Source: an uncultured bacterium
GTDB lineage: Bacteria; Myxococcota_A; Bradymonadia; UBA7976; VGTA01
Assembly (NCBI GenBank): GCA_943788935.1
Contig: CALSSE010000011.1
Span: 310,001-374,000, forward strand
Direction: 5' to 3'
Length of the DNA stretch: 64,000 nt
Shown here: positions 1-64,000 of the stretch, in pieces
Position numbering within the stretch: the stretch's first letter is position 1
How the letters are laid out: every line of letters starts with the position of its first letter
The notes under the pieces: model-generated
Databases searched by the model: none
What the model saw: only the letters and a program-made list of their open reading frames with translations
What the model was told of the DNA's origin: nothing
Position numbers and translations under genes: made by a program

Positions 1-601
1 CCCTCTCTTCTCCACTAGAACTCTCGGTCACTAGACGATAGCGGCCTGCGTCAATGAGTAGATTTAATCCCTTTAAGCGGGTCAAGCTATCATCACTTCG
101 TAGGTATGTAAGAGTTAAGCCTACGCGCTGAAATCGAGTGAGGAAATGATCTTGAGTGAAGTGGGTGAGTAGGAGACAGCTCATAACCCCTAAAATAAAC
201 AGGAGTCGAAACCGACTTTCAGCGTTTACCCTGAATTGTCGTGGGTCATAAGGATCAAGTTCAGGGAGCTCTAAACCTAGTTCAGAGAGTCGCTCTGAGG
301 TTGATTTCACTGGCTCTGTAGAGAATATGGAGCTCTCTAGCGCATTCTCCTCCATCCATGAAGATAAAACAGAGGGCAAGATCAATTGGGGGCTTAGGGA
401 CATTAAACTTAACCACCAGAAACCAACGATGAGACTCACCCAAAAGAGTAGAGCGAACAGCGCTAACGCTGGATGGTCACAGAGATGGTCTAAGTAATAT
501 ATCACTGAGAGAGAGGCGATGATGATCGAGCTCAAAGAGAAGATCGCAGTGAGCATCCTCTTCTTAGGGGTCAAAAATATGCCGATGAGTAGCTTATTCA
601 T
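1..601 (-). CDS. membrane protein of unknown function, C-terminus beyond window
   Basis: An open frame starts with ATG at 599-601 and runs for 200 codons to the left edge without a stop, so the gene is cut by the window. A good ribosome-binding sequence (GAGGAGC) lies a few bases before the ATG. The product has two hydrophobic segments near the N-terminus (about residues 16-37 and 47-70), a polar stretch, and a third hydrophobic segment (about residues 128-145, FRLLFILGVMSCLLLTH). I recognise no family. It follows two outer-membrane protein genes on the same strand after a 220-bp gap holding a 19-bp tandem array. Confidence 0.7.
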   Translation of the reverse strand, partial: MNKLLIGIFLTPKKRMLTAIFSLSSIIIASLSVIYYLDHLCDHPALALFALLFWVSLIVGFWWLSLMSLSPQLILPSVLSSWMEENALESSIFSTEPVKSTSERLSELGLELPELDPYDPRQFRVNAESRFRLLFILGVMSCLLLTHFTQDHFLTRFQRVGLTLTYLRSDDSLTRLKGLNLLIDAGRYRLVTESSSGEER

Positions 602-704
602 AGAGAGCTCCTCAGCTCGTAACCTTTACTCAGTATGTTGATTGAGATGAGACTTTAAGGGGTAAATGACCACTCGCTACATATCTCATCTCCCACCCCT
701 TATC

Positions 705-833
705 TAATCGCTCGTATCTTGACTGATCGCTAATATCTTAGCTGATCGCTAATATCTTAGCTGATCGTTCACATCTTGGCTGATCATTCGTATCTTGGCT
801 GATCATTCGTATCTTGGCTGATCATTCAGAGCC
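705..833. repeat. 19-bp tandem repeat array
   Basis: About six head-to-tail copies of a 19-bp unit (TGATCGCTAATATCTTAGC at 724-742 and 743-761; TGATCATTCGTATCTTGGC at 781-799 and 800-818), with a degenerate copy at each end. The last partial copy runs into the 3' end of the minus-strand outer-membrane protein gene, and its stop codon (822-824) is repeat sequence. The unit is not a multiple of three. Confidence 0.9.
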
Positions 834-1580
834 AATGGTTGGCTTACCGAGGAAGAACGAGAGGGCTAAACCTCCAAAGCTATGTAGAGACCAAGAGGGG
901 TCGGCGTTTGGAGAGCCAGCCACAAGAACAGAATGGTCAGCATACGAATAGATGAAGTTCTTAAAGAACACAGTGATCGCCAGTTGTTGATCTAAGAAGA
1001 AGTGACCACTCAAGCCAACGGATGGAGCTGGTTTAAAACCATCAGATTCTGCACCTGAGACCTGTAAGAAGTGTAAACCTCCTGTGAGGGAGAGATCGTA
1101 ACGAATAGCAGAGATCCCGAGGAGTGAGAGCTTTCCATGGACCGGTGTATAAATGGCATCTAAACCTGCTCCAAGCGAGATAGTCGAAAATGACTCTTCT
1201 CCTTGCACTCTATTTGGACGAACTCGCTGAATCTCTTCGGCTAGACTCGTCTCAGAGCTTAAAGCATAGAAGACAGTTAAACCCAGTCCAAAACTATCAC
1301 TTATATGTTGACGGGCGGTTAAGCTGATCGGGTGATTTCTTCGGTAAGCATCACCGAGAGATGAGCCGAGCGCTAGTGAGAGCTCAGTTCGCCCTGAGCG
1401 CATAAGCTTTTGGAGACGAACTGTCTTCTCTTTCTCTAACCTCTTCTGCATTGTCTCTTGTTTTTCTGCGAGAGACTCTGAGGGAACGCTGAGAGTGCCG
1501 AAGATCACAAGGAGAATGCTTAAGCCTCTTGTGAGCTCTTTAGCCCGGAGAAGAGAGGGGAGAGAGCTTTGGTCTTTCAC
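822..1580 (-). CDS. outer-membrane beta-barrel protein
   Basis: A 252-residue exported protein. The hydrophobic signal at about residues 17-38 (LTRGLSILLVIFGTLSVPSE) precedes a short charged helix, then alternating beta-strand-like segments typical of an 8- to 10-strand barrel, ending in Phe-rich strands (GGLALSFFLG). It resembles the outer-membrane beta-barrel family common in myxobacteria and shares with the upstream gene the layout charged leader, 'RxELxxxxG' strand, and 'PxxGKxSLL/MF' strand, so the two are likely paralogues. The start is GTG overlapping the upstream TAG by one base, with AAGGAG eight bases ahead, which argues for translational coupling. The exact function is unknown; a surface or motility-complex barrel is possible. 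Confidence 0.75.
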   Translation of the reverse strand: MKDQSSLPSLLRAKELTRGLSILLVIFGTLSVPSESLAEKQETMQKRLEKEKTVRLQKLMRSGRTELSLALGSSLGDAYRRNHPISLTARQHISDSFGLGLTVFYALSSETSLAEEIQRVRPNRVQGEESFSTISLGAGLDAIYTPVHGKLSLLGISAIRYDLSLTGGLHFLQVSGAESDGFKPAPSVGLSGHFFLDQQLAITVFFKNFIYSYADHSVLVAGSPNADPSWSLHSFGGLALSFFLGKPTIGSE

Positions 1581-2488
1581 TACTTCAGCTCCTTGTACTC
1601 GAAGTCGAGAGGGAAATAGATACTTAAGCCTGCACCGAGGACTAGGTTACTCAGTAAGGCCCCTTCATTTGAGTCTGCTGAAGTGACCTCTTGGAAGAGT
1701 TGATAGTCAATATCGATATTGAAGGCGAGCCAACGGTTTAAGAAGAATTGTTGAGTGGCACCCATCGTCACTAAAACGTGTCCGTCAATGAATGTTTGTA
1801 GCCAACCTAAACCTCCTCGAACTGCTAGTTCCCAAGGAAATATCCATGTTTGGAACATAGAGAATTTGCCGTAAATAGGTGTATATTGGAAGTTGAGACT
1901 AGAAGACCAAATCGGCCGAGAAACTTGGGGGAATACTTGATAGTCTTGGACGATCGTATCGAAGTTCTTGGTCTCAGTATTGAGCGTGTAGGTCCCTCTG
2001 AGACCGATCGCCATTTGCTCATTCAGATAGTAGTTAAGTTGTCCGCCAAGCGTGTAGAAATTGACCAATGGGTCATTAATATTTTGCCCAAAGTGACTGT
2101 TAAGCTCAAAGCGATTTGTTTTAAGGAAAGGACGTCTTTGGAGGACCCATACGCGCTCATTTTCTAAACGACGCACTTCATCTAACTCGGTAGCGCTCAG
2201 AGCTCTACGTGCCTGAGGTGCTTCATTTACTCCAGAGTCATCTCTCTCAGAGTCATTGTCTTGTAAGAAACTGGGAACAGCTCCTACTCCACCACCAGAG
2301 CCCCCACCCCCTTCATTGGTATCGACGGGGTCATCAAAAGTAAAGTCATCTTCGCCAGATCCCTGATCATCTGTTGCGGGATCGCCTCCATCATCATCAA
2401 GATCGAAGTCATAGTCGTCTTCGGCGTGCGCGAAAGAGAAAATAAGGCACATTAGAAACGATGAAAGTAATATTTTTTTCAGAGGCAT
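1580..2488 (-). CDS. outer-membrane beta-barrel protein with acidic/Gly linker
   Basis: A 302-residue protein with a clear signal peptide (residues 1-22, cleavage after AHA), a low-complexity acidic and glycine-rich segment (about 23-75: DDDGG, GGGGSGGG), a short charged region (DEVRRLENERVWVLQRRPF), and a C-terminal barrel with strands such as FELNSHFGQNIND, GGQLNYYLNEQMAIGLRG and LGAGLSIYFPLDF. The acidic linker may hold the barrel away from or bind another envelope component (inference). It overlaps the next gene by one base and lies 177 bp after the TPR-like gene, all on the minus strand. It belongs with myxobacterial-type outer-membrane barrels; no ligand can be read from the sequence. 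Confidence 0.75.
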   Translation of the reverse strand: MPLKKILLSSFLMCLIFSFAHAEDDYDFDLDDDGGDPATDDQGSGEDDFTFDDPVDTNEGGGGSGGGVGAVPSFLQDNDSERDDSGVNEAPQARRALSATELDEVRRLENERVWVLQRRPFLKTNRFELNSHFGQNINDPLVNFYTLGGQLNYYLNEQMAIGLRGTYTLNTETKNFDTIVQDYQVFPQVSRPIWSSSLNFQYTPIYGKFSMFQTWIFPWELAVRGGLGWLQTFIDGHVLVTMGATQQFFLNRWLAFNIDIDYQLFQEVTSADSNEGALLSNLVLGAGLSIYFPLDFEYKELK

Positions 2489-2665
2489 CGCCCCAACCTC
2501 TCAGTTAAATCAGCGGAGTGGCAGTGGTCGTTTAAGAAGAAACATTAAGTTAATATGGTACTCGATATTAACAAATCTTTGTTATCACAGCGTGTCGACC
2601 ATAACAAGACTGTTGATTATTTTGTCTGTATAAAGCGATGCCGTGTCTCGTGTAATGAGATGTCT

Positions 2666-3819
2666 TTATTGTGTATTATGCTTCATTTTTTGCTCTATCC
2701 ATTTATCAGTATGTTGATTCATCTGTTGGTGAGAGCTGCTAAATAGCTCATCAGGATGAGAGATCTCTCCCCCTAAAGTAGAGAGGTCTCTGACCCAATT
2801 AAATGGGACAGGACTCGCAGATGCTTTCAGTAGGTAAATCGCTCTACTAATCAGGGCTCGCGCTTCTCTTGATCTACCTAAATAATGAGCCCAATATCCT
2901 GCTTGAGCGTAGGAAGCGCTTAAGCGATTCTCACTTATTCCTTGAGTTCTCGCCTCAGAAATACTGCGTAGCGAGAAGAAGTAGGCATTCTCTAATTCAG
3001 ATGACATCTGCTTTAGAGGCTCTAAGCTCATCTTGAAAACATCAAGGTTGGTCACATGAGCGAGACAGAGAGCTAACTCCCACCATATATCAGGGCGAAG
3101 TGGAGTCTCTTGTAATAGCACAAGAGCGCACTCAACCCCTTGAGCAAATGAACCCGCTCGTCTACTGAGCCACAACGCGCTCCACATCATTGATCGTGGT
3201 GATTCGGAACACTTTTCTATGGCATGAAGATGAACGCGTGAAGCAAAATCAGCGAGTTCATCATTGTCTAAGGTCTCTAAGACATGACTCTTGTTCTCCA
3301 CTTGGTCAATAGAGATCATCATCTCAGCTAAACCCTCTGCAACCTCTAGTATTAGTGGTTTGAGTGGGGGGCTTGATCTTTTTATCGAGTCCTTGGCTTC
3401 TTGTGATGACTCATAAGGCTCATAATCCTCAGCTCTCATCCCAGCGGCTCTAGACCACTTTAAGAGTCCATATAGTCCGAGGGGAGGAGGAGTGAGCCGA
3501 CAGAGATTGCGGAGGATGAGGCTGTAACATAAATCTTCGATTAAGAGTTTATTGACTCGATACTCTTGGCAGAGCTGATTGAGCTCTATAACTCTTGGAT
3601 GGGTGGCCCTGACAATCTCTATGGGATTGATACTTCCATCACGAAGTAGCTCTTTAATGGCTGTCACTTTTCGTTTGAGATGGCTGTAAATCGCCCAGCC
3701 ATAGCTACGCTGAATTTGAAGATGACGAGGTCGCTGAGTGTGACTATAACGGGCGAGGTCTAAAGCCTCTTTTAGGGCCCCTCGCTTACGTAAATCATCG
3801 ATCTCTTGATGAACCTTTT

Positions 3820-3823
<4 letters not shown>
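2666..3823 (-). CDS. TPR-like helical repeat protein
   Basis: A 385-residue, mostly helical protein without a signal peptide or membrane segment. The N-terminal pattern ([11 protein letters not shown] then [10 protein letters not shown]) and later helix pairs with small/aromatic spacing (for example [21 protein letters not shown] near residues 300-330) look like tetratricopeptide-type repeats. The likely start is TTG at 3823, sharing bases with the ftsY stop (TTGA), so translation is probably coupled to ftsY. The next genes are two outer-membrane barrels. In myxobacteria a TPR protein and two barrels (GltC, GltB, GltA) form part of the gliding apparatus, but GltC is exported and longer, so this equivalence is only a hypothesis. 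Confidence 0.65.
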
Positions 3824-5487
<1,664 letters not shown>

Positions 5488-5724
5488 AGTTTAGCTCTCT
5501 TTGTATGCGCACGTGTCTGCCCCCATGATGTTTATAATCGGAGTAAGGTTTCATGGTGATGACTAGATGGCTCACGATGCAAATATTCACGATTTAAATA
5601 TCTAGGAGTTTTTATCATTAAGTAGACTGTATTAGTTTAATATTTGGGAGTAGACAATGGCCCTGATTCGCTTTCAATGCAAGACTACTATAATGAAAGC
5701 GTTAACGAGATGGAGGACTCTACA

Positions 5725-7953
5725 GTGAATAGACGGCGTGTACTGAGCGGCCATTTAAAGAAAGAAGGGGTCTTCAGTGATCACAGTCCGACGCTCAAAA
5801 AATCTGTCGATTTGTTGACCCTTTATGGTCTATATTATAAACACTTAGGCTGCACTTTCGTAGCCTGTCTATTCATGTCTATACTCGTGAATGGGGAGGC
5901 TATAGCTGTCCCTAAATTGACCATTGTTCTTAAGCCTAATGTAACGAAGGCTTTTTATCACGTCGAAATCGATCGGAAAATGCTTCACTTCTCTGCGCTA
6001 CTTGTGGGAGCTCGAGGAGAACCCATCTCGAACACTAAGGTGACTCTTAACCATGAGTGCTTAGTCAATACGACGATCTTGAGTGGGTTTGATGGCGCTC
6101 TTCAAACTGAATTAGCTCTCGTCTCATCTCTCTCGCCGCGTTGTGAGAGCTGGTGGGAGCGCTTAGAGCTTATGCAGAAATTTACCTATTTAGTAGATTC
6201 GTCGCTCAGTCGACAAGAGCCGGCGAGAAGATATAAGAGCCATAGGATATGGCGTCAACTCTCTATGTCTCCGATCACTACTGGGGAGACAATTACCTTT
6301 CAAGCAGAAATCTTGGAGAGCTCTATGAATAGCGCTCAGTCACTCCGCGTGGAATGTGAGCAAGAGCCTTCACTACTGATGATTACACCTACATTAAATA
6401 GGGTCTCAAAGAGCGACCCTATATCTTCAGCTAGGATTCGAGTCATTGTCTCCCCAAATCTCGCTGCGAGCCGATTAGGTGGTTTCTTAAAAGAATTGGA
6501 GATTACATTTGATACTCAACTTTTAAAGAACTCTCCTGCACAGGGAGAGACCATAGAGCGATCATTCAATATCGTTGAGCGGGAGTTCAGTTATGCACGG
6601 CTAAATAACGAGCATGAGAGCACGATGACTCATCTATTTAACTTGGACTATTTTGAGGAGTATCGAGTTCAGTTACAGGTGGGACAGAGAGGGCGTCTCA
6701 TTGACGACATAAATGATCAGCGACCGTCATCGATGAAAGATAGAGCGAGGTCAGAGTGGAATGGAGTGGCAGAGCTTGGGACGATCACCCCTGTTCTTTC
6801 CTTGGTGTTTAATGAGGTCAGCACCCATATATTTGATCATAAGCTCGATATCGCAGCGAGACTGAAGGTTGAGGGATTGATCGACGATGAGGACAGGGTT
6901 AAGAGTTATATTCAGGAGTCTGTCGTCGAAGATAAAGTACAGCTTCTCCTCTCTTGGAGAGCTCGGAGCCAAGGGGGAGAGGTGAGTCAATGGCAGAGTC
7001 AGCAGCATGCTTTTGATGAGCACGGAGAATGGTCTAAGCTGATCCTCCTCCCGAGAGGAGAGGAAACTCAGCTTCAGGTAGAGTTGATAACCCGTGATTC
7101 AAGAGGTCAATGGACGACGCGAGGTAAACCTCAGATGAGCGACTGGCTTTTATCTCCTCTCGATGGACAATGGTGGCCTTTATTGACCATATGTCTCATT
7201 AGCTTATTTTGGGGTGTACGAATATTACGATCGAGGCTCTCTTTAAGCGAAGTCTTAGAAGAGAAGGTCATTAAGAGTGGTGATGCTTTGGTAATGAGGA
7301 GGATTACTCATCAGGAACGAGCTCACTTAAAACTCTCCGAAACAAATCCAATCGTTATCCTTGACGCCATCACTCAACGTACTCTTGAAGGAGTAATTTA
7401 CTCGATAAAGGTCCAAAGGCTAGGTGGACCTCGACGTTGGGAACCTGAGTTTCAGAGCTTGTTAGGTGACATTATACAGCAGAATACTCCTCAAGGAGAG
7501 ATGGTGGACCTAGCATTAGAGAGTTACTATTGGGTCACTGCTGATGGATATGAACCCTTACTCGCTCATGTTCCTCAGGGAGATGGGTGCCTCATTCTCC
7601 CTTTATGGCCGGTGCGGGAAGCGCTCGGGCGAATATGGTCTGACTGTTTAGCAGACTTGGGTGTCAAACAAGTGTTTGGTCGAGGCGATCTTCACTCGTT
7701 CAAACAACAGCTCCTCGCTCTTGATGATCTACGAATTATCGATATCGCTGATCATATTGAGCGGAGCTTGTTTAAACGAAGAAGGGTCGATCTAAAGACT
7801 CTATATCATCACCTTTCACAGCTCCAAGAGCTCATTCAGAGCTGTACCTCTGATACTTCTTTTAGCTCACTTTATCCACCGAGCGACTACATGAGAGGCG
7901 CTATGACGTCTGCCTCTGACTCTCAGGATGGAGAAGAGGGGGCGCTATCATGA
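5725..7953 (+). CDS. membrane protein of MoxR-type cluster, unknown function
   Basis: A protein of about 742 residues. An upstream in-frame TTG at 5644 would add 27 residues, but GTG at 5725 has GGAGG nine bases ahead and is preferred. After a basic N-terminus there is a signal-anchor-like hydrophobic segment (GCTFVACLFMSILVNGEA), a long extracytoplasmic region with beta-sandwich character (about 430 residues), a second transmembrane segment (WWPLLTICLISLFWGV, coded near 7173-7220), and a cytoplasmic C-terminal region of about 240 residues. The layout recalls BatD-type proteins of aerotolerance/MoxR operons (periplasmic sandwich plus membrane anchor), but I see no diagnostic motif. It overlaps the next gene by four bases (ATGA). 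Confidence 0.7.
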   Translation: MNRRRVLSGHLKKEGVFSDHSPTLKKSVDLLTLYGLYYKHLGCTFVACLFMSILVNGEAIAVPKLTIVLKPNVTKAFYHVEIDRKMLHFSALLVGARGEPISNTKVTLNHECLVNTTILSGFDGALQTELALVSSLSPRCESWWERLELMQKFTYLVDSSLSRQEPARRYKSHRIWRQLSMSPITTGETITFQAEILESSMNSAQSLRVECEQEPSLLMITPTLNRVSKSDPISSARIRVIVSPNLAASRLGGFLKELEITFDTQLLKNSPAQGETIERSFNIVEREFSYARLNNEHESTMTHLFNLDYFEEYRVQLQVGQRGRLIDDINDQRPSSMKDRARSEWNGVAELGTITPVLSLVFNEVSTHIFDHKLDIAARLKVEGLIDDEDRVKSYIQESVVEDKVQLLLSWRARSQGGEVSQWQSQQHAFDEHGEWSKLILLPRGEETQLQVELITRDSRGQWTTRGKPQMSDWLLSPLDGQWWPLLTICLISLFWGVRILRSRLSLSEVLEEKVIKSGDALVMRRITHQERAHLKLSETNPIVILDAITQRTLEGVIYSIKVQRLGGPRRWEPEFQSLLGDIIQQNTPQGEMVDLALESYYWVTADGYEPLLAHVPQGDGCLILPLWPVREALGRIWSDCLADLGVKQVFGRGDLHSFKQQLLALDDLRIIDIADHIERSLFKRRRVDLKTLYHHLSQLQELIQSCTSDTSFSSLYPPSDYMRGAMTSASDSQDGEEGALS

Positions 7954-8921
7954 GTGAGCTAACATTCAAGGTAGGGAGATTCTCAGCGCTTATTGTCTCT
8001 TTAGTGATCACGAGATTGATATTCTTCGTATTGAGTCATAACGCGTATGCTGACTCTCGGTCGTTTAGCTTCTCGCAATGGAGAGGTGACCTCACCAGTG
8101 AGAGTTTAAGTTTTCAACACACGGATCAGCTGTGGATTGAAGAATTACCACCGAATGCTCTGGTCGTGTCCTTATATCCGCAAAAAATTAGCGTTCAAAT
8201 ATTGAACTGGGTCGGTGCCGGTGGATCTCTATTTCTTACCTTGAATCATGCAACAGCAGAAGAAGCACGAGAACTTTTGACGGCGCTTGATCTGAAAGTT
8301 CATCCGCAATCAACAGCGGAAAACATCGAGGTGAGCGGAGCTTGGCCTTTCCCCATGGCTTATCAAAAGTCCACTCAAGGCCTCAATCATCTCTTAACTC
8401 CATGGCTCACTTGGCGCCCCTTAACATTCACTGAAGGGGTATCTTGGTTTAAAGGAGAAATTTCTCCTTTAGCGATCGATGAGAAGGGTCGATCATTGGG
8501 GTATCGAGTACGCTATGGTCAAGGAACCTTTACTCTCTTTGGGGATGGTGATGGGCTCTCTGATCAGATGAGAGTGATACCAGAGAACCGACGATTTGCC
8601 CAATCAGTGATGTGGCTGATCAGTCATCCTAAACGATCTGGAGAGCAAGCGGAGACGCCCCAAGGGTTGACCGAAGTGTTCTTTGTTACCCCGGGTGGGA
8701 GGGTACTCTCGGTCATAGAAGAAGAGAGTTTTAGCCACAAAATAAAGGCTATGATTCAGGGACTCAAAAGTTGGTGGGCGAAGAGTCAGTTAAGACACTT
8801 TAACCTCTACACCCATTTAAGATATGCTCTTAGTGGGTTGATGATCTTCTTTTTGTGGATCTTACACCGTCTCACTCGCTCAGGTGACTGGAAACGCAGA
8901 GTCATTTTACGTCGAAAATAG
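7950..8921 (+). CDS. DUF4350-like membrane-anchored protein
   Basis: A 323-residue protein with an N-terminal signal or anchor (residues 10-34, ending AYA), a Rossmann-like extracytoplasmic domain, and a C-terminal transmembrane helix (YALSGLMIFFLWILHRL) followed by a basic tail. The segments PPNALVVSLYP and LNWVGAGGSLFLTLN match the pattern of DUF4350 proteins, where a loop like 'yv..GG.Ll' follows a short strand. DUF4350 genes are commonly found beside moxR and DUF58 genes, as here. The ATG lies in the ATGA overlap with the upstream gene, so the two are probably coupled. The biochemical role of the family is not established. Confidence 0.6.
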   Translation: MSELTFKVGRFSALIVSLVITRLIFFVLSHNAYADSRSFSFSQWRGDLTSESLSFQHTDQLWIEELPPNALVVSLYPQKISVQILNWVGAGGSLFLTLNHATAEEARELLTALDLKVHPQSTAENIEVSGAWPFPMAYQKSTQGLNHLLTPWLTWRPLTFTEGVSWFKGEISPLAIDEKGRSLGYRVRYGQGTFTLFGDGDGLSDQMRVIPENRRFAQSVMWLISHPKRSGEQAETPQGLTEVFFVTPGGRVLSVIEEESFSHKIKAMIQGLKSWWAKSQLRHFNLYTHLRYALSGLMIFFLWILHRLTRSGDWKRRVILRRK

Positions 8922-8932
8922 AGGTTGACATA

Positions 8933-10021
8933 GTGGATAGCCGCCATACAGAAACTCCAAAGACAGGAGAGTCCCATCAGTCGTCTCCAAGTAAATCGCC
9001 AAGACTCAATGGAGAGAGGGCGCCAGAGGTCGCTCTCACTGAGCAGACTCTAAGCAGGGTAAAGCAGCTCATAGATAATAGCTGTACAGAGATTCGAAAA
9101 GTATTCCTCTCCGATGGTACTCATGCCTATTTATCCCTCACTGCCCTTATTGCTCGTGGTCATGTCCTTTTAGAGGGAGTACCGGGCGTCGCTAAGACTA
9201 CATTAGCGAGCGCGGTGAGTACGGTTATTGGATGTCCAATGAAGCGGATTCAGTTTACACCAGATCTCCTCCCATCAGATATTGTAGGCGGATCGATTTT
9301 TAATCCCCAAAGCGGAGAATTTAAGACGCTACATGGGCCTATCTTTACTCATGTTCTCCTCGCTGACGAGATTAATAGAGCGCCGGCAAAGACTCAATCT
9401 GCTCTCTTAGAGGCGATGCAAGAGGGTCAAGTTACATTAGAAGGAGTGAGTGAGGCCCTCCCAAGTCCTTTCTTTACGATCGCGACTCAAAACCCGGCAG
9501 AGCATTTTGGCGTCTATCCATTGCCTGAAGCACAACTAGATCGATTCTCATTGAGGATCTTTGTTGATTATCCAAGCGAAGCGACAGAGCTGAGCATGGT
9601 CTTCGCTTACCAAGGACAAGCACCGACCTGTCACCCCCATATGACTCCCAAGTTAATCAGTCAACTACAGCGACTCGCTGATAAGGTTTTTGTTCACCCA
9701 GAGCTCATCCAATATATTATCTCTCTCGCTCGTTATACTCGGCATCATCAAGGAACAAAGCTAGGGATCAGTCCTAGAGCTTGTTTAACCTTAACTAAGC
9801 TCTGTAAGGCGAAAGCACTCATGGAGGGGAGATCCTATGTCGGTCCTGCCGATATTCAATCTCTGCTCTCTCCTGCATGGAGTCATCGTATTCATCTAAA
9901 TGACGAGTGGATCTACGATGGTGTCACCCAGGCTTATTTGATTCAAGAGTGTCTAGACAAGGTCTCCTACCATGGGCCTAGAGAAGCTCAACACTTGATC
10001 GCTCCTTCATCTATAAGATGA
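8933..10021 (+). CDS. MoxR family AAA+ ATPase
   Basis: A 362-residue AAA+ ATPase of the MoxR subgroup, chaperone-like ATPases that work with von Willebrand A or DUF58 partners on envelope or cofactor-containing targets. Walker A is GVPGVAKT (residues 82-89), Walker B LLADEINRAP (about 142-151), followed by KTQSALLEAMQEGQVT, sensor-1 ATQNP, and an arginine-containing lid with 'LPEAQLDRF'. The first 35 residues are polar and probably disordered, as is common in this family. Start is GTG at 8933 with AGAGG nine bases upstream and only 11 bp after the previous gene. Context (DUF58 next, transglutaminase further on) matches known MoxR-DUF58-transglutaminase gene neighbourhoods. Confidence 0.92.
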   Translation: MDSRHTETPKTGESHQSSPSKSPRLNGERAPEVALTEQTLSRVKQLIDNSCTEIRKVFLSDGTHAYLSLTALIARGHVLLEGVPGVAKTTLASAVSTVIGCPMKRIQFTPDLLPSDIVGGSIFNPQSGEFKTLHGPIFTHVLLADEINRAPAKTQSALLEAMQEGQVTLEGVSEALPSPFFTIATQNPAEHFGVYPLPEAQLDRFSLRIFVDYPSEATELSMVFAYQGQAPTCHPHMTPKLISQLQRLADKVFVHPELIQYIISLARYTRHHQGTKLGISPRACLTLTKLCKAKALMEGRSYVGPADIQSLLSPAWSHRIHLNDEWIYDGVTQAYLIQECLDKVSYHGPREAQHLIAPSSIR

Positions 10022-10058
10022 TCATCCGCCGATCAATGACTATCATGATGTTTACCTT

Positions 10059-11672
10059 ATGAAGACAGAGAGATCGATAGCGTTAGCCTCGCGATGGGAT
10101 GATGATTCTCAGGCAGGGTCAACGCTCACTTCGCGAGCTGATCTTCTCTCGCTGTTGATCTTTTATTTGGTGATTTACCAACTCGTTTATCTTCATATCT
10201 CTCCGCTCTCTTGCCTGTGTATGTGTTGTGGGCTCTTCGGTTATGCCTATCTTGAGCGACTCCGCCTGGAGTGGGTATTAGAGCGTCTAGAGATTCAATT
10301 AGTGATGGGAGAAGGGGTGAGGAGGGGTCAGTCTATTGAGGTCAAGTTGAAGATCATTAATCCGACAAGAATCGATATACGACGATTCTCTCTTAATCTC
10401 AAACTTCCTAGCTTAGTGAGTTCTACGTTATCAAGAGAGCTACCCGCTCATCATCAACTTGATCTCAGCTGCTTACTCAGGTGTGATCACCTTAATAGTG
10501 GTCATCTTTGGGGTTTAGAGCTGAGCATCTGTGACTCGCTCGGCTTGATGACCGCTATAAGGAGAGATTATGTACCTCGGAAAGCAAATGTACACTCTCA
10601 TCTAGGCGGATATAGAGTTTTAAAGTCTATGACTTCTCACCAAGAGTCACGGAGCGCCATGCTCCGTATCGAGAAACAGAAGCGAGGGTTAGATGGAGAC
10701 TTTGTTGAGTTGAGAGAGTATCAAGCCTCTGATCCACTTAATCATATTGCGTGGAAACCGAGTGCTAGACGAGGAAAGCTCTTAACGAGAGTCTTTGAGC
10801 ACCCCCGAGAGCGAAAGTTTCTTATCGCCGTTGATGTTAATCCCTTGATGAGGACTCCCCTCTTCGAGGACTCTCGCTGTGCATTAGCTCTTGATCGTCT
10901 CTCTACAGAGCTCTTTGCACTCTCTGGTGAGCAGGTAGGGGTAGTCGTTTTTGATCACCGCGTATTGAGTCATATTCCAGTTACTCCTCAACGACTCACG
11001 ATCAGGCGAGCGAGGGAGATTATTCCATTGCTCGCTCAACCGCTTTTCTATGACAGTGTCGCCGAGACGCAAGATGAACTTTGGGAGAGGCTCTCTGACT
11101 ATGTCAGATGGAGCGGCGAGAGTCGACTCAACTCTGGCCAAAGATTGATCTCAGAACCTATCATGTCTAGCAGTTTGCGGTTGAGACATAGCTTCTCTAT
11201 CGATCAATTAAAACAATGGTTAGAAGAGAGAGGCGATCCCGAAGATATACCTTATTTAGGCTCTCTAGGTGAAGATCGGCATGATCACTTATTAAGATAC
11301 CTTTGTTACCAAGTAGGGATCTCTATGACTTCGCCTCTCCCCCGATCAAGTCAGGCTCTCCATCAAGGCCTCTCAGATATTATAAAAATAGTCAGAGAAG
11401 AGAGAGTGACAGACCTTATCATCATCAGCCATAGTCAGAGGTTACAACAGAGGGCTGACCTTACGCTCTTGCGACAGTGGATGGGTCAAGAGAGGCGACT
11501 CAAATGGGTTCAAGTCGGATGTATCCATCCTCGTTTACCGAAACCCCTTTCCCTCTTAAAACCTCACCTAACCTATGAACCAATCTTATTGACACCATAT
11601 GAAGAAGAGATGAAGCGGAGGAGAAGCGCTTCAGACTCAAGCTCTTCTACGCTCATCCAATGGCGTGACTAG
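10059..11672 (+). CDS. DUF58 domain-containing membrane protein
   Basis: A 537-residue partner of MoxR. Two hydrophobic segments near the N-terminus (about residues 28-65) are followed by a beta-rich region. The DUF58 signature lies around residues 210-235 (LREYQASDPLNHIAWKPSAR, GKLLTRVFE), then a von Willebrand A-like segment (FLIAVDVNP...). A poorly conserved insertion of roughly 120 residues (about 330-440) separates the domain from a C-terminal strand/helix region (VTDLIIISHSQRL). The start is ATG at 10059 with no strong ribosome-binding site, 37 bp after moxR. In characterised systems DUF58 proteins are thought to couple MoxR to membrane-side substrates; the substrate here is unknown. 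Confidence 0.88.
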   Translation: MKTERSIALASRWDDDSQAGSTLTSRADLLSLLIFYLVIYQLVYLHISPLSCLCMCCGLFGYAYLERLRLEWVLERLEIQLVMGEGVRRGQSIEVKLKIINPTRIDIRRFSLNLKLPSLVSSTLSRELPAHHQLDLSCLLRCDHLNSGHLWGLELSICDSLGLMTAIRRDYVPRKANVHSHLGGYRVLKSMTSHQESRSAMLRIEKQKRGLDGDFVELREYQASDPLNHIAWKPSARRGKLLTRVFEHPRERKFLIAVDVNPLMRTPLFEDSRCALALDRLSTELFALSGEQVGVVVFDHRVLSHIPVTPQRLTIRRAREIIPLLAQPLFYDSVAETQDELWERLSDYVRWSGESRLNSGQRLISEPIMSSSLRLRHSFSIDQLKQWLEERGDPEDIPYLGSLGEDRHDHLLRYLCYQVGISMTSPLPRSSQALHQGLSDIIKIVREERVTDLIIISHSQRLQQRADLTLLRQWMGQERRLKWVQVGCIHPRLPKPLSLLKPHLTYEPILLTPYEEEMKRRRSASDSSSSTLIQWRD

Positions 11673-11811
11673 TATTAGAGTGAAACTCTTCAAGATTTAG
11701 GGGGAGTAAGTAAGTCGCCAATTTCGCTCTAATTTCTGCTATCAGTTGCGCTATTCCAACGAATCACACTACTATACATGTTCTGTTTAGTCCCCGTATT
11801 AGGAGCTACTG

Positions 11812-14800
11812 ATGAGACGACCCTCCACCCTTACTCTGGCCATGATCTGTGGTCTATTTATTCTCACCTTCGGGTGCGATGATGAGCCGAATATCGGCTC
11901 ATTTGACGTCTTAGTTAGCGTTGATCGAGAAGTCGACAACGCCCCAGCGACCTTTACTTTCTCTTCGCAAAATAATGGTCCCTTAGAGGGGGCTTACACT
12001 TACCTGTGGCAGTTTGGGGATGGAGAAGAGAGTGAAGAGGAGAGTCCGAGTCATCGCTACCAACTACCGGGCGACTACGAGGTCTCACTCACCCTCTCAG
12101 AGGGGAGTGGTGCACAAGGGACCGGTAATGTAAGAGTAAAGGTCATGCCTTCGGTGAATTTGGAGGTGGGTTCGCTTAACTTTTCCCCCATGACTACGCT
12201 ATCTCAAGGAGAAGAAGGCCTCGCCACTTGGGTTTTTAAGCAGAGCGCAGCGGCAGCTAACAACTGGCGCTTTGGCTTATATTTGGTGCGCGCTGAGGAG
12301 GGTAGTCCTTTACCTATTGAGGCGACCGTTGAGGGGATTAATCGTGACGGGGTTCAACAGTTGACCTTTACCACTTATGATCAAGCGGAGCTTTCAGAGG
12401 GCGCTCTCGGGGCGACTGAAGAGACATTTGAGCTCCCCTTCTTAATCCCTGCTGAGCTTGAGAGCGGTGATTATTATTTAGCGGTGATCGCTGATGATCA
12501 GTCACAAGTGGGAGAAGAGGACAGAGAGGATAATCTCGCTTTTAGCGCCGTACCTCTCCGTATTAGGGGAGTCAATGATGCCGGCCCAGACTTTAGTCTT
12601 TGTGGTTTATCAGTGACAAGTTTTGAGGGGATAGAGGGAGGCCAGAGGCCGTTAATCCCCTTGGGGGAGCAGCTTCGAGCTGAGGTGTGTATCGCCAACC
12701 TAGGAGACCGACCGGTTATCGAGACTCCGTATGCGATTTACTTGAGTGAAGATGCGGGCCTTGATGAGGGGGACCTCCTCCTCGCTAGAGGAGTGGAGCA
12801 AGCGATCGGTACGGAAGATCGTCTAAATTTCGAAGTTCTCCTCGATATCCCTATCGAGACCCCTCCAGGTGTGTATCGTTTATTGGCGATCGCTGATCCT
12901 GAGGAGTCTGTCCTTGAGCGTAGGGAAGACAATAATCTTCGGGTGAGCCCGGTCCCTTTTGAGCTAGTAGAGCCCGGTGAGGTTGAGGGGGTAGACTTGG
13001 TGGTGACTGATGTCAGTGTTGATAGAGACCGTATATATTGGGGACAAAGCCTCTCTGGAACACTCTCTTTGACTCACCGCGGAGACGTTGATGTCTCACG
13101 ACTCTTTGTGATCCGTTTCAATGGACTGCCGGTAGACATGGGACTGCCTCCCCAGCAGCTCCCATCACTCAACGTCAACGGTATAGAGGCGGGAAGTACT
13201 GTTGAGCTCCCCTTTGATCTAAGTGTGAGCCCTCGTATTGCAGAAGGTCGCTATCGTTTACAAATAGAGGTTGATCCAACCAACAGCACCAATGATGTTA
13301 ACCCCGGCAATAATCGTCGATCTACACCAGAGGTGATCACCCTTGGAGGTGAGCCCAATTTTGATCCCGCAGCCCAATCTTTGAGTCTCTCTTCTACGAC
13401 GGTTGAGGCTGGACAACCCTTTGAGGTGACGCTCTCGGTGACTAATCTCGGCGATGACCCCACCGGCAATTTCTCGGCAGCGATCTATCTAAGCTCTGAC
13501 CCCTTGATCGGCCAAGGTGATGTGGAGTCGATGCTCTTTGATGTGGAGTCTTTAGAGGGCGGAGAAAGCCGTGACTTGAGCCTCTCTTTCATGATCCCCC
13601 GATCTTTAGACCAAGCGGTGAGTGATTGGTATGTCGCTGCTCGTTTAGATCCACAACGAGCCCTAAGTGGTGAGCTTAGTGATGAAAATAATACGATTTT
13701 TGCGGAGAATCGTCTTGTCGTCGAAGGGGCAACAGGCGGCTGTGGCGAAGACGGCTTAGAAGACAACGACACCGCTGATCGAGCGGTCTCTATTGAGATC
13801 GGAGAGTTACTAAACTTGGGCGCTTGTGATAGTGCTGATTGGTACTCTGTTGATCAAGCGATCGGACAGATGTTAGAGATCACAGTGACCGGAGTCGCTG
13901 ATGAGAGCGGTGAGGTTATCCTCCCCACACTAGCGCTCGGTGATGGGAGTGGCGCGATCCTCGAAGTGGCTGAGCGTCGAGAGGATCAGCTCGTTTTAGT
14001 TCTCCCTGCGAAGAGTCAAGCGGCGCGTCCTTACTTGAGAGTGACTGGGGGAGGAGCATCGATTAACTATAACCTCAGCGTAGGTCAACTATCACCCGAT
14101 GCCGAGGGAGCGATGATGCTCAGCGGATTAAGGGGGTCACCGGGAGTGGCAGAAGCGGGCGGACCAATAGAGGTAGATCTGACCCTCACTAACTTGGGTC
14201 TAGGTACAGCAGCGGTTGGTGAAGTGAGCTTAGAGCTCGTCAGTGATCCGAGCCTCACATCGCCTAGCCTTGGAGAGCTCAGCTTCGAGGGAGAAGGAGA
14301 GGAGTGGGTAACGCCTGAATTGGGCTCGGGCGTAAGTGTACAGCAGAGCGCTCGATTCGCTCTACCAACACCTCTGAGCGATGGTCTATATTACATTCGG
14401 GCGAGCCATAGCTCACTGAACAATGGCGAAGCACGCTTCGCATGGGCAGTGAGCCCTATCAGAATCGATCAGGCTCAGGCTTGTACCGCAGATCAATTTG
14501 AGCCTAATGGGAGCCCTCATGAGCCCGACGGAGTTAGCATAGGTGCCCAAGGTGTAAACTCGGGGACTTTTGAAGAGCTCTTCGCGTGTGCGGGTGATGA
14601 TGATTGGTACCGAATCTCTCTTGGAGAAGGTGATGCGCTCTCCGCTGAGATCTCTTTTGATCGACTGAGCGGAGATCTAGACCTCGAACTCTATGCCGCC
14701 GATGGTCAAACGCTTATTGCCGAGAGTGGAAGTCTTCAAGGCCGAGAGTCGGTGACCGTCTTTCGCAGCACCACAGCGACTGAATATTTATTACGAGTCT

Positions 14801-15900
14801 TTTTAAAGTCGAGCGACCAAGTCAATGTCGCTACCGAGTATACGTTAACGATTGATGTTGGTCCCTCGGAGAGTTGTGGAGACGATGGTTTTGAGCCTAA
14901 TGCAAGCGCCGATGAGGCGGCACTTTTACCTGATGGACCTCATGATCTAGTGGTTTGCCCTGGTGGAGAAGATTGGTTTAGGTTTCAAGTCCCGGCTGGG
15001 AATGTGATCTCTTACACTGTCTCGGTAGGCTTTGATGACATAGAGCTCTCACTCTATGACCCAAATGATATGCTCGTAGATAGCAATAATCGGCGTATTT
15101 ATCATGAGGCTCTCCTTACCGGTACCTATCGTCTGAGGGTGAGTCCTACCCAACAGGTGCGTCCCGCTCCCTATACACTAATCGTCAGTGGAGTCAGTGG
15201 GCTAGACCTAGCTGCGAGTGATCTCAGACTCACCACTGATGCGGGGAGCGTAGGCACAGAGCTATATGCAGATGTACAGATAGAGAATCGACGAGGAGAT
15301 GTCGCGAATGATGTCTTGGTTCGATTTGTAATCTCAGAAGATTTACGGATCTCGTCTAATGACCCTCAGCTCGGTGAGCGAGTAATCCCAGAGGTGCCAG
15401 GCGCGGCGATCGTTGATCTCAGACAAAGACTCACCATCCCCGATGGCTTGGCACCAGGAGTTTACTCAGTCATCTGTGAGCTTGATCCAAACCTCACCCT
15501 CGATGACTTTAATCTTAGTAATAATGTAACGAGGTCCCCCTTTGAAGTGACCGAGGCGTGCATTGATGATGATGAGAGAGAGAATGAAGGCCCAAGGACA
15601 GCGACCGAGCTAGAGTGGCTCTCTCTCGATCAAGACTATGAGGGAGTGATCTGCGCCCTCACTGAAGATTGGTTTGTGATCACAGTCCCTGCAGGTGCTC
15701 ATACTTTTACTCTCTCTACTCCTGATGCAGATCTAGATCTAAGTGTTTATCGAGCGTCTGATCAAGAGCTCCTTGGGGCTTCTCAAAGTGTAGATCCATT
15801 TGAGCGAGTGAGCGTTGAGCTCTCTTCAGAGACCGAGCTATATCTACAGGTCGATGGTTTTTTTAACGCGAATGGTGCTTATATACTCTCTTGGGAATAG
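11812..15900 (+). CDS. large PKD/CARDB/PPC multidomain lipoprotein
   Basis: A 1362-residue secreted protein. The N-terminus is a lipoprotein-type signal with Cys22 (FILTFGC, then DDEP). Domains in order: PKD (about 30-105, with LWQFGDG and HRYQLPGDYEVSL); four CARDB-like adhesion modules (about 117-254, 255-385, 394-505, 514-640); PPC 1 (about 643-763); CARDB 5 (768-890); PPC 2 (892-1018) and PPC 3 (1022-1130), each opening with a Cys and an 'FEPN' motif; CARDB 6 (1131-1245); PPC 4 (1250 to end). There is no visible catalytic domain, so it is a surface scaffold or adhesion protein. AGGAG precedes the ATG. It sits between the MoxR/DUF58 genes and the transglutaminase, 139 bp after DUF58, so it may be a client of them (inference). 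Confidence 0.88.
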   Translation: MRRPSTLTLAMICGLFILTFGCDDEPNIGSFDVLVSVDREVDNAPATFTFSSQNNGPLEGAYTYLWQFGDGEESEEESPSHRYQLPGDYEVSLTLSEGSGAQGTGNVRVKVMPSVNLEVGSLNFSPMTTLSQGEEGLATWVFKQSAAAANNWRFGLYLVRAEEGSPLPIEATVEGINRDGVQQLTFTTYDQAELSEGALGATEETFELPFLIPAELESGDYYLAVIADDQSQVGEEDREDNLAFSAVPLRIRGVNDAGPDFSLCGLSVTSFEGIEGGQRPLIPLGEQLRAEVCIANLGDRPVIETPYAIYLSEDAGLDEGDLLLARGVEQAIGTEDRLNFEVLLDIPIETPPGVYRLLAIADPEESVLERREDNNLRVSPVPFELVEPGEVEGVDLVVTDVSVDRDRIYWGQSLSGTLSLTHRGDVDVSRLFVIRFNGLPVDMGLPPQQLPSLNVNGIEAGSTVELPFDLSVSPRIAEGRYRLQIEVDPTNSTNDVNPGNNRRSTPEVITLGGEPNFDPAAQSLSLSSTTVEAGQPFEVTLSVTNLGDDPTGNFSAAIYLSSDPLIGQGDVESMLFDVESLEGGESRDLSLSFMIPRSLDQAVSDWYVAARLDPQRALSGELSDENNTIFAENRLVVEGATGGCGEDGLEDNDTADRAVSIEIGELLNLGACDSADWYSVDQAIGQMLEITVTGVADESGEVILPTLALGDGSGAILEVAERREDQLVLVLPAKSQAARPYLRVTGGGASINYNLSVGQLSPDAEGAMMLSGLRGSPGVAEAGGPIEVDLTLTNLGLGTAAVGEVSLELVSDPSLTSPSLGELSFEGEGEEWVTPELGSGVSVQQSARFALPTPLSDGLYYIRASHSSLNNGEARFAWAVSPIRIDQAQACTADQFEPNGSPHEPDGVSIGAQGVNSGTFEELFACAGDDDWYRISLGEGDALSAEISFDRLSGDLDLELYAADGQTLIAESGSLQGRESVTVFRSTTATEYLLRVFLKSSDQVNVATEYTLTIDVGPSESCGDDGFEPNASADEAALLPDGPHDLVVCPGGEDWFRFQVPAGNVISYTVSVGFDDIELSLYDPNDMLVDSNNRRIYHEALLTGTYRLRVSPTQQVRPAPYTLIVSGVSGLDLAASDLRLTTDAGSVGTELYADVQIENRRGDVANDVLVRFVISEDLRISSNDPQLGERVIPEVPGAAIVDLRQRLTIPDGLAPGVYSVICELDPNLTLDDFNLSNNVTRSPFEVTEACIDDDERENEGPRTATELEWLSLDQDYEGVICALTEDWFVITVPAGAHTFTLSTPDADLDLSVYRASDQELLGASQSVDPFERVSVELSSETELYLQVDGFFNANGAYILSWE

Positions 15901-15923
15901 CGTCGTGAAGCCGAGGGGGATTA

Positions 15924-18278
15924 ATGCCTAAATATCTTGGATTGGAGCGTCTCTACCCACAGGCTCACTCTCCTTTATTCCCCCCATCTCTGAGCGATCC
16001 GTATGTGAGTTGGAGAGTGGTCTCGATGTCTCTGCTGATCTCATACTTATCGGCCGAGAGCTTCTTTGTTTGCGAAGCTGAGGCTCAGCCGATGAACTCT
16101 TTGTCATCCGGCCAGTGGACTGAGTCATTGAGTCAATACGCGGATCGGGTGAATGAGGCACCGACTCCGCCCCCTGAATATCTCCGGAGACGCTGGCGGT
16201 GGGAGGAGCATCAAGAGTTACAAGAAGAGCGAGGGAAGACTCCTGCCGGTTCACCTCCTCTCTTTCCGGTAGATGAGGAAGCCTCTCTTTTGTATCGTCT
16301 GCAAGAGAGCTTGTGGTCTCGACTTGGACAAGCGAATAAATCGCCGCTCTATGAATCTCCTCATGTGCGTAACCAGCGCAGCGCTCAGATGGATTTAGAG
16401 ACGAGAGGAACCCCGATTCTGCCTACCTATACCCATGAGTTTATCCCTGCGGTCTATCCACACAAGCGAATGACCTCTTGGAATGTGATCTCTAGCGAAG
16501 GGCACTTAGAGGTAGAGATCGGTGGACTCACCGAGATTGAGAGTATCTCCTTGCCTCAAGCTGAAAGCTGCATTGAGGGTAAAAGCTCTACTTTACCGAC
16601 TCTAGACCGATATCTCTCTATGGGCGAGGGGATATGGATTAAGCCGGATCAGCTCGATTTATCCTGCTTAAGAGATGAGTGTCTCCGCCGAGGTGCTTCC
16701 TGTTTCTTAGGGGTCTTCTCCACTGAACAATGGGTTCATTACACTCAGCCTAGAGGTGTCGCATCGGTCTCTCCCGAGCAATCATTAATCACTCTTAACA
16801 CTCAATCAGCGGTCATTATGAGTCAAGATGACGCTGGGAACTTTTATCTCTCAGCCTCTCCTGATACTGGCCTAAGCCGTTTAGAGAAGTTAGCGGTCGT
16901 TGTCTCAGCACCGCGCTCATATTTCTCAGGGGCTTGGCGATCTTCTCTCCCGCTGAGCGCTCTTGAACAGAGCCCCTATTTACAGCTCCCTACAGCGATT
17001 AAGCGTCAAGCGATCTTTCTGAGCTCCCAGCTACTAGACCTCACCCCTGAGCGCCCCTTTGAGTCAATGATCTTTAGACTCGCTGATTATTTTCGTTCTT
17101 TTGTGCCCGGTGACTCTCAACCTCTCAATGAGACGGTATACCAGACCTTAATGTTGAGTCAGATTGGAGTCTGTAGGCATCGGTCCTATGCCTTTATGGT
17201 CACTGCTAGAGCGTTGGGGATTCCTACACGATACGTCACCAACCAAGTCCATGCTTTCGTGGAGATTCTTGACCCAAGCGGCCGATGGCGTCGAGTAGAT
17301 TTAGGAGGAGAGGGGATCGCCCCTGAAGATACTCGGCTCACCGAGGCGGTTAAGCCACAGGACCGCCATGATCAAGATGATCTTTACCGACCCGATGATG
17401 GCTTACCTAGACCGGCGCCTTATCAACACTCCACGGAGGGCTCATCAGCGATTCGTGATGTGCTTAAGTCATCGAATAGGGAATGGCCTTCTGAGTCTGC
17501 GACTCGGTCGAAAACGAGTGAGGACGAGCGAGTGACAGGGCTCATACATCAAGAAGCAGGTTTCGCCGATCAGGAGACTCATGGCGGCTCGGGAGCTAGC
17601 GAGGGACAGAGTAAGAGTCCAGGGGAGTGGGGAACGGAGGATGAATTACTTCCCGAGGAGGTGACCACCGATCGTCTCAAGAGCTTGAAGGAAGAGAGGC
17701 GAGAGGAGCCGACATCGATGACTGATACTAGAGAAACTCAGCCCTCAGCGATCGCAGGAGAGGTCTCGACAAGATTAAATGATGAAGCGGCCGCAGAGCT
17801 GCTCCCCTCTAGTTTCTTGTCTAAAGTACCTTGTCCAAATAAACGTCGAATCAACACCAGTGAGTCGAGGCATGAATCTTTGCATAAAGGGATGTTAAAG
17901 GAGCTCCGTCAGCTTCTCGCGTTGCCTCGTAGCTCTATGATTCGTGGGGGAGAGACTGAGGTCTCACTGAGAGATCCCAAGCTGACTCGTCTACATCGTT
18001 GTGACTCTGTATTATTGAGAGGGAGAGTGAAGAAGCCAAAGAGTCAGCGAGGGCAGAAGAGACGTAGAGTGACCTTAAGTGGTTTATGGGTATTAGCGGC
18101 GATTAAGAGTAAGGTCGATGGACAGATCCTCGATGGTTGGGCGCGCCTTGACCAACGAGGTTTTTTCCGTTTTTATGCTCAAGTCCCCCCCGATGTCCCC
18201 CCTGGAGATTATCAAATTCTAGTCTATTTCCCCGCTCAAGCAGGGATGAGCGCTAGATGGAGCGACTTGGAGGAATAA
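15924..18278 (+). CDS. secreted transglutaminase-like protein
   Basis: A 784-residue protein. A hydrophobic segment near residues 33-52 (VSMSLLISYLSAESFFV, then AEAQ) is the likely export signal. The transglutaminase core holds Cys417 (IGVCRHRS), His443 (VHAFVE) and Asp459 (RRVDLGGEG), with the spacing expected of the Cys-His-Asp triad of bacterial TGc-domain proteins (peptidase or amidase/crosslinking chemistry). A disordered, charged stretch of about 150 residues (475-630) follows, then a C-terminal beta-rich domain (about 690-784). GGGGG precedes the ATG. It lies 23 bp after the CARDB/PPC lipoprotein and abuts the polyferredoxin gene, so all three are probably co-transcribed. Unlike TgpA-type enzymes it lacks a multi-pass membrane region. 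Confidence 0.85.
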   Translation: MPKYLGLERLYPQAHSPLFPPSLSDPYVSWRVVSMSLLISYLSAESFFVCEAEAQPMNSLSSGQWTESLSQYADRVNEAPTPPPEYLRRRWRWEEHQELQEERGKTPAGSPPLFPVDEEASLLYRLQESLWSRLGQANKSPLYESPHVRNQRSAQMDLETRGTPILPTYTHEFIPAVYPHKRMTSWNVISSEGHLEVEIGGLTEIESISLPQAESCIEGKSSTLPTLDRYLSMGEGIWIKPDQLDLSCLRDECLRRGASCFLGVFSTEQWVHYTQPRGVASVSPEQSLITLNTQSAVIMSQDDAGNFYLSASPDTGLSRLEKLAVVVSAPRSYFSGAWRSSLPLSALEQSPYLQLPTAIKRQAIFLSSQLLDLTPERPFESMIFRLADYFRSFVPGDSQPLNETVYQTLMLSQIGVCRHRSYAFMVTARALGIPTRYVTNQVHAFVEILDPSGRWRRVDLGGEGIAPEDTRLTEAVKPQDRHDQDDLYRPDDGLPRPAPYQHSTEGSSAIRDVLKSSNREWPSESATRSKTSEDERVTGLIHQEAGFADQETHGGSGASEGQSKSPGEWGTEDELLPEEVTTDRLKSLKEERREEPTSMTDTRETQPSAIAGEVSTRLNDEAAAELLPSSFLSKVPCPNKRRINTSESRHESLHKGMLKELRQLLALPRSSMIRGGETEVSLRDPKLTRLHRCDSVLLRGRVKKPKSQRGQKRRRVTLSGLWVLAAIKSKVDGQILDGWARLDQRGFFRFYAQVPPDVPPGDYQILVYFPAQAGMSARWSDLEE

Positions 18279-19571
18279 ATGAATCAATCTAATCTAGTGT
18301 TTAGGGGTGTCGCTCATCAGAATAACCGAGCGGCTCTTCCCTTCATCTTGAGCCTCGGAGTAATGATCTTTAGCCTCTGGGGAGCAGATTGGCTGATTGG
18401 TCACTTGAGTCCATCAGTGGCTATGTTGATGACTTGGGGAGGCTTTGTATTATCGCTCTCTTGGCTCGTCTACACCGATCAGAGCGCTCTCGCTTGGTTG
18501 AGCTCAAAGAAGGGACGTCAAGTGATGACTTTTAGCCTCTGTGCTCTTTATCTCTCTATCTATTTTAGACCCTCTTTAATCGCTGGCTGGATCCTCCTTA
18601 TCTCCCCTCTCTCTCTTTGGCTCTCTAATACTCCAGCGGACCAATGGTTCTTATATAGCGCGCTCTACACTTTCGCGGTGGTTCTCTTTGGCTTTAAGAC
18701 GATGAAACGATTTGGTGAGAGCCGTTATCATCGCCTGAGAACATTGAGCTTGATGTTTTTTCAGCTTACCTTCGCTTTCTTAATCCCTGCTCTCCTTAAG
18801 AGGGGTCATCTCCCTGACTTTTACTTCACTTATTTTTGGCCGCTCAAGCCGGAGTATTTACTCCCCTTTGATTACGTGATGAGTGAGCAGAGTGGGATTA
18901 TCGGCGCTGAGGTGAGCGGTCTGGCGGTCGGGCGAGCGATGCTCTTATGGGGAGCTATGATGACCTTCATCGCGACTCCTATACTCACATATTACTATGG
19001 GAAGCGATGGTACTGCTCTTGGGTATGTGGCTGTGGTGCTCTCGCTGAGACCTTTGGTGACTCTTGGCGCCGGCATACACCAAAGGGGCGATTGGCTTGG
19101 CAAATAGAGCGTTATAGCGTCCATGCTAGCTTGTTATTCACCGTGGGGGTAAGCCTCTTTTTATGGATGAATGAAGCGGGGGGACGTCAGCTTCTAGGGG
19201 AGGATGGCTCACAGTGGTTTTGGGGAGGGTATGGGCTGTGGATTAGTATGATCTTCAGCGGGGTAATTGGGGTCGGGTTTTATCCGTTGTTTGGCCCTCG
19301 AGTGTGGTGTCGCTTTGGCTGTCCTCAAGCAGCGATTTTAGGCTTATTACAACGCTTTATGAGTCGATTTCGAATCACCACTAATGGGGGACAGTGTGTG
19401 AGCTGTGGCGAGTGTTCTTCCCATTGTGAGATGGGTATCGATGTTCGTGCCTACGCTCAAGAAGGACGAGCTATCATCCGAGCTGCGTGTGTGGGCTGCG
19501 GAGCCTGCGCTACCGTATGCCCTCGTGGTGTGCTACGTCTAGAGAGCTCACCCTTCCGCGCTGATGATTGA
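18279..19571 (+). CDS. 4Fe-4S polyferredoxin membrane protein (NapH/CcoG/NosR-like)
   Basis: A 430-residue integral membrane electron-transfer protein with about six to seven hydrophobic segments and Cys motifs of the NapH/CcoG/NosR superfamily: YCSWVCGCGA on one loop and WCRFGCPQA on another, then two ferredoxin-type clusters near the C-terminus, CVSCGECSSHCEMGID and CVGCGACATVCPRGV. The first lacks the usual final Pro. Such proteins pass electrons between the quinone pool and periplasmic or assembly reactions. GGAGG precedes the ATG, which directly abuts the transglutaminase stop (TAAATG), so the genes are coupled. A redox protein at the end of a MoxR/transglutaminase cluster is unusual and suggests a cofactor- or thiol-dependent step (inference). 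Confidence 0.88.
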   Translation: MNQSNLVFRGVAHQNNRAALPFILSLGVMIFSLWGADWLIGHLSPSVAMLMTWGGFVLSLSWLVYTDQSALAWLSSKKGRQVMTFSLCALYLSIYFRPSLIAGWILLISPLSLWLSNTPADQWFLYSALYTFAVVLFGFKTMKRFGESRYHRLRTLSLMFFQLTFAFLIPALLKRGHLPDFYFTYFWPLKPEYLLPFDYVMSEQSGIIGAEVSGLAVGRAMLLWGAMMTFIATPILTYYYGKRWYCSWVCGCGALAETFGDSWRRHTPKGRLAWQIERYSVHASLLFTVGVSLFLWMNEAGGRQLLGEDGSQWFWGGYGLWISMIFSGVIGVGFYPLFGPRVWCRFGCPQAAILGLLQRFMSRFRITTNGGQCVSCGECSSHCEMGIDVRAYAQEGRAIIRAACVGCGACATVCPRGVLRLESSPFRADD

Positions 19572-19589
19572 GATGAGATCCTACTCGTT

Positions 19590-19687
19590 TCTAGTCTCTA
19601 GTCTCTAGTCTCTAGTCTCTAGTCTCTAGTCTCTAGTCTCTAGTCTCTAGTCTCTAGTCTCTAGTCTCTAGTCTCTAGTCTCTAGTA
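19590..19687. repeat. 7-bp tandem repeat array
   Basis: About 14 perfect copies of CTAGTCT (equivalently TCTCTAG in another phase) fill the gap between the polyferredoxin gene and pnp. The last four codons of pnp, including its stop (19675-19677), lie inside the array. The unit is not a multiple of three. The two flanking genes converge here. Confidence 0.95.
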
Positions 19688-21813
19688 GCGAGATGGCTGA
19701 GCTTTAAGCGGCCCTTTTGATCAGAGCCGAGGACCATCACCTTGAGTGAATCACCGACCTTGAAGTGGCGGCTCACCTGACCTCCCTCTTCTAGGAGCTG
19801 GCTGACGTGGACTAACCCGCTGTGATGATTAAAGGTGACAAAGACACCAAATTCTTTCACCCCATCGACCACTGCGTCAAAGGTCTCGCCGCTCTCTAGT
19901 GGTGTACCGAGAGATCGCATCCTCTCTATCGCGAGATCTACTTGTGCTTGATCCGCTCCCTCCACGTTGACCTGGGCGCTCGTTTTATCGACAGTGATAT
20001 GAACACCAAATTCTTTTTCAGTGGTCTTTAGAGTCTCTCCTTGGCGTCCGATGACTCGACCGATCAGTTGAGGAGAGACCTCTACCTTACCTGTAAACCG
20101 TGGGGTAGGCGCACCGAAGGCTTCAAGATGTTCACTCAGTTCATCGAGCAAAACCGCATGTGCTTCGGTAGCAGCAGTGATCGCTGACTCGATCAGAGAC
20201 CATGGTAGAGCGCCGACCTTATTATCTAGCTGAAGAGCACAGATTCCATCTTGAGCGCCGACTATTTTAAAGTCCATATCGCCATAGAAGTCTTCATCAC
20301 CTGTAATATCTACCAATAAGACACCACTCTGAGCATCCTCATCGGTCACTAATCCAATCGAGAGGCCGACGATCGGTTGATTGAGGTGATGGCCGGCTTG
20401 AGCGAGCGCGATATTTGCGCCGATCACAGAAGCCATCGACGAGGATCCGTCTGAGCTGAGGACATCTGCGAGGAGCCTAACGCTCTTTCCACGTTGTACG
20501 GGATACAGTGGAGATAGCGCCCGTTGAATGAGGAGGCCATGACCGATCTCTCTCCGGTTTGGCCCACGCCCTTGTCGCGCTTGATGAGTCGCATACCCAG
20601 GGAAGTTATAGTGACAGAATAGCTCTGGGCGAGCTTGGCTGAAGAGCGTTTCATAGGTAGGAGCATCACCTTGACTACCTTGGGTAGCGCTGACTAATAC
20701 TTGAGTAGATCCTCGAGTGATAAGCGCCGAACCATGAGCTCTAGGTAACACTCCCATCTTGACTTCAAATCGTCTCATCTCATGGATGTGTCGACCGTCT
20801 TGACGGCGACCCTCTAGAGCTTCAGAGCGTAGGTAAGCTCTCGCCAAAGACCAGAGGGTAAGCTCGACAGCGCTTGGGTCAGCGCCAACAGCGATTTTAA
20901 GATTAGCGAGGATCTCTTGATACTTATGCTCTCGAATCCGCTTATCTTGCTCTTGGAGAGCGGAGGCTAGAGCTCCGATACACTCATCAAAAGCGGGGTG
21001 TTCCATGACTTCAATCGGCGAGACATAGGGTGACTTATGCGCTTGATATTGCTCGCTGAAGTCAGTGATCTCCTCGATGATAGAGGCTCTAGAGGTGGCG
21101 TGGGCTTTGAGCGCCTCGATGAGAGGTCGAGCGGGAGTGAGGCTCTCTCGAGTCCCCCCTTCGATCATAACTAAGCCATCGGGATGAGCGGTCATGACCC
21201 ATTCGAAATTACTCTTCGCGGGACAGGAGAGGCAGCGGTGTTCTTCCTTGACCTCTTCCACTGTTAAACTTGAGCCGATGATGGGTCCGTTGAAGGGGAG
21301 CGCTGAACAGGTGGCTGCGAGGCCTGCACTGGTGATCGCTAGACCGATCAAGTCAAGCGTAGGATCAACGCTAAACACTTGCACCACTAGGTGTACTTCT
21401 CTTCGCTCGTCGGCGCTAAAGAGAGGCCTCAGAGCTCTATCGATGAGGCGACTTACTCTCACCTCATGATCATTCTGACGGAGCTCTCTTCGTTGGAAGT
21501 TACCGGGGATCTGACCTACGGCGCTCGGTCTCTCGAGATAGTCGATGGTGATCGGTCGGAAATCAGCGTGATTAGGTGGAGCAATAGTGAGAGCGACGAG
21601 CAGTCGAGTCTCTCCTTGTTCAACCCAAATCGATAAGTCCGCTTGAGGAGCGTGTCGCCCAATGGATAAAGTGATCTGTGGAGCGTCTTCAGGATTGAGG
21701 GTAAGGACCCTCGCTTCAGAAGAGGTGGCAGCAGAGAGAGTAAGCGGGGGAAGTTGAGCTATATGCACGATAGCCTCCATGAGTGAGTCACTTGGTTTGG
21801 GCAGGGTTGTCAC
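19675..21813 (-). CDS. pnp: polyribonucleotide nucleotidyltransferase (PNPase), divergent
   Basis: PNPase degrades RNA 3' to 5' phosphorolytically. The 712-residue protein has the full layout: RNase PH domain 1 (about 30-230), helical linker, RNase PH domain 2 (about 330-560) with HYNFPGYA, RREIGHG, DGSSSMASV and the active-site stretch DITGDEDFYGDMDFK, a KH domain (GRVIGRQGETLKT) and an S1 domain (GVFVTFNHHSGLVHVS). The usual FFKREGRP motif of domain 1 is FQRRELRQ. The protein ends directly after S1. No rpsO lies upstream, whereas rpsO-pnp is the common arrangement. Start is GTG at 21813; an internal ATG at residue 12 is possible. A divergent second PNPase elsewhere in the genome cannot be excluded. 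Confidence 0.9.
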   Translation of the reverse strand: MTTLPKPSDSLMEAIVHIAQLPPLTLSAATSSEARVLTLNPEDAPQITLSIGRHAPQADLSIWVEQGETRLLVALTIAPPNHADFRPITIDYLERPSAVGQIPGNFQRRELRQNDHEVRVSRLIDRALRPLFSADERREVHLVVQVFSVDPTLDLIGLAITSAGLAATCSALPFNGPIIGSSLTVEEVKEEHRCLSCPAKSNFEWVMTAHPDGLVMIEGGTRESLTPARPLIEALKAHATSRASIIEEITDFSEQYQAHKSPYVSPIEVMEHPAFDECIGALASALQEQDKRIREHKYQEILANLKIAVGADPSAVELTLWSLARAYLRSEALEGRRQDGRHIHEMRRFEVKMGVLPRAHGSALITRGSTQVLVSATQGSQGDAPTYETLFSQARPELFCHYNFPGYATHQARQGRGPNRREIGHGLLIQRALSPLYPVQRGKSVRLLADVLSSDGSSSMASVIGANIALAQAGHHLNQPIVGLSIGLVTDEDAQSGVLLVDITGDEDFYGDMDFKIVGAQDGICALQLDNKVGALPWSLIESAITAATEAHAVLLDELSEHLEAFGAPTPRFTGKVEVSPQLIGRVIGRQGETLKTTEKEFGVHITVDKTSAQVNVEGADQAQVDLAIERMRSLGTPLESGETFDAVVDGVKEFGVFVTFNHHSGLVHVSQLLEEGGQVSRHFKVGDSLKVMVLGSDQKGRLKLSHLATRD

Positions 21814-21937
21814 ACCACTTCGCTAGAGAAGTCAAAACTTAAGTGAGCCTACTGAGAGATAATGACGTTGAGCTTTGGAGAGTGATGCCTCTCTGTCACT
21901 GAAGAGGACATAGAGGAATAGAGGAAACAGAAGACAC

Positions 21938-21960
21938 AAAAAAAGGGAGCAAAGCTCCCT
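21938..21960 (-). terminator. intrinsic terminator downstream of tRNA-Trp
   Basis: On the minus strand a perfect six-base stem (GGGAGC/GCTCCC, plus coordinates 21945-21950 and 21954-21959) with a three-base loop is followed by a run of seven T. It sits six bases beyond the 3' end of the tRNA and upstream of pnp, so it ends the tRNA transcript. Confidence 0.85.
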
Positions 21961-21965
21961 TCAAA

Positions 21966-22038
21966 CACGGGGGACAGGGTTCGAACCTGCGACCTACGGA
22001 TTTGGAATCCGTGGCTCTACCAACTGAGCTACCCCCGT
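21966..22038 (-). tRNA. tRNA-Trp (CCA anticodon)
   Basis: A 73-nt cloverleaf on the minus strand. The acceptor stem is ACGGGGG/CCCCCGT, the D arm GCTC...GAGC, the anticodon stem ACGGA/TCCGT with loop TTCCAAA (anticodon CCA, Trp), and the T arm GCAGG-TTCGAAC-CCTGT with one G-T pair at the stem base. The discriminator base is G. The 3' CCA is not encoded and must be added after transcription. It is flanked by a strong terminator. Confidence 0.97.
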
Positions 22039-22207
22039 TTAGATCGTCGGAAGCTATCAAATCATTGATGGAGAGTCAAGATAAATTATCTCTCTGATGA
22101 GAGCGATGTCTACAGATAATTGCCTTTGAAGAGGTGTTTTAATGCTTGAGTTAGATCTCTTATTTTAGTGAGAGTGAGAGCACTAATTTATGGTGTACTC
22201 ACTCTCA

Positions 22208-22933
22208 CTAAAAGTCAGGCTCATCAATGAAGTGGCGCATTACCCCCGTATTAGGATCTGCAAAAGAGAGTGTGGAGGCATGAAGATGAAGGCGTCGACC
22301 ATGGGGGGCGCCACCATCCGCTCTCGCTTCTACGGAGTAATGGGGGTCCCCTATGATCGGCGCATTAAGACCGAGAGGATGAGCAGCATGGACTCGGAGC
22401 TGATGCGTTCGTCCGGTGATTGGGATTAGCTCTACCTTGGCGCCAAGTGGATGAGAATCATCGAGTAGGCGCCACCGAGTGTGGCATGGCTTACCATGAA
22501 TTGGATCATGAATTTGCAACGGCCGCTGGAAAGGGTCTAAGCGCAAGGCTAACTTAATGTCTGGGTCGACATGCGGAACATGAGTGAGGATGGCGGTATA
22601 GGCCTTCTCGACTTCACGCTGAGCAAATTGGCGATTTAGTTCAGCGAGCGTGATCTTATTAAGGGCGAAGACCATGAGACCTGAGGTAGGGAGGTCTAAG
22701 CGATGGGCCACCATTCCACCAGTCGCTGAGGGATATCGACGCTTGACCCTCAGCTGTGCTGAATCTTGATGGGCCGGATCTTTACCCGGCACAGATAATA
22801 GGCCCGATGGTTTAGAGATTACGACCCAGCCCTCTCCCTCTTCAATCCACTTGACAGGGACATCTCGCAGGTCAGGAAGTTTAAACTCTAAACGCCTCTT
22901 GGTGAGCGGGGGGAGTTGACCTTTACGGGGCAT
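22208..22933 (-). CDS. rluA: RluA-family pseudouridine synthase
   Basis: A 241-residue synthase that isomerises uridine to pseudouridine in RNA. The catalytic Asp is in HRLDLPTSG. KPSGLLSVPG, RQFAQREVEKAYTA, KPCHTRW and PITGRTHQLRVHA are the other RluA/RluC/RluD family motifs. No S4 domain precedes the catalytic domain, which together with GLLSVPG fits the RluA/TruC type (in E. coli RluA modifies 23S U746 and tRNA U32). The length is normal. It lies 13 bp downstream of the glycosyltransferase-like/TPR gene, so co-transcription is likely. A second family member with an S4 domain is at 34160-35200. Confidence 0.88.
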   Translation of the reverse strand: MPRKGQLPPLTKRRLEFKLPDLRDVPVKWIEEGEGWVVISKPSGLLSVPGKDPAHQDSAQLRVKRRYPSATGGMVAHRLDLPTSGLMVFALNKITLAELNRQFAQREVEKAYTAILTHVPHVDPDIKLALRLDPFQRPLQIHDPIHGKPCHTRWRLLDDSHPLGAKVELIPITGRTHQLRVHAAHPLGLNAPIIGDPHYSVEARADGGAPHGRRLHLHASTLSFADPNTGVMRHFIDEPDF

Positions 22934-22946
22934 ATATCTAACTCAA

Positions 22947-25511
22947 TCAGTCAAAGATCACGGAGCGAACAGTCTTTAACTCTGGGTAGAGATCGAAGAG
23001 CCCTTGGAGATTGATCACGAGATCTTCATTTTGGGGATCTTGAATGACGCCCATCAAGAGATAGCTGAGGGCTCGCCACGGCTCATCGGTCTGTAGAGCC
23101 ATGACTCCCAAGTTGTTGAGAGCTCGAACGCATGTCGGCTCAACGAGTAAAGCTGAATCAAAGAGGGTCGTTGCTTGCGACTCATCGCCAGACTCAAAGG
23201 CAGCTTCGCCTCGCTCGCAAAGGAGCATTGCCGGGCTAGGAGCGCCAGTCTCCTCAGCGAGCTGAGTTAAGTTCTGCTTCTCAGAGGCGACTTGAGCGCG
23301 AGCAGCCTCGGCGGTCGCTTGTAATTTATTGACCATCGCCTCTGCCCCTTGTAGTGCATTAGCGATGAGGTTTTTAGTCTCATCTTGAATAGACTGCTGT
23401 GGCTCGACTGACTCTGATGAGCCCTGGTTCGCAGACTGAAGTAAAGCTTTCGCTCGCTGGAGCGCGCTCATAGGCTCTGGTGAACTCGCTTCTACAGACT
23501 TAGGTTGATTGGTTGAGCTATCGGAGATAGGGACCGAAGACTGTAGCAGAGCTTTTGCCCTCTCTAGTGCACTCATGGGTTGAGCGGATGAATTAGATGT
23601 ATCGTTTGCCTCTTCACTCGCTGGTGATGCCTCTGCCGACCTAGACGTTTTGAGCAAGGCTTTCGCTCGTTCAAGAGGACTCATCGCTGATTGGGGAGCC
23701 TCTTCCTGAACACCTGCAGACCCTGCATTTTGTGTCGCAGTGGAGACCTCTTGTGGATCTGATGTTGACTTGGCTTGCTGCAAGAGAGCCTTCGCTCTCT
23801 CAAGTGGACTCATCGTATGTGTACTCTCGTTATTAGTCATCGTCTTAAACTCCGAGTTAGGCTCTCCAGAGCTGGTTGAGTGAGGTATGTCTGTGGGGCT
23901 ATCTACAAACATAAGGGGGTTGAATTTCAGTGACTCTCGTCTCTCCCATCTCTCCAGCATCTCAAATTGAGCATGTCTAAATGAGGAGACATGGAGGTGT
24001 TGAGAGACGTTTACAGTCTTTAGCGCTGCTAGGCGAATAAGGTCGGTGAAGCCATAGGCTCCATCGGTCTCAAAAGCTATAAGACCGAGCTGGTGGCGGA
24101 CCAATTGAAACATGACTCGTTGATGTTTATTGTCACTGTCACCGAGGATGAGGTCAAACTGCTCTTGAGCAGAGGTTGTGAGTAGGCCTTGATCGGAGAA
24201 GATCTCAGCACCGAGCCGCTCTAAATACTCTCGATGAACACAAGAGCCAAACCCGAGTGATCGCGTGAAGCCTAAGCCTTCTATCCCTGGCCAAAAGTAA
24301 CCTTGATGACCATCTTCCATCGCCACAAAGAAGTTACTGGTTGAGAGCAGCTTCGCGTCCTCCTTGGTGAGGTATATGAGATAATGCTCTATCGTTTTGA
24401 GATCTACTAGACTCCCGATACCACCAAAGAGGATCGCATCGCTTCCTTCAGAGAGAGCGTCATTGACCGCTCTGTTCCATCGATTACTCCTGCTCTCGTC
24501 AGGTTCAACTTGGGTTACTTGCCAAGGATAGTTGAGGTCACTGTCTGTTTGCTGTCCATGAGGAATGACTCTGAGTCGAACTGAGGCGAAGGGGTCAAAC
24601 TTATAGGGTAAAAACTCATAGTGTTCTCGCCATAGGCTTTCGTGTGCCGCGCCTGGTTTAGGCGCCTCGACGATGACATCTAGAGTAACTCGCTCATCAA
24701 AGAGGTCGATCTTCTTGATCCACTCCTCAGAGAGCTCTGATTCAAAGGCCAACTCAAAGTCCACGTGGCTCAGGCCGAGTGACAGTTGCCAATTACTCTC
24801 ATCAAAGAGCGCTCGTCCTAGCTCACTTTTGAAGGTGAAAGCCTTTCCTCCATAAGTCTCCATACTCTGCAAGAGACAAGTTTTTGGCGGCGCGAACGAG
24901 AAGATCTTCCCCATCCTCTCCATGACATTCGAATGTAGAGCATCGAGCCCTTTACTCGATTGACTTGGCCAGAGCTGCCACTTGAGCTGATCGAGCATCG
25001 GCCGGGAGATCAATAACCCTAGCTCACATGTCCTCTCTAGTCCCTCTTTGACTTCACCTCTAGACCAATGTACGCATTTGAGCTCATTAGGGTCATAGAT
25101 ATACTGGTCGAGGAGTCCATTAAATAAAGATCCCTCTTGGAGGTTTTTTGCGTATTGTCTGATCAGAGAGGCCGTGAGGAAATCACCAGCTGCAACAGGT
25201 ATGACGGCATGCAGGTCATCCGACTTTAGCTGGCCAAGCCCCTCATTGAGCTGTGCGCCCAAGGTCAAACCTCGAGTGGCTAAAAGCCGAGTAAAACCTT
25301 CATTCTTAGCGATATGATCATAATTTTGATCGCTGACACCGCAAAAGTATAAACGAAGGTTCAGCTCATCTCCCAGCGTCTCTTGTAGGAATCGATACCA
25401 CTGAGCGGTGAGCTTTGCTAGTTTATGTCTGAGGTGGGCATGTAAGAAAATACCGATTGAAGGTGTACCCTTAACCTTTGTTTTTTTTAAGACTGGTTTG
25501 ATCTTCTTCAT
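22947..25511 (-). CDS. glycosyltransferase-like / linker-repeat / TPR protein
   Basis: A protein of about 854 residues in three parts. Residues 1 to about 540 contain two related alpha/beta segments (GIFLHAHLRHKLAKLTAQWYR... and LDVIVEAP...DAILFGGIGSL) that look like glycosyltransferase-A-type folds, the first with a VIPVAAGDF element; I see no clear DxD metal site. A disordered linker (about 550-740) holds four copies of a 12-residue helix-like motif, MS[PA]L[EQ]RAKALL[QK]. The C-terminal 100 residues are TPR-like (RGEAAFESGDESQATTLFDSAL). The start at 25511 is preferred over an ATG five codons upstream because GAGGAA lies eight bases ahead. The enzymatic activity is uncertain. Confidence 0.65.
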   Translation of the reverse strand: MKKIKPVLKKTKVKGTPSIGIFLHAHLRHKLAKLTAQWYRFLQETLGDELNLRLYFCGVSDQNYDHIAKNEGFTRLLATRGLTLGAQLNEGLGQLKSDDLHAVIPVAAGDFLTASLIRQYAKNLQEGSLFNGLLDQYIYDPNELKCVHWSRGEVKEGLERTCELGLLISRPMLDQLKWQLWPSQSSKGLDALHSNVMERMGKIFSFAPPKTCLLQSMETYGGKAFTFKSELGRALFDESNWQLSLGLSHVDFELAFESELSEEWIKKIDLFDERVTLDVIVEAPKPGAAHESLWREHYEFLPYKFDPFASVRLRVIPHGQQTDSDLNYPWQVTQVEPDESRSNRWNRAVNDALSEGSDAILFGGIGSLVDLKTIEHYLIYLTKEDAKLLSTSNFFVAMEDGHQGYFWPGIEGLGFTRSLGFGSCVHREYLERLGAEIFSDQGLLTTSAQEQFDLILGDSDNKHQRVMFQLVRHQLGLIAFETDGAYGFTDLIRLAALKTVNVSQHLHVSSFRHAQFEMLERWERRESLKFNPLMFVDSPTDIPHSTSSGEPNSEFKTMTNNESTHTMSPLERAKALLQQAKSTSDPQEVSTATQNAGSAGVQEEAPQSAMSPLERAKALLKTSRSAEASPASEEANDTSNSSAQPMSALERAKALLQSSVPISDSSTNQPKSVEASSPEPMSALQRAKALLQSANQGSSESVEPQQSIQDETKNLIANALQGAEAMVNKLQATAEAARAQVASEKQNLTQLAEETGAPSPAMLLCERGEAAFESGDESQATTLFDSALLVEPTCVRALNNLGVMALQTDEPWRALSYLLMGVIQDPQNEDLVINLQGLFDLYPELKTVRSVIFD
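23436..23813 (-). repeat. four dispersed copies of an MSPLERAKALLQ-coding motif
   Basis: Copies are at 23778-23813, 23649-23684, 23541-23576 and 23436-23471. Each encodes an amphipathic 12-residue helix separated by 25-30 Ser/Ala/Gln/Pro-rich residues. The DNA copies have diverged while the peptide is kept, which suggests selection on the peptide. Confidence 0.85.
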
Positions 25512-25640
25512 CCGTGGTTTCCTCATGATGGATATAGAGAAATTTGAAGCAGAGTGATAACACGATCAAAGCTCTGTGAACAGTACGCATAGTCTAAAAT
25601 TAAACAAAGCTGATAAGCTGATGAGCATGAAAGAACTGTC

Positions 25641-26582
25641 ATGAGTAGTAGTCAAGAAATAGAAACAGGTCTCAGTCATCTAGATGAGGTAGAGATCGCC
25701 TCCACCATCAAGAGAGTTGTACTCATCACAGGCGCATCGACAGGAATCGGCTTCGCTACAGCTCAACTCTTAGCGCAGAGAGATGTTTTTGTTTTGGCCA
25801 CAGTTCGTCGTGAGACTGACGCGTCACGATTAAGAGCGTTGGACCTAGGGATCTGTCCGGTTCTCTTAGATGTCTGTGACAGTGATCAGGTGAGTAGAGT
25901 GGCGGTCGCCGTAGAGCATCTGTTACATCGGCATGAGCGCTCTCGACTAGATGCCCTCATTAATAATGCAGGTATCGCACTTGGGGGCCCTTTAATAGAG
26001 CTTGATGATGAGACTTTACAACGTCAACTTGAAGTTAATGTAGTAGCGCCGATGAGAATGGTACGGGCCTTTGCCTCTCTCCTCGGTGTGAAGGCGGGAT
26101 CTTCCACAGGAGGGCGGGTGATCCAAGTGGGCTCTATTTCGGGAGAGAGGGCAATGCCTTTTGTTGGCCCATATACAGCATCTAAATTCGCTCTTGAGGG
26201 TCTCTCTGACTCTTTGAGAATGGAACTTTTACCCTTTGGTGTTGATGTCATTATCGTGAGACCTGGACCGATTAACACAGAGATCTGGGATAAAGCCCCG
26301 ACCCCTGACAATAACCCATTCACCGACGGTTTCTATGGTCACTCACTTACCCTGTTTTATAATTTAATCGTGAAGGGGGGAAGGAGAGGTCTACCTCCGA
26401 TCGCGATCGCGGAGGTTATCTATCAAGCTCTCACCTCCACTAATCCTAAACCTCGCTACACCAAGACCCCGGGTTACTTTATGAGAGTATTCCTCCCCAA
26501 ATGGCTCCCAACGAGGGTATTTGATCGAATCATCGGGCGGATGTTAGATCTCTTGCCAGAGCGGTTTCATAAATCTTCTTAG
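25641..26582 (+). CDS. short-chain dehydrogenase/reductase
   Basis: A 313-residue NAD(P)-dependent oxidoreductase of the classical SDR family. The cofactor loop TGASTGIG lies at about residues 30-37, NNAG in strand 4, the catalytic Ser in QVGSISG and Tyr/Lys in YTASK. The C-terminal region beyond the Rossmann core (about 60 residues, with a hydrophobic helix FMRVFLPKWLPTRVF) resembles membrane-associated retinol/11-beta-hydroxysteroid-type SDRs. The substrate is not evident. It is a single gene, divergent from the glycosyltransferase-like gene and convergent with the S26 peptidase. The start ATG at 25641 has no strong ribosome-binding site. Confidence 0.9.
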   Translation: MSSSQEIETGLSHLDEVEIASTIKRVVLITGASTGIGFATAQLLAQRDVFVLATVRRETDASRLRALDLGICPVLLDVCDSDQVSRVAVAVEHLLHRHERSRLDALINNAGIALGGPLIELDDETLQRQLEVNVVAPMRMVRAFASLLGVKAGSSTGGRVIQVGSISGERAMPFVGPYTASKFALEGLSDSLRMELLPFGVDVIIVRPGPINTEIWDKAPTPDNNPFTDGFYGHSLTLFYNLIVKGGRRGLPPIAIAEVIYQALTSTNPKPRYTKTPGYFMRVFLPKWLPTRVFDRIIGRMLDLLPERFHKSS

Positions 26583-26621
26583 GGACTAGATAGAGCAGTG
26601 ACTAAACATTTATAGTTGTTG

Positions 26622-27143
26622 TCAAGGGCCTCTGAGACGTTGGAGATAAAAGCTAGCGAGGCCGATTGATCGTCCTAGTAGACTTCGGGGATGGGAGGCA
26701 TAGAGTCTTCTCAATGGAGAGATGAGTCGCCAGATTATCATGATTACCCTCCGCTCTGACCGAGGCGTAACGAGGCTGGGTTCTGATAAGACACTGACCT
26801 CTGATAAGACACCGACGACTTGTGAATATAAGCGAGGTTCATCGATCATCGGGAGTCGATCTCCTGCCATAGATAATGTTTGAGTTCGCCGGTTATGGCT
26901 AATCACTCTGTGCAGTATCCAAACCTGTTTTTTATCATCGGTGGGAGAAACTACACACAAAGCTACATCGCCTCGTCTGAGCTCAAAGGGGGGGCAGGGG
27001 TGTATCGTGACTAAAGACTCAGGAGGGATCAGAGGGGACATCGATCCGCCCAAAGCTTTAAAACGGACTGAATGTCCTTGGATCAGAGCATCGACCAGCA
27101 GGGCTGCCTTCTCTTCCGTGAGTTGGCCGGAGTCAGATCCCAT
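26622..27143 (-). CDS. S26-type signal peptidase-like protein
   Basis: A 173-residue protein with a compact S24/S26 protease core. Ser34 (GGSMSPLIP) is followed by LRRGDVALC, His78 (WILHRVI) and Asp95 (MAGDRLP), the Ser-His-Asp arrangement of SipW/Sec11-type signal peptidases instead of the Ser-Lys dyad of LepB. The family usually has an N-terminal membrane anchor; here the only hydrophobic segment is near the C-terminus (VIMIIWRLISPLRRLY, about residues 132-147). The start lies one base after the stop of the RnfD/Sel1 gene, so it ends a tightly packed operon. It may process a dedicated exported protein (inference). Confidence 0.75.
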   Translation of the reverse strand: MGSDSGQLTEEKAALLVDALIQGHSVRFKALGGSMSPLIPPESLVTIHPCPPFELRRGDVALCVVSPTDDKKQVWILHRVISHNRRTQTLSMAGDRLPMIDEPRLYSQVVGVLSEVSVLSEPSLVTPRSERRVIMIIWRLISPLRRLYASHPRSLLGRSIGLASFYLQRLRGP

Positions 27144-27144
27144 C

Positions 27145-29268
27145 TCAAGGGGTCGCTCTCACCGGTGCAGGGTTCTGCTTCATCCATGTCAGTCGTTGAC
27201 ACGCGACCCGTTCGCCTCCTTGACACATTTTATCCATGAGCTTTAAGCCAGACTCAATGCTCTGTTCCCCTCCATCTCCTCGCCAGGTCATCCAAGCGAG
27301 GTTGATACAGGCGAGCTTAATCTGGGCAGAGCAGGCGGTTGAGAGCTGGGTACGCGCTTTGCGAAAGATACTCTGAACTCCGGGAGGTGATTGTCTGGCA
27401 TGTACATTCTCTGATGCGTTCGCTTGGGCTTCTCGACGCGTCGTTCGCTGACGCTCCTCGAGGGCAGAGCAGAAGAGCCGCTCACCTCTTTGGCAGCGAA
27501 CCTGAGCACCTTGGGGGTGAATCAGATTCATTTGACTCAGCTCAAAGCAGGCGTAGGGCTCTCCTCCATCACAAGCGCGATTGAGGAGGGTCCACAGCTC
27601 AGTCCATCGCTTAACGGTCCATTGACTTCGGTCAATATGTGGAGATCGTTGGAGGGTTGCTAGCCTCGTACATGCCTCAAAAGCATCGTGTTCACAGGCG
27701 AATGTGAGTCGTCGTTCAGCTTCCTTGATAAGAACTAAGTCACCTGCTTTATCTCCTTGGATAAAGAGCATCCCTCCGAGGTGGTTACAGCTCTCAGCGA
27801 GTTCACCGTTACAGGCATGCTCATAGAGATGGAGAGCGAGTTTAGGGTCCTTTTCTTCTCGAGTAAGGGCGAGGTTGTGACAGGCGGGGAGAGCGCCTGA
27901 TTCACAGGCTCTGAGGTAGATACGGTCACGATTTTCACAAGAGTACGGATGTCTTTGAGCAGCGGAAGTCTCTTCGCAGGCTTTGACCCAAAACTGAACA
28001 TCTTTACCAGGGTGCTCTCTAACTGATGGGCGAATCCAAGCGATAAACGTGATCACCCAAAGCATGACGAAGACCACTCGTCCGACAATAGTTCTTCCGC
28101 TCTTCTGTAGAAGAGATCTCTCCATCCTTAATATAGATTGACTGATCCCTGAGTATTCATCACCGAAGACTCTCTTCATGATACCGTCAAGGGAGGGAGA
28201 GAGAAGGTTGAGCAGGGGGACAGCGAGTAGCTTATCGCAGAAGGCAGCGCTGAGCCCAACATCATCAGGGGTTGGTGGACGCTCAAGGTCTCTGAGGAGA
28301 CCATAGAGAACAAAGACACTTAAGCCATAGAGTGCTCCATAGACGATCTTGGCGTCGCGTCGCCATGGTGAGCTGACCGGATCTGTTACCAAGAGGTTCA
28401 TTCCTAGAAAAACAGCGATAGGTATACCGGTGTCGAGGTAGCGATAGACGCTAAATAGATCAAAGTACCATTGACCCAAGAGCAAGGTGCAGACCGCTGA
28501 GCTAGCGATCGTAAAACCAACCGTGAAAAATGATGAGACCAAGAGTCCGGCGGCAAAGATCACCTCATAAGAGTAGGGGCTAAAGCCGTGTGTTCGAGCG
28601 ATCGCCTCTCCCCAAGTGAGGTGCATCTGATCGGTGAGGATGAGGATGAGGGCGAAGAGAGAGAGGGCGATCGCGGAGGGATTGAATATATGAACAGACC
28701 GTCCGCCTCGTCGCCAGCGGAAGACCTCTCGAGAGACGAGAGCGAAACCGATCAGAGCCCATTGCCACTCAAAATAGTCATCGATAAAGAATAGAAAGAG
28801 ATTAGTGCTCAAAACGATCGGAATAGGAGAGAGACCGAGTCGGTAGGTGTGATGAACTTTCCAACCTATCGCCATATCGATGAGATAAGCGAAGGCGATC
28901 TGTGCCAAGAGTAGGGGGAGGTGATTCATCGCGGTAGGCCAAGCGATACACCAAGCTACGTACACGGCGCCTTGAGCTAGGGTTTGGATAATATGAGGTT
29001 TACGGATATGCCAACTCATAATCGAGAGGGAGACTTGATCTCCTCCTGCGACGCTTTTATCTTGTGAAACGTCTTGATGACTCACCGCTTGAGTCTCTAT
29101 CCATCTGCAGGCTCTGTATGCGCTCCAAGTTGCTAATAACCCTGCTAATAGGGTCGCATAAGAGATGCTCGCAGAGAGATCTTCACCGCGGGCTAAGACG
29201 CTCGGCCAACGAGAGATGAAGAATGTAGCCAAGCAGGGAAAGGCGATGAGTCTAAGCGCTAGATTCAT
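27145..29268 (-). CDS. RnfD/NqrB-like membrane domain fused to Sel1-type Cys-rich repeats
   Basis: A 707-residue protein. The first 420 residues have about ten hydrophobic segments and resemble the RnfD/NqrB membrane subunit of ion-pumping electron-transport complexes: FNPSAIALSLFALI and LLVTDPVSSPW match the family's NP(A/S) and TDPV motifs. I do not see the usual flavin-attachment SGAT sequence. After the last helix (VVFVMLWVITFIAWI) come about 280 residues of Sel1-like repeats with a Cys pair per repeat (ACESGALPACHNLA, ACNGELAESCNHLG, ACEHDAFEACTRLA, ACDGGEPYACFELS), like the disulfide-linked repeats of Helicobacter Hcp proteins. No other Rnf/Nqr genes are adjacent. It overlaps the upstream FHA gene by four bases. 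Confidence 0.8.
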   Translation of the reverse strand: MNLALRLIAFPCLATFFISRWPSVLARGEDLSASISYATLLAGLLATWSAYRACRWIETQAVSHQDVSQDKSVAGGDQVSLSIMSWHIRKPHIIQTLAQGAVYVAWCIAWPTAMNHLPLLLAQIAFAYLIDMAIGWKVHHTYRLGLSPIPIVLSTNLFLFFIDDYFEWQWALIGFALVSREVFRWRRGGRSVHIFNPSAIALSLFALILILTDQMHLTWGEAIARTHGFSPYSYEVIFAAGLLVSSFFTVGFTIASSAVCTLLLGQWYFDLFSVYRYLDTGIPIAVFLGMNLLVTDPVSSPWRRDAKIVYGALYGLSVFVLYGLLRDLERPPTPDDVGLSAAFCDKLLAVPLLNLLSPSLDGIMKRVFGDEYSGISQSILRMERSLLQKSGRTIVGRVVFVMLWVITFIAWIRPSVREHPGKDVQFWVKACEETSAAQRHPYSCENRDRIYLRACESGALPACHNLALTREEKDPKLALHLYEHACNGELAESCNHLGGMLFIQGDKAGDLVLIKEAERRLTFACEHDAFEACTRLATLQRSPHIDRSQWTVKRWTELWTLLNRACDGGEPYACFELSQMNLIHPQGAQVRCQRGERLFCSALEERQRTTRREAQANASENVHARQSPPGVQSIFRKARTQLSTACSAQIKLACINLAWMTWRGDGGEQSIESGLKLMDKMCQGGERVACQRLTWMKQNPAPVRATP

Positions 29269-31562
29269 GATAAATTATCGACCCCAGAATTGATCATCTT
29301 GAGCTGCTCTCTCACTTGAAATGTTCTCCAAGCAGTACTTGAACGGAAGCGCAAGTAGGTGTCACCGATAATGATCAAGTCTTTATCTTGAATCATCGCT
29401 GATTCCCCTTGGTTGATGAGTGTCTGATTAAGAATAAGTCCCTGCGGGGATTTACAACGGATCTCCCATCTCTCTTCATGGATTCTGGAGAGCTCAAAAT
29501 GCTCTCGACTGATCTGTCGGTCCGAGCGATCTCCGTCTGGAGGGAGAGCACAGTTATTATAGGGACTTCGCCCTATGGTCGCGGTAAAATCAGAAATGAG
29601 AAAGAAGTAGCGCCTCATTGGTCCCCTCTCAGCATAGAGACCGGCGATCGGTTGAGCGGTGGGTGGAGTGGAGCCTTTTTGAGTAGATGGCGATGACTCT
29701 TCAGCGTTCAATGGTGGAGCAGAGTCAAGAGAGAGGACGTCCGAGATGATATCTAGACGCTCTACAGGTATATCTTGCCCTAGCTCTTGTGGTTTTGGTT
29801 CGGTAGAGGAGAGCGTCTCTTCTGCTTCTACCGGTTGACTAGATATTTTAGCTTCTGCGGCAGGGGCGGGCACAGTTGATGGGTCTTCAGGATTGACCAT
29901 AGGGCTCGCTTGCGATGGTTTATGGATCTTGATTGACTGCTCTCTCTCACGCCTCTTCTGCCGAGCATACTCGGCGGGGTCACGGTGTTGAGTCCAGTCA
30001 GGGAGAAGGCTCTCACTAGAGAGTGAAGAGCTCTCTGTTTGATTTTTAGAAGAGGATAAGAAAGGATCTTCATTAGATCTTGAGCTCCTCTGTGGCATCT
30101 CGGTCGCGTCGATCGCTTGGGTCTCTATATCGATCTCAAGTGCAGGCTCACTGGTTGAGGAACGATGACGCCGCAAGCGGACAATCATAATAGAGAGTAC
30201 AGCCAAGCAGAGTCCTGCCCAGAGGATGCCAATGACCAAACGAGTCATAAATGAGAGGGGCTGTGGCGCCATAATCTTTCCTCTCAACTCGTCGAGCTGT
30301 GTGCGATATTCATCATATATCGCTTGCCTGCGATCTCTCTTACTTTGTCGATCATCAAAAGAGAAATGAAGCTGAGCTCGCTGAACAAAGCTCTGCTCTC
30401 CGAGAGAGATACGAGTGGAGATATCTATCGACTCTCTGACCCAATAATATTGCGGGACCACTAAGGGTTGAATGGAATAATATGTGGTATGAGCACGATG
30501 ACGGGCTACCTTAATATAGTCTGAAAATGACTCGAGATTTCCTCGCATGAGCAGATGAGACTGCTCGGAGGGTGATGAGGAGGTTAACCATGAAGGGGAT
30601 AGACTCTTTTGAGTTGTGACTGAGTCAGGCATGACAAAGAAAAACTCAGCTCGATAGAGTAGATGCTTAGGATAATGTAGTGACTGAAAGAGGCTTGAAT
30701 AACTCTCAGGCACGGATTGAGGTAGATTGAGTTGTTGTTGATCGTGGAGAATGATGATCCGAGTGGACGGGATAAGCTCTCTACATGATCGACCACAGCT
30801 ATATCTCACTTCTGGGGGCCGATCATTCATATCGATTTGGCCTTGTTGAAGTTTAACCGCCGCCAAGAGCTCGCCCAAGCCTTCAGCGTTGAAGTTTAAG
30901 GGAGCGTTGTTGATCCCTTTATCACCCATTGCAGGTGCTAGGTCGAGCTTGAGATCAGCGACCCGACTCGCTCTCTGTCTTAACGCAGGGAGGAGGTCCC
31001 CTTGGAAAATCGCGACTTGACCCTCCGGGTCAGCTTCATTACGCAAAGTATTTATGAGCTGTTTGAGGGCGTTTGTTTGACCGGGTGATAGCTTAGAGCT
31101 CGCGTTAGGGACCCAAATTACCCAGAATGGCTTAACGAGCTCTGTCTTCGCCATTAGCTTCCCTACCACCTGATAATCGATGGGAGGGAGGAAACCGTTG
31201 ATCTGACCTTTTGTCTCTAAGTTGCTAGTGTTCATTACTCTTTTGATAAAGAGCTGATCGAGTCTATCGACAGGAAACTTAGCTTCGACCTCTACGCCGC
31301 TCCACTCTTCGCTTGAACTAGTGAAGGAGAGCAAATTGAAGAGAACAAGTGGGGAGTCTTCATCAATATCAGTCGTGAAGTAAGCGACATCTGATGGAAT
31401 AGGATGAGAGGGACCCTCCGACTTAACCTGTTCAGCACTCGATATTGGGTCATCAGATTGACCATAGGCGACTTGACAACCTAAGTCATAAACAGCTCCG
31501 CAGCACAAGAGAGCGCTTAAGATGAGCGAGAGTGCTCTTAAATATCTCATTTGACCAAACAA
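29265..31562 (-). CDS. membrane-anchored FHA-domain protein
   Basis: About 765 residues. TTG at 31562 is preferred (GGAGAG five bases ahead); an ATG at 31550 and an upstream in-frame start at 31631 are alternatives. The order is: export signal (RYLRALSLILSALLCC), an extracytoplasmic region of about 430 residues with von Willebrand A-like strands (IIILHDQQQL), one transmembrane helix (LVIGILWAGLCLAVLSIMIV), a disordered acidic/Ser-rich cytoplasmic linker, and a C-terminal FHA domain (IGRSPYNN, SREHFEL, NQTLINQG). FHA domains bind phosphothreonine, so it may sense the state of a Ser/Thr kinase inside the cell and something outside (inference). It is the first gene of the operon with the RnfD/Sel1 fusion and the S26 peptidase. 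Confidence 0.82.
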   Translation of the reverse strand: MFGQMRYLRALSLILSALLCCGAVYDLGCQVAYGQSDDPISSAEQVKSEGPSHPIPSDVAYFTTDIDEDSPLVLFNLLSFTSSSEEWSGVEVEAKFPVDRLDQLFIKRVMNTSNLETKGQINGFLPPIDYQVVGKLMAKTELVKPFWVIWVPNASSKLSPGQTNALKQLINTLRNEADPEGQVAIFQGDLLPALRQRASRVADLKLDLAPAMGDKGINNAPLNFNAEGLGELLAAVKLQQGQIDMNDRPPEVRYSCGRSCRELIPSTRIIILHDQQQLNLPQSVPESYSSLFQSLHYPKHLLYRAEFFFVMPDSVTTQKSLSPSWLTSSSPSEQSHLLMRGNLESFSDYIKVARHRAHTTYYSIQPLVVPQYYWVRESIDISTRISLGEQSFVQRAQLHFSFDDRQSKRDRRQAIYDEYRTQLDELRGKIMAPQPLSFMTRLVIGILWAGLCLAVLSIMIVRLRRHRSSTSEPALEIDIETQAIDATEMPQRSSRSNEDPFLSSSKNQTESSSLSSESLLPDWTQHRDPAEYARQKRREREQSIKIHKPSQASPMVNPEDPSTVPAPAAEAKISSQPVEAEETLSSTEPKPQELGQDIPVERLDIISDVLSLDSAPPLNAEESSPSTQKGSTPPTAQPIAGLYAERGPMRRYFFLISDFTATIGRSPYNNCALPPDGDRSDRQISREHFELSRIHEERWEIRCKSPQGLILNQTLINQGESAMIQDKDLIIIGDTYLRFRSSTAWRTFQVREQLKMINSGVDNLS

Positions 31563-31803
31563 TAAGACTCTCCATATCCTCGAAATGAGATCTCTGTTGA
31601 CGATGAGCAGTATATATATTTTGTCGTACAATCGAGCCTTCCCTCTATCTCAACACCTCTACCGAGCAGGTGTACCCAATCGAAATCAGAGAGAAGATAT
31701 ACCTAACCCGAGGCTCTTAGCAAGTCATCGCTCTTTTAATGAGATATGGTTTTACGAAGCTAAGACACGATGAAGATTAGGCTTTGATCCACTTTTATGG
31801 TCT

Positions 31804-32535
31804 TTAGGTGGGACTCATACTGACCTCTAGTTGATGTCCGGTGAGACCGAACCTCCGCTGTCGATGATCAAACTCATCAATGGCCTCATCGAGATCATCA
31901 GTGGTAAATTCAGGCCACATCTTTTCGATAAAGACGAGCTCAGCATAACAGGCCTCTACTGGGAGAAAGCCAGAGAGACGGCGCTCTCCTGAGGTGCGAA
32001 TGAGGAGATCTACATCAGGGAGCGCGCCAGTTGAGAGCTCGGTCATGATTAATTCTTCTCTTACATCGGCGGGGAGGAGTTGACCTTGGCAGGCGAGCGA
32101 CACTAGCTGTTTAGTCGCTCTCACTAAATCGCGTCGACCATCATATGAGATCGCTAAGTTGAGAATCATTGCTTCATTGTGCATGGTGTTACGCTCTACA
32201 CGCTCCAAGAGCTGTAAAACGTTGGCGGGTAGCATGGCTCGCTCTCCGATCCCTTTGAGCCTTATTCCTTCGGCGATCATCTCTATCTCTTGTGATTCGA
32301 GGAAGTGACAGAGGAGATCCATAAGCGCTTGGACTTCGCTAGAAGGGCGGCCCCAGTTGAGGCTGCTGAAGGCGAAGAGCGTGAGGTGAGTGATACCTCG
32401 TTGACGTACCGCTCGAGTAACATCTCTCACCACCTCTGCACCTCGTTCATGGCCTACCGTTCTCGGGAGACCTTTACTCTCAGCCCAACGACCATTCCCA
32501 TCCATGATGACTGCGAGATGTTTGATGCTTGTCAT
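31804..32535 (-). CDS. uppS: isoprenyl (undecaprenyl) diphosphate synthase
   Basis: A cis-prenyltransferase making the C55 lipid carrier for peptidoglycan and polysaccharide synthesis. MDGNGRWA carries the catalytic Asp. GHERGAE, LTLFAFSS, LNLAISYDGRRD, LLIRTSGERRLS and CYAELVF are family motifs, and the IPP-binding Arg and Glu residues (IRTSG, ERRLS, AEL) are kept. The Glu of the usual SSENW motif is Leu (SSLNW), and SNFLLWQ is SGFLPVE. The start at 32535 has AAGGAG seven bases ahead; an in-frame ATG eight codons upstream lies inside an inverted repeat. Length (about 243 residues) is normal. Confidence 0.93.
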   Translation of the reverse strand: MTSIKHLAVIMDGNGRWAESKGLPRTVGHERGAEVVRDVTRAVRQRGITHLTLFAFSSLNWGRPSSEVQALMDLLCHFLESQEIEMIAEGIRLKGIGERAMLPANVLQLLERVERNTMHNEAMILNLAISYDGRRDLVRATKQLVSLACQGQLLPADVREELIMTELSTGALPDVDLLIRTSGERRLSGFLPVEACYAELVFIEKMWPEFTTDDLDEAIDEFDHRQRRFGLTGHQLEVSMSPT

Positions 32536-32550
32536 AAGGGTGCTCCTTAT

Positions 32551-32586
32551 TGTTCTCATCGTGCTTATTCAATTCGAATGAGAACA
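32551..32586 (-). promoter_or_regulatory. inverted repeat in uppS leader
   Basis: Perfect nine-base arms TGTTCTCAT (32551-32559) and ATGAGAACA (32578-32586) with an 18-base spacer lie four bases before the AAGGAG ribosome-binding site of uppS. In the mRNA this would form a hairpin next to the initiation site; in DNA it could be an operator. Function is inferred from position only. Confidence 0.5.
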
Positions 32587-32845
32587 TACTGTCTGTTTAG
32601 AGAGGGGAAGTGTTTGATGCGCAGATGTATTATGCGCTGTTTTGTGTGAAGTTAGCGTGAAGTTAATGTTAAAGTTTATTTAAGCAGCAGCAGCATTTCG
32701 ATCTTAAGTCGGTTGATACGCGTATCTAAAAGATTCAGCGAATATATTAGGGTTTCACTCTGCTTGAAACATCACTGATTATTTACCTCTTTAAATCTTC
32801 TTTTGATCTCCGACTTGTCGGCGTGTACTCTCACGCTTACAAAAT
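32587..32845. other. rest of the divergent uppS / acyl-CoA dehydrogenase intergenic region
   Basis: Together with the uppS leader this is a gap of about 310 bp. I see no convincing gene. It is AT-rich in parts and contains a perfect 12-base palindrome, CCGACTTGTCGG (32810-32821), 24 bases before the small ORF, which could be a regulator site. The promoters of both flanking transcripts should lie here, but I cannot assign -35/-10 boxes with confidence. Confidence 0.5.
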
Positions 32846-32977
32846 ATGACTAAGCCTAAGATGGCCGATCTCACAAGCTCAAAGTTAATGAACGAATTAA
32901 TGAACGAGTCAATGAACGAGTCAATGAACGAGTCAATGAACGAGCTATTAAGCAGAACAGAGGAGCAGGGTAGATGA
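32846..32977 (+). CDS. 43-residue ORF with (Met-Asn-Glu-Ser) repeats, coupled to acyl-CoA dehydrogenase
   Basis: ATG at 32846 opens a frame of 43 codons ending in TGA at 32975-32977, which overlaps the ATG of the acyl-CoA dehydrogenase by the ATGA arrangement seen between other coupled genes here. The peptide is basic at the N-terminus (MTKPKMADL), then has MNEL, three MNES and MNEL units (residues 15-34, a 12-bp DNA repeat), and a polar tail. No ribosome-binding site is obvious upstream. A coding role is suggested by the overlap and by the in-frame unit length; it could be a leader peptide. No homologue is known to me. Confidence 0.45.
   Translation: MTKPKMADLTSSKLMNELMNESMNESMNESMNELLSRTEEQGR
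32888..32947 (+). repeat. 12-bp tandem repeat
   Basis: Five 12-bp units (ATGAACGAGTCA and close variants) encode MNEL, MNES x3 and MNEL in the small ORF. The three central copies are identical. They lie 26 to 86 bases before the start of the acyl-CoA dehydrogenase gene. Confidence 0.9.
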
Positions 32978-34152
32978 CCGATCTATTTAACCCCACAGAG
33001 GACCACGCGGCGTTGCGTGAGATGATTCGTAAGTTTACCGAACGGGAGGTCTTGCCGCAGGCGATAGAATATGACCGCGATGAAAAGTTTAATATGGGAT
33101 TATTCCGAAAGCTAGGGGAGCTGGGAGTGCTTGGGGTGACGGTCTCTGAAGAGTGGGGAGGTGCAGGCTTGGATGCGGTGGCGGCGACCATCGTTCATGA
33201 AGAACTCTCAGCCGCTGATCCAGGGTTCTGCCTCGCCTTCCTCGCTCATAGCATGCTCTTCGCTAATAATCTCGGACTCAACGGAAGCGATGCCCAGCGC
33301 CTCAAGTATCTCCCAAAAGCCTGTAGTGGTGAGCTGATCGGCGGGATGTGTATGAGTGAGCCGAACGCGGGGACCGATGTGTTAGGGATGGCGACGAGCG
33401 CTAAAAAAGTTGAGGGCGGTTATTTGCTCAATGGCGCTAAGATGTGGATCACTAATGGGGCCGTCGATGACGAGACCCTAGGAGATGTCTTCTTAGTGTA
33501 TGCTCGCCAAGAGGGTGATGAGCGTCACGCCTTGAGTATGTTTATCGTAGAGAAGGGAGACCCGGGCTTCTCCCTCGGACAGCGCATTAAAGAGAAATTA
33601 GGAATGAGAGCTTCGGGCACAGCCGAGCTCGTCTTTGAAGACTGCTTCGTACCCGATGACCGTTTAGTTGGTGAGCGAGGTCAGGCGACTCTACATATGA
33701 TGCGAAACTTAGAGCTGGAGCGGGTGACGCTAGCGGCGATGAGCTTAGGGATGGCACGAAAGTGTGTGGAGGTAATGAATGATTACGCGACTGATCGCGC
33801 TGCCTTTGGAAAGCGCTTGAGAGATTTTGGGCAGATTCAAGCGATGATCGCTGATTCTTATGCTGATTATATGGCGGGCAGAAGCTATGTTTACACCGTC
33901 GCCGATCGCTTAAGTCTTGACAGCCATGGTAATCGTCTCGACTCGGATGGCGTCAAGCTATACTGCGGGCGGATGGCAAAGCAGGTAGCTGACCGAGCGA
34001 TTCAGGTCCTCGGTGGGTATGGCTATGTCGGTGAATATCACGTAGAGCGGCTGTGGCGTGACGCTCGCTTGATCGAGATCGGTGGCGGAACAAATGAGGC
34101 TCATCAAAAGAATATGACCCGCGATTTGGCGCGTCAACGACAGCTTAAATAA
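32974..34152 (+). CDS. acyl-CoA dehydrogenase, isovaleryl-CoA dehydrogenase-like
   Basis: A 392-residue FAD enzyme that introduces a 2,3 double bond in acyl-CoA thioesters and passes electrons to ETF. The FAD/substrate signature MCMSEPNAGTDV lies at residues 125-136, WITNG at 158-162, and the C-terminal VLGGYGYVGEYHVERLWRDA is present. At the classic short/medium-chain base position the sequence is IEIGGGTNE, without Glu. Instead LELERVTLAA places a Glu at residue 249, aligned with the catalytic Glu of isovaleryl-CoA dehydrogenase (LDLERLVLAG). A role in leucine or branched-chain acyl breakdown is therefore likely. GAGGAG lies upstream. The start overlaps the stop of the small repeat ORF, and a pseudouridine synthase gene follows after 7 bp. 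Confidence 0.92.
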   Translation: MTDLFNPTEDHAALREMIRKFTEREVLPQAIEYDRDEKFNMGLFRKLGELGVLGVTVSEEWGGAGLDAVAATIVHEELSAADPGFCLAFLAHSMLFANNLGLNGSDAQRLKYLPKACSGELIGGMCMSEPNAGTDVLGMATSAKKVEGGYLLNGAKMWITNGAVDDETLGDVFLVYARQEGDERHALSMFIVEKGDPGFSLGQRIKEKLGMRASGTAELVFEDCFVPDDRLVGERGQATLHMMRNLELERVTLAAMSLGMARKCVEVMNDYATDRAAFGKRLRDFGQIQAMIADSYADYMAGRSYVYTVADRLSLDSHGNRLDSDGVKLYCGRMAKQVADRAIQVLGGYGYVGEYHVERLWRDARLIEIGGGTNEAHQKNMTRDLARQRQLK

Positions 34153-34159
34153 GGGTTTG

Positions 34160-35200
34160 ATGAGCGACTCGATAAATGATGAGTCTATTTTAGAGGGTCC
34201 TGGGTGGAGGTTAGAGGTTGATCCTGAAGGCGAAGGAGAGCGATTGGATCGGTTTATCGCTCGTCGGCTCCCTAGAGTTTCACGGGCTCGAGCTGCTCGC
34301 CTAGAGGTGTGGCGACTAAACGCGGTGAGCGGACAACCGACCCAGCGTCTAAAAAAGAGTACTCGCTTAAGCGTGGGTGACCAATTGTGGGCGCGTCGTC
34401 CTCTCCCTAAAGAGGATCTTGAAGGGCTCAGTGAACCTCAAGTGATTGAGGAGACTGATGACTTTCTCGTTCTCGCTAAACCGCCAGGTTGGGTCGCTCA
34501 TCCGACGGCAAGTCGGTATCTCAGCGCGATAACGACATGGCTTAAAGGTCAAGGAAGTAGCGCTCGTCCTGCTCATCGACTAGATCAAGAGACCTCAGGG
34601 GTCTTATTGTGTGTCAAAGACCCCTCGATAGAATCAAAAGTGAATCGCTTATTCATCAATCATCAGGTTGAAAAGCATTATTTGGCGATCACTCGAGTCG
34701 TTGGGAGAGGAGCTGAACGTCTCTCTCGAGGTGATACTCAGTGGAAAGAGCGTCGCTCTCTAGGATTTGATCCCTTGAGCGAGGTAGGGATCAAGATGGC
34801 TGAGGGGAGGTTAGAGGCAATGACTGAGTGTCGTCTCCTCTCCCATTGGCGAGACCCGATTAGCCACGAAGCGCGCTGTTTATTTAGTGTGTCCCCACTC
34901 ACCGGGCGGCAACATCAGATCAGAGTCCACCTCGCTCTTGCCGGTTTCCCTCTCCTTGGGGATAAACTATATGGCAGAGATGAGAGCTATTTCTTACGCT
35001 ATCTCGACGGAGTGATCTCGGTGGAGGATATGGAACGCCTAGGCCATAAGCGACAGGCATTACATGCTGAGAGTCTCTCATTTGTATGGAGAGGAGAGCT
35101 CTTGGAGTGGCACTGTCCACTAGCGGTTGATCTTCAACAGCTCCTTGTCAACAACAGCTCTCTGTCAACAACAGCGCCCGTTAAGCCTCAGCATGACTAG
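34160..35200 (+). CDS. RluD/RluC-type pseudouridine synthase with S4 domain
   Basis: A 346-residue synthase. The N-terminal S4 RNA-binding domain (about residues 14-80: GERLDRFIARRLPRVSRARAARLE) precedes the catalytic domain with KPPGWVAHPT, HRLDQETSGVLL (catalytic Asp), FINHQVEKHYLAI and PLTGRQHQIRVHLA. The S4 domain fits the RluC/RluD branch that modifies 23S rRNA. Between them the family insertion is normal in length. Start is ATG at 34160 (TTG at 34157 is also in frame), 7 bp after the acyl-CoA dehydrogenase stop, with AAGGG as a modest ribosome-binding site. Co-transcription with a fatty-acid gene appears incidental. Confidence 0.88.
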   Translation: MSDSINDESILEGPGWRLEVDPEGEGERLDRFIARRLPRVSRARAARLEVWRLNAVSGQPTQRLKKSTRLSVGDQLWARRPLPKEDLEGLSEPQVIEETDDFLVLAKPPGWVAHPTASRYLSAITTWLKGQGSSARPAHRLDQETSGVLLCVKDPSIESKVNRLFINHQVEKHYLAITRVVGRGAERLSRGDTQWKERRSLGFDPLSEVGIKMAEGRLEAMTECRLLSHWRDPISHEARCLFSVSPLTGRQHQIRVHLALAGFPLLGDKLYGRDESYFLRYLDGVISVEDMERLGHKRQALHAESLSFVWRGELLEWHCPLAVDLQQLLVNNSSLSTTAPVKPQHD

Positions 35201-35260
35201 ATCAAACGAGTCCACTCTAGGTTGACTTGGTGATGTTACCTCATTGTCAACATAGGATAC

Positions 35261-36966
35261 TCAGGCATCCGTAGGCTCAGGAGCTGACTCCTCAGGGTCG
35301 ACGAAGGCATCCTCTTCATCTCCGGTGAGCAGCTCTTCCCCCTCGAGCTTGGCCATGACCGTGGCTACGCTGAGGTCACCGGTGACATTGACCGCGGTGC
35401 GGAACATATCTAAGAGCCGATCCATACCGAGGATTAGCGCTAAGCCGACTTGCGGTATCCCCGAGGTGGTGAGGACGAGGGCCAAGGTGACGATCCCAGC
35501 TCCTGGTACGCCAGCCGCTCCAATAGAGGCCATGGTCGCGGCGAGGACGATGCTCAGCTGATCACCGATACTGAGATCAAGGCCGAAGACTTGAGCGATA
35601 AAGACGGCGGCGACCCCTTGATAGAGGGCGGTTCCGTCCATGTTAACCGTTGAGCCTAGAGGTAAAACAAAGCTCGCCACCTCTTTGCTCATCTTAATGT
35701 TCTTCTCGGCGCACTCCATAGAGACCGGCAGCGCCGCTGAGGAGGAAGAGGTAGAGAAGGCTAAGAGCTGAGCGGGGCGAATGGCCTTAAAGAACTCTTT
35801 GAGTGGGGCTTTAACGATCAACTTGACGATCCCACCATAGACTAATATCGCATGTAGAGAGAGACCAATGAGCACGGTAACTGTGTAGACGAGGAGCGCC
35901 TTTAAGACGCTCCAACCACTCTGCCCAATGACCGCGGCGACCAAGGCCGCGACCCCGTATGGAGCGAGCTTCATAATGAGGTTAATCAAGACCACCATCG
36001 CTTCTTGAAGATCATCAAAGAAGCGGACGAGGGTCTCACCTTTCTCTTTGAGCATGGTGAGAGCGATACCGAGCATGAGCGCGAAGAAAGATGATCTGCA
36101 ACATGTCGCCGCCGGCGAGTGAGCCGATAGGGTTGGTGGGGATGATATTAATCAGATTATCGATCATTGAGGGCGCCTGAGAGGCGGCCTCTGACTTAGA
36201 GCTCGCCGCTCCTTGGAACTCAGAGAGGAGTTTCGCCTTGGCTTCGGGGTCCATAAAACTGCCAGGGGTGATCAAGTTAGCGCACAGCAAACCAAGCCCT
36301 ACAGCGATGGCAGTCGTGCCGATATAAAGCCCAATAGTGCGGGAGCCTAGACGTCCTAGCTTCCTGACATCACCCAAACTCGCTACCCCGACCAATAAAG
36401 AGGAGAAGACCAAGGGGACGATGACCATCTTGAGGAGGCGCATAAAGAGTTTACCGATCGGTTCTATAAGACCTAACAACCACTGACCCCAAGAGCTGAT
36501 TGGCGACTTTTGGGCGACGCTGACTCCACTCTCTAGCTGAGTATAGGGGATTCTTAGCCACAGCTTCACTCGCTGCCCTACCCTCACCTTATTTATCTTT
36601 AATTGAGCTCTCAATCTCTCTTTGAGCTTGTCACCCCCGGTCTCCGAGCAACATCTGTGGCTTTAGTTTTAGCTCGACTTGTGCCCAGGCTGCTCCTGTC
36701 AGCGCTGCTCCCGTGGCATCTACAAGAGACTTTCCATCGAGATTAGAGAGCTGCCCCTCATGATGGTCGATGAGGTTTAACTTGAGCGCTCCATCTCCAA
36801 ATCGAGCGATCTCGTCGCTAGCGTCTTTACTTAAATAGAGAGGGGCGCTTTTACCATTAGAGTAATAGTAAAGATCATGATCGAGCAGCGCGGCATTTGG
36901 TCCAAAGCAGAGGCCGACGATCACCCCGATGACCATACCGATGAGGATCTTGGTATAGAGCTGCAT
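35261..36966 (-). pseudogene. dicarboxylate/amino acid:cation symporter (SDF family), two frameshifts
   Basis: Three consecutive minus-strand frames encode successive parts of one GltP/DctA-like symporter: 36966 to about 36645 (first helix and an extracellular-type insert), about 36640 to 36090 (IVPLVFSSLLVGVASLGD...), and about 36085 to 35261 (TSSSSAALPVSM, the NMDGTALYQGV substrate/Na+ site, VPGAGIVTLALVL, ILGMDRLLDMFRT). Removing one G from the G5 run near 36636-36640 and one T from the TTT near 36088-36092 gives a single frame of about 568 residues with no other stop, and the transport core reads intact. Either the gene was recently inactivated or the sequence has two homopolymer errors. 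It converges with the pseudouridine synthase gene. Confidence 0.85.
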
Positions 36967-37355
36967 AAGAGTCCTTTCAATGAGCGTGTCACGCCAAGAA
37001 TATAGGCGCTCTTTTCATGAACGCTGAGGAGGTAGGCGCTGCAAGAGCGACCTCAAGTATCTTCGCGAGAGGATTTTTGATCCTGCTATTAGAACATGAG
37101 ATGAGGAGATGATCTAGCGTGAAGCTCAGATAGATTAATCGTATTAATCTCGGTGAGTAGTCAGCCGAGAAGTCACTCAGTAATTAAGCGGCTAAGTGAC
37201 GGTACTCAAGCGTCAAGATCGGCTTGTTTATTGAAACGCTTCCAAGAGCTCACGGAGCGTGTTTAACTAGACTTTGATATGGTCACTAGGTCTCATATCT
37301 CCTCGCCGACCTATTCACGTCCTCATTGGACGATCCCCTTACACAAGGAGCGCCC
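36967..37355. other. intergenic region between symporter and PLP-enzyme genes
   Basis: A gap of about 390 bp between divergent genes. I see no coding region or RNA gene. It holds a perfect palindrome at 37132-37150 and an overlapping candidate hairpin (TCTCGG at 37148-37153, CCGAGA at 37165-37170). Promoters for both directions should lie here; none is clear enough to call. Confidence 0.5.
37132..37150. promoter_or_regulatory. 19-bp palindrome, candidate operator
   Basis: AGATTAAT-CGT-ATTAATCT is a perfect inverted repeat with eight-base arms, about 220 bp before the start of the PLP enzyme and 170 bp before the symporter. Size and symmetry fit a dimeric helix-turn-helix regulator site. The regulator is unknown. 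Confidence 0.45.
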
Positions 37356-38615
37356 TTGCTTATTCCTGACTCACAATCATTAAGCGCTATTCCTCTAGAG
37401 GCTCGTCCAGAGAACTTGCGGACCTCATATCAGCATTTCCTCTCTCCCTCTATAGAGGCGGTTGACTCGTCGAGAATATTGTTGACCGGTCATTCACATC
37501 AAGCATGGCCTGACGTAGCGAAAGAGGGGATCCTCGAAGCCTTCGCTGATGCCGCACATCATGTTGATGATAAGTGGAGCGCTGTTTTTGAGAGAGCAGA
37601 GAGCGTCCGAGAAGAGATCGCGCGAGTCGTTGATGGTCAGTCTTCAGAGATCGCGCTCGCTCAGAACACTCATGAGCTCTTCACCCGCTTCTTGAGCGCC
37701 CTCCCACTAGGCAAGCGACCTTTAGTGATCGCCACTAGTGGAGAATTTCATTCAGTGTACCGTCAGCTCAGCGCGGCAGCCCAGGCGGGGATCCTCGAAG
37801 TTGAGTGGGTCAGTAGCGACGCGCCATCGACTTTAGCAGAGCGGCTTATCGAGGCTCTATCACTTTATGGAGATCGTTGCTCAGCGGTGATTACTTCATC
37901 GGTGCTCTTTCAGAGTGGAGCCATCGTAGAGGGGCTCGAAGACTTAGCGAATGCCTGTTTAGAGAAAGAGGTGAGGCTCTTTATTGACGCTTATCATTCC
38001 TTCAAAGTCGTCCCCCTGTCCTTGGAACGATTCTCTGAGTCACGGGAGATCATTTATCTGAGCGGCGGAGGCTATAAATATGCACAATGGGGTGAGGGGG
38101 TCTGCTGGCTAAGAGTACCCACTACTGACTCATTACGACCTATTTTCACCGGATGGTTTAGTGACTTTGCTCATTTACATGAGCCACGTTATGACGCGCG
38201 AGGCCGAGCGCGATCGATCAACTTTGGTGAGCGTCCGGCAGAGCGCTTCGCGGGGAGCACCTTTGACCCTACTTCACTCTACCGCGCCGCAAAGGTCTCT
38301 GAATTTTTTAATCAACATCACCTAGACATATCAACTCTGAGAGCGATCTCTCTACGACAGACCCAACGGCTCCTCGATGGTCTTAGTGATCGCTTACCTC
38401 CCATTACTCCAGTTGAACCAGAGCGTCGAGGAGGATTTGTCGCTTTTCGAGTTGAGGGCGCTCATGAGTGGTCACGGCGTTTAAGAGAGCTCCATATATT
38501 CACCGACGCCAGAGGAGATGCTCTCCGCTTTGGACCTGCGCCATACCTGCTTGACGCTGAGATCGATGAGGCGATCTCTAGAGCGTTGACTCTCTGTGAT
38601 CGAAAGGGGATATAA
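37356..38615 (+). CDS. kynureninase-like / class V aminotransferase-fold PLP enzyme
   Basis: A protein of about 419 residues with the fold-type I PLP layout: LTGHSHQAWPD near the N-terminus, ATSGEFHSVYRQL, IDAYHSFKVVPL (cofactor Asp and His region), and SGGGYKYAQWGEGVCWL with the Schiff-base Lys in the YKY motif, which is the kynureninase-type spacing. R/G-rich NFGERPAERFAGSTFDPTSLYRA and the C-terminal GDALRFGPAPYL also fit. No ATG lies near the N-terminus: TTG at 37356 has AAGGAG six bases ahead, while TTG at 37326 would add ten residues. The stop overlaps the ATG of the AlgH/YqgE gene. Substrate unproven; kynureninase proper is possible. Confidence 0.8.
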   Translation: MLIPDSQSLSAIPLEARPENLRTSYQHFLSPSIEAVDSSRILLTGHSHQAWPDVAKEGILEAFADAAHHVDDKWSAVFERAESVREEIARVVDGQSSEIALAQNTHELFTRFLSALPLGKRPLVIATSGEFHSVYRQLSAAAQAGILEVEWVSSDAPSTLAERLIEALSLYGDRCSAVITSSVLFQSGAIVEGLEDLANACLEKEVRLFIDAYHSFKVVPLSLERFSESREIIYLSGGGYKYAQWGEGVCWLRVPTTDSLRPIFTGWFSDFAHLHEPRYDARGRARSINFGERPAERFAGSTFDPTSLYRAAKVSEFFNQHHLDISTLRAISLRQTQRLLDGLSDRLPPITPVEPERRGGFVAFRVEGAHEWSRRLRELHIFTDARGDALRFGPAPYLLDAEIDEAISRALTLCDRKGI

Positions 38616-39157
38616 TGGACATCAGAGCAGGTACTTTGTTAATTGCCTCTCCTGAGCTTCAAGATCCCCATTTTAAAGAGTCGGTGATCTTGGTCTTAGA
38701 GCATGATAATGAGGGGACCGTTGGCCTGATCTTGAATCGGAACTCCAATATAGATTGCGCTCAAATCCTCAAACAGTTCAATATTGATTGGCATGGACCA
38801 CACGCTCAGTTGTTTATTGGAGGACCGGTGAACCCCTCATCGCTATGGTTATTGCATAGCGATGGTTGGTCCTTCGAACACACCTCTATTATGAAGGGGT
38901 TGAGCGTTAGTCGATCTGAGGAAGCTCTGAGCGCTCTTTGTCATGCACGAGAGAAGCGCTTACAGGTCTGTATCGGGTATGCCGGCTGGGGGGCTGATCA
39001 GCTTGATAGAGAGCGAGTAGATGGATCTTGGTGGGTCGTTGAGGCGAGCGCAGACTTCATCTTTGAGACCGAGGTGAGCGTGATGTGGGAAGAGGCTTTA
39101 GCTCTTTTGGGGGTCGATGCGGATCACTTGTTGTGTGGCGATGTGAATATCCACTAA
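38615..39157 (+). CDS. YqgE/AlgH family protein (DUF179)
   Basis: A 180-residue protein matching the YqgE/AlgH family along its whole length: GTLLIASPELQDPHFKESVILVLEH, GTVGLILNR, LFIGGPV, and a C-terminal GYAGWGADQLDRE...GSWWVVEA. AlgH was named for an effect on alginate regulation in Pseudomonas, but the biochemical function is unknown. There are no export or membrane signals. The ATG shares one base with the upstream stop (TAATG), so expression is likely coupled to the PLP enzyme, with no known functional link. Confidence 0.93.
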   Translation: MDIRAGTLLIASPELQDPHFKESVILVLEHDNEGTVGLILNRNSNIDCAQILKQFNIDWHGPHAQLFIGGPVNPSSLWLLHSDGWSFEHTSIMKGLSVSRSEEALSALCHAREKRLQVCIGYAGWGADQLDRERVDGSWWVVEASADFIFETEVSVMWEEALALLGVDADHLLCGDVNIH

Positions 39158-39193
39158 ACGAGTATTCATACCCGACGAGGGTCTTTATCGCGC

Positions 39194-40726
39194 TTAATGA
39201 TGCATCAGCGCTCTAAGTTTTCCCTGATGAAGAGTGACTTGCTTTAATGGCGGACTGACTAGCTGACCATGACGGAATGACCTCTGTCCCCACACCCCAT
39301 TAACCTTGTCATACCTTTGCAGAAGTTGGAGTAGAGGGGGGGGGCTCTGTGTCGTAACATTGAGCGATCCCCTGTGTTGAGACACTTGATGTAGCCATGT
39401 GAATAGGTCGCGAAGTTCGAGCTCTAAGGGGGTCGCTCTTGGGCGTCTCTTAAGGTAGTTTCTCCCTACTAAACTTAGTGAAGCTCTATCCATCATCACC
39501 GCGCCTTCAAGTAGATGAGGAGAGACTGCTCCGGTGGCGACAGAGCGAGCACCAATCCCTGTATAGAGCTGAACCCAAGGAGGCTCTTCATCACGATACT
39601 TAGAATAGATCTCTCTGACTCTCCTCGATGAATGTGGTTTAATCTCAATATCCCAGAGCGGAAATTGAGAGATCGTCCTCGCTAGAAGACGTCCTCTCAA
39701 GGTGGTAATAAGGGCCTCATACCTCACTCTAGGGGCTCGGCGTTGCGCTGGATGATGTGGTCGAGGATTAATGCGGCTCCACCAAGGATCATCGACCTCA
39801 GATCCAGCTCTCCCAGAGAGCTTGAGTAGAGCCTCATCGATCGTTCGATCGCTCACTTTTCCTCTTCCTCTCGCGAGGCGTACTCTGTGTATTACTTTTA
39901 CCCCGCAGCGCTTGAGAGATCGTATGAGGGTGCGTATGCCGAGCTGTGATCGCGGTGAATCATCGAACAATAACGCCGCTGTCGATGGTCGACGCTCACA
40001 AACTGCATCACCGATCGACCGACCTTCATCTTCTGCCTCAAGTCGCCAAGAGATGGTAAAACTGTTCTTTACGAGAGAGGGGAGTGAGCCGAGAGGAAAC
40101 CATGGGGTCTCATACCATTGAGCTCGCTGAGCTACCATGATCGCTAAAGTAGGAGAGAGTGGTCCAAGTATGGCCTCGATGGGATGATCTTTACTCTGCC
40201 ATTGATCGATCGCTTGAACGGCGAAATGAGCTTCTCCTTGAGTATCTGCATACAACACCTCTATCCCATCAAGAGCTTGAATCGCGCCTTCAATAGATCG
40301 CTTGATATATTCTCCCCATCGCTGATTCTCTCCGCTTAAGGGGAGAAGAACCCCAATGCGCAGAGTCTTTTTAGATAATGGAGGAGATGTACGGTCTACT
40401 TGGAGCCTTCGATCGCTCATGGGCTTATCCTTGATGAGCGTTTTAATGATTCTTTGAGTAGGCGCGGTGTGAAGTTTGATAAAATAGTTTTTGGTTTCTT
40501 CTCGAGCTTCTTTGGCTTCTCGAGTCTCTTTGGTTTCTCGACTCTCTTTGGTTTCTCGAGTCTCTTTGGTTTCTCCAATCTCTCTGACGGTTGTTGAGCG
40601 AGACGAGAGAGGGAAGGGGGTCGATTGAGAAACCAGTGGAGGACCCGAGGAGCAGGCTTGGATTAGCAGAGAGAAGAGCGATACGCTCAATAAGAGGCAA
40701 TGTGTATTTCTCAAGGTAACTTTCAC
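39194..40726 (-). CDS. LppC/penicillin-binding-protein-activator-like lipoprotein
   Basis: A 510-residue protein with a lipoprotein signal (SLFSLLIQAC, Cys25). A low-complexity Lys/Glu/Thr/Arg segment (about residues 50-80, built from an 18-bp repeat) is followed by a periplasmic-binding-protein type I fold: RIGVLLPLSGENQRWGEYI, EAILGPLSPTLAIMVAQRA, AALLFDDSPRSQLGI and GAVMMDRAS. LppC/LpoA proteins and amino-acid-binding receptors share this fold; the Cys anchor and absence of transporter genes favour an LpoA-like or envelope role. Start is GTG at 40726 with no visible ribosome-binding site and a TATAAAAT sequence only a few bases upstream. An Arg-rich insertion is near residue 320. Confidence 0.75.
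   Translation of the reverse strand: MKVTLRNTHCLLLSVSLFSLLIQACSSGPPLVSQSTPFPLSSRSTTVREIGETKETRETKESRETKETREAKEAREETKNYFIKLHTAPTQRIIKTLIKDKPMSDRRLQVDRTSPPLSKKTLRIGVLLPLSGENQRWGEYIKRSIEGAIQALDGIEVLYADTQGEAHFAVQAIDQWQSKDHPIEAILGPLSPTLAIMVAQRAQWYETPWFPLGSLPSLVKNSFTISWRLEAEDEGRSIGDAVCERRPSTAALLFDDSPRSQLGIRTLIRSLKRCGVKVIHRVRLARGRGKVSDRTIDEALLKLSGRAGSEVDDPWWSRINPRPHHPAQRRAPRVRYEALITTLRGRLLARTISQFPLWDIEIKPHSSRRVREIYSKYRDEEPPWVQLYTGIGARSVATGAVSPHLLEGAVMMDRASLSLVGRNYLKRRPRATPLELELRDLFTWLHQVSQHRGSLNVTTQSPPPLLQLLQRYDKVNGVWGQRSFRHGQLVSPPLKQVTLHQGKLRALMHH
40493..40578 (-). repeat. 18-bp tandem repeat in the LppC-like gene
   Basis: About four 18-bp units (CTCTTTGGTTTCTCGAGT and variants on the plus strand) encode RETKES, RETKET and REAKEA units. 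The unit is a multiple of three, so copy-number change keeps the frame. It sits in the linker between lipid anchor and binding domain. Confidence 0.88.
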
Positions 40727-40938
40727 GTATATTTTATAAGGTAACCCTCACTCTAAAAGGGGAATCTTAGGTGAAATCGAGGTGATCATCAGGTGAGTTT
40801 TATCTCATTTCTAGACTTGAAGTCTGATAAAAAATGTTTACTTCTCTGTTGATCCTTGTTTCCAAGCCAACGGTAGAGTAAACCATAACGTCTATTTAGA
40901 CCACCATTGGCCGATCTCAGTCTTTAAGGAGAACCGAT

Positions 40939-42249
40939 ATGTCAAATGCACCCCAACCCGCCGCCGAAAAGCTCGGTGTTCTACTCCCAGGTATGGGAGC
41001 GGTCGGAAGTACCGTTATTGCAGGCGTACTCGCCATTCGTGCTGGTTTAGGGCAGCCTATCGGCTCGCTAACACAGATGGGCCGTATTCGCCTAGGCAAG
41101 CGCACCGAGAAGAGGAATCCTCTCATTCAAGAGTTGGTGCCGCTCACCGCTCTCGATGGCCTAGTATTTGGAGGATGGGATATATTCGGTGGTGATATGT
41201 ATGACGCTTGCACCACCGCTGAGGTCATTGATCGCTCACTGCTCGACCAAATCAAAGACGAGTTACAGACGATTAAACCTTTCCCAGGAGCGTTTGATTC
41301 TAACTTTGTCAAACGACTGAACGGGACCCACATGAAGACGGGGACCCGAAGAGAGATGGCAGAAGCAGTCCGCGCTGATATTAGAGCTTTCAAGGCGGAT
41401 AATGGACTTCAGCGAGCGGTCATGGTTAACTGTTGCAGCACTGAGGTCTACATTGAGTCGAGCGATGTCCATATGACAATTGAGTCTTTTGAGGCAGGTC
41501 TCGATGCTGATGACCAGCGTATAAGTCCAGCGATGATTTATGCATATGCAGCGATTCAAGAGGGCGTTCCCTACGCGAACGGGACACCAAGCCTCGCCGC
41601 TGATATTCCTGCTCTTGAAGCGCTCGCTCATGAGCGGTCTGTCCCTACGGGAGGTAAAGACTTCAAGACAGGGCAAACCCTCATGAAGACTGTATTAGCG
41701 CCGATGTTCAAGGCGAGGATGCTAGGGGTTAAAGGGTGGTTCAGCACTAACATCCTCGGTAACCGAGATGGTGAAGTCCTCGATGAGCCCGAAGCTTTCA
41801 AGAGCAAAGAGAAGACTAAACTCGGCGTCCTCGATAGTATCCTTCGACCAGAGCATCATCCTGAGCTTTATGGTGATCTGTACCACAAGGTGCGTATCAA
41901 CTATTATCCTCCACGCGGAGACGCTAAAGAAGGATGGGATAACATCGATATCACGGGGTGGCTCGGTTATCCAATGCAGATTAAAGTCGACTTCCTCTGC
42001 CGAGACTCTATTCTCGCTGCGCCTATCGTACTCGATTTAGCGCTCTTCCTTGATTTCGCCTCTCGTTGCGGCAAAAAAGGCGTACAAGAGTGGTTGAGCT
42101 TTTATTGGAAGAGCCCGATTACAGCACCCACTGTTTATCCAGAACATGACCTCTTCGTACAGCTCTCGAAGCTCATGAATAATCTACGTCATATGGTAGG
42201 TGAAGAGCTCATCACACACTTAGGCGTTGAATATTACGAGGAGGGTTGA
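40939..42249 (+). CDS. ino1: myo-inositol-1-phosphate synthase
   Basis: A 436-residue NAD-dependent enzyme converting glucose 6-phosphate to inositol 1-phosphate, the first step of inositol synthesis. VLLPGMGAVGSTVIAGV is the nucleotide-binding loop. FGGWDIFGGDMYDAC, VMVNCCSTE, FKTGQTLMKTVLAPMFKARML, STNILGNRDGEVL and VRINYYPPRGDAKEGWDNIDI are characteristic of the family, including the active-site Lys regions. AAGGAG lies eight bases before the ATG. The UDP-glucose dehydrogenase gene follows after about 60 bp in the same direction. Bacteria use the product for inositol phospholipids, cell-surface glycans or osmolytes; which applies here is not shown. Confidence 0.95.
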   Translation: MSNAPQPAAEKLGVLLPGMGAVGSTVIAGVLAIRAGLGQPIGSLTQMGRIRLGKRTEKRNPLIQELVPLTALDGLVFGGWDIFGGDMYDACTTAEVIDRSLLDQIKDELQTIKPFPGAFDSNFVKRLNGTHMKTGTRREMAEAVRADIRAFKADNGLQRAVMVNCCSTEVYIESSDVHMTIESFEAGLDADDQRISPAMIYAYAAIQEGVPYANGTPSLAADIPALEALAHERSVPTGGKDFKTGQTLMKTVLAPMFKARMLGVKGWFSTNILGNRDGEVLDEPEAFKSKEKTKLGVLDSILRPEHHPELYGDLYHKVRINYYPPRGDAKEGWDNIDITGWLGYPMQIKVDFLCRDSILAAPIVLDLALFLDFASRCGKKGVQEWLSFYWKSPITAPTVYPEHDLFVQLSKLMNNLRHMVGEELITHLGVEYYEEG

Positions 42250-42312
42250 CGAGGTCTCTCTTGCCCTTGACGACTGCTCATATATGTTGATGTTTGACTG
42301 ACAGGAGTGACC

Positions 42313-43695
42313 ATGAAAGTGACCGTAATCGGGAGCGGATATGTAGGGTTAGTAGTCGGCGCATGCCTAGCGGATGCCGGTAATCGAGTGCGCTGTGTCG
42401 ATATCGATCCACATAAAGTGTCTACTCTCGCTCAGGGAGAGGTTCCATTCTTCGAGCCTGGGTTAGCTGATGTGGTGAAGCGTAACGTCAGAGCTGAGCG
42501 TCTCTCTTTTACCACCGAGACGGTCAAGGCTTGCCAAGAGGGTGAGGTGATTTTTATCGCTGTGGGTACACCCCAGGGCGATGATGGTTCCGCTGAACTC
42601 AAGTACGTTCACGCTGTCGCAGACCAAATCGGTGAGTCACTCTCCGATGAGTTAGCGGGCAAACAAATCGAAGGGATCAAAGTAATCCTCACTAAATCAA
42701 CGGTACCTATCGGGACCAGCGATGAGGTCTCCCGTCGGATCGCGCTCAAAGCGCGACATCCCTTTGTGGTTTGCTCTAACCCAGAATTTCTTAAAGAGGG
42801 CGATGCGCTCAATGACTTCTTGAAGCCTGATCGTATCATCCTCGGTGTTCCGGAGACCGATGAAGGCACCACCGCTGAGAGAGTAATTCGTCGTTTATAT
42901 GCTAGCTTTTATCGAAAGAGCGATCGACTACAGGTGATGAATGTTCGCTCTAGTGAGATGACTAAATACGCGGCGAACGCTCTATTAGCTACCAAGATTA
43001 GTTTTATGAATGAGCTGAGTCGACTCGCCGAAGTGGTGGGAGCTGATATCGAGCGAGTTCGTACGGGGATCGGCTCTGACCCCAGAATCGGATATTCATT
43101 CCTCTTCGCTGGCGCCGGTTATGGTGGTTCATGCTTCCCCAAAGATGTAAAGGCGCTGCGTCACCTCTCGGTGGTTGAGGGTCAGCCACTCGGTATATTA
43201 GAGGCCGTTGATCAAGCGAATCGTCGTCAGAAAAAGGTACTCTTTCAACGTGCTGTTACACATTATGAAGGGCTTGAGTCACTTCGGGGGAAACGGTTCG
43301 CGGTGTGGGGACTATCCTTTAAACCTCGCACTGACGATATGCGTGAAGCGCCTAGTATTGATCTCATTAAAGCGCTCACCACTGCAGGAGCGACAGTCCA
43401 TGCCTATGATCCAGAAGCGATGGTGGTCGCTGAAGAGGTGTTTTCTACCGAAATCGCTAGCGGCCACCTACAGCTACTTGACCAACATATGAGCTGCGTT
43501 AAAGAGGCAGATGCTCTCTTTATTGTGACTGAATGGAGGCTCTTTCACCGACCAGACTTTCAAGCACTTAAATCACAACTGAAAGCGCCAGTGATCTTTG
43601 ATGGTCGGAATCTATATGAACCTCGTGAACTCAAGGACCTAGGGTTTACTTATTATGCGATTGGGCGAGGAGACTCGGTCTCTTGGGGGACTTAA
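42313..43695 (+). CDS. ugd: UDP-glucose 6-dehydrogenase
   Basis: A 460-residue enzyme oxidising UDP-glucose to UDP-glucuronate with two NAD+. The N-terminal GSGYVGLVVGACLA loop, GTPQGDDG, STVPIGTSDEV, NPEFLKEGDAL, KYAANALLATKISFMNEL, and the active-site Cys in GGSCFPKD are diagnostic, as is the C-terminal WGLSFKPRTDDMREAPS. ATG at 42313 with AGGAG five bases ahead is preferred over GTG two codons upstream. It follows ino1 and may be co-transcribed with it; UDP-glucuronate and inositol could feed a shared surface glycolipid or polysaccharide (inference). Confidence 0.96.
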   Translation: MKVTVIGSGYVGLVVGACLADAGNRVRCVDIDPHKVSTLAQGEVPFFEPGLADVVKRNVRAERLSFTTETVKACQEGEVIFIAVGTPQGDDGSAELKYVHAVADQIGESLSDELAGKQIEGIKVILTKSTVPIGTSDEVSRRIALKARHPFVVCSNPEFLKEGDALNDFLKPDRIILGVPETDEGTTAERVIRRLYASFYRKSDRLQVMNVRSSEMTKYAANALLATKISFMNELSRLAEVVGADIERVRTGIGSDPRIGYSFLFAGAGYGGSCFPKDVKALRHLSVVEGQPLGILEAVDQANRRQKKVLFQRAVTHYEGLESLRGKRFAVWGLSFKPRTDDMREAPSIDLIKALTTAGATVHAYDPEAMVVAEEVFSTEIASGHLQLLDQHMSCVKEADALFIVTEWRLFHRPDFQALKSQLKAPVIFDGRNLYEPRELKDLGFTYYAIGRGDSVSWGT

Positions 43696-43717
43696 GCTGT
43701 CCTAGCTCTCTGTGATC

Positions 43718-45427
43718 TCAGCTCTCTGTAGACTGTGCTCTAACATGAGCGCGGACGAGCTCAAGATCTGCTTCGGTATCCACGCCTGGTGGATGAGCGT
43801 CGTGGAGGCAAACTACTCCAATCGATAAGCCCTCCTCAAGCCAAGTGAGCTGTTCTAGGTCTTCTTGGGTTGCTAGAGGAGTACGAGGTCGATCAATGAT
43901 GTCGAGAGCCTCTTCATGAAAGGCATAGACTCCGATATGCTGATGTGTTCCTACAGGGTGTCGTGTGAAATAAAGCGCTTCTCTCCATGCTTGTGTCACT
44001 TGATGAAATGGAGCAGCGCCGAGCGGTCGCTTCGAGTCACCAAGACAGACCTTCACTAAAGATCGATTATTTATAGCTAATGATGTCAGCTCCTCTCCCT
44101 CTGGGAGTGGGCAGGCTAAGGTCACGACTTTGACGCCCGCTCGTTGGAAGTGTGGAAGGGACTCAACTAGCGCTTCCAAGCTCTCTAAGGGGATGAGTGG
44201 TTCGTCTCCCTGTAGATTGATGATCCATGAGCTTTGCTCGACCTTTGATTCAGGAGAACGAAGGAGGAGTGTTTCATGGGCTCTGAGGACTCGCTGACTA
44301 CCTGAGTGGCAAGGCTCATTAACGATAAGTCTACGGACCGCCACACTGTCACATTTTGTCTTTAGAGAGGCGCTGAGAACGGACTCATCATCGCTGACGA
44401 TCACCAAGCGATCAGTGGGGAGGAGGTTGAGTAAGCGCTCAGTGACTCGCGCAATCATCGGTTGACCTTCAATATCGAGGAGCGCTTTATGAGGTAAACG
44501 GCGTGATTGAAGTCGAGCGGGCACAAAAGTAAGAGGGAACTGAGGCTTAGAGAGACCTAAGCGACGTCGGATCTTCATATATTCATCGCTCCAATCTTCG
44601 CCTTCAAGGTCTCTAAAGTTAAGTCGAGAGTGATGTATCGCTGGGAGAGGTTGGGAGAGCGACTTATGACTGTCGTATGGAGTCTGCCAAGCGACCTCAA
44701 AGATCTCATAGGTCGGCGGGAGGTGAGGTCGGGGAGCGACCTCGATGATCCTAATAAGTTTCAGTTGAGGGATCGTGGAGATGGCGGCTAGAGCTCGCTG
44801 GTGACTCTTTCCGTCCATTAAAATCACTCCTCGACTCTCAGCGCGTGGACTTAAGCAACGAGCGATGGCTCTGAAGTAGTCTTCGACTCCCCCTTTGAGC
44901 TCAAATCGACCTCGAGCTCGCTGCTCATCTTTAGGTAAGACTCCTGCGCCAAGAGGCATAAAGGGCGGAGCGCCACAGATGAGGTCGTACTCAGGATAGA
45001 TTTCAAGCGCTCTTTGAATCACTGATGGGTCACGTAGGTCTCCACATAAGGGGGTAAATCGCTCTTCTAAACGGTTAAGTCGTCTGTTCTTTAAAGAGAG
45101 AAGATAAGACTCGGAGAGAGACTCGATCCCCACATATGTAGCCTGTGAAGCGAACGCGCTGTGGATAAGAGTCACTGTTCCTTTACCGGCACCTAGCTCT
45201 AAGACTCGAGGAGGCTTCTCCTCTCTCCACAACGCTGAGAGCCTCCAAGCGAGGAGCTGGTCATCACTCGTGGCTCGATGTCCTTTTGCTCTCTGAATGA
45301 TCCATCGGCCAGCACATAGCGCGTCAAGGCGTTCATCCCTCTCGAGCTCTAACCCTAAAGATTCGAGCTTGAGACTCGCTTGACTGAAATGATAAGTAGA
45401 CTTCAAAAGACTGACCCCTCTATACAA
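43718..45427 (-). CDS. fusion of tRNA1(Val)-type methyltransferase and CMP-KDO synthetase (KdsB)
   Basis: A 569-residue two-domain protein. Residues 15 to about 250 form a class I SAM methyltransferase like YfiC/TrmN6: GHRATSDDQLLAWRL, VLELGAGKGTVTL (SAM loop), and GAPPFMPLG at the place of the usual NPPF/Y motif. Residues about 300-565 are CMP-KDO synthetase: VPARLQSRRLPHKALL, GQPMIARV, INLQGDEPLI, VKVCLGD, ALYFTRHP, HIGVYAF, LEQLTWLEEG and GVDTEADLELV. It activates KDO for lipopolysaccharide. The usual ATDDERI is VSDDESV and GTDR is GSQR. Start is TTG at 45427 with AAGGAG four bases ahead. The two domains are separate proteins in the organisms I know. Confidence 0.85.
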   Translation of the reverse strand: MYRGVSLLKSTYHFSQASLKLESLGLELERDERLDALCAGRWIIQRAKGHRATSDDQLLAWRLSALWREEKPPRVLELGAGKGTVTLIHSAFASQATYVGIESLSESYLLSLKNRRLNRLEERFTPLCGDLRDPSVIQRALEIYPEYDLICGAPPFMPLGAGVLPKDEQRARGRFELKGGVEDYFRAIARCLSPRAESRGVILMDGKSHQRALAAISTIPQLKLIRIIEVAPRPHLPPTYEIFEVAWQTPYDSHKSLSQPLPAIHHSRLNFRDLEGEDWSDEYMKIRRRLGLSKPQFPLTFVPARLQSRRLPHKALLDIEGQPMIARVTERLLNLLPTDRLVIVSDDESVLSASLKTKCDSVAVRRLIVNEPCHSGSQRVLRAHETLLLRSPESKVEQSSWIINLQGDEPLIPLESLEALVESLPHFQRAGVKVVTLACPLPEGEELTSLAINNRSLVKVCLGDSKRPLGAAPFHQVTQAWREALYFTRHPVGTHQHIGVYAFHEEALDIIDRPRTPLATQEDLEQLTWLEEGLSIGVVCLHDAHPPGVDTEADLELVRAHVRAQSTES

Positions 45428-45520
45428 AACTCTCCTTTCTTTATAAGCCTGCCTGTGTTTATCACAAGCGATTGTGTATTCTCCTAGACTCTTGATACTT
45501 TTCCTCTCCTGAGCGCGATT

Positions 45521-48500
45521 ATGACCAAGACAATCACTAAGACTCTACCTAAAAATCTAAGCGACATCAGCGAAGAGACGATATTCGCTGAACTCTTATT
45601 AAGGTGTGAAGCGAGATTACAAGGAGCAGAAGAGTCTGTCTCTAGGCTAGGAGAACATCTTGGCGCGATCGCTGACTATCTTCAGATTCCTGACTCATTA
45701 TTATCTGATCATGCGGCGAAACACTCTCGGTTGGGAGAGGGCCTAAATCGATATTTGAGAACTAGAGACCATCTGAAACATGCTCGTTATTTAGAGTGTG
45801 TGGAAGGCCAAGAGGCTAAAGCGTTAGGGTTATATCTCACCTATATTGGAAGTCAGCCAGAGGACCACATCGCGAGACTTCATGCTGCTCGATTAATGAT
45901 CAATCGAGGAGAACTCGCAGCAGCAGAAGCCCTCTATCATTCCGGCGTAAAACGTGGAGATAGTCCATACTTACAGGCGATATATGCTGAACTCTTGATG
46001 ACGCAAAGTCGTTTTGGCGATGGGTATTCAGTCGCCGCTAAAGCGAGGTCAGAAGGAGGAGATGATCCCGAAATATTGATCACTTACGCGCTAGCCTGCT
46101 CCTGGACCGGACGAGAAGATGAGGGGAGAGCTTGCTTAAAGACTGCTCTCTCGCTCGACCCCTCTCACCTACTCGCTCAAGCGAGGCTTTTAGAGACTGA
46201 GGAGCCGTGGTCTAGTCCTCAGCGGAGACTAGAGGACGCTCAAGCGATCTATCAGGAGCGACCTCATCCACTTCTCCGCCACGCGCTGATCACTAGCCTG
46301 ATCCGAGCTCATCATTATCAAGAAGCGCGAGATGAGTCTGAAGCCTTCGCTTTAGAGTCTCCAAAAAACTTTAATGTTAAGCTCTCACTCGCGGCGACCG
46401 CTCTCTATCTGTTTGACTTTGATGTCGCTCAAACACGATGTGAAGCGCTCCTCAGTGAGCGTCCTCAGTCAGCGAGCGCTCTCGCTTTATATTTGATGAC
46501 GATGGCGATGAGCGGAGGTGATTTAGAGTCCTCTAGAGAGGGCTTTGATCGGCTCCTAAAGTTAAGTGGTGAGTCGGTTAAAGTCACTCGCTGGTGTACT
46601 CACCTATTGGAGCTATTCGGTGCAGATGATGACGCCCTCAAGCTGAGGTTTGAGAGGGCGAAGTTGCATCAAGACCATCGAGGTTTACAGTTAGAACTGG
46701 CTAAAAGCCTCATCAAGATTGAAGCTTTGGATGAAGCGGCCTCAGTACTCGATGTGTTTCTCACCGATGAGCAGCCGACGCTCGAGGCACGAATCATACG
46801 TTGTCACCTCGCCCTCCATGAGGGAGAGGAAGAGCCTATCTTGGAGAGCTTATCTTTATATCCTGATCATCTTGAGATTAACGAGCTCAGGTTAAGACAG
46901 TTAATCTCACAGGGTCAATATGAGAGGGCCGCAGAGCTCGCTCGGCAGCTCTCCGAGCAACATCCTTCCGATTCAACGATGATAGAATATCTCATCAACA
47001 TGCTTTGGCAGACTGAGGAAGAAGTCGAGTTGACTCTGATCTTGGAATATAACCGGATCTCACCGGTGGCGAGACAGCCCTCACTGCTTATACTCTTTGG
47101 GTACTTATTCTTGAGATTAGATCGTTATGATCTCGCTCAAGAGATCTGTGATGAAGTTTTTGAGCGTGGACAGCTTCATCGATTTGGAACTCAACGTCTC
47201 CTCTTTGCGTGCGAGACAGCGCATTACCTTAAGCATAAAGAAGCTCTAGAGAGGTGGACAGAGATCGCGATGACACTTTATCCTGATGAGCCTCAGCTTC
47301 AATTTTATCGAGCGGTGAGCACTTGGTATAACGCTGATTATGAGGATGCGCTCGCGATCAGCTTAGAGAGTTTATCATCTTATGAGGAGCAGAAAGAAGA
47401 GATCCCTGCAGAGCAGCTCCTCGTTACCTCGATTTGGGCATGTGAGCTAAGAGATGAAGAGTCCGCGTCATCATTATTAAATCTCCTCGAAGATCATCCC
47501 GATCAGATGACTCAAGAGGTTGAGGCTCTTCGGGTGAGAGTTGGTTTGATATCTCGACTCAGAGAACGATTTCAAGAGGGTCAACGACAAGCGGCACAGT
47601 GGTTACTCGAAGACGAAGATCAGCAACGACTCGATTTTGTGATTGAGTGGTGTTTAGAGCCGGTCAAGTTTACAGAGATGATGGTGGTCAATGAGCAGCG
47701 AGATGACCAAGCTGTGCCCGAGGTCTCTGATTTCGAACGTTTAGTGTTGGCTCGTCAGTTATCGATTGAAGGCGTCGCAGAGAATGAAAAGAATGATCTC
47801 TTATGGCGGAAGTTAAGTATTTGCCAACAAGCTCTAGGAGAGCTGGAAGCGGCCATATATGCCATTGAGCAGGTGGTTAGATTAGAAGAAGTGAATGCTA
47901 ACGACTATCTAGGGATGAGTCAGATGTATGAGCTCGCGGAGAGGCCGTTATTAGCGATTAACGCTCTACAGAGCGCTCTAGAGACCGCCCCTCCTCATGA
48001 GGAGATGACCTTCAAAGCGGAGCTCGCTTGTTTGAGATTACGCTTGGGTGATGTGGAGAGTAGTCGTTCTCTATTTGAGGCGCTCATTTTAAAGGCCGAG
48101 GATGAAGAGACTGACGATGAGAGTAAAGCCCTGCATCCTCAACGGTTCTCCAGGCAAGACCTCTTATATTTGTGGCTCACTCAGGCGTTTACACATATGA
48201 CTCCCGGTGAGGCGATGTTGATCGTTGAAGAGCAGAGAGCGCGTTATGAGTATTCTTTCTTAGATGGTTTTTTAGGCGCAGGTTATGCCTCATTAGGTAG
48301 ATATGGAGAGGCTCTGTCTCTGCTAGAAGCGATCTATAATGAAGCGGAGAGCTTTGGGGGGGATTACGCTGCTTGCTTGTGGTCGCTAGGACAGAGAGAT
48401 CGAGCGATTTACGTCTTACATGAATGTGCAGAGCGTCACCCTCAAGAGACTGAGTATTTGGTTCAGTTAGTCTCTTATTTGGTCTCCGAGAAGCGTCCTT

Positions 48501-48604
48501 TAGAGGCCTATGATTACCTGATTAAGCTCATTATGATCGCGCCTCATCATGAAGAGCGAGCGTCTCTCGAAGAGCGAGTCGATGAGCAGCTTGAGCGACA
48601 TTAA
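45521..48604 (+). CDS. large TPR protein
   Basis: A 1027-residue, highly helical protein with about 20 TPR-like helix pairs along its length (for example RLHAARLMINRGELAAAEALYHSG, LACSWTGREDEGRACLKTALSLDPS and GAGYASLGRYGEALSLLEAI). It has no signal peptide or membrane segment, so it is a cytoplasmic scaffold. The composition is acidic. The 3' end overlaps the histidine kinase gene by 23 to 56 bases, depending on the kinase start, so they form one transcription unit. It starts 93 bp from the divergent methyltransferase-KdsB gene. No enzyme domain is visible. Confidence 0.85.
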   Translation: MTKTITKTLPKNLSDISEETIFAELLLRCEARLQGAEESVSRLGEHLGAIADYLQIPDSLLSDHAAKHSRLGEGLNRYLRTRDHLKHARYLECVEGQEAKALGLYLTYIGSQPEDHIARLHAARLMINRGELAAAEALYHSGVKRGDSPYLQAIYAELLMTQSRFGDGYSVAAKARSEGGDDPEILITYALACSWTGREDEGRACLKTALSLDPSHLLAQARLLETEEPWSSPQRRLEDAQAIYQERPHPLLRHALITSLIRAHHYQEARDESEAFALESPKNFNVKLSLAATALYLFDFDVAQTRCEALLSERPQSASALALYLMTMAMSGGDLESSREGFDRLLKLSGESVKVTRWCTHLLELFGADDDALKLRFERAKLHQDHRGLQLELAKSLIKIEALDEAASVLDVFLTDEQPTLEARIIRCHLALHEGEEEPILESLSLYPDHLEINELRLRQLISQGQYERAAELARQLSEQHPSDSTMIEYLINMLWQTEEEVELTLILEYNRISPVARQPSLLILFGYLFLRLDRYDLAQEICDEVFERGQLHRFGTQRLLFACETAHYLKHKEALERWTEIAMTLYPDEPQLQFYRAVSTWYNADYEDALAISLESLSSYEEQKEEIPAEQLLVTSIWACELRDEESASSLLNLLEDHPDQMTQEVEALRVRVGLISRLRERFQEGQRQAAQWLLEDEDQQRLDFVIEWCLEPVKFTEMMVVNEQRDDQAVPEVSDFERLVLARQLSIEGVAENEKNDLLWRKLSICQQALGELEAAIYAIEQVVRLEEVNANDYLGMSQMYELAERPLLAINALQSALETAPPHEEMTFKAELACLRLRLGDVESSRSLFEALILKAEDEETDDESKALHPQRFSRQDLLYLWLTQAFTHMTPGEAMLIVEEQRARYEYSFLDGFLGAGYASLGRYGEALSLLEAIYNEAESFGGDYAACLWSLGQRDRAIYVLHECAERHPQETEYLVQLVSYLVSEKRPLEAYDYLIKLIMIAPHHEERASLEERVDEQLERH

Positions 48605-50165
48605 GAGGCATCGCAAATCTGATCAGCCCTTCGCCTCTAGGCAGGCATCAACGCTCACTCAATATACCCTTTGGGGCGCGATCTTCTTGGTGATTAGCAG
48701 CACGCTTCTCTCTGCGATCGCGCTCACCTCACTCATCATTAATCGATTTCGTGAGTCAGAGCTTAGAGGGGTCGCTCATGCGCTTCATAGTGTGAGGGCA
48801 GATGCTCGATGGCAGATAGATTCAACTCAGCGAGCGTTCATTGAGTGGAGACAACGAGGGGCAGATGTCATTGAGCGTGGTCAATATTTATCCCCGGCTC
48901 ACCCGCTAGGTCATTCATTGAGCTCTCCTCCTCTCCTAGAGAGTTTCGCTGAGAACAACACACCTACAGTGATTATTAACCCCTTGAGGAGAGAGTTTAG
49001 ACTCTCGAGTCTCTTATTGGGTCCTCAATACTTTGAGCTCAGCTTTCCACTCGATGATCAGACACTCTCCATTATTGATCACCATCCCCCACGTCAAATA
49101 TTGAGGGTGAGATATCCAAGTTTCTTCACTGAGCTTGGGCATGTATTAAGGAGGCAAGGATGGATCCTCTTCACCCAAAGTGTCATACTCACCCTCTTCG
49201 CGCTCTATATGATCAACAGAGCCCTCATTCTTCCAATCAAACGTTTGACCGATCAAGCGAGAGCTCTTCCCAGGGATCAGGAGGTATCACTCGATAAGGT
49301 GGCGATAGAGGGAGAGGAGACTCAATGGTTAAAGAGCGCGCCAGCGGAGCTGATGAGTCTCCAAGAGACCTTCACTGCGGTGAGGAGTGAGCTAAGAGCT
49401 GACCGTCGAGCGCTCGCCGCTGCTTATCAACGACTCGCTCAGCAGGAGCGTCATGTGACCTCCGAATACTTAGGAGCGAAGGTGATGCATGAGATGGGTA
49501 ACCCTCTCGCTTCGGTCATGGGGCTCATCGATTATGTTCGATGTGAAGAGGATGCGGCAGTGAGAGATGAGCTGCTAGGTCTAGCCTACAGAGAGCTCTT
49601 ACGTATGCGAGAGATTTCAAGAGGCTTATTGCGAACCAGCAGCGTGGTTCAAGAGCGATGGCGATTAGAAGATTTGATCGACTGGTTGACCTTAATGCTG
49701 AGACATCATGATCGCTACGTAGCCCTCGAGTTAATCGTTACTGGTTCAGTAGAGAGAGAGCTCGTTTTTCCCTCTGATATTATCCAACTCGCTGTGTTGA
49801 ATGTGGTTTTAAACGGAGCGCGGGCTCAAGGTGGTCAAGGTCATATCTGGTTACACATCGATCAAGAACGACTTCAAGAGCGAGAGATGATGGTGCTTTA
49901 CATCACTGATCAAGGTAAGGGGGTCAGAGAAGAGTTTATCAATGACCTCTTTGTACCATGGGTCAGCGATGTTGATGAAGGGATCGGTTTGGGGCTGGCG
50001 ATCACTCGTTCTTCTTTAGGGCAACATGAAGGCGTGATAGAGTACTTAGCCCCTTCTAGCGAGTCAGGAGAGCGTCTCAGGCCCTTTTATGAAGCCGGGG
50101 AGTCGACCCTCTCTTTTGAGGGCGCTTGCTTCGTGATCCGTTTCCCGGCCTCATCGCTTACTTAG
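48549..50165 (+). CDS. membrane sensor histidine kinase
   Basis: A 538-residue protein. TM1 (about residues 38-64), an extracytoplasmic region of about 135 residues, TM2 (about 204-224), a HAMP-like region, a coiled segment, then the kinase core: H box VMHEMGNPLAS with His314, N box NVVLNGARA, G1 DQGKGV and G2 GIGLGLAI. The HExxNP form is typical of the NtrB/ZraS-like branch. No response regulator is adjacent. The gene overlaps the TPR gene; an internal ATG at 48582 (residue 12) would shorten the overlap. Its 3' end overlaps tail-to-tail by 15 bp with the IgGFc-binding-type gene. The signal is unknown. Confidence 0.88.
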   Translation: MKSERLSKSESMSSLSDIKRHRKSDQPFASRQASTLTQYTLWGAIFLVISSTLLSAIALTSLIINRFRESELRGVAHALHSVRADARWQIDSTQRAFIEWRQRGADVIERGQYLSPAHPLGHSLSSPPLLESFAENNTPTVIINPLRREFRLSSLLLGPQYFELSFPLDDQTLSIIDHHPPRQILRVRYPSFFTELGHVLRRQGWILFTQSVILTLFALYMINRALILPIKRLTDQARALPRDQEVSLDKVAIEGEETQWLKSAPAELMSLQETFTAVRSELRADRRALAAAYQRLAQQERHVTSEYLGAKVMHEMGNPLASVMGLIDYVRCEEDAAVRDELLGLAYRELLRMREISRGLLRTSSVVQERWRLEDLIDWLTLMLRHHDRYVALELIVTGSVERELVFPSDIIQLAVLNVVLNGARAQGGQGHIWLHIDQERLQEREMMVLYITDQGKGVREEFINDLFVPWVSDVDEGIGLGLAITRSSLGQHEGVIEYLAPSSESGERLRPFYEAGESTLSFEGACFVIRFPASSLT

Positions 50166-52436
50166 ATTTAGTCCTCCCGTGAAGGCATAGCTGACAAAGT
50201 CATCATAAGCCATCACCATGATACTGAAGGGAGAGCTTCCTTCTAGTTTATGGCCTCCATCGGTTAACTCTACATGAATGTATTGTTGTGAAACACCTGG
50301 GATTGGCAGCGCGCCGCTGAGGTCTAGGTCTTGACCATCGAGACTGATTTGAGCGCCTTCAGCGAAAGTGATAGTCACAAAGTCATTGAAATAGGTCCCG
50401 GGGGTGAGGAAGGCATAATCACGACGCGCTTGTCTTGCAGGGGGGACAAGAAATATCGAAGGATCGCCGAGATGACTGCCAAAGCCTGAGCCCGAGGCGA
50501 CTGATTCTTGACCGCTAATGATACCCATCACTGTGATACCTTGATCCGCAGAGAGGCCGACAGCTTGCTTGGTAGAAAACTCACAGAAGCCTCTCGCTCC
50601 CAAGATAATGGTCTGTCCATCACTGTCGAGGAGCTGGCCACAGTCGGGTACACCCGCTGCGCCGGGCCCGGCACCTTGGATATCACTGAAAGGGACGCTT
50701 AGTCGGAGACGGGCCCCTTCTGACTGAGAGAGGATCTTCCAGTAGACTCGCTCAAAGATAGCATTATTACCACGCTCTTTGGGGGGAACGAGGAGGAAGT
50801 CATTTCCCCATGTCTCCGTAGGGAATAGCTGCTCCTCTAAATGATCGCAGGCTCGTAGGTTGCTTGGATAAAATGAGCACTCATGACCACTGAAAACTGC
50901 GATCGGTTCATTTGATTCGAAAAAGGCACCGGTTAAGTCAGGTTGTGGGACAGTTTCGAAACCAAAGCTCTCTCGTGAACTGAGACGCAAGAGGAGGGTT
51001 TCTTGTCGATCCAAATTCACCACGTAGGCCCCTCGCTCAGTGCGTATACGTCCTTGAGTCTCTGCTTCGATGAGGTCATTCGCAGGTAAGGTGAAGCGGA
51101 GCTCTGTTTGGTCTTTAGTAGCGATGACTACCGCGTTTGCAGGAAAGTTATAGCTCCCCGAGAAGTCAGCGCCTCTGAGCGTTGGTACCCCGATAAATCG
51201 GTAGTTCTGTCCTAGGGTAGCGGTTGGAATTAATAGGCTAGCGTCATTACTGAAGCTAAAGTTACAGCAATAGGGAGAGAACTGATAAGCACCAACCGGT
51301 AGGTCACTGATCACTCGATGAGCGATCAACTTCACTAATGAGCCCTCTTGAGGCCAACGAGCCGCTGGTAAGAGGAAGGTCCCCGTCCCTCCCGGTGGGA
51401 TCTGTAGTTGATCAGCTCTCATCAGAGAGGTCTCGACAATCTGATCTTGAGCATCTTTGATCTCTGAACGGATGGTCTGATCGCTATACATAGGGGGGAG
51501 ACCATCGAGCATAGGGACAGAGATGATCTGTTCACCAATCAGCGGGCTTGGCTCACCGTTTGGTCCGAGGAGTTGAATCGTTGCCGAATCGGTTGGGCTA
51601 GGATTGGTAAGGACTACCGCGGTGGGACTGTGCTCTTCATAGTTGACAGCATTGGGCATCTCCAGGGTGAGATACTCACAGCCAAGATAGCTCTTCTCGG
51701 CAGCAGCCTGAGCGCACGCTAGTGATTGACACATCCCTTGGGCGCAGGCGCCTTGGCACTCTCCACCAGCGACCCAATTGCCACCGCTACAGATCGCGAG
51801 TGATGTGGGAGAGAGGCAACGGGTTTGGCCTTCAAGGCAGGCGAGCGGTAAACATTGACCGAGGGCGCACACTTCTTCTGCTCCACAGCTATCAAGCGTC
51901 CATTCAAGATCTAAAGTGCATCGTTGGATGGCTGTACTGCTTTCTTCAAGGCATCGTGTCTCTCCGATGGAGCACTCGGCACTCGGGAGCTCAGCACATA
52001 ATAGACCACAGGTCATCTCCACAGAATCGGCCGCTTCCTCAGCGCTCGCGCAGCAACCATTGACACAGCCATCAAAGCTCGCGGAGCGTCCATCTGCGCA
52101 GAGGCAGTCAAGCGGAGGACAGGCGCCCTCTTCACAAGAGATACATTGGGCAGTCATCTCACCCGCAGAGACGATCTCCTCTCCAGAGACCTGAGCGCCG
52201 CCCATTCCTCCAGTTGTTCCCGAGACTTCTCCTCCCGTCATCATTCCACCAGAGGTCGTCTCACCACCGCTAGACTCTCCGGCGATCAGAGGAGCGGGTT
52301 GCAAACCAGGGGTCTCATCATCGCAACCGATGTTTAAACCGATTGAGGCGACTGAGATCAAGGCGCTGAGAGAGACCATTATGGAGCGATAGCCGCTCTC
52401 TTTTGTTGGGTAACCTTGATTGACATTATCACTCAT
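50151..52436 (-). CDS. IgGFc-binding-type lipoprotein
   Basis: A 761-residue secreted protein. The lipoprotein signal ends at ASIGLNIGC (Cys38, then DDE). Residues about 45-95 are Gly/Ser/Thr/Met-rich (GGMMTGGEVSG). Residues about 97-255 are Cys-rich with paired Cys motifs (CISCEEGACPPLDCLC; GETRCLEE...; GQTRCLSP...). The large C-terminal part matches the IgGFc-binding N-terminal domain family common in myxobacteria (PIAVFSGHECSFYPSN, CDHLEEQLFPTETWGNDFLLVPP, AFLTPGTYFNDFVTI). Despite the name, IgG binding is not expected; these are surface proteins probably involved in adhesion. It begins with ATG at 52436, divergent from the hydroxyacyl-CoA dehydrogenase. Confidence 0.85.
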   Translation of the reverse strand: MSDNVNQGYPTKESGYRSIMVSLSALISVASIGLNIGCDDETPGLQPAPLIAGESSGGETTSGGMMTGGEVSGTTGGMGGAQVSGEEIVSAGEMTAQCISCEEGACPPLDCLCADGRSASFDGCVNGCCASAEEAADSVEMTCGLLCAELPSAECSIGETRCLEESSTAIQRCTLDLEWTLDSCGAEEVCALGQCLPLACLEGQTRCLSPTSLAICSGGNWVAGGECQGACAQGMCQSLACAQAAAEKSYLGCEYLTLEMPNAVNYEEHSPTAVVLTNPSPTDSATIQLLGPNGEPSPLIGEQIISVPMLDGLPPMYSDQTIRSEIKDAQDQIVETSLMRADQLQIPPGGTGTFLLPAARWPQEGSLVKLIAHRVISDLPVGAYQFSPYCCNFSFSNDASLLIPTATLGQNYRFIGVPTLRGADFSGSYNFPANAVVIATKDQTELRFTLPANDLIEAETQGRIRTERGAYVVNLDRQETLLLRLSSRESFGFETVPQPDLTGAFFESNEPIAVFSGHECSFYPSNLRACDHLEEQLFPTETWGNDFLLVPPKERGNNAIFERVYWKILSQSEGARLRLSVPFSDIQGAGPGAAGVPDCGQLLDSDGQTIILGARGFCEFSTKQAVGLSADQGITVMGIISGQESVASGSGFGSHLGDPSIFLVPPARQARRDYAFLTPGTYFNDFVTITFAEGAQISLDGQDLDLSGALPIPGVSQQYIHVELTDGGHKLEGSSPFSIMVMAYDDFVSYAFTGGLNLSKR

Positions 52437-52563
52437 AGAGCTCTCTTTTTCCTGTTAACGTAGCGATGTGCTAATCTTGATCGTCGCTTTAAGAATAGAG
52501 ATCTTGATTAAACAAAGCAGAATTTTCTTTGACACCCCAACTTTTCTAGCCGACAAAAGATCG

Positions 52564-52592
52564 TTGAAGCAATACTTTAAGCGATCTATACA
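52564..52592 (+). promoter_or_regulatory. sigma-70-type promoter of 3-hydroxyacyl-CoA dehydrogenase
   Basis: TTGAAG (52564-52569) and TATACA (52587-52592) are separated by 17 bp and lie 34 bp before the ATG at 52626, with GGGGGA as ribosome-binding site. Confidence 0.65.
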
Positions 52593-52625
52593 TGATCTAA
52601 AGTTAAAAGTAGCGGGGGAAGAGAT

Positions 52626-53519
52626 ATGAATAATGTAGAACTTGATGGGCTTTTGAACGATGAGGTGATCATCGTCATCGGTGCAGGGACCATGGGACAT
52701 GGGATCGCTGGGCAGGCTGCTCGTTGTGGCGCGACAGTAAGGATTTTTGACGCGAACGCCGAGTCTCTCACTCGAGGCGAGGCGCAGATCAACTCGATCT
52801 ATCAGAAAGCGATCGTTAAAAATAAAATGAGCGAGTTAGAGGTGAGCGAGTCACTCTCTCGTATCACTTATATCGCGCCGACTCATCCTGAAGCTCTTAC
52901 TCGTTCTTGTGTTGATGCTACCATTGTGATCGAAGCTGCCCCCGAGCGTCTTGAGCTCAAGCAATCTATCTTTAAAGAGGTCGAGGCGGTGGTCTCTAAA
53001 CATACCTTATTGGCGAGCAATACTAGCTCTCTTTCTATCGATAAGATCGCCATGGTTCTCGACCACCCTGAGCGCTTTATAGGGATGCACTTTTTTAATC
53101 CTGTCGCGGTGATGCCTCTCCTAGAGATTGTTCGCGGTTCGCTCACTTCGGAGGCGGTCATCGATCGCACCAGAGCCATCGGAGAAGCGCTTCTCAAGAC
53201 TCCTATTGTCGTCAAAGATGCTCCTGGTTTCGCTACCAGTAGATTAGGGATCGCCCTCGGGAATGAGGCGATGAGGATCTTTGAAGAGGGGGTTGCCTCT
53301 GCAGAAGATATCGATCGAGCTATGGTGTTGGGCTATCGTCACCCCATCGGTCCTTTAGCGCTCACCGATCTGGTTGGATTAGACGTTCGACTCGCGATCA
53401 GCGAGTATTTATATAGTGAGTTAGGCACCGATACGTTTAAACCGCCTCAGGTTCTCAAAGACAAGGTCGCGAGTGGTCAGCTCGGTAAAAAGAGTGGCTC
53501 TGGCTTTTATGAGTACTGA
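52626..53519 (+). CDS. 3-hydroxybutyryl-CoA dehydrogenase
   Basis: A 297-residue NAD(P)-dependent enzyme that interconverts 3-hydroxyacyl-CoA and 3-oxoacyl-CoA. It has the dinucleotide loop VIGAGTMGHGIAG, IEAAPERLELK, ASNTSSLSI, the catalytic His in GMHFFNPVAVMPLLEIVRG, KDAPGFATSRLG, and the C-terminal GPLALTDLVGLD and KKSGSGFYEY. This is the stand-alone short form used in fatty-acid or butyrate/polyhydroxybutyrate metabolism. The N-terminus carries about 12 extra residues. Its last codons overlap the start of the Ser/Thr kinase gene, so the two may be translated together. Confidence 0.95.
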   Translation: MNNVELDGLLNDEVIIVIGAGTMGHGIAGQAARCGATVRIFDANAESLTRGEAQINSIYQKAIVKNKMSELEVSESLSRITYIAPTHPEALTRSCVDATIVIEAAPERLELKQSIFKEVEAVVSKHTLLASNTSSLSIDKIAMVLDHPERFIGMHFFNPVAVMPLLEIVRGSLTSEAVIDRTRAIGEALLKTPIVVKDAPGFATSRLGIALGNEAMRIFEEGVASAEDIDRAMVLGYRHPIGPLALTDLVGLDVRLAISEYLYSELGTDTFKPPQVLKDKVASGQLGKKSGSGFYEY

Positions 53520-55014
53520 GCGTTCAGAGGGTACTCATGTCGATGAGGAACCTCAGCGCTTACTTGATCCTCAGAGCTCAGATGTACCTATGCATTCTCT
53601 TTTTGCCCCGACTGAAGAGTTTCGAGCGATCGATCTGCTAGAGGGAGAAGAGCTCAAGGACCTTCAAGTTGATGACGAGAGTTTAACTCCACCTCCTTCT
53701 CCACCTCCTTCTCCTCACTCATCTCTCCCTCACTCATCTCTCCCTCACTCATCTCTCCCTCACTCATCTCTCCCTCACTTACCATGTGATCTAGATACCT
53801 ATACCTTAACTCAGCTTTATGCTGAGGGAGGGACCGCTCGAGTGTATAGAGCTTTTGAGGCACATTCCAAACAGCCGATCGCCATCAAATTACTCCGTCG
53901 TCGCTTTCATAATGACTCGACGATCAGCAAGAACTTTCGACGACATGGTAACGCTCTAGAGCATTTAGACCTCCCGTTTTTTTCTAAGGTGATCAGTTCT
54001 GGTGACTCTGTGTGGGGACCTTGGTGGGCGATGGAGTGGCTAGAGGGAGAAACTCTACGAACGCTGCTAACCCGAGGTACACATTGGGATGGGAAGAGGC
54101 TTTTAGCGCTTATAAGTCAGCTATGCGAAGCGATTTTAGCTCTCCATCAACAAGGGATGATTCATGGAGACATCAAACCTGACAACATCATTTATCATAA
54201 GAACAAGAGGACAGGGGTTGAGACTCTCACCCTGATCGATCTCGCTCTCCCTCTAACGCTCCATTTTGCTGATGACGTAGAAGCGTTTATATCGGATATA
54301 AACAATACTCCTCAGAGTCAAAAAGAGTCATTAATAGACGCCCAAAGAGCTCGCATGAACAGTGAGTTAATGGTGTTTGGGCAGCCTGTCTATCTAGCTC
54401 CAGAATGCTTGAGGGGAGAGCCTGCTGATTCAAGATCAGACCTCTATAGCCTTGGGGTAGTATTATTTGAGTTAACCACAAGGACGCTACCCTTTGGCAC
54501 AAAAGTCCCCGAGGTGATCTTTGATGTTTTACAGAGAGAAGCACCTCGGCCTGCGGTGAGGCAAAGCCCGTGGCCTTATCCTCCAGCATTGGATGCCATG
54601 ATCAGTAATCTACTCTCCAAGCGGCCTGAGGATCGTATCAGCTCGATTAGTGAAGTGATCACTCTCCTTAAGCAGATGAGACGATCATTGAAGGACAACG
54701 TTGACCAGAGTGCTACCCATGAGTACACGGCTGATTATATGACCGAGGTTCGGGTTAGCTCAACACAACTAGATTCGATCAAGGAACGAAGTGGGACTGA
54801 CCCCTCACTGATCGCTTCTTCAGTTGATCTAGTCTCTATGGATATAACTTCCTCAAGGCAGACTGAAGGCGATTCTCACCGAATCATCGAGAGTAGGCCT
54901 AGAGAGAGAATGATGACTGGAGTGACCCCTGTATTGAGATCAAGAGTGAGAGAGCTATTCATGTGGTTAACTCTTGGGGCCTCCGTTGCTTATGTTATAT
55001 CGCTTGTGATCTAG
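53509..55014 (+). CDS. PknB-type Ser/Thr protein kinase with C-terminal membrane anchor
   Basis: About 501 residues from ATG at 53509, which overlaps the preceding stop; an in-frame start at 53473 is also possible. A disordered N-terminus contains a (SLPHS)n repeat from a 15-bp tandem array. The kinase domain follows: AEGGTARVYRA (Gly loop), IAIKLLRRR (ATP Lys), catalytic loop IHGDIKPDNI, LIDLAL in place of DFG, activation-loop insertion, YLAPECLRG and SDLYSLGVVLFEL. The HGD form makes it a non-RD kinase. After an unstructured Ser/Thr-rich segment the chain ends in a single transmembrane helix (MWLTLGASVAYVISLVI), leaving no extracellular sensor. The FHA protein at 29-31 kb could read its phosphorylation (inference). 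Confidence 0.88.
   Translation: MSTERSEGTHVDEEPQRLLDPQSSDVPMHSLFAPTEEFRAIDLLEGEELKDLQVDDESLTPPPSPPPSPHSSLPHSSLPHSSLPHSSLPHLPCDLDTYTLTQLYAEGGTARVYRAFEAHSKQPIAIKLLRRRFHNDSTISKNFRRHGNALEHLDLPFFSKVISSGDSVWGPWWAMEWLEGETLRTLLTRGTHWDGKRLLALISQLCEAILALHQQGMIHGDIKPDNIIYHKNKRTGVETLTLIDLALPLTLHFADDVEAFISDINNTPQSQKESLIDAQRARMNSELMVFGQPVYLAPECLRGEPADSRSDLYSLGVVLFELTTRTLPFGTKVPEVIFDVLQREAPRPAVRQSPWPYPPALDAMISNLLSKRPEDRISSISEVITLLKQMRRSLKDNVDQSATHEYTADYMTEVRVSSTQLDSIKERSGTDPSLIASSVDLVSMDITSSRQTEGDSHRIIESRPRERMMTGVTPVLRSRVRELFMWLTLGASVAYVISLVI
53716..53775 (+). repeat. 15-bp tandem repeat in kinase gene
   Basis: Four perfect copies of CACTCATCTCTCCCT encode (HSSLP)n. The unit is a multiple of three, in the disordered region before the kinase domain. 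Confidence 0.93.
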
Positions 55015-55033
55015 CTCATTATATCTATCTTGG

Positions 55034-58000
55034 TTACTTGAGCTGATGTTGAGCGACATAAAGCTCAAAGCAAGCCCACTCTCGTGGATGATGTCTTTCC
55101 TGAATGGCGGTTCGTCTTAGATGAGTCAATGTACCCATCATACCGATCAACAGAGACCCTTCGCTTAGTCGCTGTAGGGCTCGAGCGAATAGGGGGCTAA
55201 AGGATTGACCTCTCCAGCGGCAGTGAATAACTCCCCCGTAAACGCTTGTCAGTAATGTTTGAATCGACTTTTGAGGGACTAGATAAGGACTTAAGTTCTT
55301 GCTGAGGATACAGCAACTTGCGTTCACATAAACGAGCGAGCGAACCATCTCACTCATACTGAGCTCGGAAGAGCCATGGTCATCGGTGAAAGAGACCGTT
55401 CCTTTATCGCTAAACTCAGCGTTCAAGGTGACGACGGTCATCCTCTTTTGACCTGAGCCACGCTCTAGGTGATGATGACTCTCTTCAAGCCATGACTCAG
55501 GAGTGTATATGGTTAATTGTGACTGACTTTGAGCGGCTTGATACTCTAGTGTCTCTATGAGCGGGCTATACTCTAAAGGGTCAATATGGCAAAATCGTAA
55601 GCCGTCACGAGGGCTGACAGATTGAGAATATACAGGGTCAGCAGTTGAGAGGGCGATGGCGAGCTCCAGTCTTTCTCCGAGATACTTCCCTTCTCGATCT
55701 ATGAGAGCGGAGAAGGGGATCTGCATCAAGACATCGCTAGGGCTGATCACTAGCCGATGGAGATGAGAGAGGGCTGCGCTAAAGGGCTCAATCAAGAGTT
55801 GGTAGAGTCGTTGAGACGCTTCATTGAATAGGTATTGTGGTTCACTGGCGTCGATGAGGAAGGTGAGCAGCTCTTGAACCTCTCGCTCTAGCTCAGCTCG
55901 TCGTATGGGCGCTTGGTGGGTCAGCACTGATTGATCACGAGTGATTAGGCAGGCTACAAACCAATCTTCAAAGAGGTAATATTCAAGTTTTGCTTCTTGA
56001 GGATTAAGCGCTCGTTGAGGCCAAGAAGGAGTGTCTTTGCGAGTGATGAGTTGATCATAGATTTTATACGATTGAGCAGGAACCTCTTCGCGATTGATCC
56101 ATTGCATCTCAAATCGCTTGCAATGTTCATCCTTAATGAGGATCGAGAGCTCACGTTTAGGGGATACAAAATAATAGGGGTGGTCATTCTCTTTTAAGAT
56201 TTTAATCAGCCATCGAGCTGCAGATTGGCACTCCGCGAGATTTAGCAGGGACTTCACTTGACCCTCAAGCTCTTCGGTTGAGATCTTAGGGAGTAATAAG
56301 GAGAACTGACATAGGTGACTTCGTAAAGCGCTACTAGAGAAGCTCTCATAGGTCCTCTTTAAGAGAGACTCAAGCTGTTCACCTAGAGAGGCTTTATCTT
56401 CAGGTGACATGGCATGATATTGAGGGAGGTTGACTTGTAAGAAGAGGAGGGTCGAATTCAACTGAAGCTGTCTTTGAACTTCACCTCCTCTAGCCCCTTC
56501 GACCTCTTTTAAGACGCGTTCGTATTGTGGGCGAAGCTTGGCGGGTTCATCTGATTGTAGGGTTAGCTCTCTCTTCCAAGCGCGTAAGAGGAAGAGATTA
56601 CTGAGCGCGACGCCAGAGATATGATCGAGAGCTTGAGAAGACTCTAGTGATCGCTTCGCCCCATCACTCTCCCCGAGATGAGCGTAAGTGATTCCTAAGT
56701 AGATAGAGCATTCGAGGTATAACTCATAAGGTAGCTGATGACCTAAATTGGTGAGGAGAATAGATAGGAGATCTAGATCAGAGAGCGCCTCAGGATGATT
56801 GGTCAACCTGATCAGATCACAGCTACGCTTCACTCCGATGGTGATCAAGGTCAGTCGGTGATCATCATCGACCCCCTCTAGTACCCATCGCTCAAGGAAC
56901 ATCACATCTTCATATTTGAGAATCGGACAAGGGATGGCGCGATTGAGGGCGTTATAATAATCCTTAGAGGCCTCAGTGGTTTGGCCAAGTCGCTCTTTGA
57001 TCATGCCCGAGAGTGACAGAGCGGTGGCGGAGAGAATCGGGTCACGATAGGTATCTATACGCGCTTTTGAAGCGACAGAGTTTAATACTGTATGAGCGTG
57101 AGCGTCATCTCCTTGAGCGATCAACCCTTCAGTGATCCGTACCTTTAACCACCCTTGAGTTTCTAAATCTTCGTTTCTGTGGGTAGAGAGCTCACGATGA
57201 CGGTGATCAATCACTTGGAGATGGTATTGACTGAGAGAGATGACCTCCTGCCAATGATGAAGAGCGAGACGTTCAGCCTCTCTCTCATCAGCGAGTAATG
57301 AGGCAAAATCCCTGTGTAGCTTAATGGTGAGCGTCACTCGTCGCTCAAGAGGGAGGGTGGGTAAGTAGGCGAGCTTCTCAATATCGGGGAACCCCTCTAG
57401 TAAGACGAGCCCAATAACCCACTCAAAGGCGAAAGCGGGAGCGCAGTACACAGCCCATTCAAAAGCGAAGAGCAGCTCTTGATAAGCCTCATTGTAGACA
57501 CCTTGATGGTAAAAGTTCATGAAGAGCTTAAGTGACTCTTCAACCTCAGGTGGGTATTTAGGGGTTTTGAGCTGAGAGCGGTAAATCTTTCTCATCCAGC
57601 TAGGTAAGGTGACCATGCTGATACTCTGTTTGGCGAGCGTATAACAGAGTAAGCCGGAATCAATAGGGCTAAGCTGGGCGATCGTTGTGGGTCGGATGTG
57701 AGCTTCGAGTAAGAATCGAGGGTCTCTCAGATTGAGAGGCGCTTCAAAATCACGTTCTAGCAGGTCGATGAGCTCTTGTCTCAAGCTATCTTCCATCTTG
57801 AGAGGGGAGTGATGGACGAGCAGAGAGAGCTGACGACTCACCTCGAGGCTTGCGGTGGTTGGCTCAGTGAGAGCACCAAACAGAGTAATCAAATGACGGA
57901 GAATCTGTATGTAGTCGGGAGCGTCATGTTGATTTAAGCAGGCCAAAAAGTAATTGAATTGGGCGGCGATTCTAGCATCTACCAAATGAGGATAATAGAG

Positions 58001-58123
58001 GTCATACTCTTCGATCACTAGCTTCAGTTGATGACGAGCCTCAGGACTTAAACCACGTCGGAGGAGGTCGATAGAGTCGGATACAATAGACTCTAGCTCT
58101 TGGAGAGATCGTCGCGCGCTCAA
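55034..58123 (-). CDS. TPR protein with degenerate CHAT (caspase-like) domain
   Basis: A 1029-residue protein. The N-terminal 650 residues are helical repeats of TPR type. The C-terminal part (about 690-1029) follows the CHAT layout: LVISPSDVLMQIPFSALIDREGKYLGERLELAIALST, the His-bearing strand, VYVNASCCILS, RALQRLSEG and a final HPREWACFELY. At the catalytic strand the expected 'AxHG' reads VTLNAEF, so the His is Asn901, while Cys937/938 remain at the nucleophile position. The protease is therefore probably inactive. Start is TTG at 58123 with AGAGG ahead. It lies downstream of another TPR protein, separated by a 17-bp array. Confidence 0.8.
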   Translation of the reverse strand: MSARRSLQELESIVSDSIDLLRRGLSPEARHQLKLVIEEYDLYYPHLVDARIAAQFNYFLACLNQHDAPDYIQILRHLITLFGALTEPTTASLEVSRQLSLLVHHSPLKMEDSLRQELIDLLERDFEAPLNLRDPRFLLEAHIRPTTIAQLSPIDSGLLCYTLAKQSISMVTLPSWMRKIYRSQLKTPKYPPEVEESLKLFMNFYHQGVYNEAYQELLFAFEWAVYCAPAFAFEWVIGLVLLEGFPDIEKLAYLPTLPLERRVTLTIKLHRDFASLLADEREAERLALHHWQEVISLSQYHLQVIDHRHRELSTHRNEDLETQGWLKVRITEGLIAQGDDAHAHTVLNSVASKARIDTYRDPILSATALSLSGMIKERLGQTTEASKDYYNALNRAIPCPILKYEDVMFLERWVLEGVDDDHRLTLITIGVKRSCDLIRLTNHPEALSDLDLLSILLTNLGHQLPYELYLECSIYLGITYAHLGESDGAKRSLESSQALDHISGVALSNLFLLRAWKRELTLQSDEPAKLRPQYERVLKEVEGARGGEVQRQLQLNSTLLFLQVNLPQYHAMSPEDKASLGEQLESLLKRTYESFSSSALRSHLCQFSLLLPKISTEELEGQVKSLLNLAECQSAARWLIKILKENDHPYYFVSPKRELSILIKDEHCKRFEMQWINREEVPAQSYKIYDQLITRKDTPSWPQRALNPQEAKLEYYLFEDWFVACLITRDQSVLTHQAPIRRAELEREVQELLTFLIDASEPQYLFNEASQRLYQLLIEPFSAALSHLHRLVISPSDVLMQIPFSALIDREGKYLGERLELAIALSTADPVYSQSVSPRDGLRFCHIDPLEYSPLIETLEYQAAQSQSQLTIYTPESWLEESHHHLERGSGQKRMTVVTLNAEFSDKGTVSFTDDHGSSELSMSEMVRSLVYVNASCCILSKNLSPYLVPQKSIQTLLTSVYGGVIHCRWRGQSFSPLFARALQRLSEGSLLIGMMGTLTHLRRTAIQERHHPREWACFELYVAQHQLK

Positions 58124-58154
58124 ATGGAATACCTCTTTTTTTAGTTCAGGGGTC

Positions 58155-58205
58155 TACAGTGGATATGGGGTTACAGTGGATATGGGGTTACAGTGGATAT
58201 GGGGT
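58155..58205. repeat. 17-bp tandem repeat upstream of the CHAT gene
   Basis: Three perfect copies of TACAGTGGATATGGGGT (58155-58171, 58172-58188, 58189-58205) lie 32 bp before the start of the CHAT protein gene and after the stop of the upstream TPR gene. The unit is not a multiple of three. Confidence 0.95.
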
Positions 58206-58216
58206 CTCAGAGAGAG

Positions 58217-59329
58217 CTAAGAGAGCGGGTCGAGAGACTTTTTTTGACTCTTTAACAGACGCTCGATATGGGCGTCTGTATTTTCTGCCAACTCATAAAA
58301 CTTACACTCTCGCTGTATATCTCTTAGCTGCAATAAAACATCGATATTGTTAGGGTGAAGATCATTGAGAATAGAGATGTAGTGCCATGCGGTGTGCGTG
58401 TCACACATACGTCGTGACATGTCTGCTAGCATCAAGAGGTAGCTCGTGTCATCTCTCGTTTTTCCAAGCGCGTTCTTGACTTGGCTATAGGCATATTCAA
58501 GACCTCTCGTCTCGATAAGGAGGTCACTGTAATCTTGCCACATCTGAATATCATTGGGGACCAAGGTCGTGTAGCATTCAAAGAGTTCAATCAGCAGCTC
58601 AGTGTTGCGCTCACTCTCCTCATTCTCTGTGTGGGAGAGGTGATAAGAGATTTGATCCCGATAGACTAAAGCATAGCTTAGAGGACTAGGGATGGCGACC
58701 GGCAATAAAGCGAGTGATAGATGTGAGCGAAGAGGGGAGTCTCGACGCTGATTAGAGGGAACAAAGACGCTCCCTTCACCTAGGCTATGAGACTCCGACC
58801 AGATCATATCGTGTGGTTGATCTAGAGAGCTGTCATCATCTAGCAGAGGAGGAGGAACCTCACTCAGAAAGTCCGTCGCGGGGAGAGCAGGGACTTTTGA
58901 TGACTGATCCTCGGGAAGTGAGAGTTCAAGAGATATCGGAGAGTGTAGGTCATCGCTGATCAAATCGGTGTTATCCTCGATGAGAACTTGACTCTCAGCG
59001 GCGCTTTGCTCCTCTTCTAAAGACTTATCCCAAGGAGAGGAGTCTACCTCTAAAGGTGGCTCTTCTTGGTCTAAATCGAAGCGTTGAGGTGAATATAACT
59101 CCCACTCATGATCGAGAACGGGCCCCAAATGATCATCTTCATTCTCATTGGGTGAAGCGATCAATAGAGGGTCATTAGGGCGCTCTTTTCGTGAGCTTCG
59201 TTGATATGAGGCATCGATTACTCTTGGCTCCCCAAATTGAGGAGTTTGTCGAGGCGAAGGAGCGGAGTGTTCATGCTGATGGAGTGGGCTGGGTGAGATC
59301 ATTTGGCGTAATTTATCCATCAGACCCAT
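58217..59329 (-). CDS. TPR-like protein with acidic disordered N-terminus
   Basis: About 370 residues from ATG at 59329, which has GAGAGGAAG seven to eight bases ahead; a longer frame from 59425 adds 32 unlikely residues. The first 200 residues are acidic, Ser/Pro-rich and probably disordered, after a short basic amphipathic start (GLMDKLRQMISPS). The C-terminal 150 residues look like TPRs (LLIELFECYTTLVPNDIQMWQDYSDLL, AWHYISILNDLHPNNIDVLLQLRDI). It precedes the CHAT/TPR gene by 93 bp on the same strand, so the two may act together. No family assignment beyond TPR. Confidence 0.75.
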   Translation of the reverse strand: MGLMDKLRQMISPSPLHQHEHSAPSPRQTPQFGEPRVIDASYQRSSRKERPNDPLLIASPNENEDDHLGPVLDHEWELYSPQRFDLDQEEPPLEVDSSPWDKSLEEEQSAAESQVLIEDNTDLISDDLHSPISLELSLPEDQSSKVPALPATDFLSEVPPPLLDDDSSLDQPHDMIWSESHSLGEGSVFVPSNQRRDSPLRSHLSLALLPVAIPSPLSYALVYRDQISYHLSHTENEESERNTELLIELFECYTTLVPNDIQMWQDYSDLLIETRGLEYAYSQVKNALGKTRDDTSYLLMLADMSRRMCDTHTAWHYISILNDLHPNNIDVLLQLRDIQRECKFYELAENTDAHIERLLKSQKKSLDPLS

Positions 59330-59498
59330 ACGGAGCTTCCTCTCATTAAATACTTGTGAACACAAAAGACGGTTGTATGATTTGCGACCATAACAGTTTT
59401 GGGTGTATTTCCTATGGCTAGGCAAGATCTTTTATTATTTTTTTACAACCTATTTGATGATGACTGATGACAAAAAATCAAGAAAAGAGGGCTGAATC

Positions 59499-60308
59499 TT
59501 GACTTGGACAAATCTTCCACTGAGTGAAGCGCTCTATATGTGCTTTGACCTAGAGACTACAGGAGTCAATGTCGCTGAAGATCGGATCGTACAGCTCGCG
59601 GTCTCATATTTTCATCAAGGGCGTGTCGTTCAACAGCATACTCAGCTAATCAACCCAGAGATGCCAATCCCAGAAGGGGCGAGCGCAGTTCATGGGGTCT
59701 ATGATAATGATGTTGTACATCAACCTACATTTAATGAATTTATCTCAAAATTGAAGCCTCATTTGAGAGGTGAGGTCCTCTCAGGCTACCCTCCTCCTAT
59801 TCTAGTGGGTTATAATATCATTAGTTATGATGTCCCTCTATTTAAGCATGAACTTGCGCGAATCGGAGAGGATGAGACGCTCATTGACTTACCAATGATT
59901 GATCTGATTTATTTCGCTCGCTGGCATCTGAGACAACATAGATCACTTAAACTCACCGAGCTTTGTAAGCATTTTAATGTGCCGCTCGATAACGCACATA
60001 ACGCTTTATTTGATGCTAAAGCCTGTGGGATGCTCTTGCCATTGTTCTACCGATCAGGATACCTCGCGGATACGCTCGGAGAGGTGATGAGAGAGCAAGC
60101 TAAGTTCAGAAAACAGCTAGGCGAAGAATATGAGAATTACCGCCGTTGGCTCTATCATGATCGGTTTACTAGTGAGTTAACTATCGGCCAAGGGAAGCAC
60201 ATCGGGACGCCTCTTCACAAGGCAGATAAGGGGTTCTTGAGTTACTGCCTCAACAACTTCGAGGGGATTCCTGAGCTCGTGCAAGAGGCTTTTAGAGACC
60301 ATATTTGA
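59499..60308 (+). CDS. DEDDh 3'-5' exonuclease (DnaQ-like)
   Basis: A 269-residue protein. ExoI is CFDLETTG (Asp17, Glu19), ExoII VGYNIISYDVPLFKHEL, ExoIII HNALFDAKA, the full acidic set of DnaQ/RNase T-type nucleases. IPEGASAVHGVYD matches the 'GI' region of polymerase III epsilon-like exonucleases. The last 70 residues (YENYRRWLYHDRFTSELTIGQGKHIGTPLHKADKGFLSYCLNN) form an extra C-terminal domain like that found on some exodeoxyribonuclease X proteins. Start is TTG at 59499 with AGAGGG seven bases ahead. It is a single gene. A proofreading or repair role is likely; it is too short for a polymerase fusion. Confidence 0.88.
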   Translation: MTWTNLPLSEALYMCFDLETTGVNVAEDRIVQLAVSYFHQGRVVQQHTQLINPEMPIPEGASAVHGVYDNDVVHQPTFNEFISKLKPHLRGEVLSGYPPPILVGYNIISYDVPLFKHELARIGEDETLIDLPMIDLIYFARWHLRQHRSLKLTELCKHFNVPLDNAHNALFDAKACGMLLPLFYRSGYLADTLGEVMREQAKFRKQLGEEYENYRRWLYHDRFTSELTIGQGKHIGTPLHKADKGFLSYCLNNFEGIPELVQEAFRDHI

Positions 60309-60332
60309 GAGGTCGTTCTCTTTTAAAGTGGA

Positions 60333-61745
60333 CTATTTGTTTTTGGGGCGCACTTGCTTGAGGCTCTTTCTTCTTCTCTTTCTCTTTTTAATAGGTCTTA
60401 AAATCATATCATCAGTGAGTGAGTGATCGAGTGATTGATCTCTAGTTCTATAATATGATTGTGATGGAACATGTCTATCAGCCTCATGTCTCGGGGCAGA
60501 GCTTGAATCTGAGGGTTGAGGGTTGAGAGATGGATTATTCTCAGAGATAAACTCTTGTATTTCAAGTGAAGGAGCCTCGCTCTCCGCTAGTGATGGACTC
60601 TCCTCTACTAGAGGCGATGAGGACTCAGAAGATGAGGACTCAGAAAGACCATCAATGGGGTGACCTAATGTAGAGTTAGTTCGCTTGTAGAACTGATATT
60701 CGGTGACAAAGTGGTCTACTCTGTTGAGCTGAAACCACCAAGCGTCTAACTCCATAGGAGAGAATGAGCTAAACTCTTCATGGTGAGTGACAAGATCATA
60801 AAACGCTTCTTGATCCTTAATCATATTCTCATGAACCTCGACGAGAGAGTCTAGAGAAGCGAGCCATGAACCAAATAGCATAGATCTCGATGAAGGAGAA
60901 TATTGCTGCCATTGGTTGATGTGGGCATAGCCGATCTTTTCCCATTTTGACATTGACCTCAGAGGAGGGCGACGCCAAGTATTTAATGGACGAGCTTCAA
61001 GCTCCTCAGAGTCTTTGGAGCTCATGTGGTCGGCGCTATTATTCTCTCGATGACCCTCTTTGTTATCCTCTATACTAGACTGAGTGGAGGCTGAGCTCTT
61101 CTTTTGGGCTCGACGGGCTCTCTCAGCCTTCTTACGACGTCTCCTCTTCAGTCTCTCTCGTTCTTCATCTCGGATTTTGATTCGCTGTATTCCCTGTGGA
61201 GGTAGCCCTGAAGAGCCAGAGAAAGAGGCGCTCTCTTTAGGGTAGGCGGTATGATCACTAGTGTCATATTGATCTCCTTCAGAGAAGTTTTGTCCGATCT
61301 CACGATCCGCAAAACGGGTTTGAATCGACTCTAACTCTTCTCTTTGAAGCTCTTCCTGACCATCTTTGAGGAGTCGGTCTGCATATCCGAGTAGCTGAGG
61401 GTCTATCTCCTCTTCAATAGAATCTGAAGGAGGTTGGTCTGATCCACGCTCAAAATACTCAATTTCATCAAGCTCTAAATAGTCATCGTCATGATCTAGA
61501 TGGGAGAGGAAAGAGAGACTCTCTTCGTCTTCAAACTCATTTAATATCCCCTCAGAGGACTCTCTCTCTAGTGTCTCATCTGCTTGATCTTCTGTGGCGA
61601 TTCTCTCTTGATGACTCTGGTTAGACTGTGGGGGGACATCTAGTAGACGATCAATCCATCTCTCTAGTCTCTTGACGAGCTCACTCCTTGTGATCCATCT
61701 CATCGCTGATAAGAACCAGGATGCTTGGGGTGGAGGCTGAGACAT
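60333..61745 (-). CDS. hypothetical acidic protein with Lys/Arg-rich block
   Basis: A 470-residue protein of unknown family. The N-terminus has a short amphipathic helix (SWFLSAMRWITRSELVKRLERWIDRLL). About 120 strongly acidic residues follow, then a Lys/Arg block (ERLKRRRRKKAERARRAQKK, about residues 195-215), a compact predicted region with Trp and aromatic residues (about 265-360: KWEKIGYAHINQWQQYS, LDAWWFQLNRV), a Ser/Glu-rich tail and a basic C-terminus (KKRKRRRKSLKQ). The charge blocks and central fold suggest a nucleic-acid- or polyanion-binding protein, but this is only a guess. It converges with the exonuclease gene and is 84 bp downstream of the P450-like gene. Confidence 0.65.
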   Translation of the reverse strand: MSQPPPQASWFLSAMRWITRSELVKRLERWIDRLLDVPPQSNQSHQERIATEDQADETLERESSEGILNEFEDEESLSFLSHLDHDDDYLELDEIEYFERGSDQPPSDSIEEEIDPQLLGYADRLLKDGQEELQREELESIQTRFADREIGQNFSEGDQYDTSDHTAYPKESASFSGSSGLPPQGIQRIKIRDEERERLKRRRRKKAERARRAQKKSSASTQSSIEDNKEGHRENNSADHMSSKDSEELEARPLNTWRRPPLRSMSKWEKIGYAHINQWQQYSPSSRSMLFGSWLASLDSLVEVHENMIKDQEAFYDLVTHHEEFSSFSPMELDAWWFQLNRVDHFVTEYQFYKRTNSTLGHPIDGLSESSSSESSSPLVEESPSLAESEAPSLEIQEFISENNPSLNPQPSDSSSAPRHEADRHVPSQSYYRTRDQSLDHSLTDDMILRPIKKRKRRRKSLKQVRPKNK

Positions 61746-61829
61746 GTGATCATTCTCGATGAGTAAGGAATATATTGTTAAGTGATGTAATGACCGCTGA
61801 GGTGAGAGGATTCAGAGATCATTTTTTTC

Positions 61830-63293
61830 TTATTTAGCAGAGCTCTTTTGTTGAACGTAGTCTCGTTTATGAAGCCACTGCACAGACGTCGAAGGCCGGA
61901 GACAAATACTCAATTCCCAAGAGATCGATGAAGGTATATCGACGGCATTGTACCTAGCAAACCACATCATCAAGAATCGAGCAGCGACCTCTTTACAATA
62001 GACCTCACTCAGCGATGGTTGTCCATGATAACCAAAGGGAGCAAAGGAGTAGAGGGGGAGTTGGTTCTCTAGGTTTCCGGACCAACGTTGAGGCCAAAAT
62101 CGCTCTGCTTTAGGAAAGCTCTCACTGTTGTGATGTGAACCCCAAGGGCTTAGCCAGATGAGGTCATCTACTGTAGTAGTGGGTCCTCTCTCCTCATCTT
62201 GCTGTGCACTTCCTAGGGGTAATACACCACTAGAGACTCTATATTGAGACAACCAATTGGGAGGATAAAGCCTCAAAGCCTCAAGTACGATGGCGTTGTG
62301 TAAAGGGATCGTTTTCCACGCTGACTCATTATGGGGAGTTATCGGAGGAGGAGTCCCTTCATCCAAAGTAGAGATGCTCGTGATTAATTTGACGACATTA
62401 TTTGTCTCTCGTGACAGCTCCTCTAAAAAGTCAGATTGAGACTCCATCGTGATGTTGGTTATGGCGCCAAAGAGTATCTTGGGGAGGCTTGTGTAAGCCA
62501 TCATCAAGAAACAGATCGCTTCGCTCATGACCTGATCTTCTTTGAGTGACCGACCATCTATTCCTTTGGTATGTACCCAACGAGTGAGCAGGTCATCCTT
62601 CTTGTCTCCTCCTCCGATCTGATCCCTGATGATAGGGCGAATCGTTGCCTCTAATGATTTGAGACTTTGAGAAGCTTGTTTGACATCGGGATTTTGGAGC
62701 AGGCCAAAGCGAGTTCGAGCACCTGTATAAGCGACGCGAGCATAGGCAGTATCTATCCCCTCTAGCGCGGCCTCTACTTGATTGAGGAGCTCGCCTCTAA
62801 ACATAGAACAGACGGTTCGTCCTACGATCATTAGAGAGGCTGAGCGTAAACTCTTATATAGCTCATCAGCGCTTTGGAAGCTCTTCGTATCGCTCTCTTC
62901 CTTCTGGGCCTGATAGATCTTTTTAAGAGCGGCTTCAGTCCACGGCAACCAGCGTTCAAAGAAATCATTAGGTTGATGCTTTTGGAGGGCATCCATGGCC
63001 GAAGAGCCTGGTCGAAGTCGTTGAGTAAAGGGCCTCAGATTAAGAGATTTATTACCCAGTTTAGCGGGATCTCCCCATGGGTCATGACTTAACTTAATAT
63101 CTCTACCTGTGAGGATATCACCGATCAAATGAGGGTGATAAGCAGCGATCCCATGATGTTGGTCAAACTGGATTTGACGCCATCGGTTAGATTGCTTCAA
63201 AGCGGTTATCTGCATAGGAGATATCTGCTCAAGCTCAAGGAGTGGTTGAGAGATCACTTGTTTATGAGTTGTTTTATAGAGGTCTTGACTCAC
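61830..63293 (-). CDS. cytochrome P450-like protein lacking the heme-ligand cysteine
   Basis: A 487-residue protein with P450 architecture: the K-helix ExxR is EALR (residues 338-341, in EALRLYPPNW), the PERF-type segment is FPKAERFWPQRW (about 393-404), and a heme-loop equivalent is at 420-437. Aligned without gaps to FGxGxRxCxG, the loop reads FGYHGQPSLS: the ligand Cys is Ser427 (codon at 62013-62015), the conserved Arg is Gln425, and the final Gly is Ser429. A nearby Cys433 falls where the helix L Ala normally sits. The I-helix 'AGxxT' is AYTS (about 266-269). It is either a serine-ligated heme protein or a non-heme relative. It lies 118 bp downstream of the TetR gene, same strand. Confidence 0.78.
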   Translation of the reverse strand: MSQDLYKTTHKQVISQPLLELEQISPMQITALKQSNRWRQIQFDQHHGIAAYHPHLIGDILTGRDIKLSHDPWGDPAKLGNKSLNLRPFTQRLRPGSSAMDALQKHQPNDFFERWLPWTEAALKKIYQAQKEESDTKSFQSADELYKSLRSASLMIVGRTVCSMFRGELLNQVEAALEGIDTAYARVAYTGARTRFGLLQNPDVKQASQSLKSLEATIRPIIRDQIGGGDKKDDLLTRWVHTKGIDGRSLKEDQVMSEAICFLMMAYTSLPKILFGAITNITMESQSDFLEELSRETNNVVKLITSISTLDEGTPPPITPHNESAWKTIPLHNAIVLEALRLYPPNWLSQYRVSSGVLPLGSAQQDEERGPTTTVDDLIWLSPWGSHHNSESFPKAERFWPQRWSGNLENQLPLYSFAPFGYHGQPSLSEVYCKEVAARFLMMWFARYNAVDIPSSISWELSICLRPSTSVQWLHKRDYVQQKSSAK

Positions 63294-63411
63294 TTTGTTC
63301 TCCCCATATTTTAGAGGGTATATAGCTGACCTAACTCATATCTCATATCTTGTGTCGGAGCGCCATATCTTGTTGACACTTAAAGTCATCAGAGAGGAAT
63401 AAATTACGGTG

Positions 63412-63975
63412 TTACTTAAGTGAGTTTGTAATTTCTTGACCGATCAACTGTAGAGCTGCAAGTTGACGCTCAATGGGGTAGGCATTAGGCCTGAGATCTC
63501 GATAGACGATGACACCTAGCAAAACGCTAAAGAGGGCATCTAGTTGTGCTTCATCAACAATGCCCAATTGGGTTTGTATAGAATCTAAGTAAGCGTTGAT
63601 CACTCTGTCAGTGAGACCTCTTGAGCGCTCTCCCTCATGCCTCTTGTAGTCTAGAGTGACGTGAATGATCTGTGAGAAGTGGGTCTCTCTCTTTCCCAAA
63701 TACTGTGAGAGATTAATGAGCTTTGCAGCCCAAGGTTGATCGGCAGGCACTTCGAGGAGGGCGGCTTTGGCATCTTGAGCTAAAACGAGATCAATCATCT
63801 GCTCAAAGAGAGCGAGTTTACCATCAAAGTAGTGGTATAAGGTCCCTGTTGTCACGCCGAGGTGTTTAGCGATCTCACGCATAGAGATGGCGTGAAACCC
63901 TCGAGAAGCAAAGAGCTCGAGACAGGGTTTTAGTAGCTCTTCACGACGAGCGTCATGATCAACTATTTTAGGCAT
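63412..63975 (-). CDS. TetR family transcriptional regulator
   Basis: A 187-residue regulator with the N-terminal helix-turn-helix (about residues 8-54): RREELLKPCLELFASRGFHAISMREIAKHLGVTTGTLYHYFDGKLALF, with the second helix and recognition helix in the standard spacing. The C-terminal helices form the ligand-binding and dimerisation part. TAAGGA lies ahead of the ATG at 63975. The P450-like gene follows in the same direction, and the 118-bp gap contains AAGATATG twice and ATATGAG direct repeats that could be a site for a regulator. Regulation of the P450-like gene by this protein is plausible but unproven. Confidence 0.93.
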   Translation of the reverse strand: MPKIVDHDARREELLKPCLELFASRGFHAISMREIAKHLGVTTGTLYHYFDGKLALFEQMIDLVLAQDAKAALLEVPADQPWAAKLINLSQYLGKRETHFSQIIHVTLDYKRHEGERSRGLTDRVINAYLDSIQTQLGIVDEAQLDALFSVLLGVIVYRDLRPNAYPIERQLAALQLIGQEITNSLK

Positions 63976-64000
63976 GAGAGATGTCCTTAGAATCTTCTAG

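Follow-up and report, generated by a model that had tools for sequence, protein, structure and literature searches.

To our knowledge, the P450-fold proteins that lack the ligand cysteine and have a demonstrated role are mainly activators of glycosyltransferases. Engineered serine-ligated P450s, the P411 variants, do hold heme. Among natural proteins, EryCII is a cysteine-less P450 homologue that has been crystallised together with the glycosyltransferase it activates (PMC3391682), and members of the P450 family CYP5619D of oomycetes have been reported without the cysteine of the heme motif (PMC5919972).

The protein described here is encoded in a 64,000-nucleotide stretch of DNA (the “window”), and with its two orthologues forms what we call family A, in which the ligand cysteine is always serine. 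Family A is, in our judgement, probably a conserved P450-fold pseudoenzyme, predicted to be heme-free and to carry out no P450 monooxygenation. Like EryCII and DesVIII (TIGR04515), it combines a P450 fold and a conserved I/K/L helix core with the lack of a ligand cysteine, in a gene that has been maintained (PMC3391682).

Gene, fold and heme loop

The family A gene of the window (61830..63293, minus strand) is an intact open reading frame of 487 codons with orthologues in other genomes; it starts with GTG, six bases downstream of the ribosome-binding site GGGGAG. The Pfam p450 model (PF00067) matches the protein with 36.8 bits against a curated cut-off of 22.8 (E 2.5e-9), over residues 325–421, stopping just short of the ligand position. 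Both motifs of the P450 fold named in the initial annotation are found in this frame: the ExxR of the K helix (E338-A-L-R341; 62271..62282, minus strand) and the PERF-type motif WPQRW, from W400 to W404 (F-W-P401-Q-R403-W; 62082..62096, minus strand), both placed by alignment and codon positions.

In place of the cysteine ligand in the FxxGxRxCxG loop of functional heme-thiolate P450s, the protein has Ser427 (codon TCG; 62013..62015, minus strand), and serine occupies this position in three of three orthologues (TCG, TCA and AGC). A profile–profile alignment to four canonical relatives, at a probability of 99.7% and an E value of 2e-25, pairs Ser427 with the ligand cysteine in a gapless loop, as well as Met265 with the I-helix alanine, Thr268 with glutamate and Ser269 with threonine; the same Ser427/cysteine pairing results when MAFFT aligns the protein with P450 BM3 and 24 canonical relatives. 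The assignment of Ser427 to the ligand position in the initial annotation is borne out by both alignments, and since its codon is TCG (read from 62015 to 62013), two changes are needed to reach it from a cysteine codon, as had been pointed out. Cys433 (61995..61997, minus strand), which had been raised as a possible proximal ligand, is not supported in that role: no alignment places it proximally, and in every one it lies six residues beyond the ligand position, at the alanine of helix L (BM3 Ala406), while helix L of the predicted structure comprises residues 428–447, directly after Ser427. Cys433 and Cys464 (61902..61904, minus strand; aligned with BM3 Thr438) are two invariant cysteines of the family, at the equivalents of BM3 406 and 438.

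The rest of the loop has changed as well. The heme-propionate arginine is replaced by Gln425 in the window protein (62019..62021, minus strand) and by Asn or Pro in the orthologues; its counterpart in BM3, Arg398, bonds a heme carboxylate (PMC11900375). In the alignment, Ser429 of an invariant Ser429-Glu430 pair (62004..62009, minus strand) takes the place of the second loop glycine, and His423 stands where the first one belongs. The initial annotation had correctly listed the arginine and the second glycine as replaced; the first glycine can now be added.

An AlphaFold2 model of the protein reached a pLDDT of 75 and a pTM of 0.84 from an input alignment that included true P450s from viral contigs, which biases the model towards the P450 fold; with the three orthologues alone the pLDDT was 39. 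First scans of viral contigs had returned no relatives. The best fold match of the model in the PDB (Foldseek) is P450 BM3, with an E value of about 1e-14 and a TM score of about 0.6–0.7, so that pTM and fold match together point to a P450 fold, with P450s contained in the input alignment.

Residues lost and kept

As a reference for residue loss we used 58 alignment columns that hardly vary among BM3 and 24 canonical relatives (the BM3 sequence used agrees with PDB 1bvy over 457 residues). All three family A members retain 20 of the 58 columns, mostly scaffold ones, including ExxR, RLxPP, FxPxR and the PF that precedes the loop. Family A has lost both loop glycines (BM3 396 and 402), the loop arginine (398), the cysteine (400) and the helix-L alanine (406), which is now Cys433. 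In the I helix, the alanine at BM3 264 and the acid-alcohol pair at 268 and 269 are gone, and 265 varies; AGxET has become M(A/G)YTS across the family. In the window protein this segment reads M265-A-Y-T268-S269 (62487..62501, minus strand) in place of A/G-G-x-E/D-T, with Met265 invariant at the position of BM3 Ala264 and Thr268-Ser269 instead of the Glu/Asp-Thr of a functional heme-thiolate P450. The three-member alignment has no invariant histidine. The sorting of columns into heme side and scaffold is our own and was made post hoc, after the table had been seen. The C helix was left out of the count, and the equivalents of Trp96 and Arg100 are not relied on because two of the alignments differ there. 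Judged from these alignments, the losses follow the pattern of a heme site dismantled on a retained scaffold.

Conservation, paralogue and genomic setting

The window genome, G001 and G002 are all three genomes of the taxonomic family that were examined, and their family A proteins are 60% (G001) and 40% (G002) identical to that of the window; a profile search of 57 genomes of the class found no further close member. NCBI assigns both named records to Myxococcota. The serine is therefore not confined to one assembly, a doubt raised in the initial annotation. Ser427, Ser429, Glu430, Cys433, Cys464 and Met265 are invariant in the three orthologues, although with only three of them conservation is thinly sampled. 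Because TCN and AGY codons are not one step apart, Ser427 was either kept through a codon switch or arose twice, between which three sequences cannot distinguish. Between the window genome and G001, dN of the gene is 0.35 with saturated synonymous sites (pS 0.79), and that of its neighbours 0.32 (exonuclease), 0.33 (thioredoxin-TPR), 0.29 (AlkB) and 0.23 (TetR). The family A gene is about as slow-evolving as its neighbours and is under purifying selection.

A second P450-fold protein, of 422 residues and with a PF00067 match, is encoded beside secA in the window's own genome (C12; L001 871-2139), and its loop likewise lacks the cysteine: it reads PFGLGRQGD there and PFGSGAQGK in G001, the residue in place of the ligand being Asp in the one and Lys in the other. 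A G002 frame of the same kind (L201), adjoined by the same large secreted-type gene, is cut off by a contig end before the loop; the cysteine loss in the paralogue is thus seen in the two genomes whose loop is covered. This paralogue evolves faster than family A (dN 0.69 versus 0.35). No canonical P450 and no further PF00067 match above the cut-off were found in the three genomes, which are 88–91% complete, so that a canonical P450 could have been missed. In a phylogenetic tree, family A and the paralogue family each form one clade, and family A groups with canonical P450s (support 90/83). A joint clade of the two is not rejected (p-AU 0.38); the tree neither establishes nor excludes a single loss of the cysteine before the paralogues split.

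Within the window's genus, one strand carries, in this order, thioredoxin-TPR, AlkB, TetR, the family A gene and a low-complexity gene. The TetR-family regulator (63412..63975, minus strand; PF00440, 8.4e-17) lies directly upstream of the family A gene and pairs with an AlkB-type membrane monooxygenase (PF00487, 3e-28) that lies almost wholly past the right end of the window (L032 2968-4050), the two overlapping by eight bases. Downstream are a co-oriented low-complexity protein of 470 residues with no Pfam family (60333..61745, minus strand) and a convergent RNase T-type exonuclease (59499..60308, plus strand; PF00929, 2.7e-20), whose counterpart in G002 (L034 4859-5770) is the sole neighbour shared with that genome. 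Also encoded in the window are a protein of 1029 residues that contains a CHAT protease-like domain and matches TPR weakly (55034-58123), and a Ser/Thr protein kinase (53473-55014) that carries a short stretch of proline/serine repeats towards its N terminus and a hydrophobic segment at its C terminus.

This arrangement may reflect co-transcription of the family A gene with AlkB and TetR in the window's genus, as a local link; co-regulation with alkane oxidation is possible, though it is not a family trait, since G002 has no AlkB match and shares only the exonuclease, and since L202 and L203, from another family of the class, also carry AlkB-TetR but show no relative of the family A protein within the flanking 1.5 kb or so. 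The upstream sequence yielded no conserved operator palindrome.

Interpretation and relation to known systems

What favours a heme-free protein with another job is that serine always replaces the cysteine and that most of the remaining heme contacts have been lost. Family A has retained its scaffold (the I, K and L helices with the ExxR/PERF core), while the heme-thiolate site was dismantled, leaving a serine at the ligand position, neither the arginine nor the glycines of the loop, no I-helix acid and a methionine over the iron position. The protein would most likely fold without heme and have no oxygenase activity, and its role could be one of binding: the emptied cavity might take up a hydrophobic ligand or, by analogy with EryCII and its glycosyltransferase, the protein might bind a partner protein. 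The initial annotation had offered a heme-free pseudoenzyme as its alternative, and this is the better fit, as the cysteine was lost together with the heme-propionate arginine, the two glycines of the loop and the small residue that the I helix places over the iron. On the other side, a merely emptied pocket need not retain serine, so that the invariance of Ser427 (in TCN and AGY codons), Ser429 and Glu430 suggests a specific role for the loop, and the engineered P411s do keep their heme.

The initial annotation's own proposal, a natural serine-ligated heme, holds as far as a conserved serine at the site is concerned; the heme ligation itself is less well supported, given the lost arginine, loop glycines and I-helix residue and the Asp or Lys of the paralogue. 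That Ser427 binds iron, for a chemistry unlike P450 oxygenation, would agree with a serine placed exactly at the ligand position and invariant through different codons, with the retained ExxR/PERF core, and with the engineered BM3 variant P411BM3-Cis (4h23) among the PDB sequence matches. We found no natural serine-ligated P450 in the open-access literature. Given Gln, Asn or Pro for the arginine that holds the propionate in BM3 (PMC11900375), the absence of the two loop glycines and of the I-helix acid, the Met that stands over the iron, and the Asp or Lys of the paralogue, a naturally evolved serine-ligated P450-fold heme protein conserved in one Myxococcota family, possibly with Met265 as second ligand, is improbable. 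A heme protein that uses other ligands, for instance a distal Met265, and functions in electron transfer or sensing appears very doubtful: Met265 is indeed invariant at the BM3 Ala264 position, where Lys or His in BM3 variants coordinates the iron (PMC11900375), but the same heme-holding residues are lost, no histidine is invariant, and the methionine could simply fill an empty cavity. It is likewise improbable that the old pocket houses a new, heme-independent catalytic site built from Ser427, Ser429, Glu430 and the I-helix Thr268-Ser269; these residues are all invariant, yet only in three sequences and in no known catalytic motif that we could recognise. Loss of catalytic residues also resembles the decay of a pseudogene, but decay or a sequencing or assembly error can hardly be credited, because Ser427 is found in varied codons and dN is low against saturated synonymous sites; open frames in three separate assemblies agree, with substitutions strongly biased to synonymous sites.

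The predicted heme-free pseudoenzyme can thus be set beside the described systems. It differs from EryCII and DesVIII in that the TIGR04515 model gave no match in any of the three genomes at E values up to 1, and in that the neighbouring genes scanned (kinase, CHAT/TPR, exonuclease, TetR, AlkB, thioredoxin-TPR, YdjM and RND) include no glycosyltransferase; the interface of EryCII is made by its N-terminal A'' helix. As far as sequence can tell, family A is similar in kind to EryCII/DesVIII but outside that family by the TIGR04515 model. With the canonical P450s nearest in sequence (loop FGGGxRxCIG) it shares the ExxR/PERF core and the gapless loop; these differ in having the cysteine and loop glycines in 24 of 24, the loop arginine in 23 of 24 and an AGxETT-type I helix in nearly all. 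CYP102A1 (P450 BM3), its best PDB fold match, is about 14% identical, and the P411 variants of BM3 have serine at the same position; unlike family A as aligned with canonical relatives and BM3, these variants have an otherwise intact heme pocket. CYP5619D resembles family A in missing the heme-motif cysteine and differs in being a eukaryotic family of fusion proteins. Beside these, the detectable P450 complement of a distinct bacterial lineage, two paralogues, seems to have become cysteine-less and to have been kept, with an invariant serine at the ligand position in one of them, family A.
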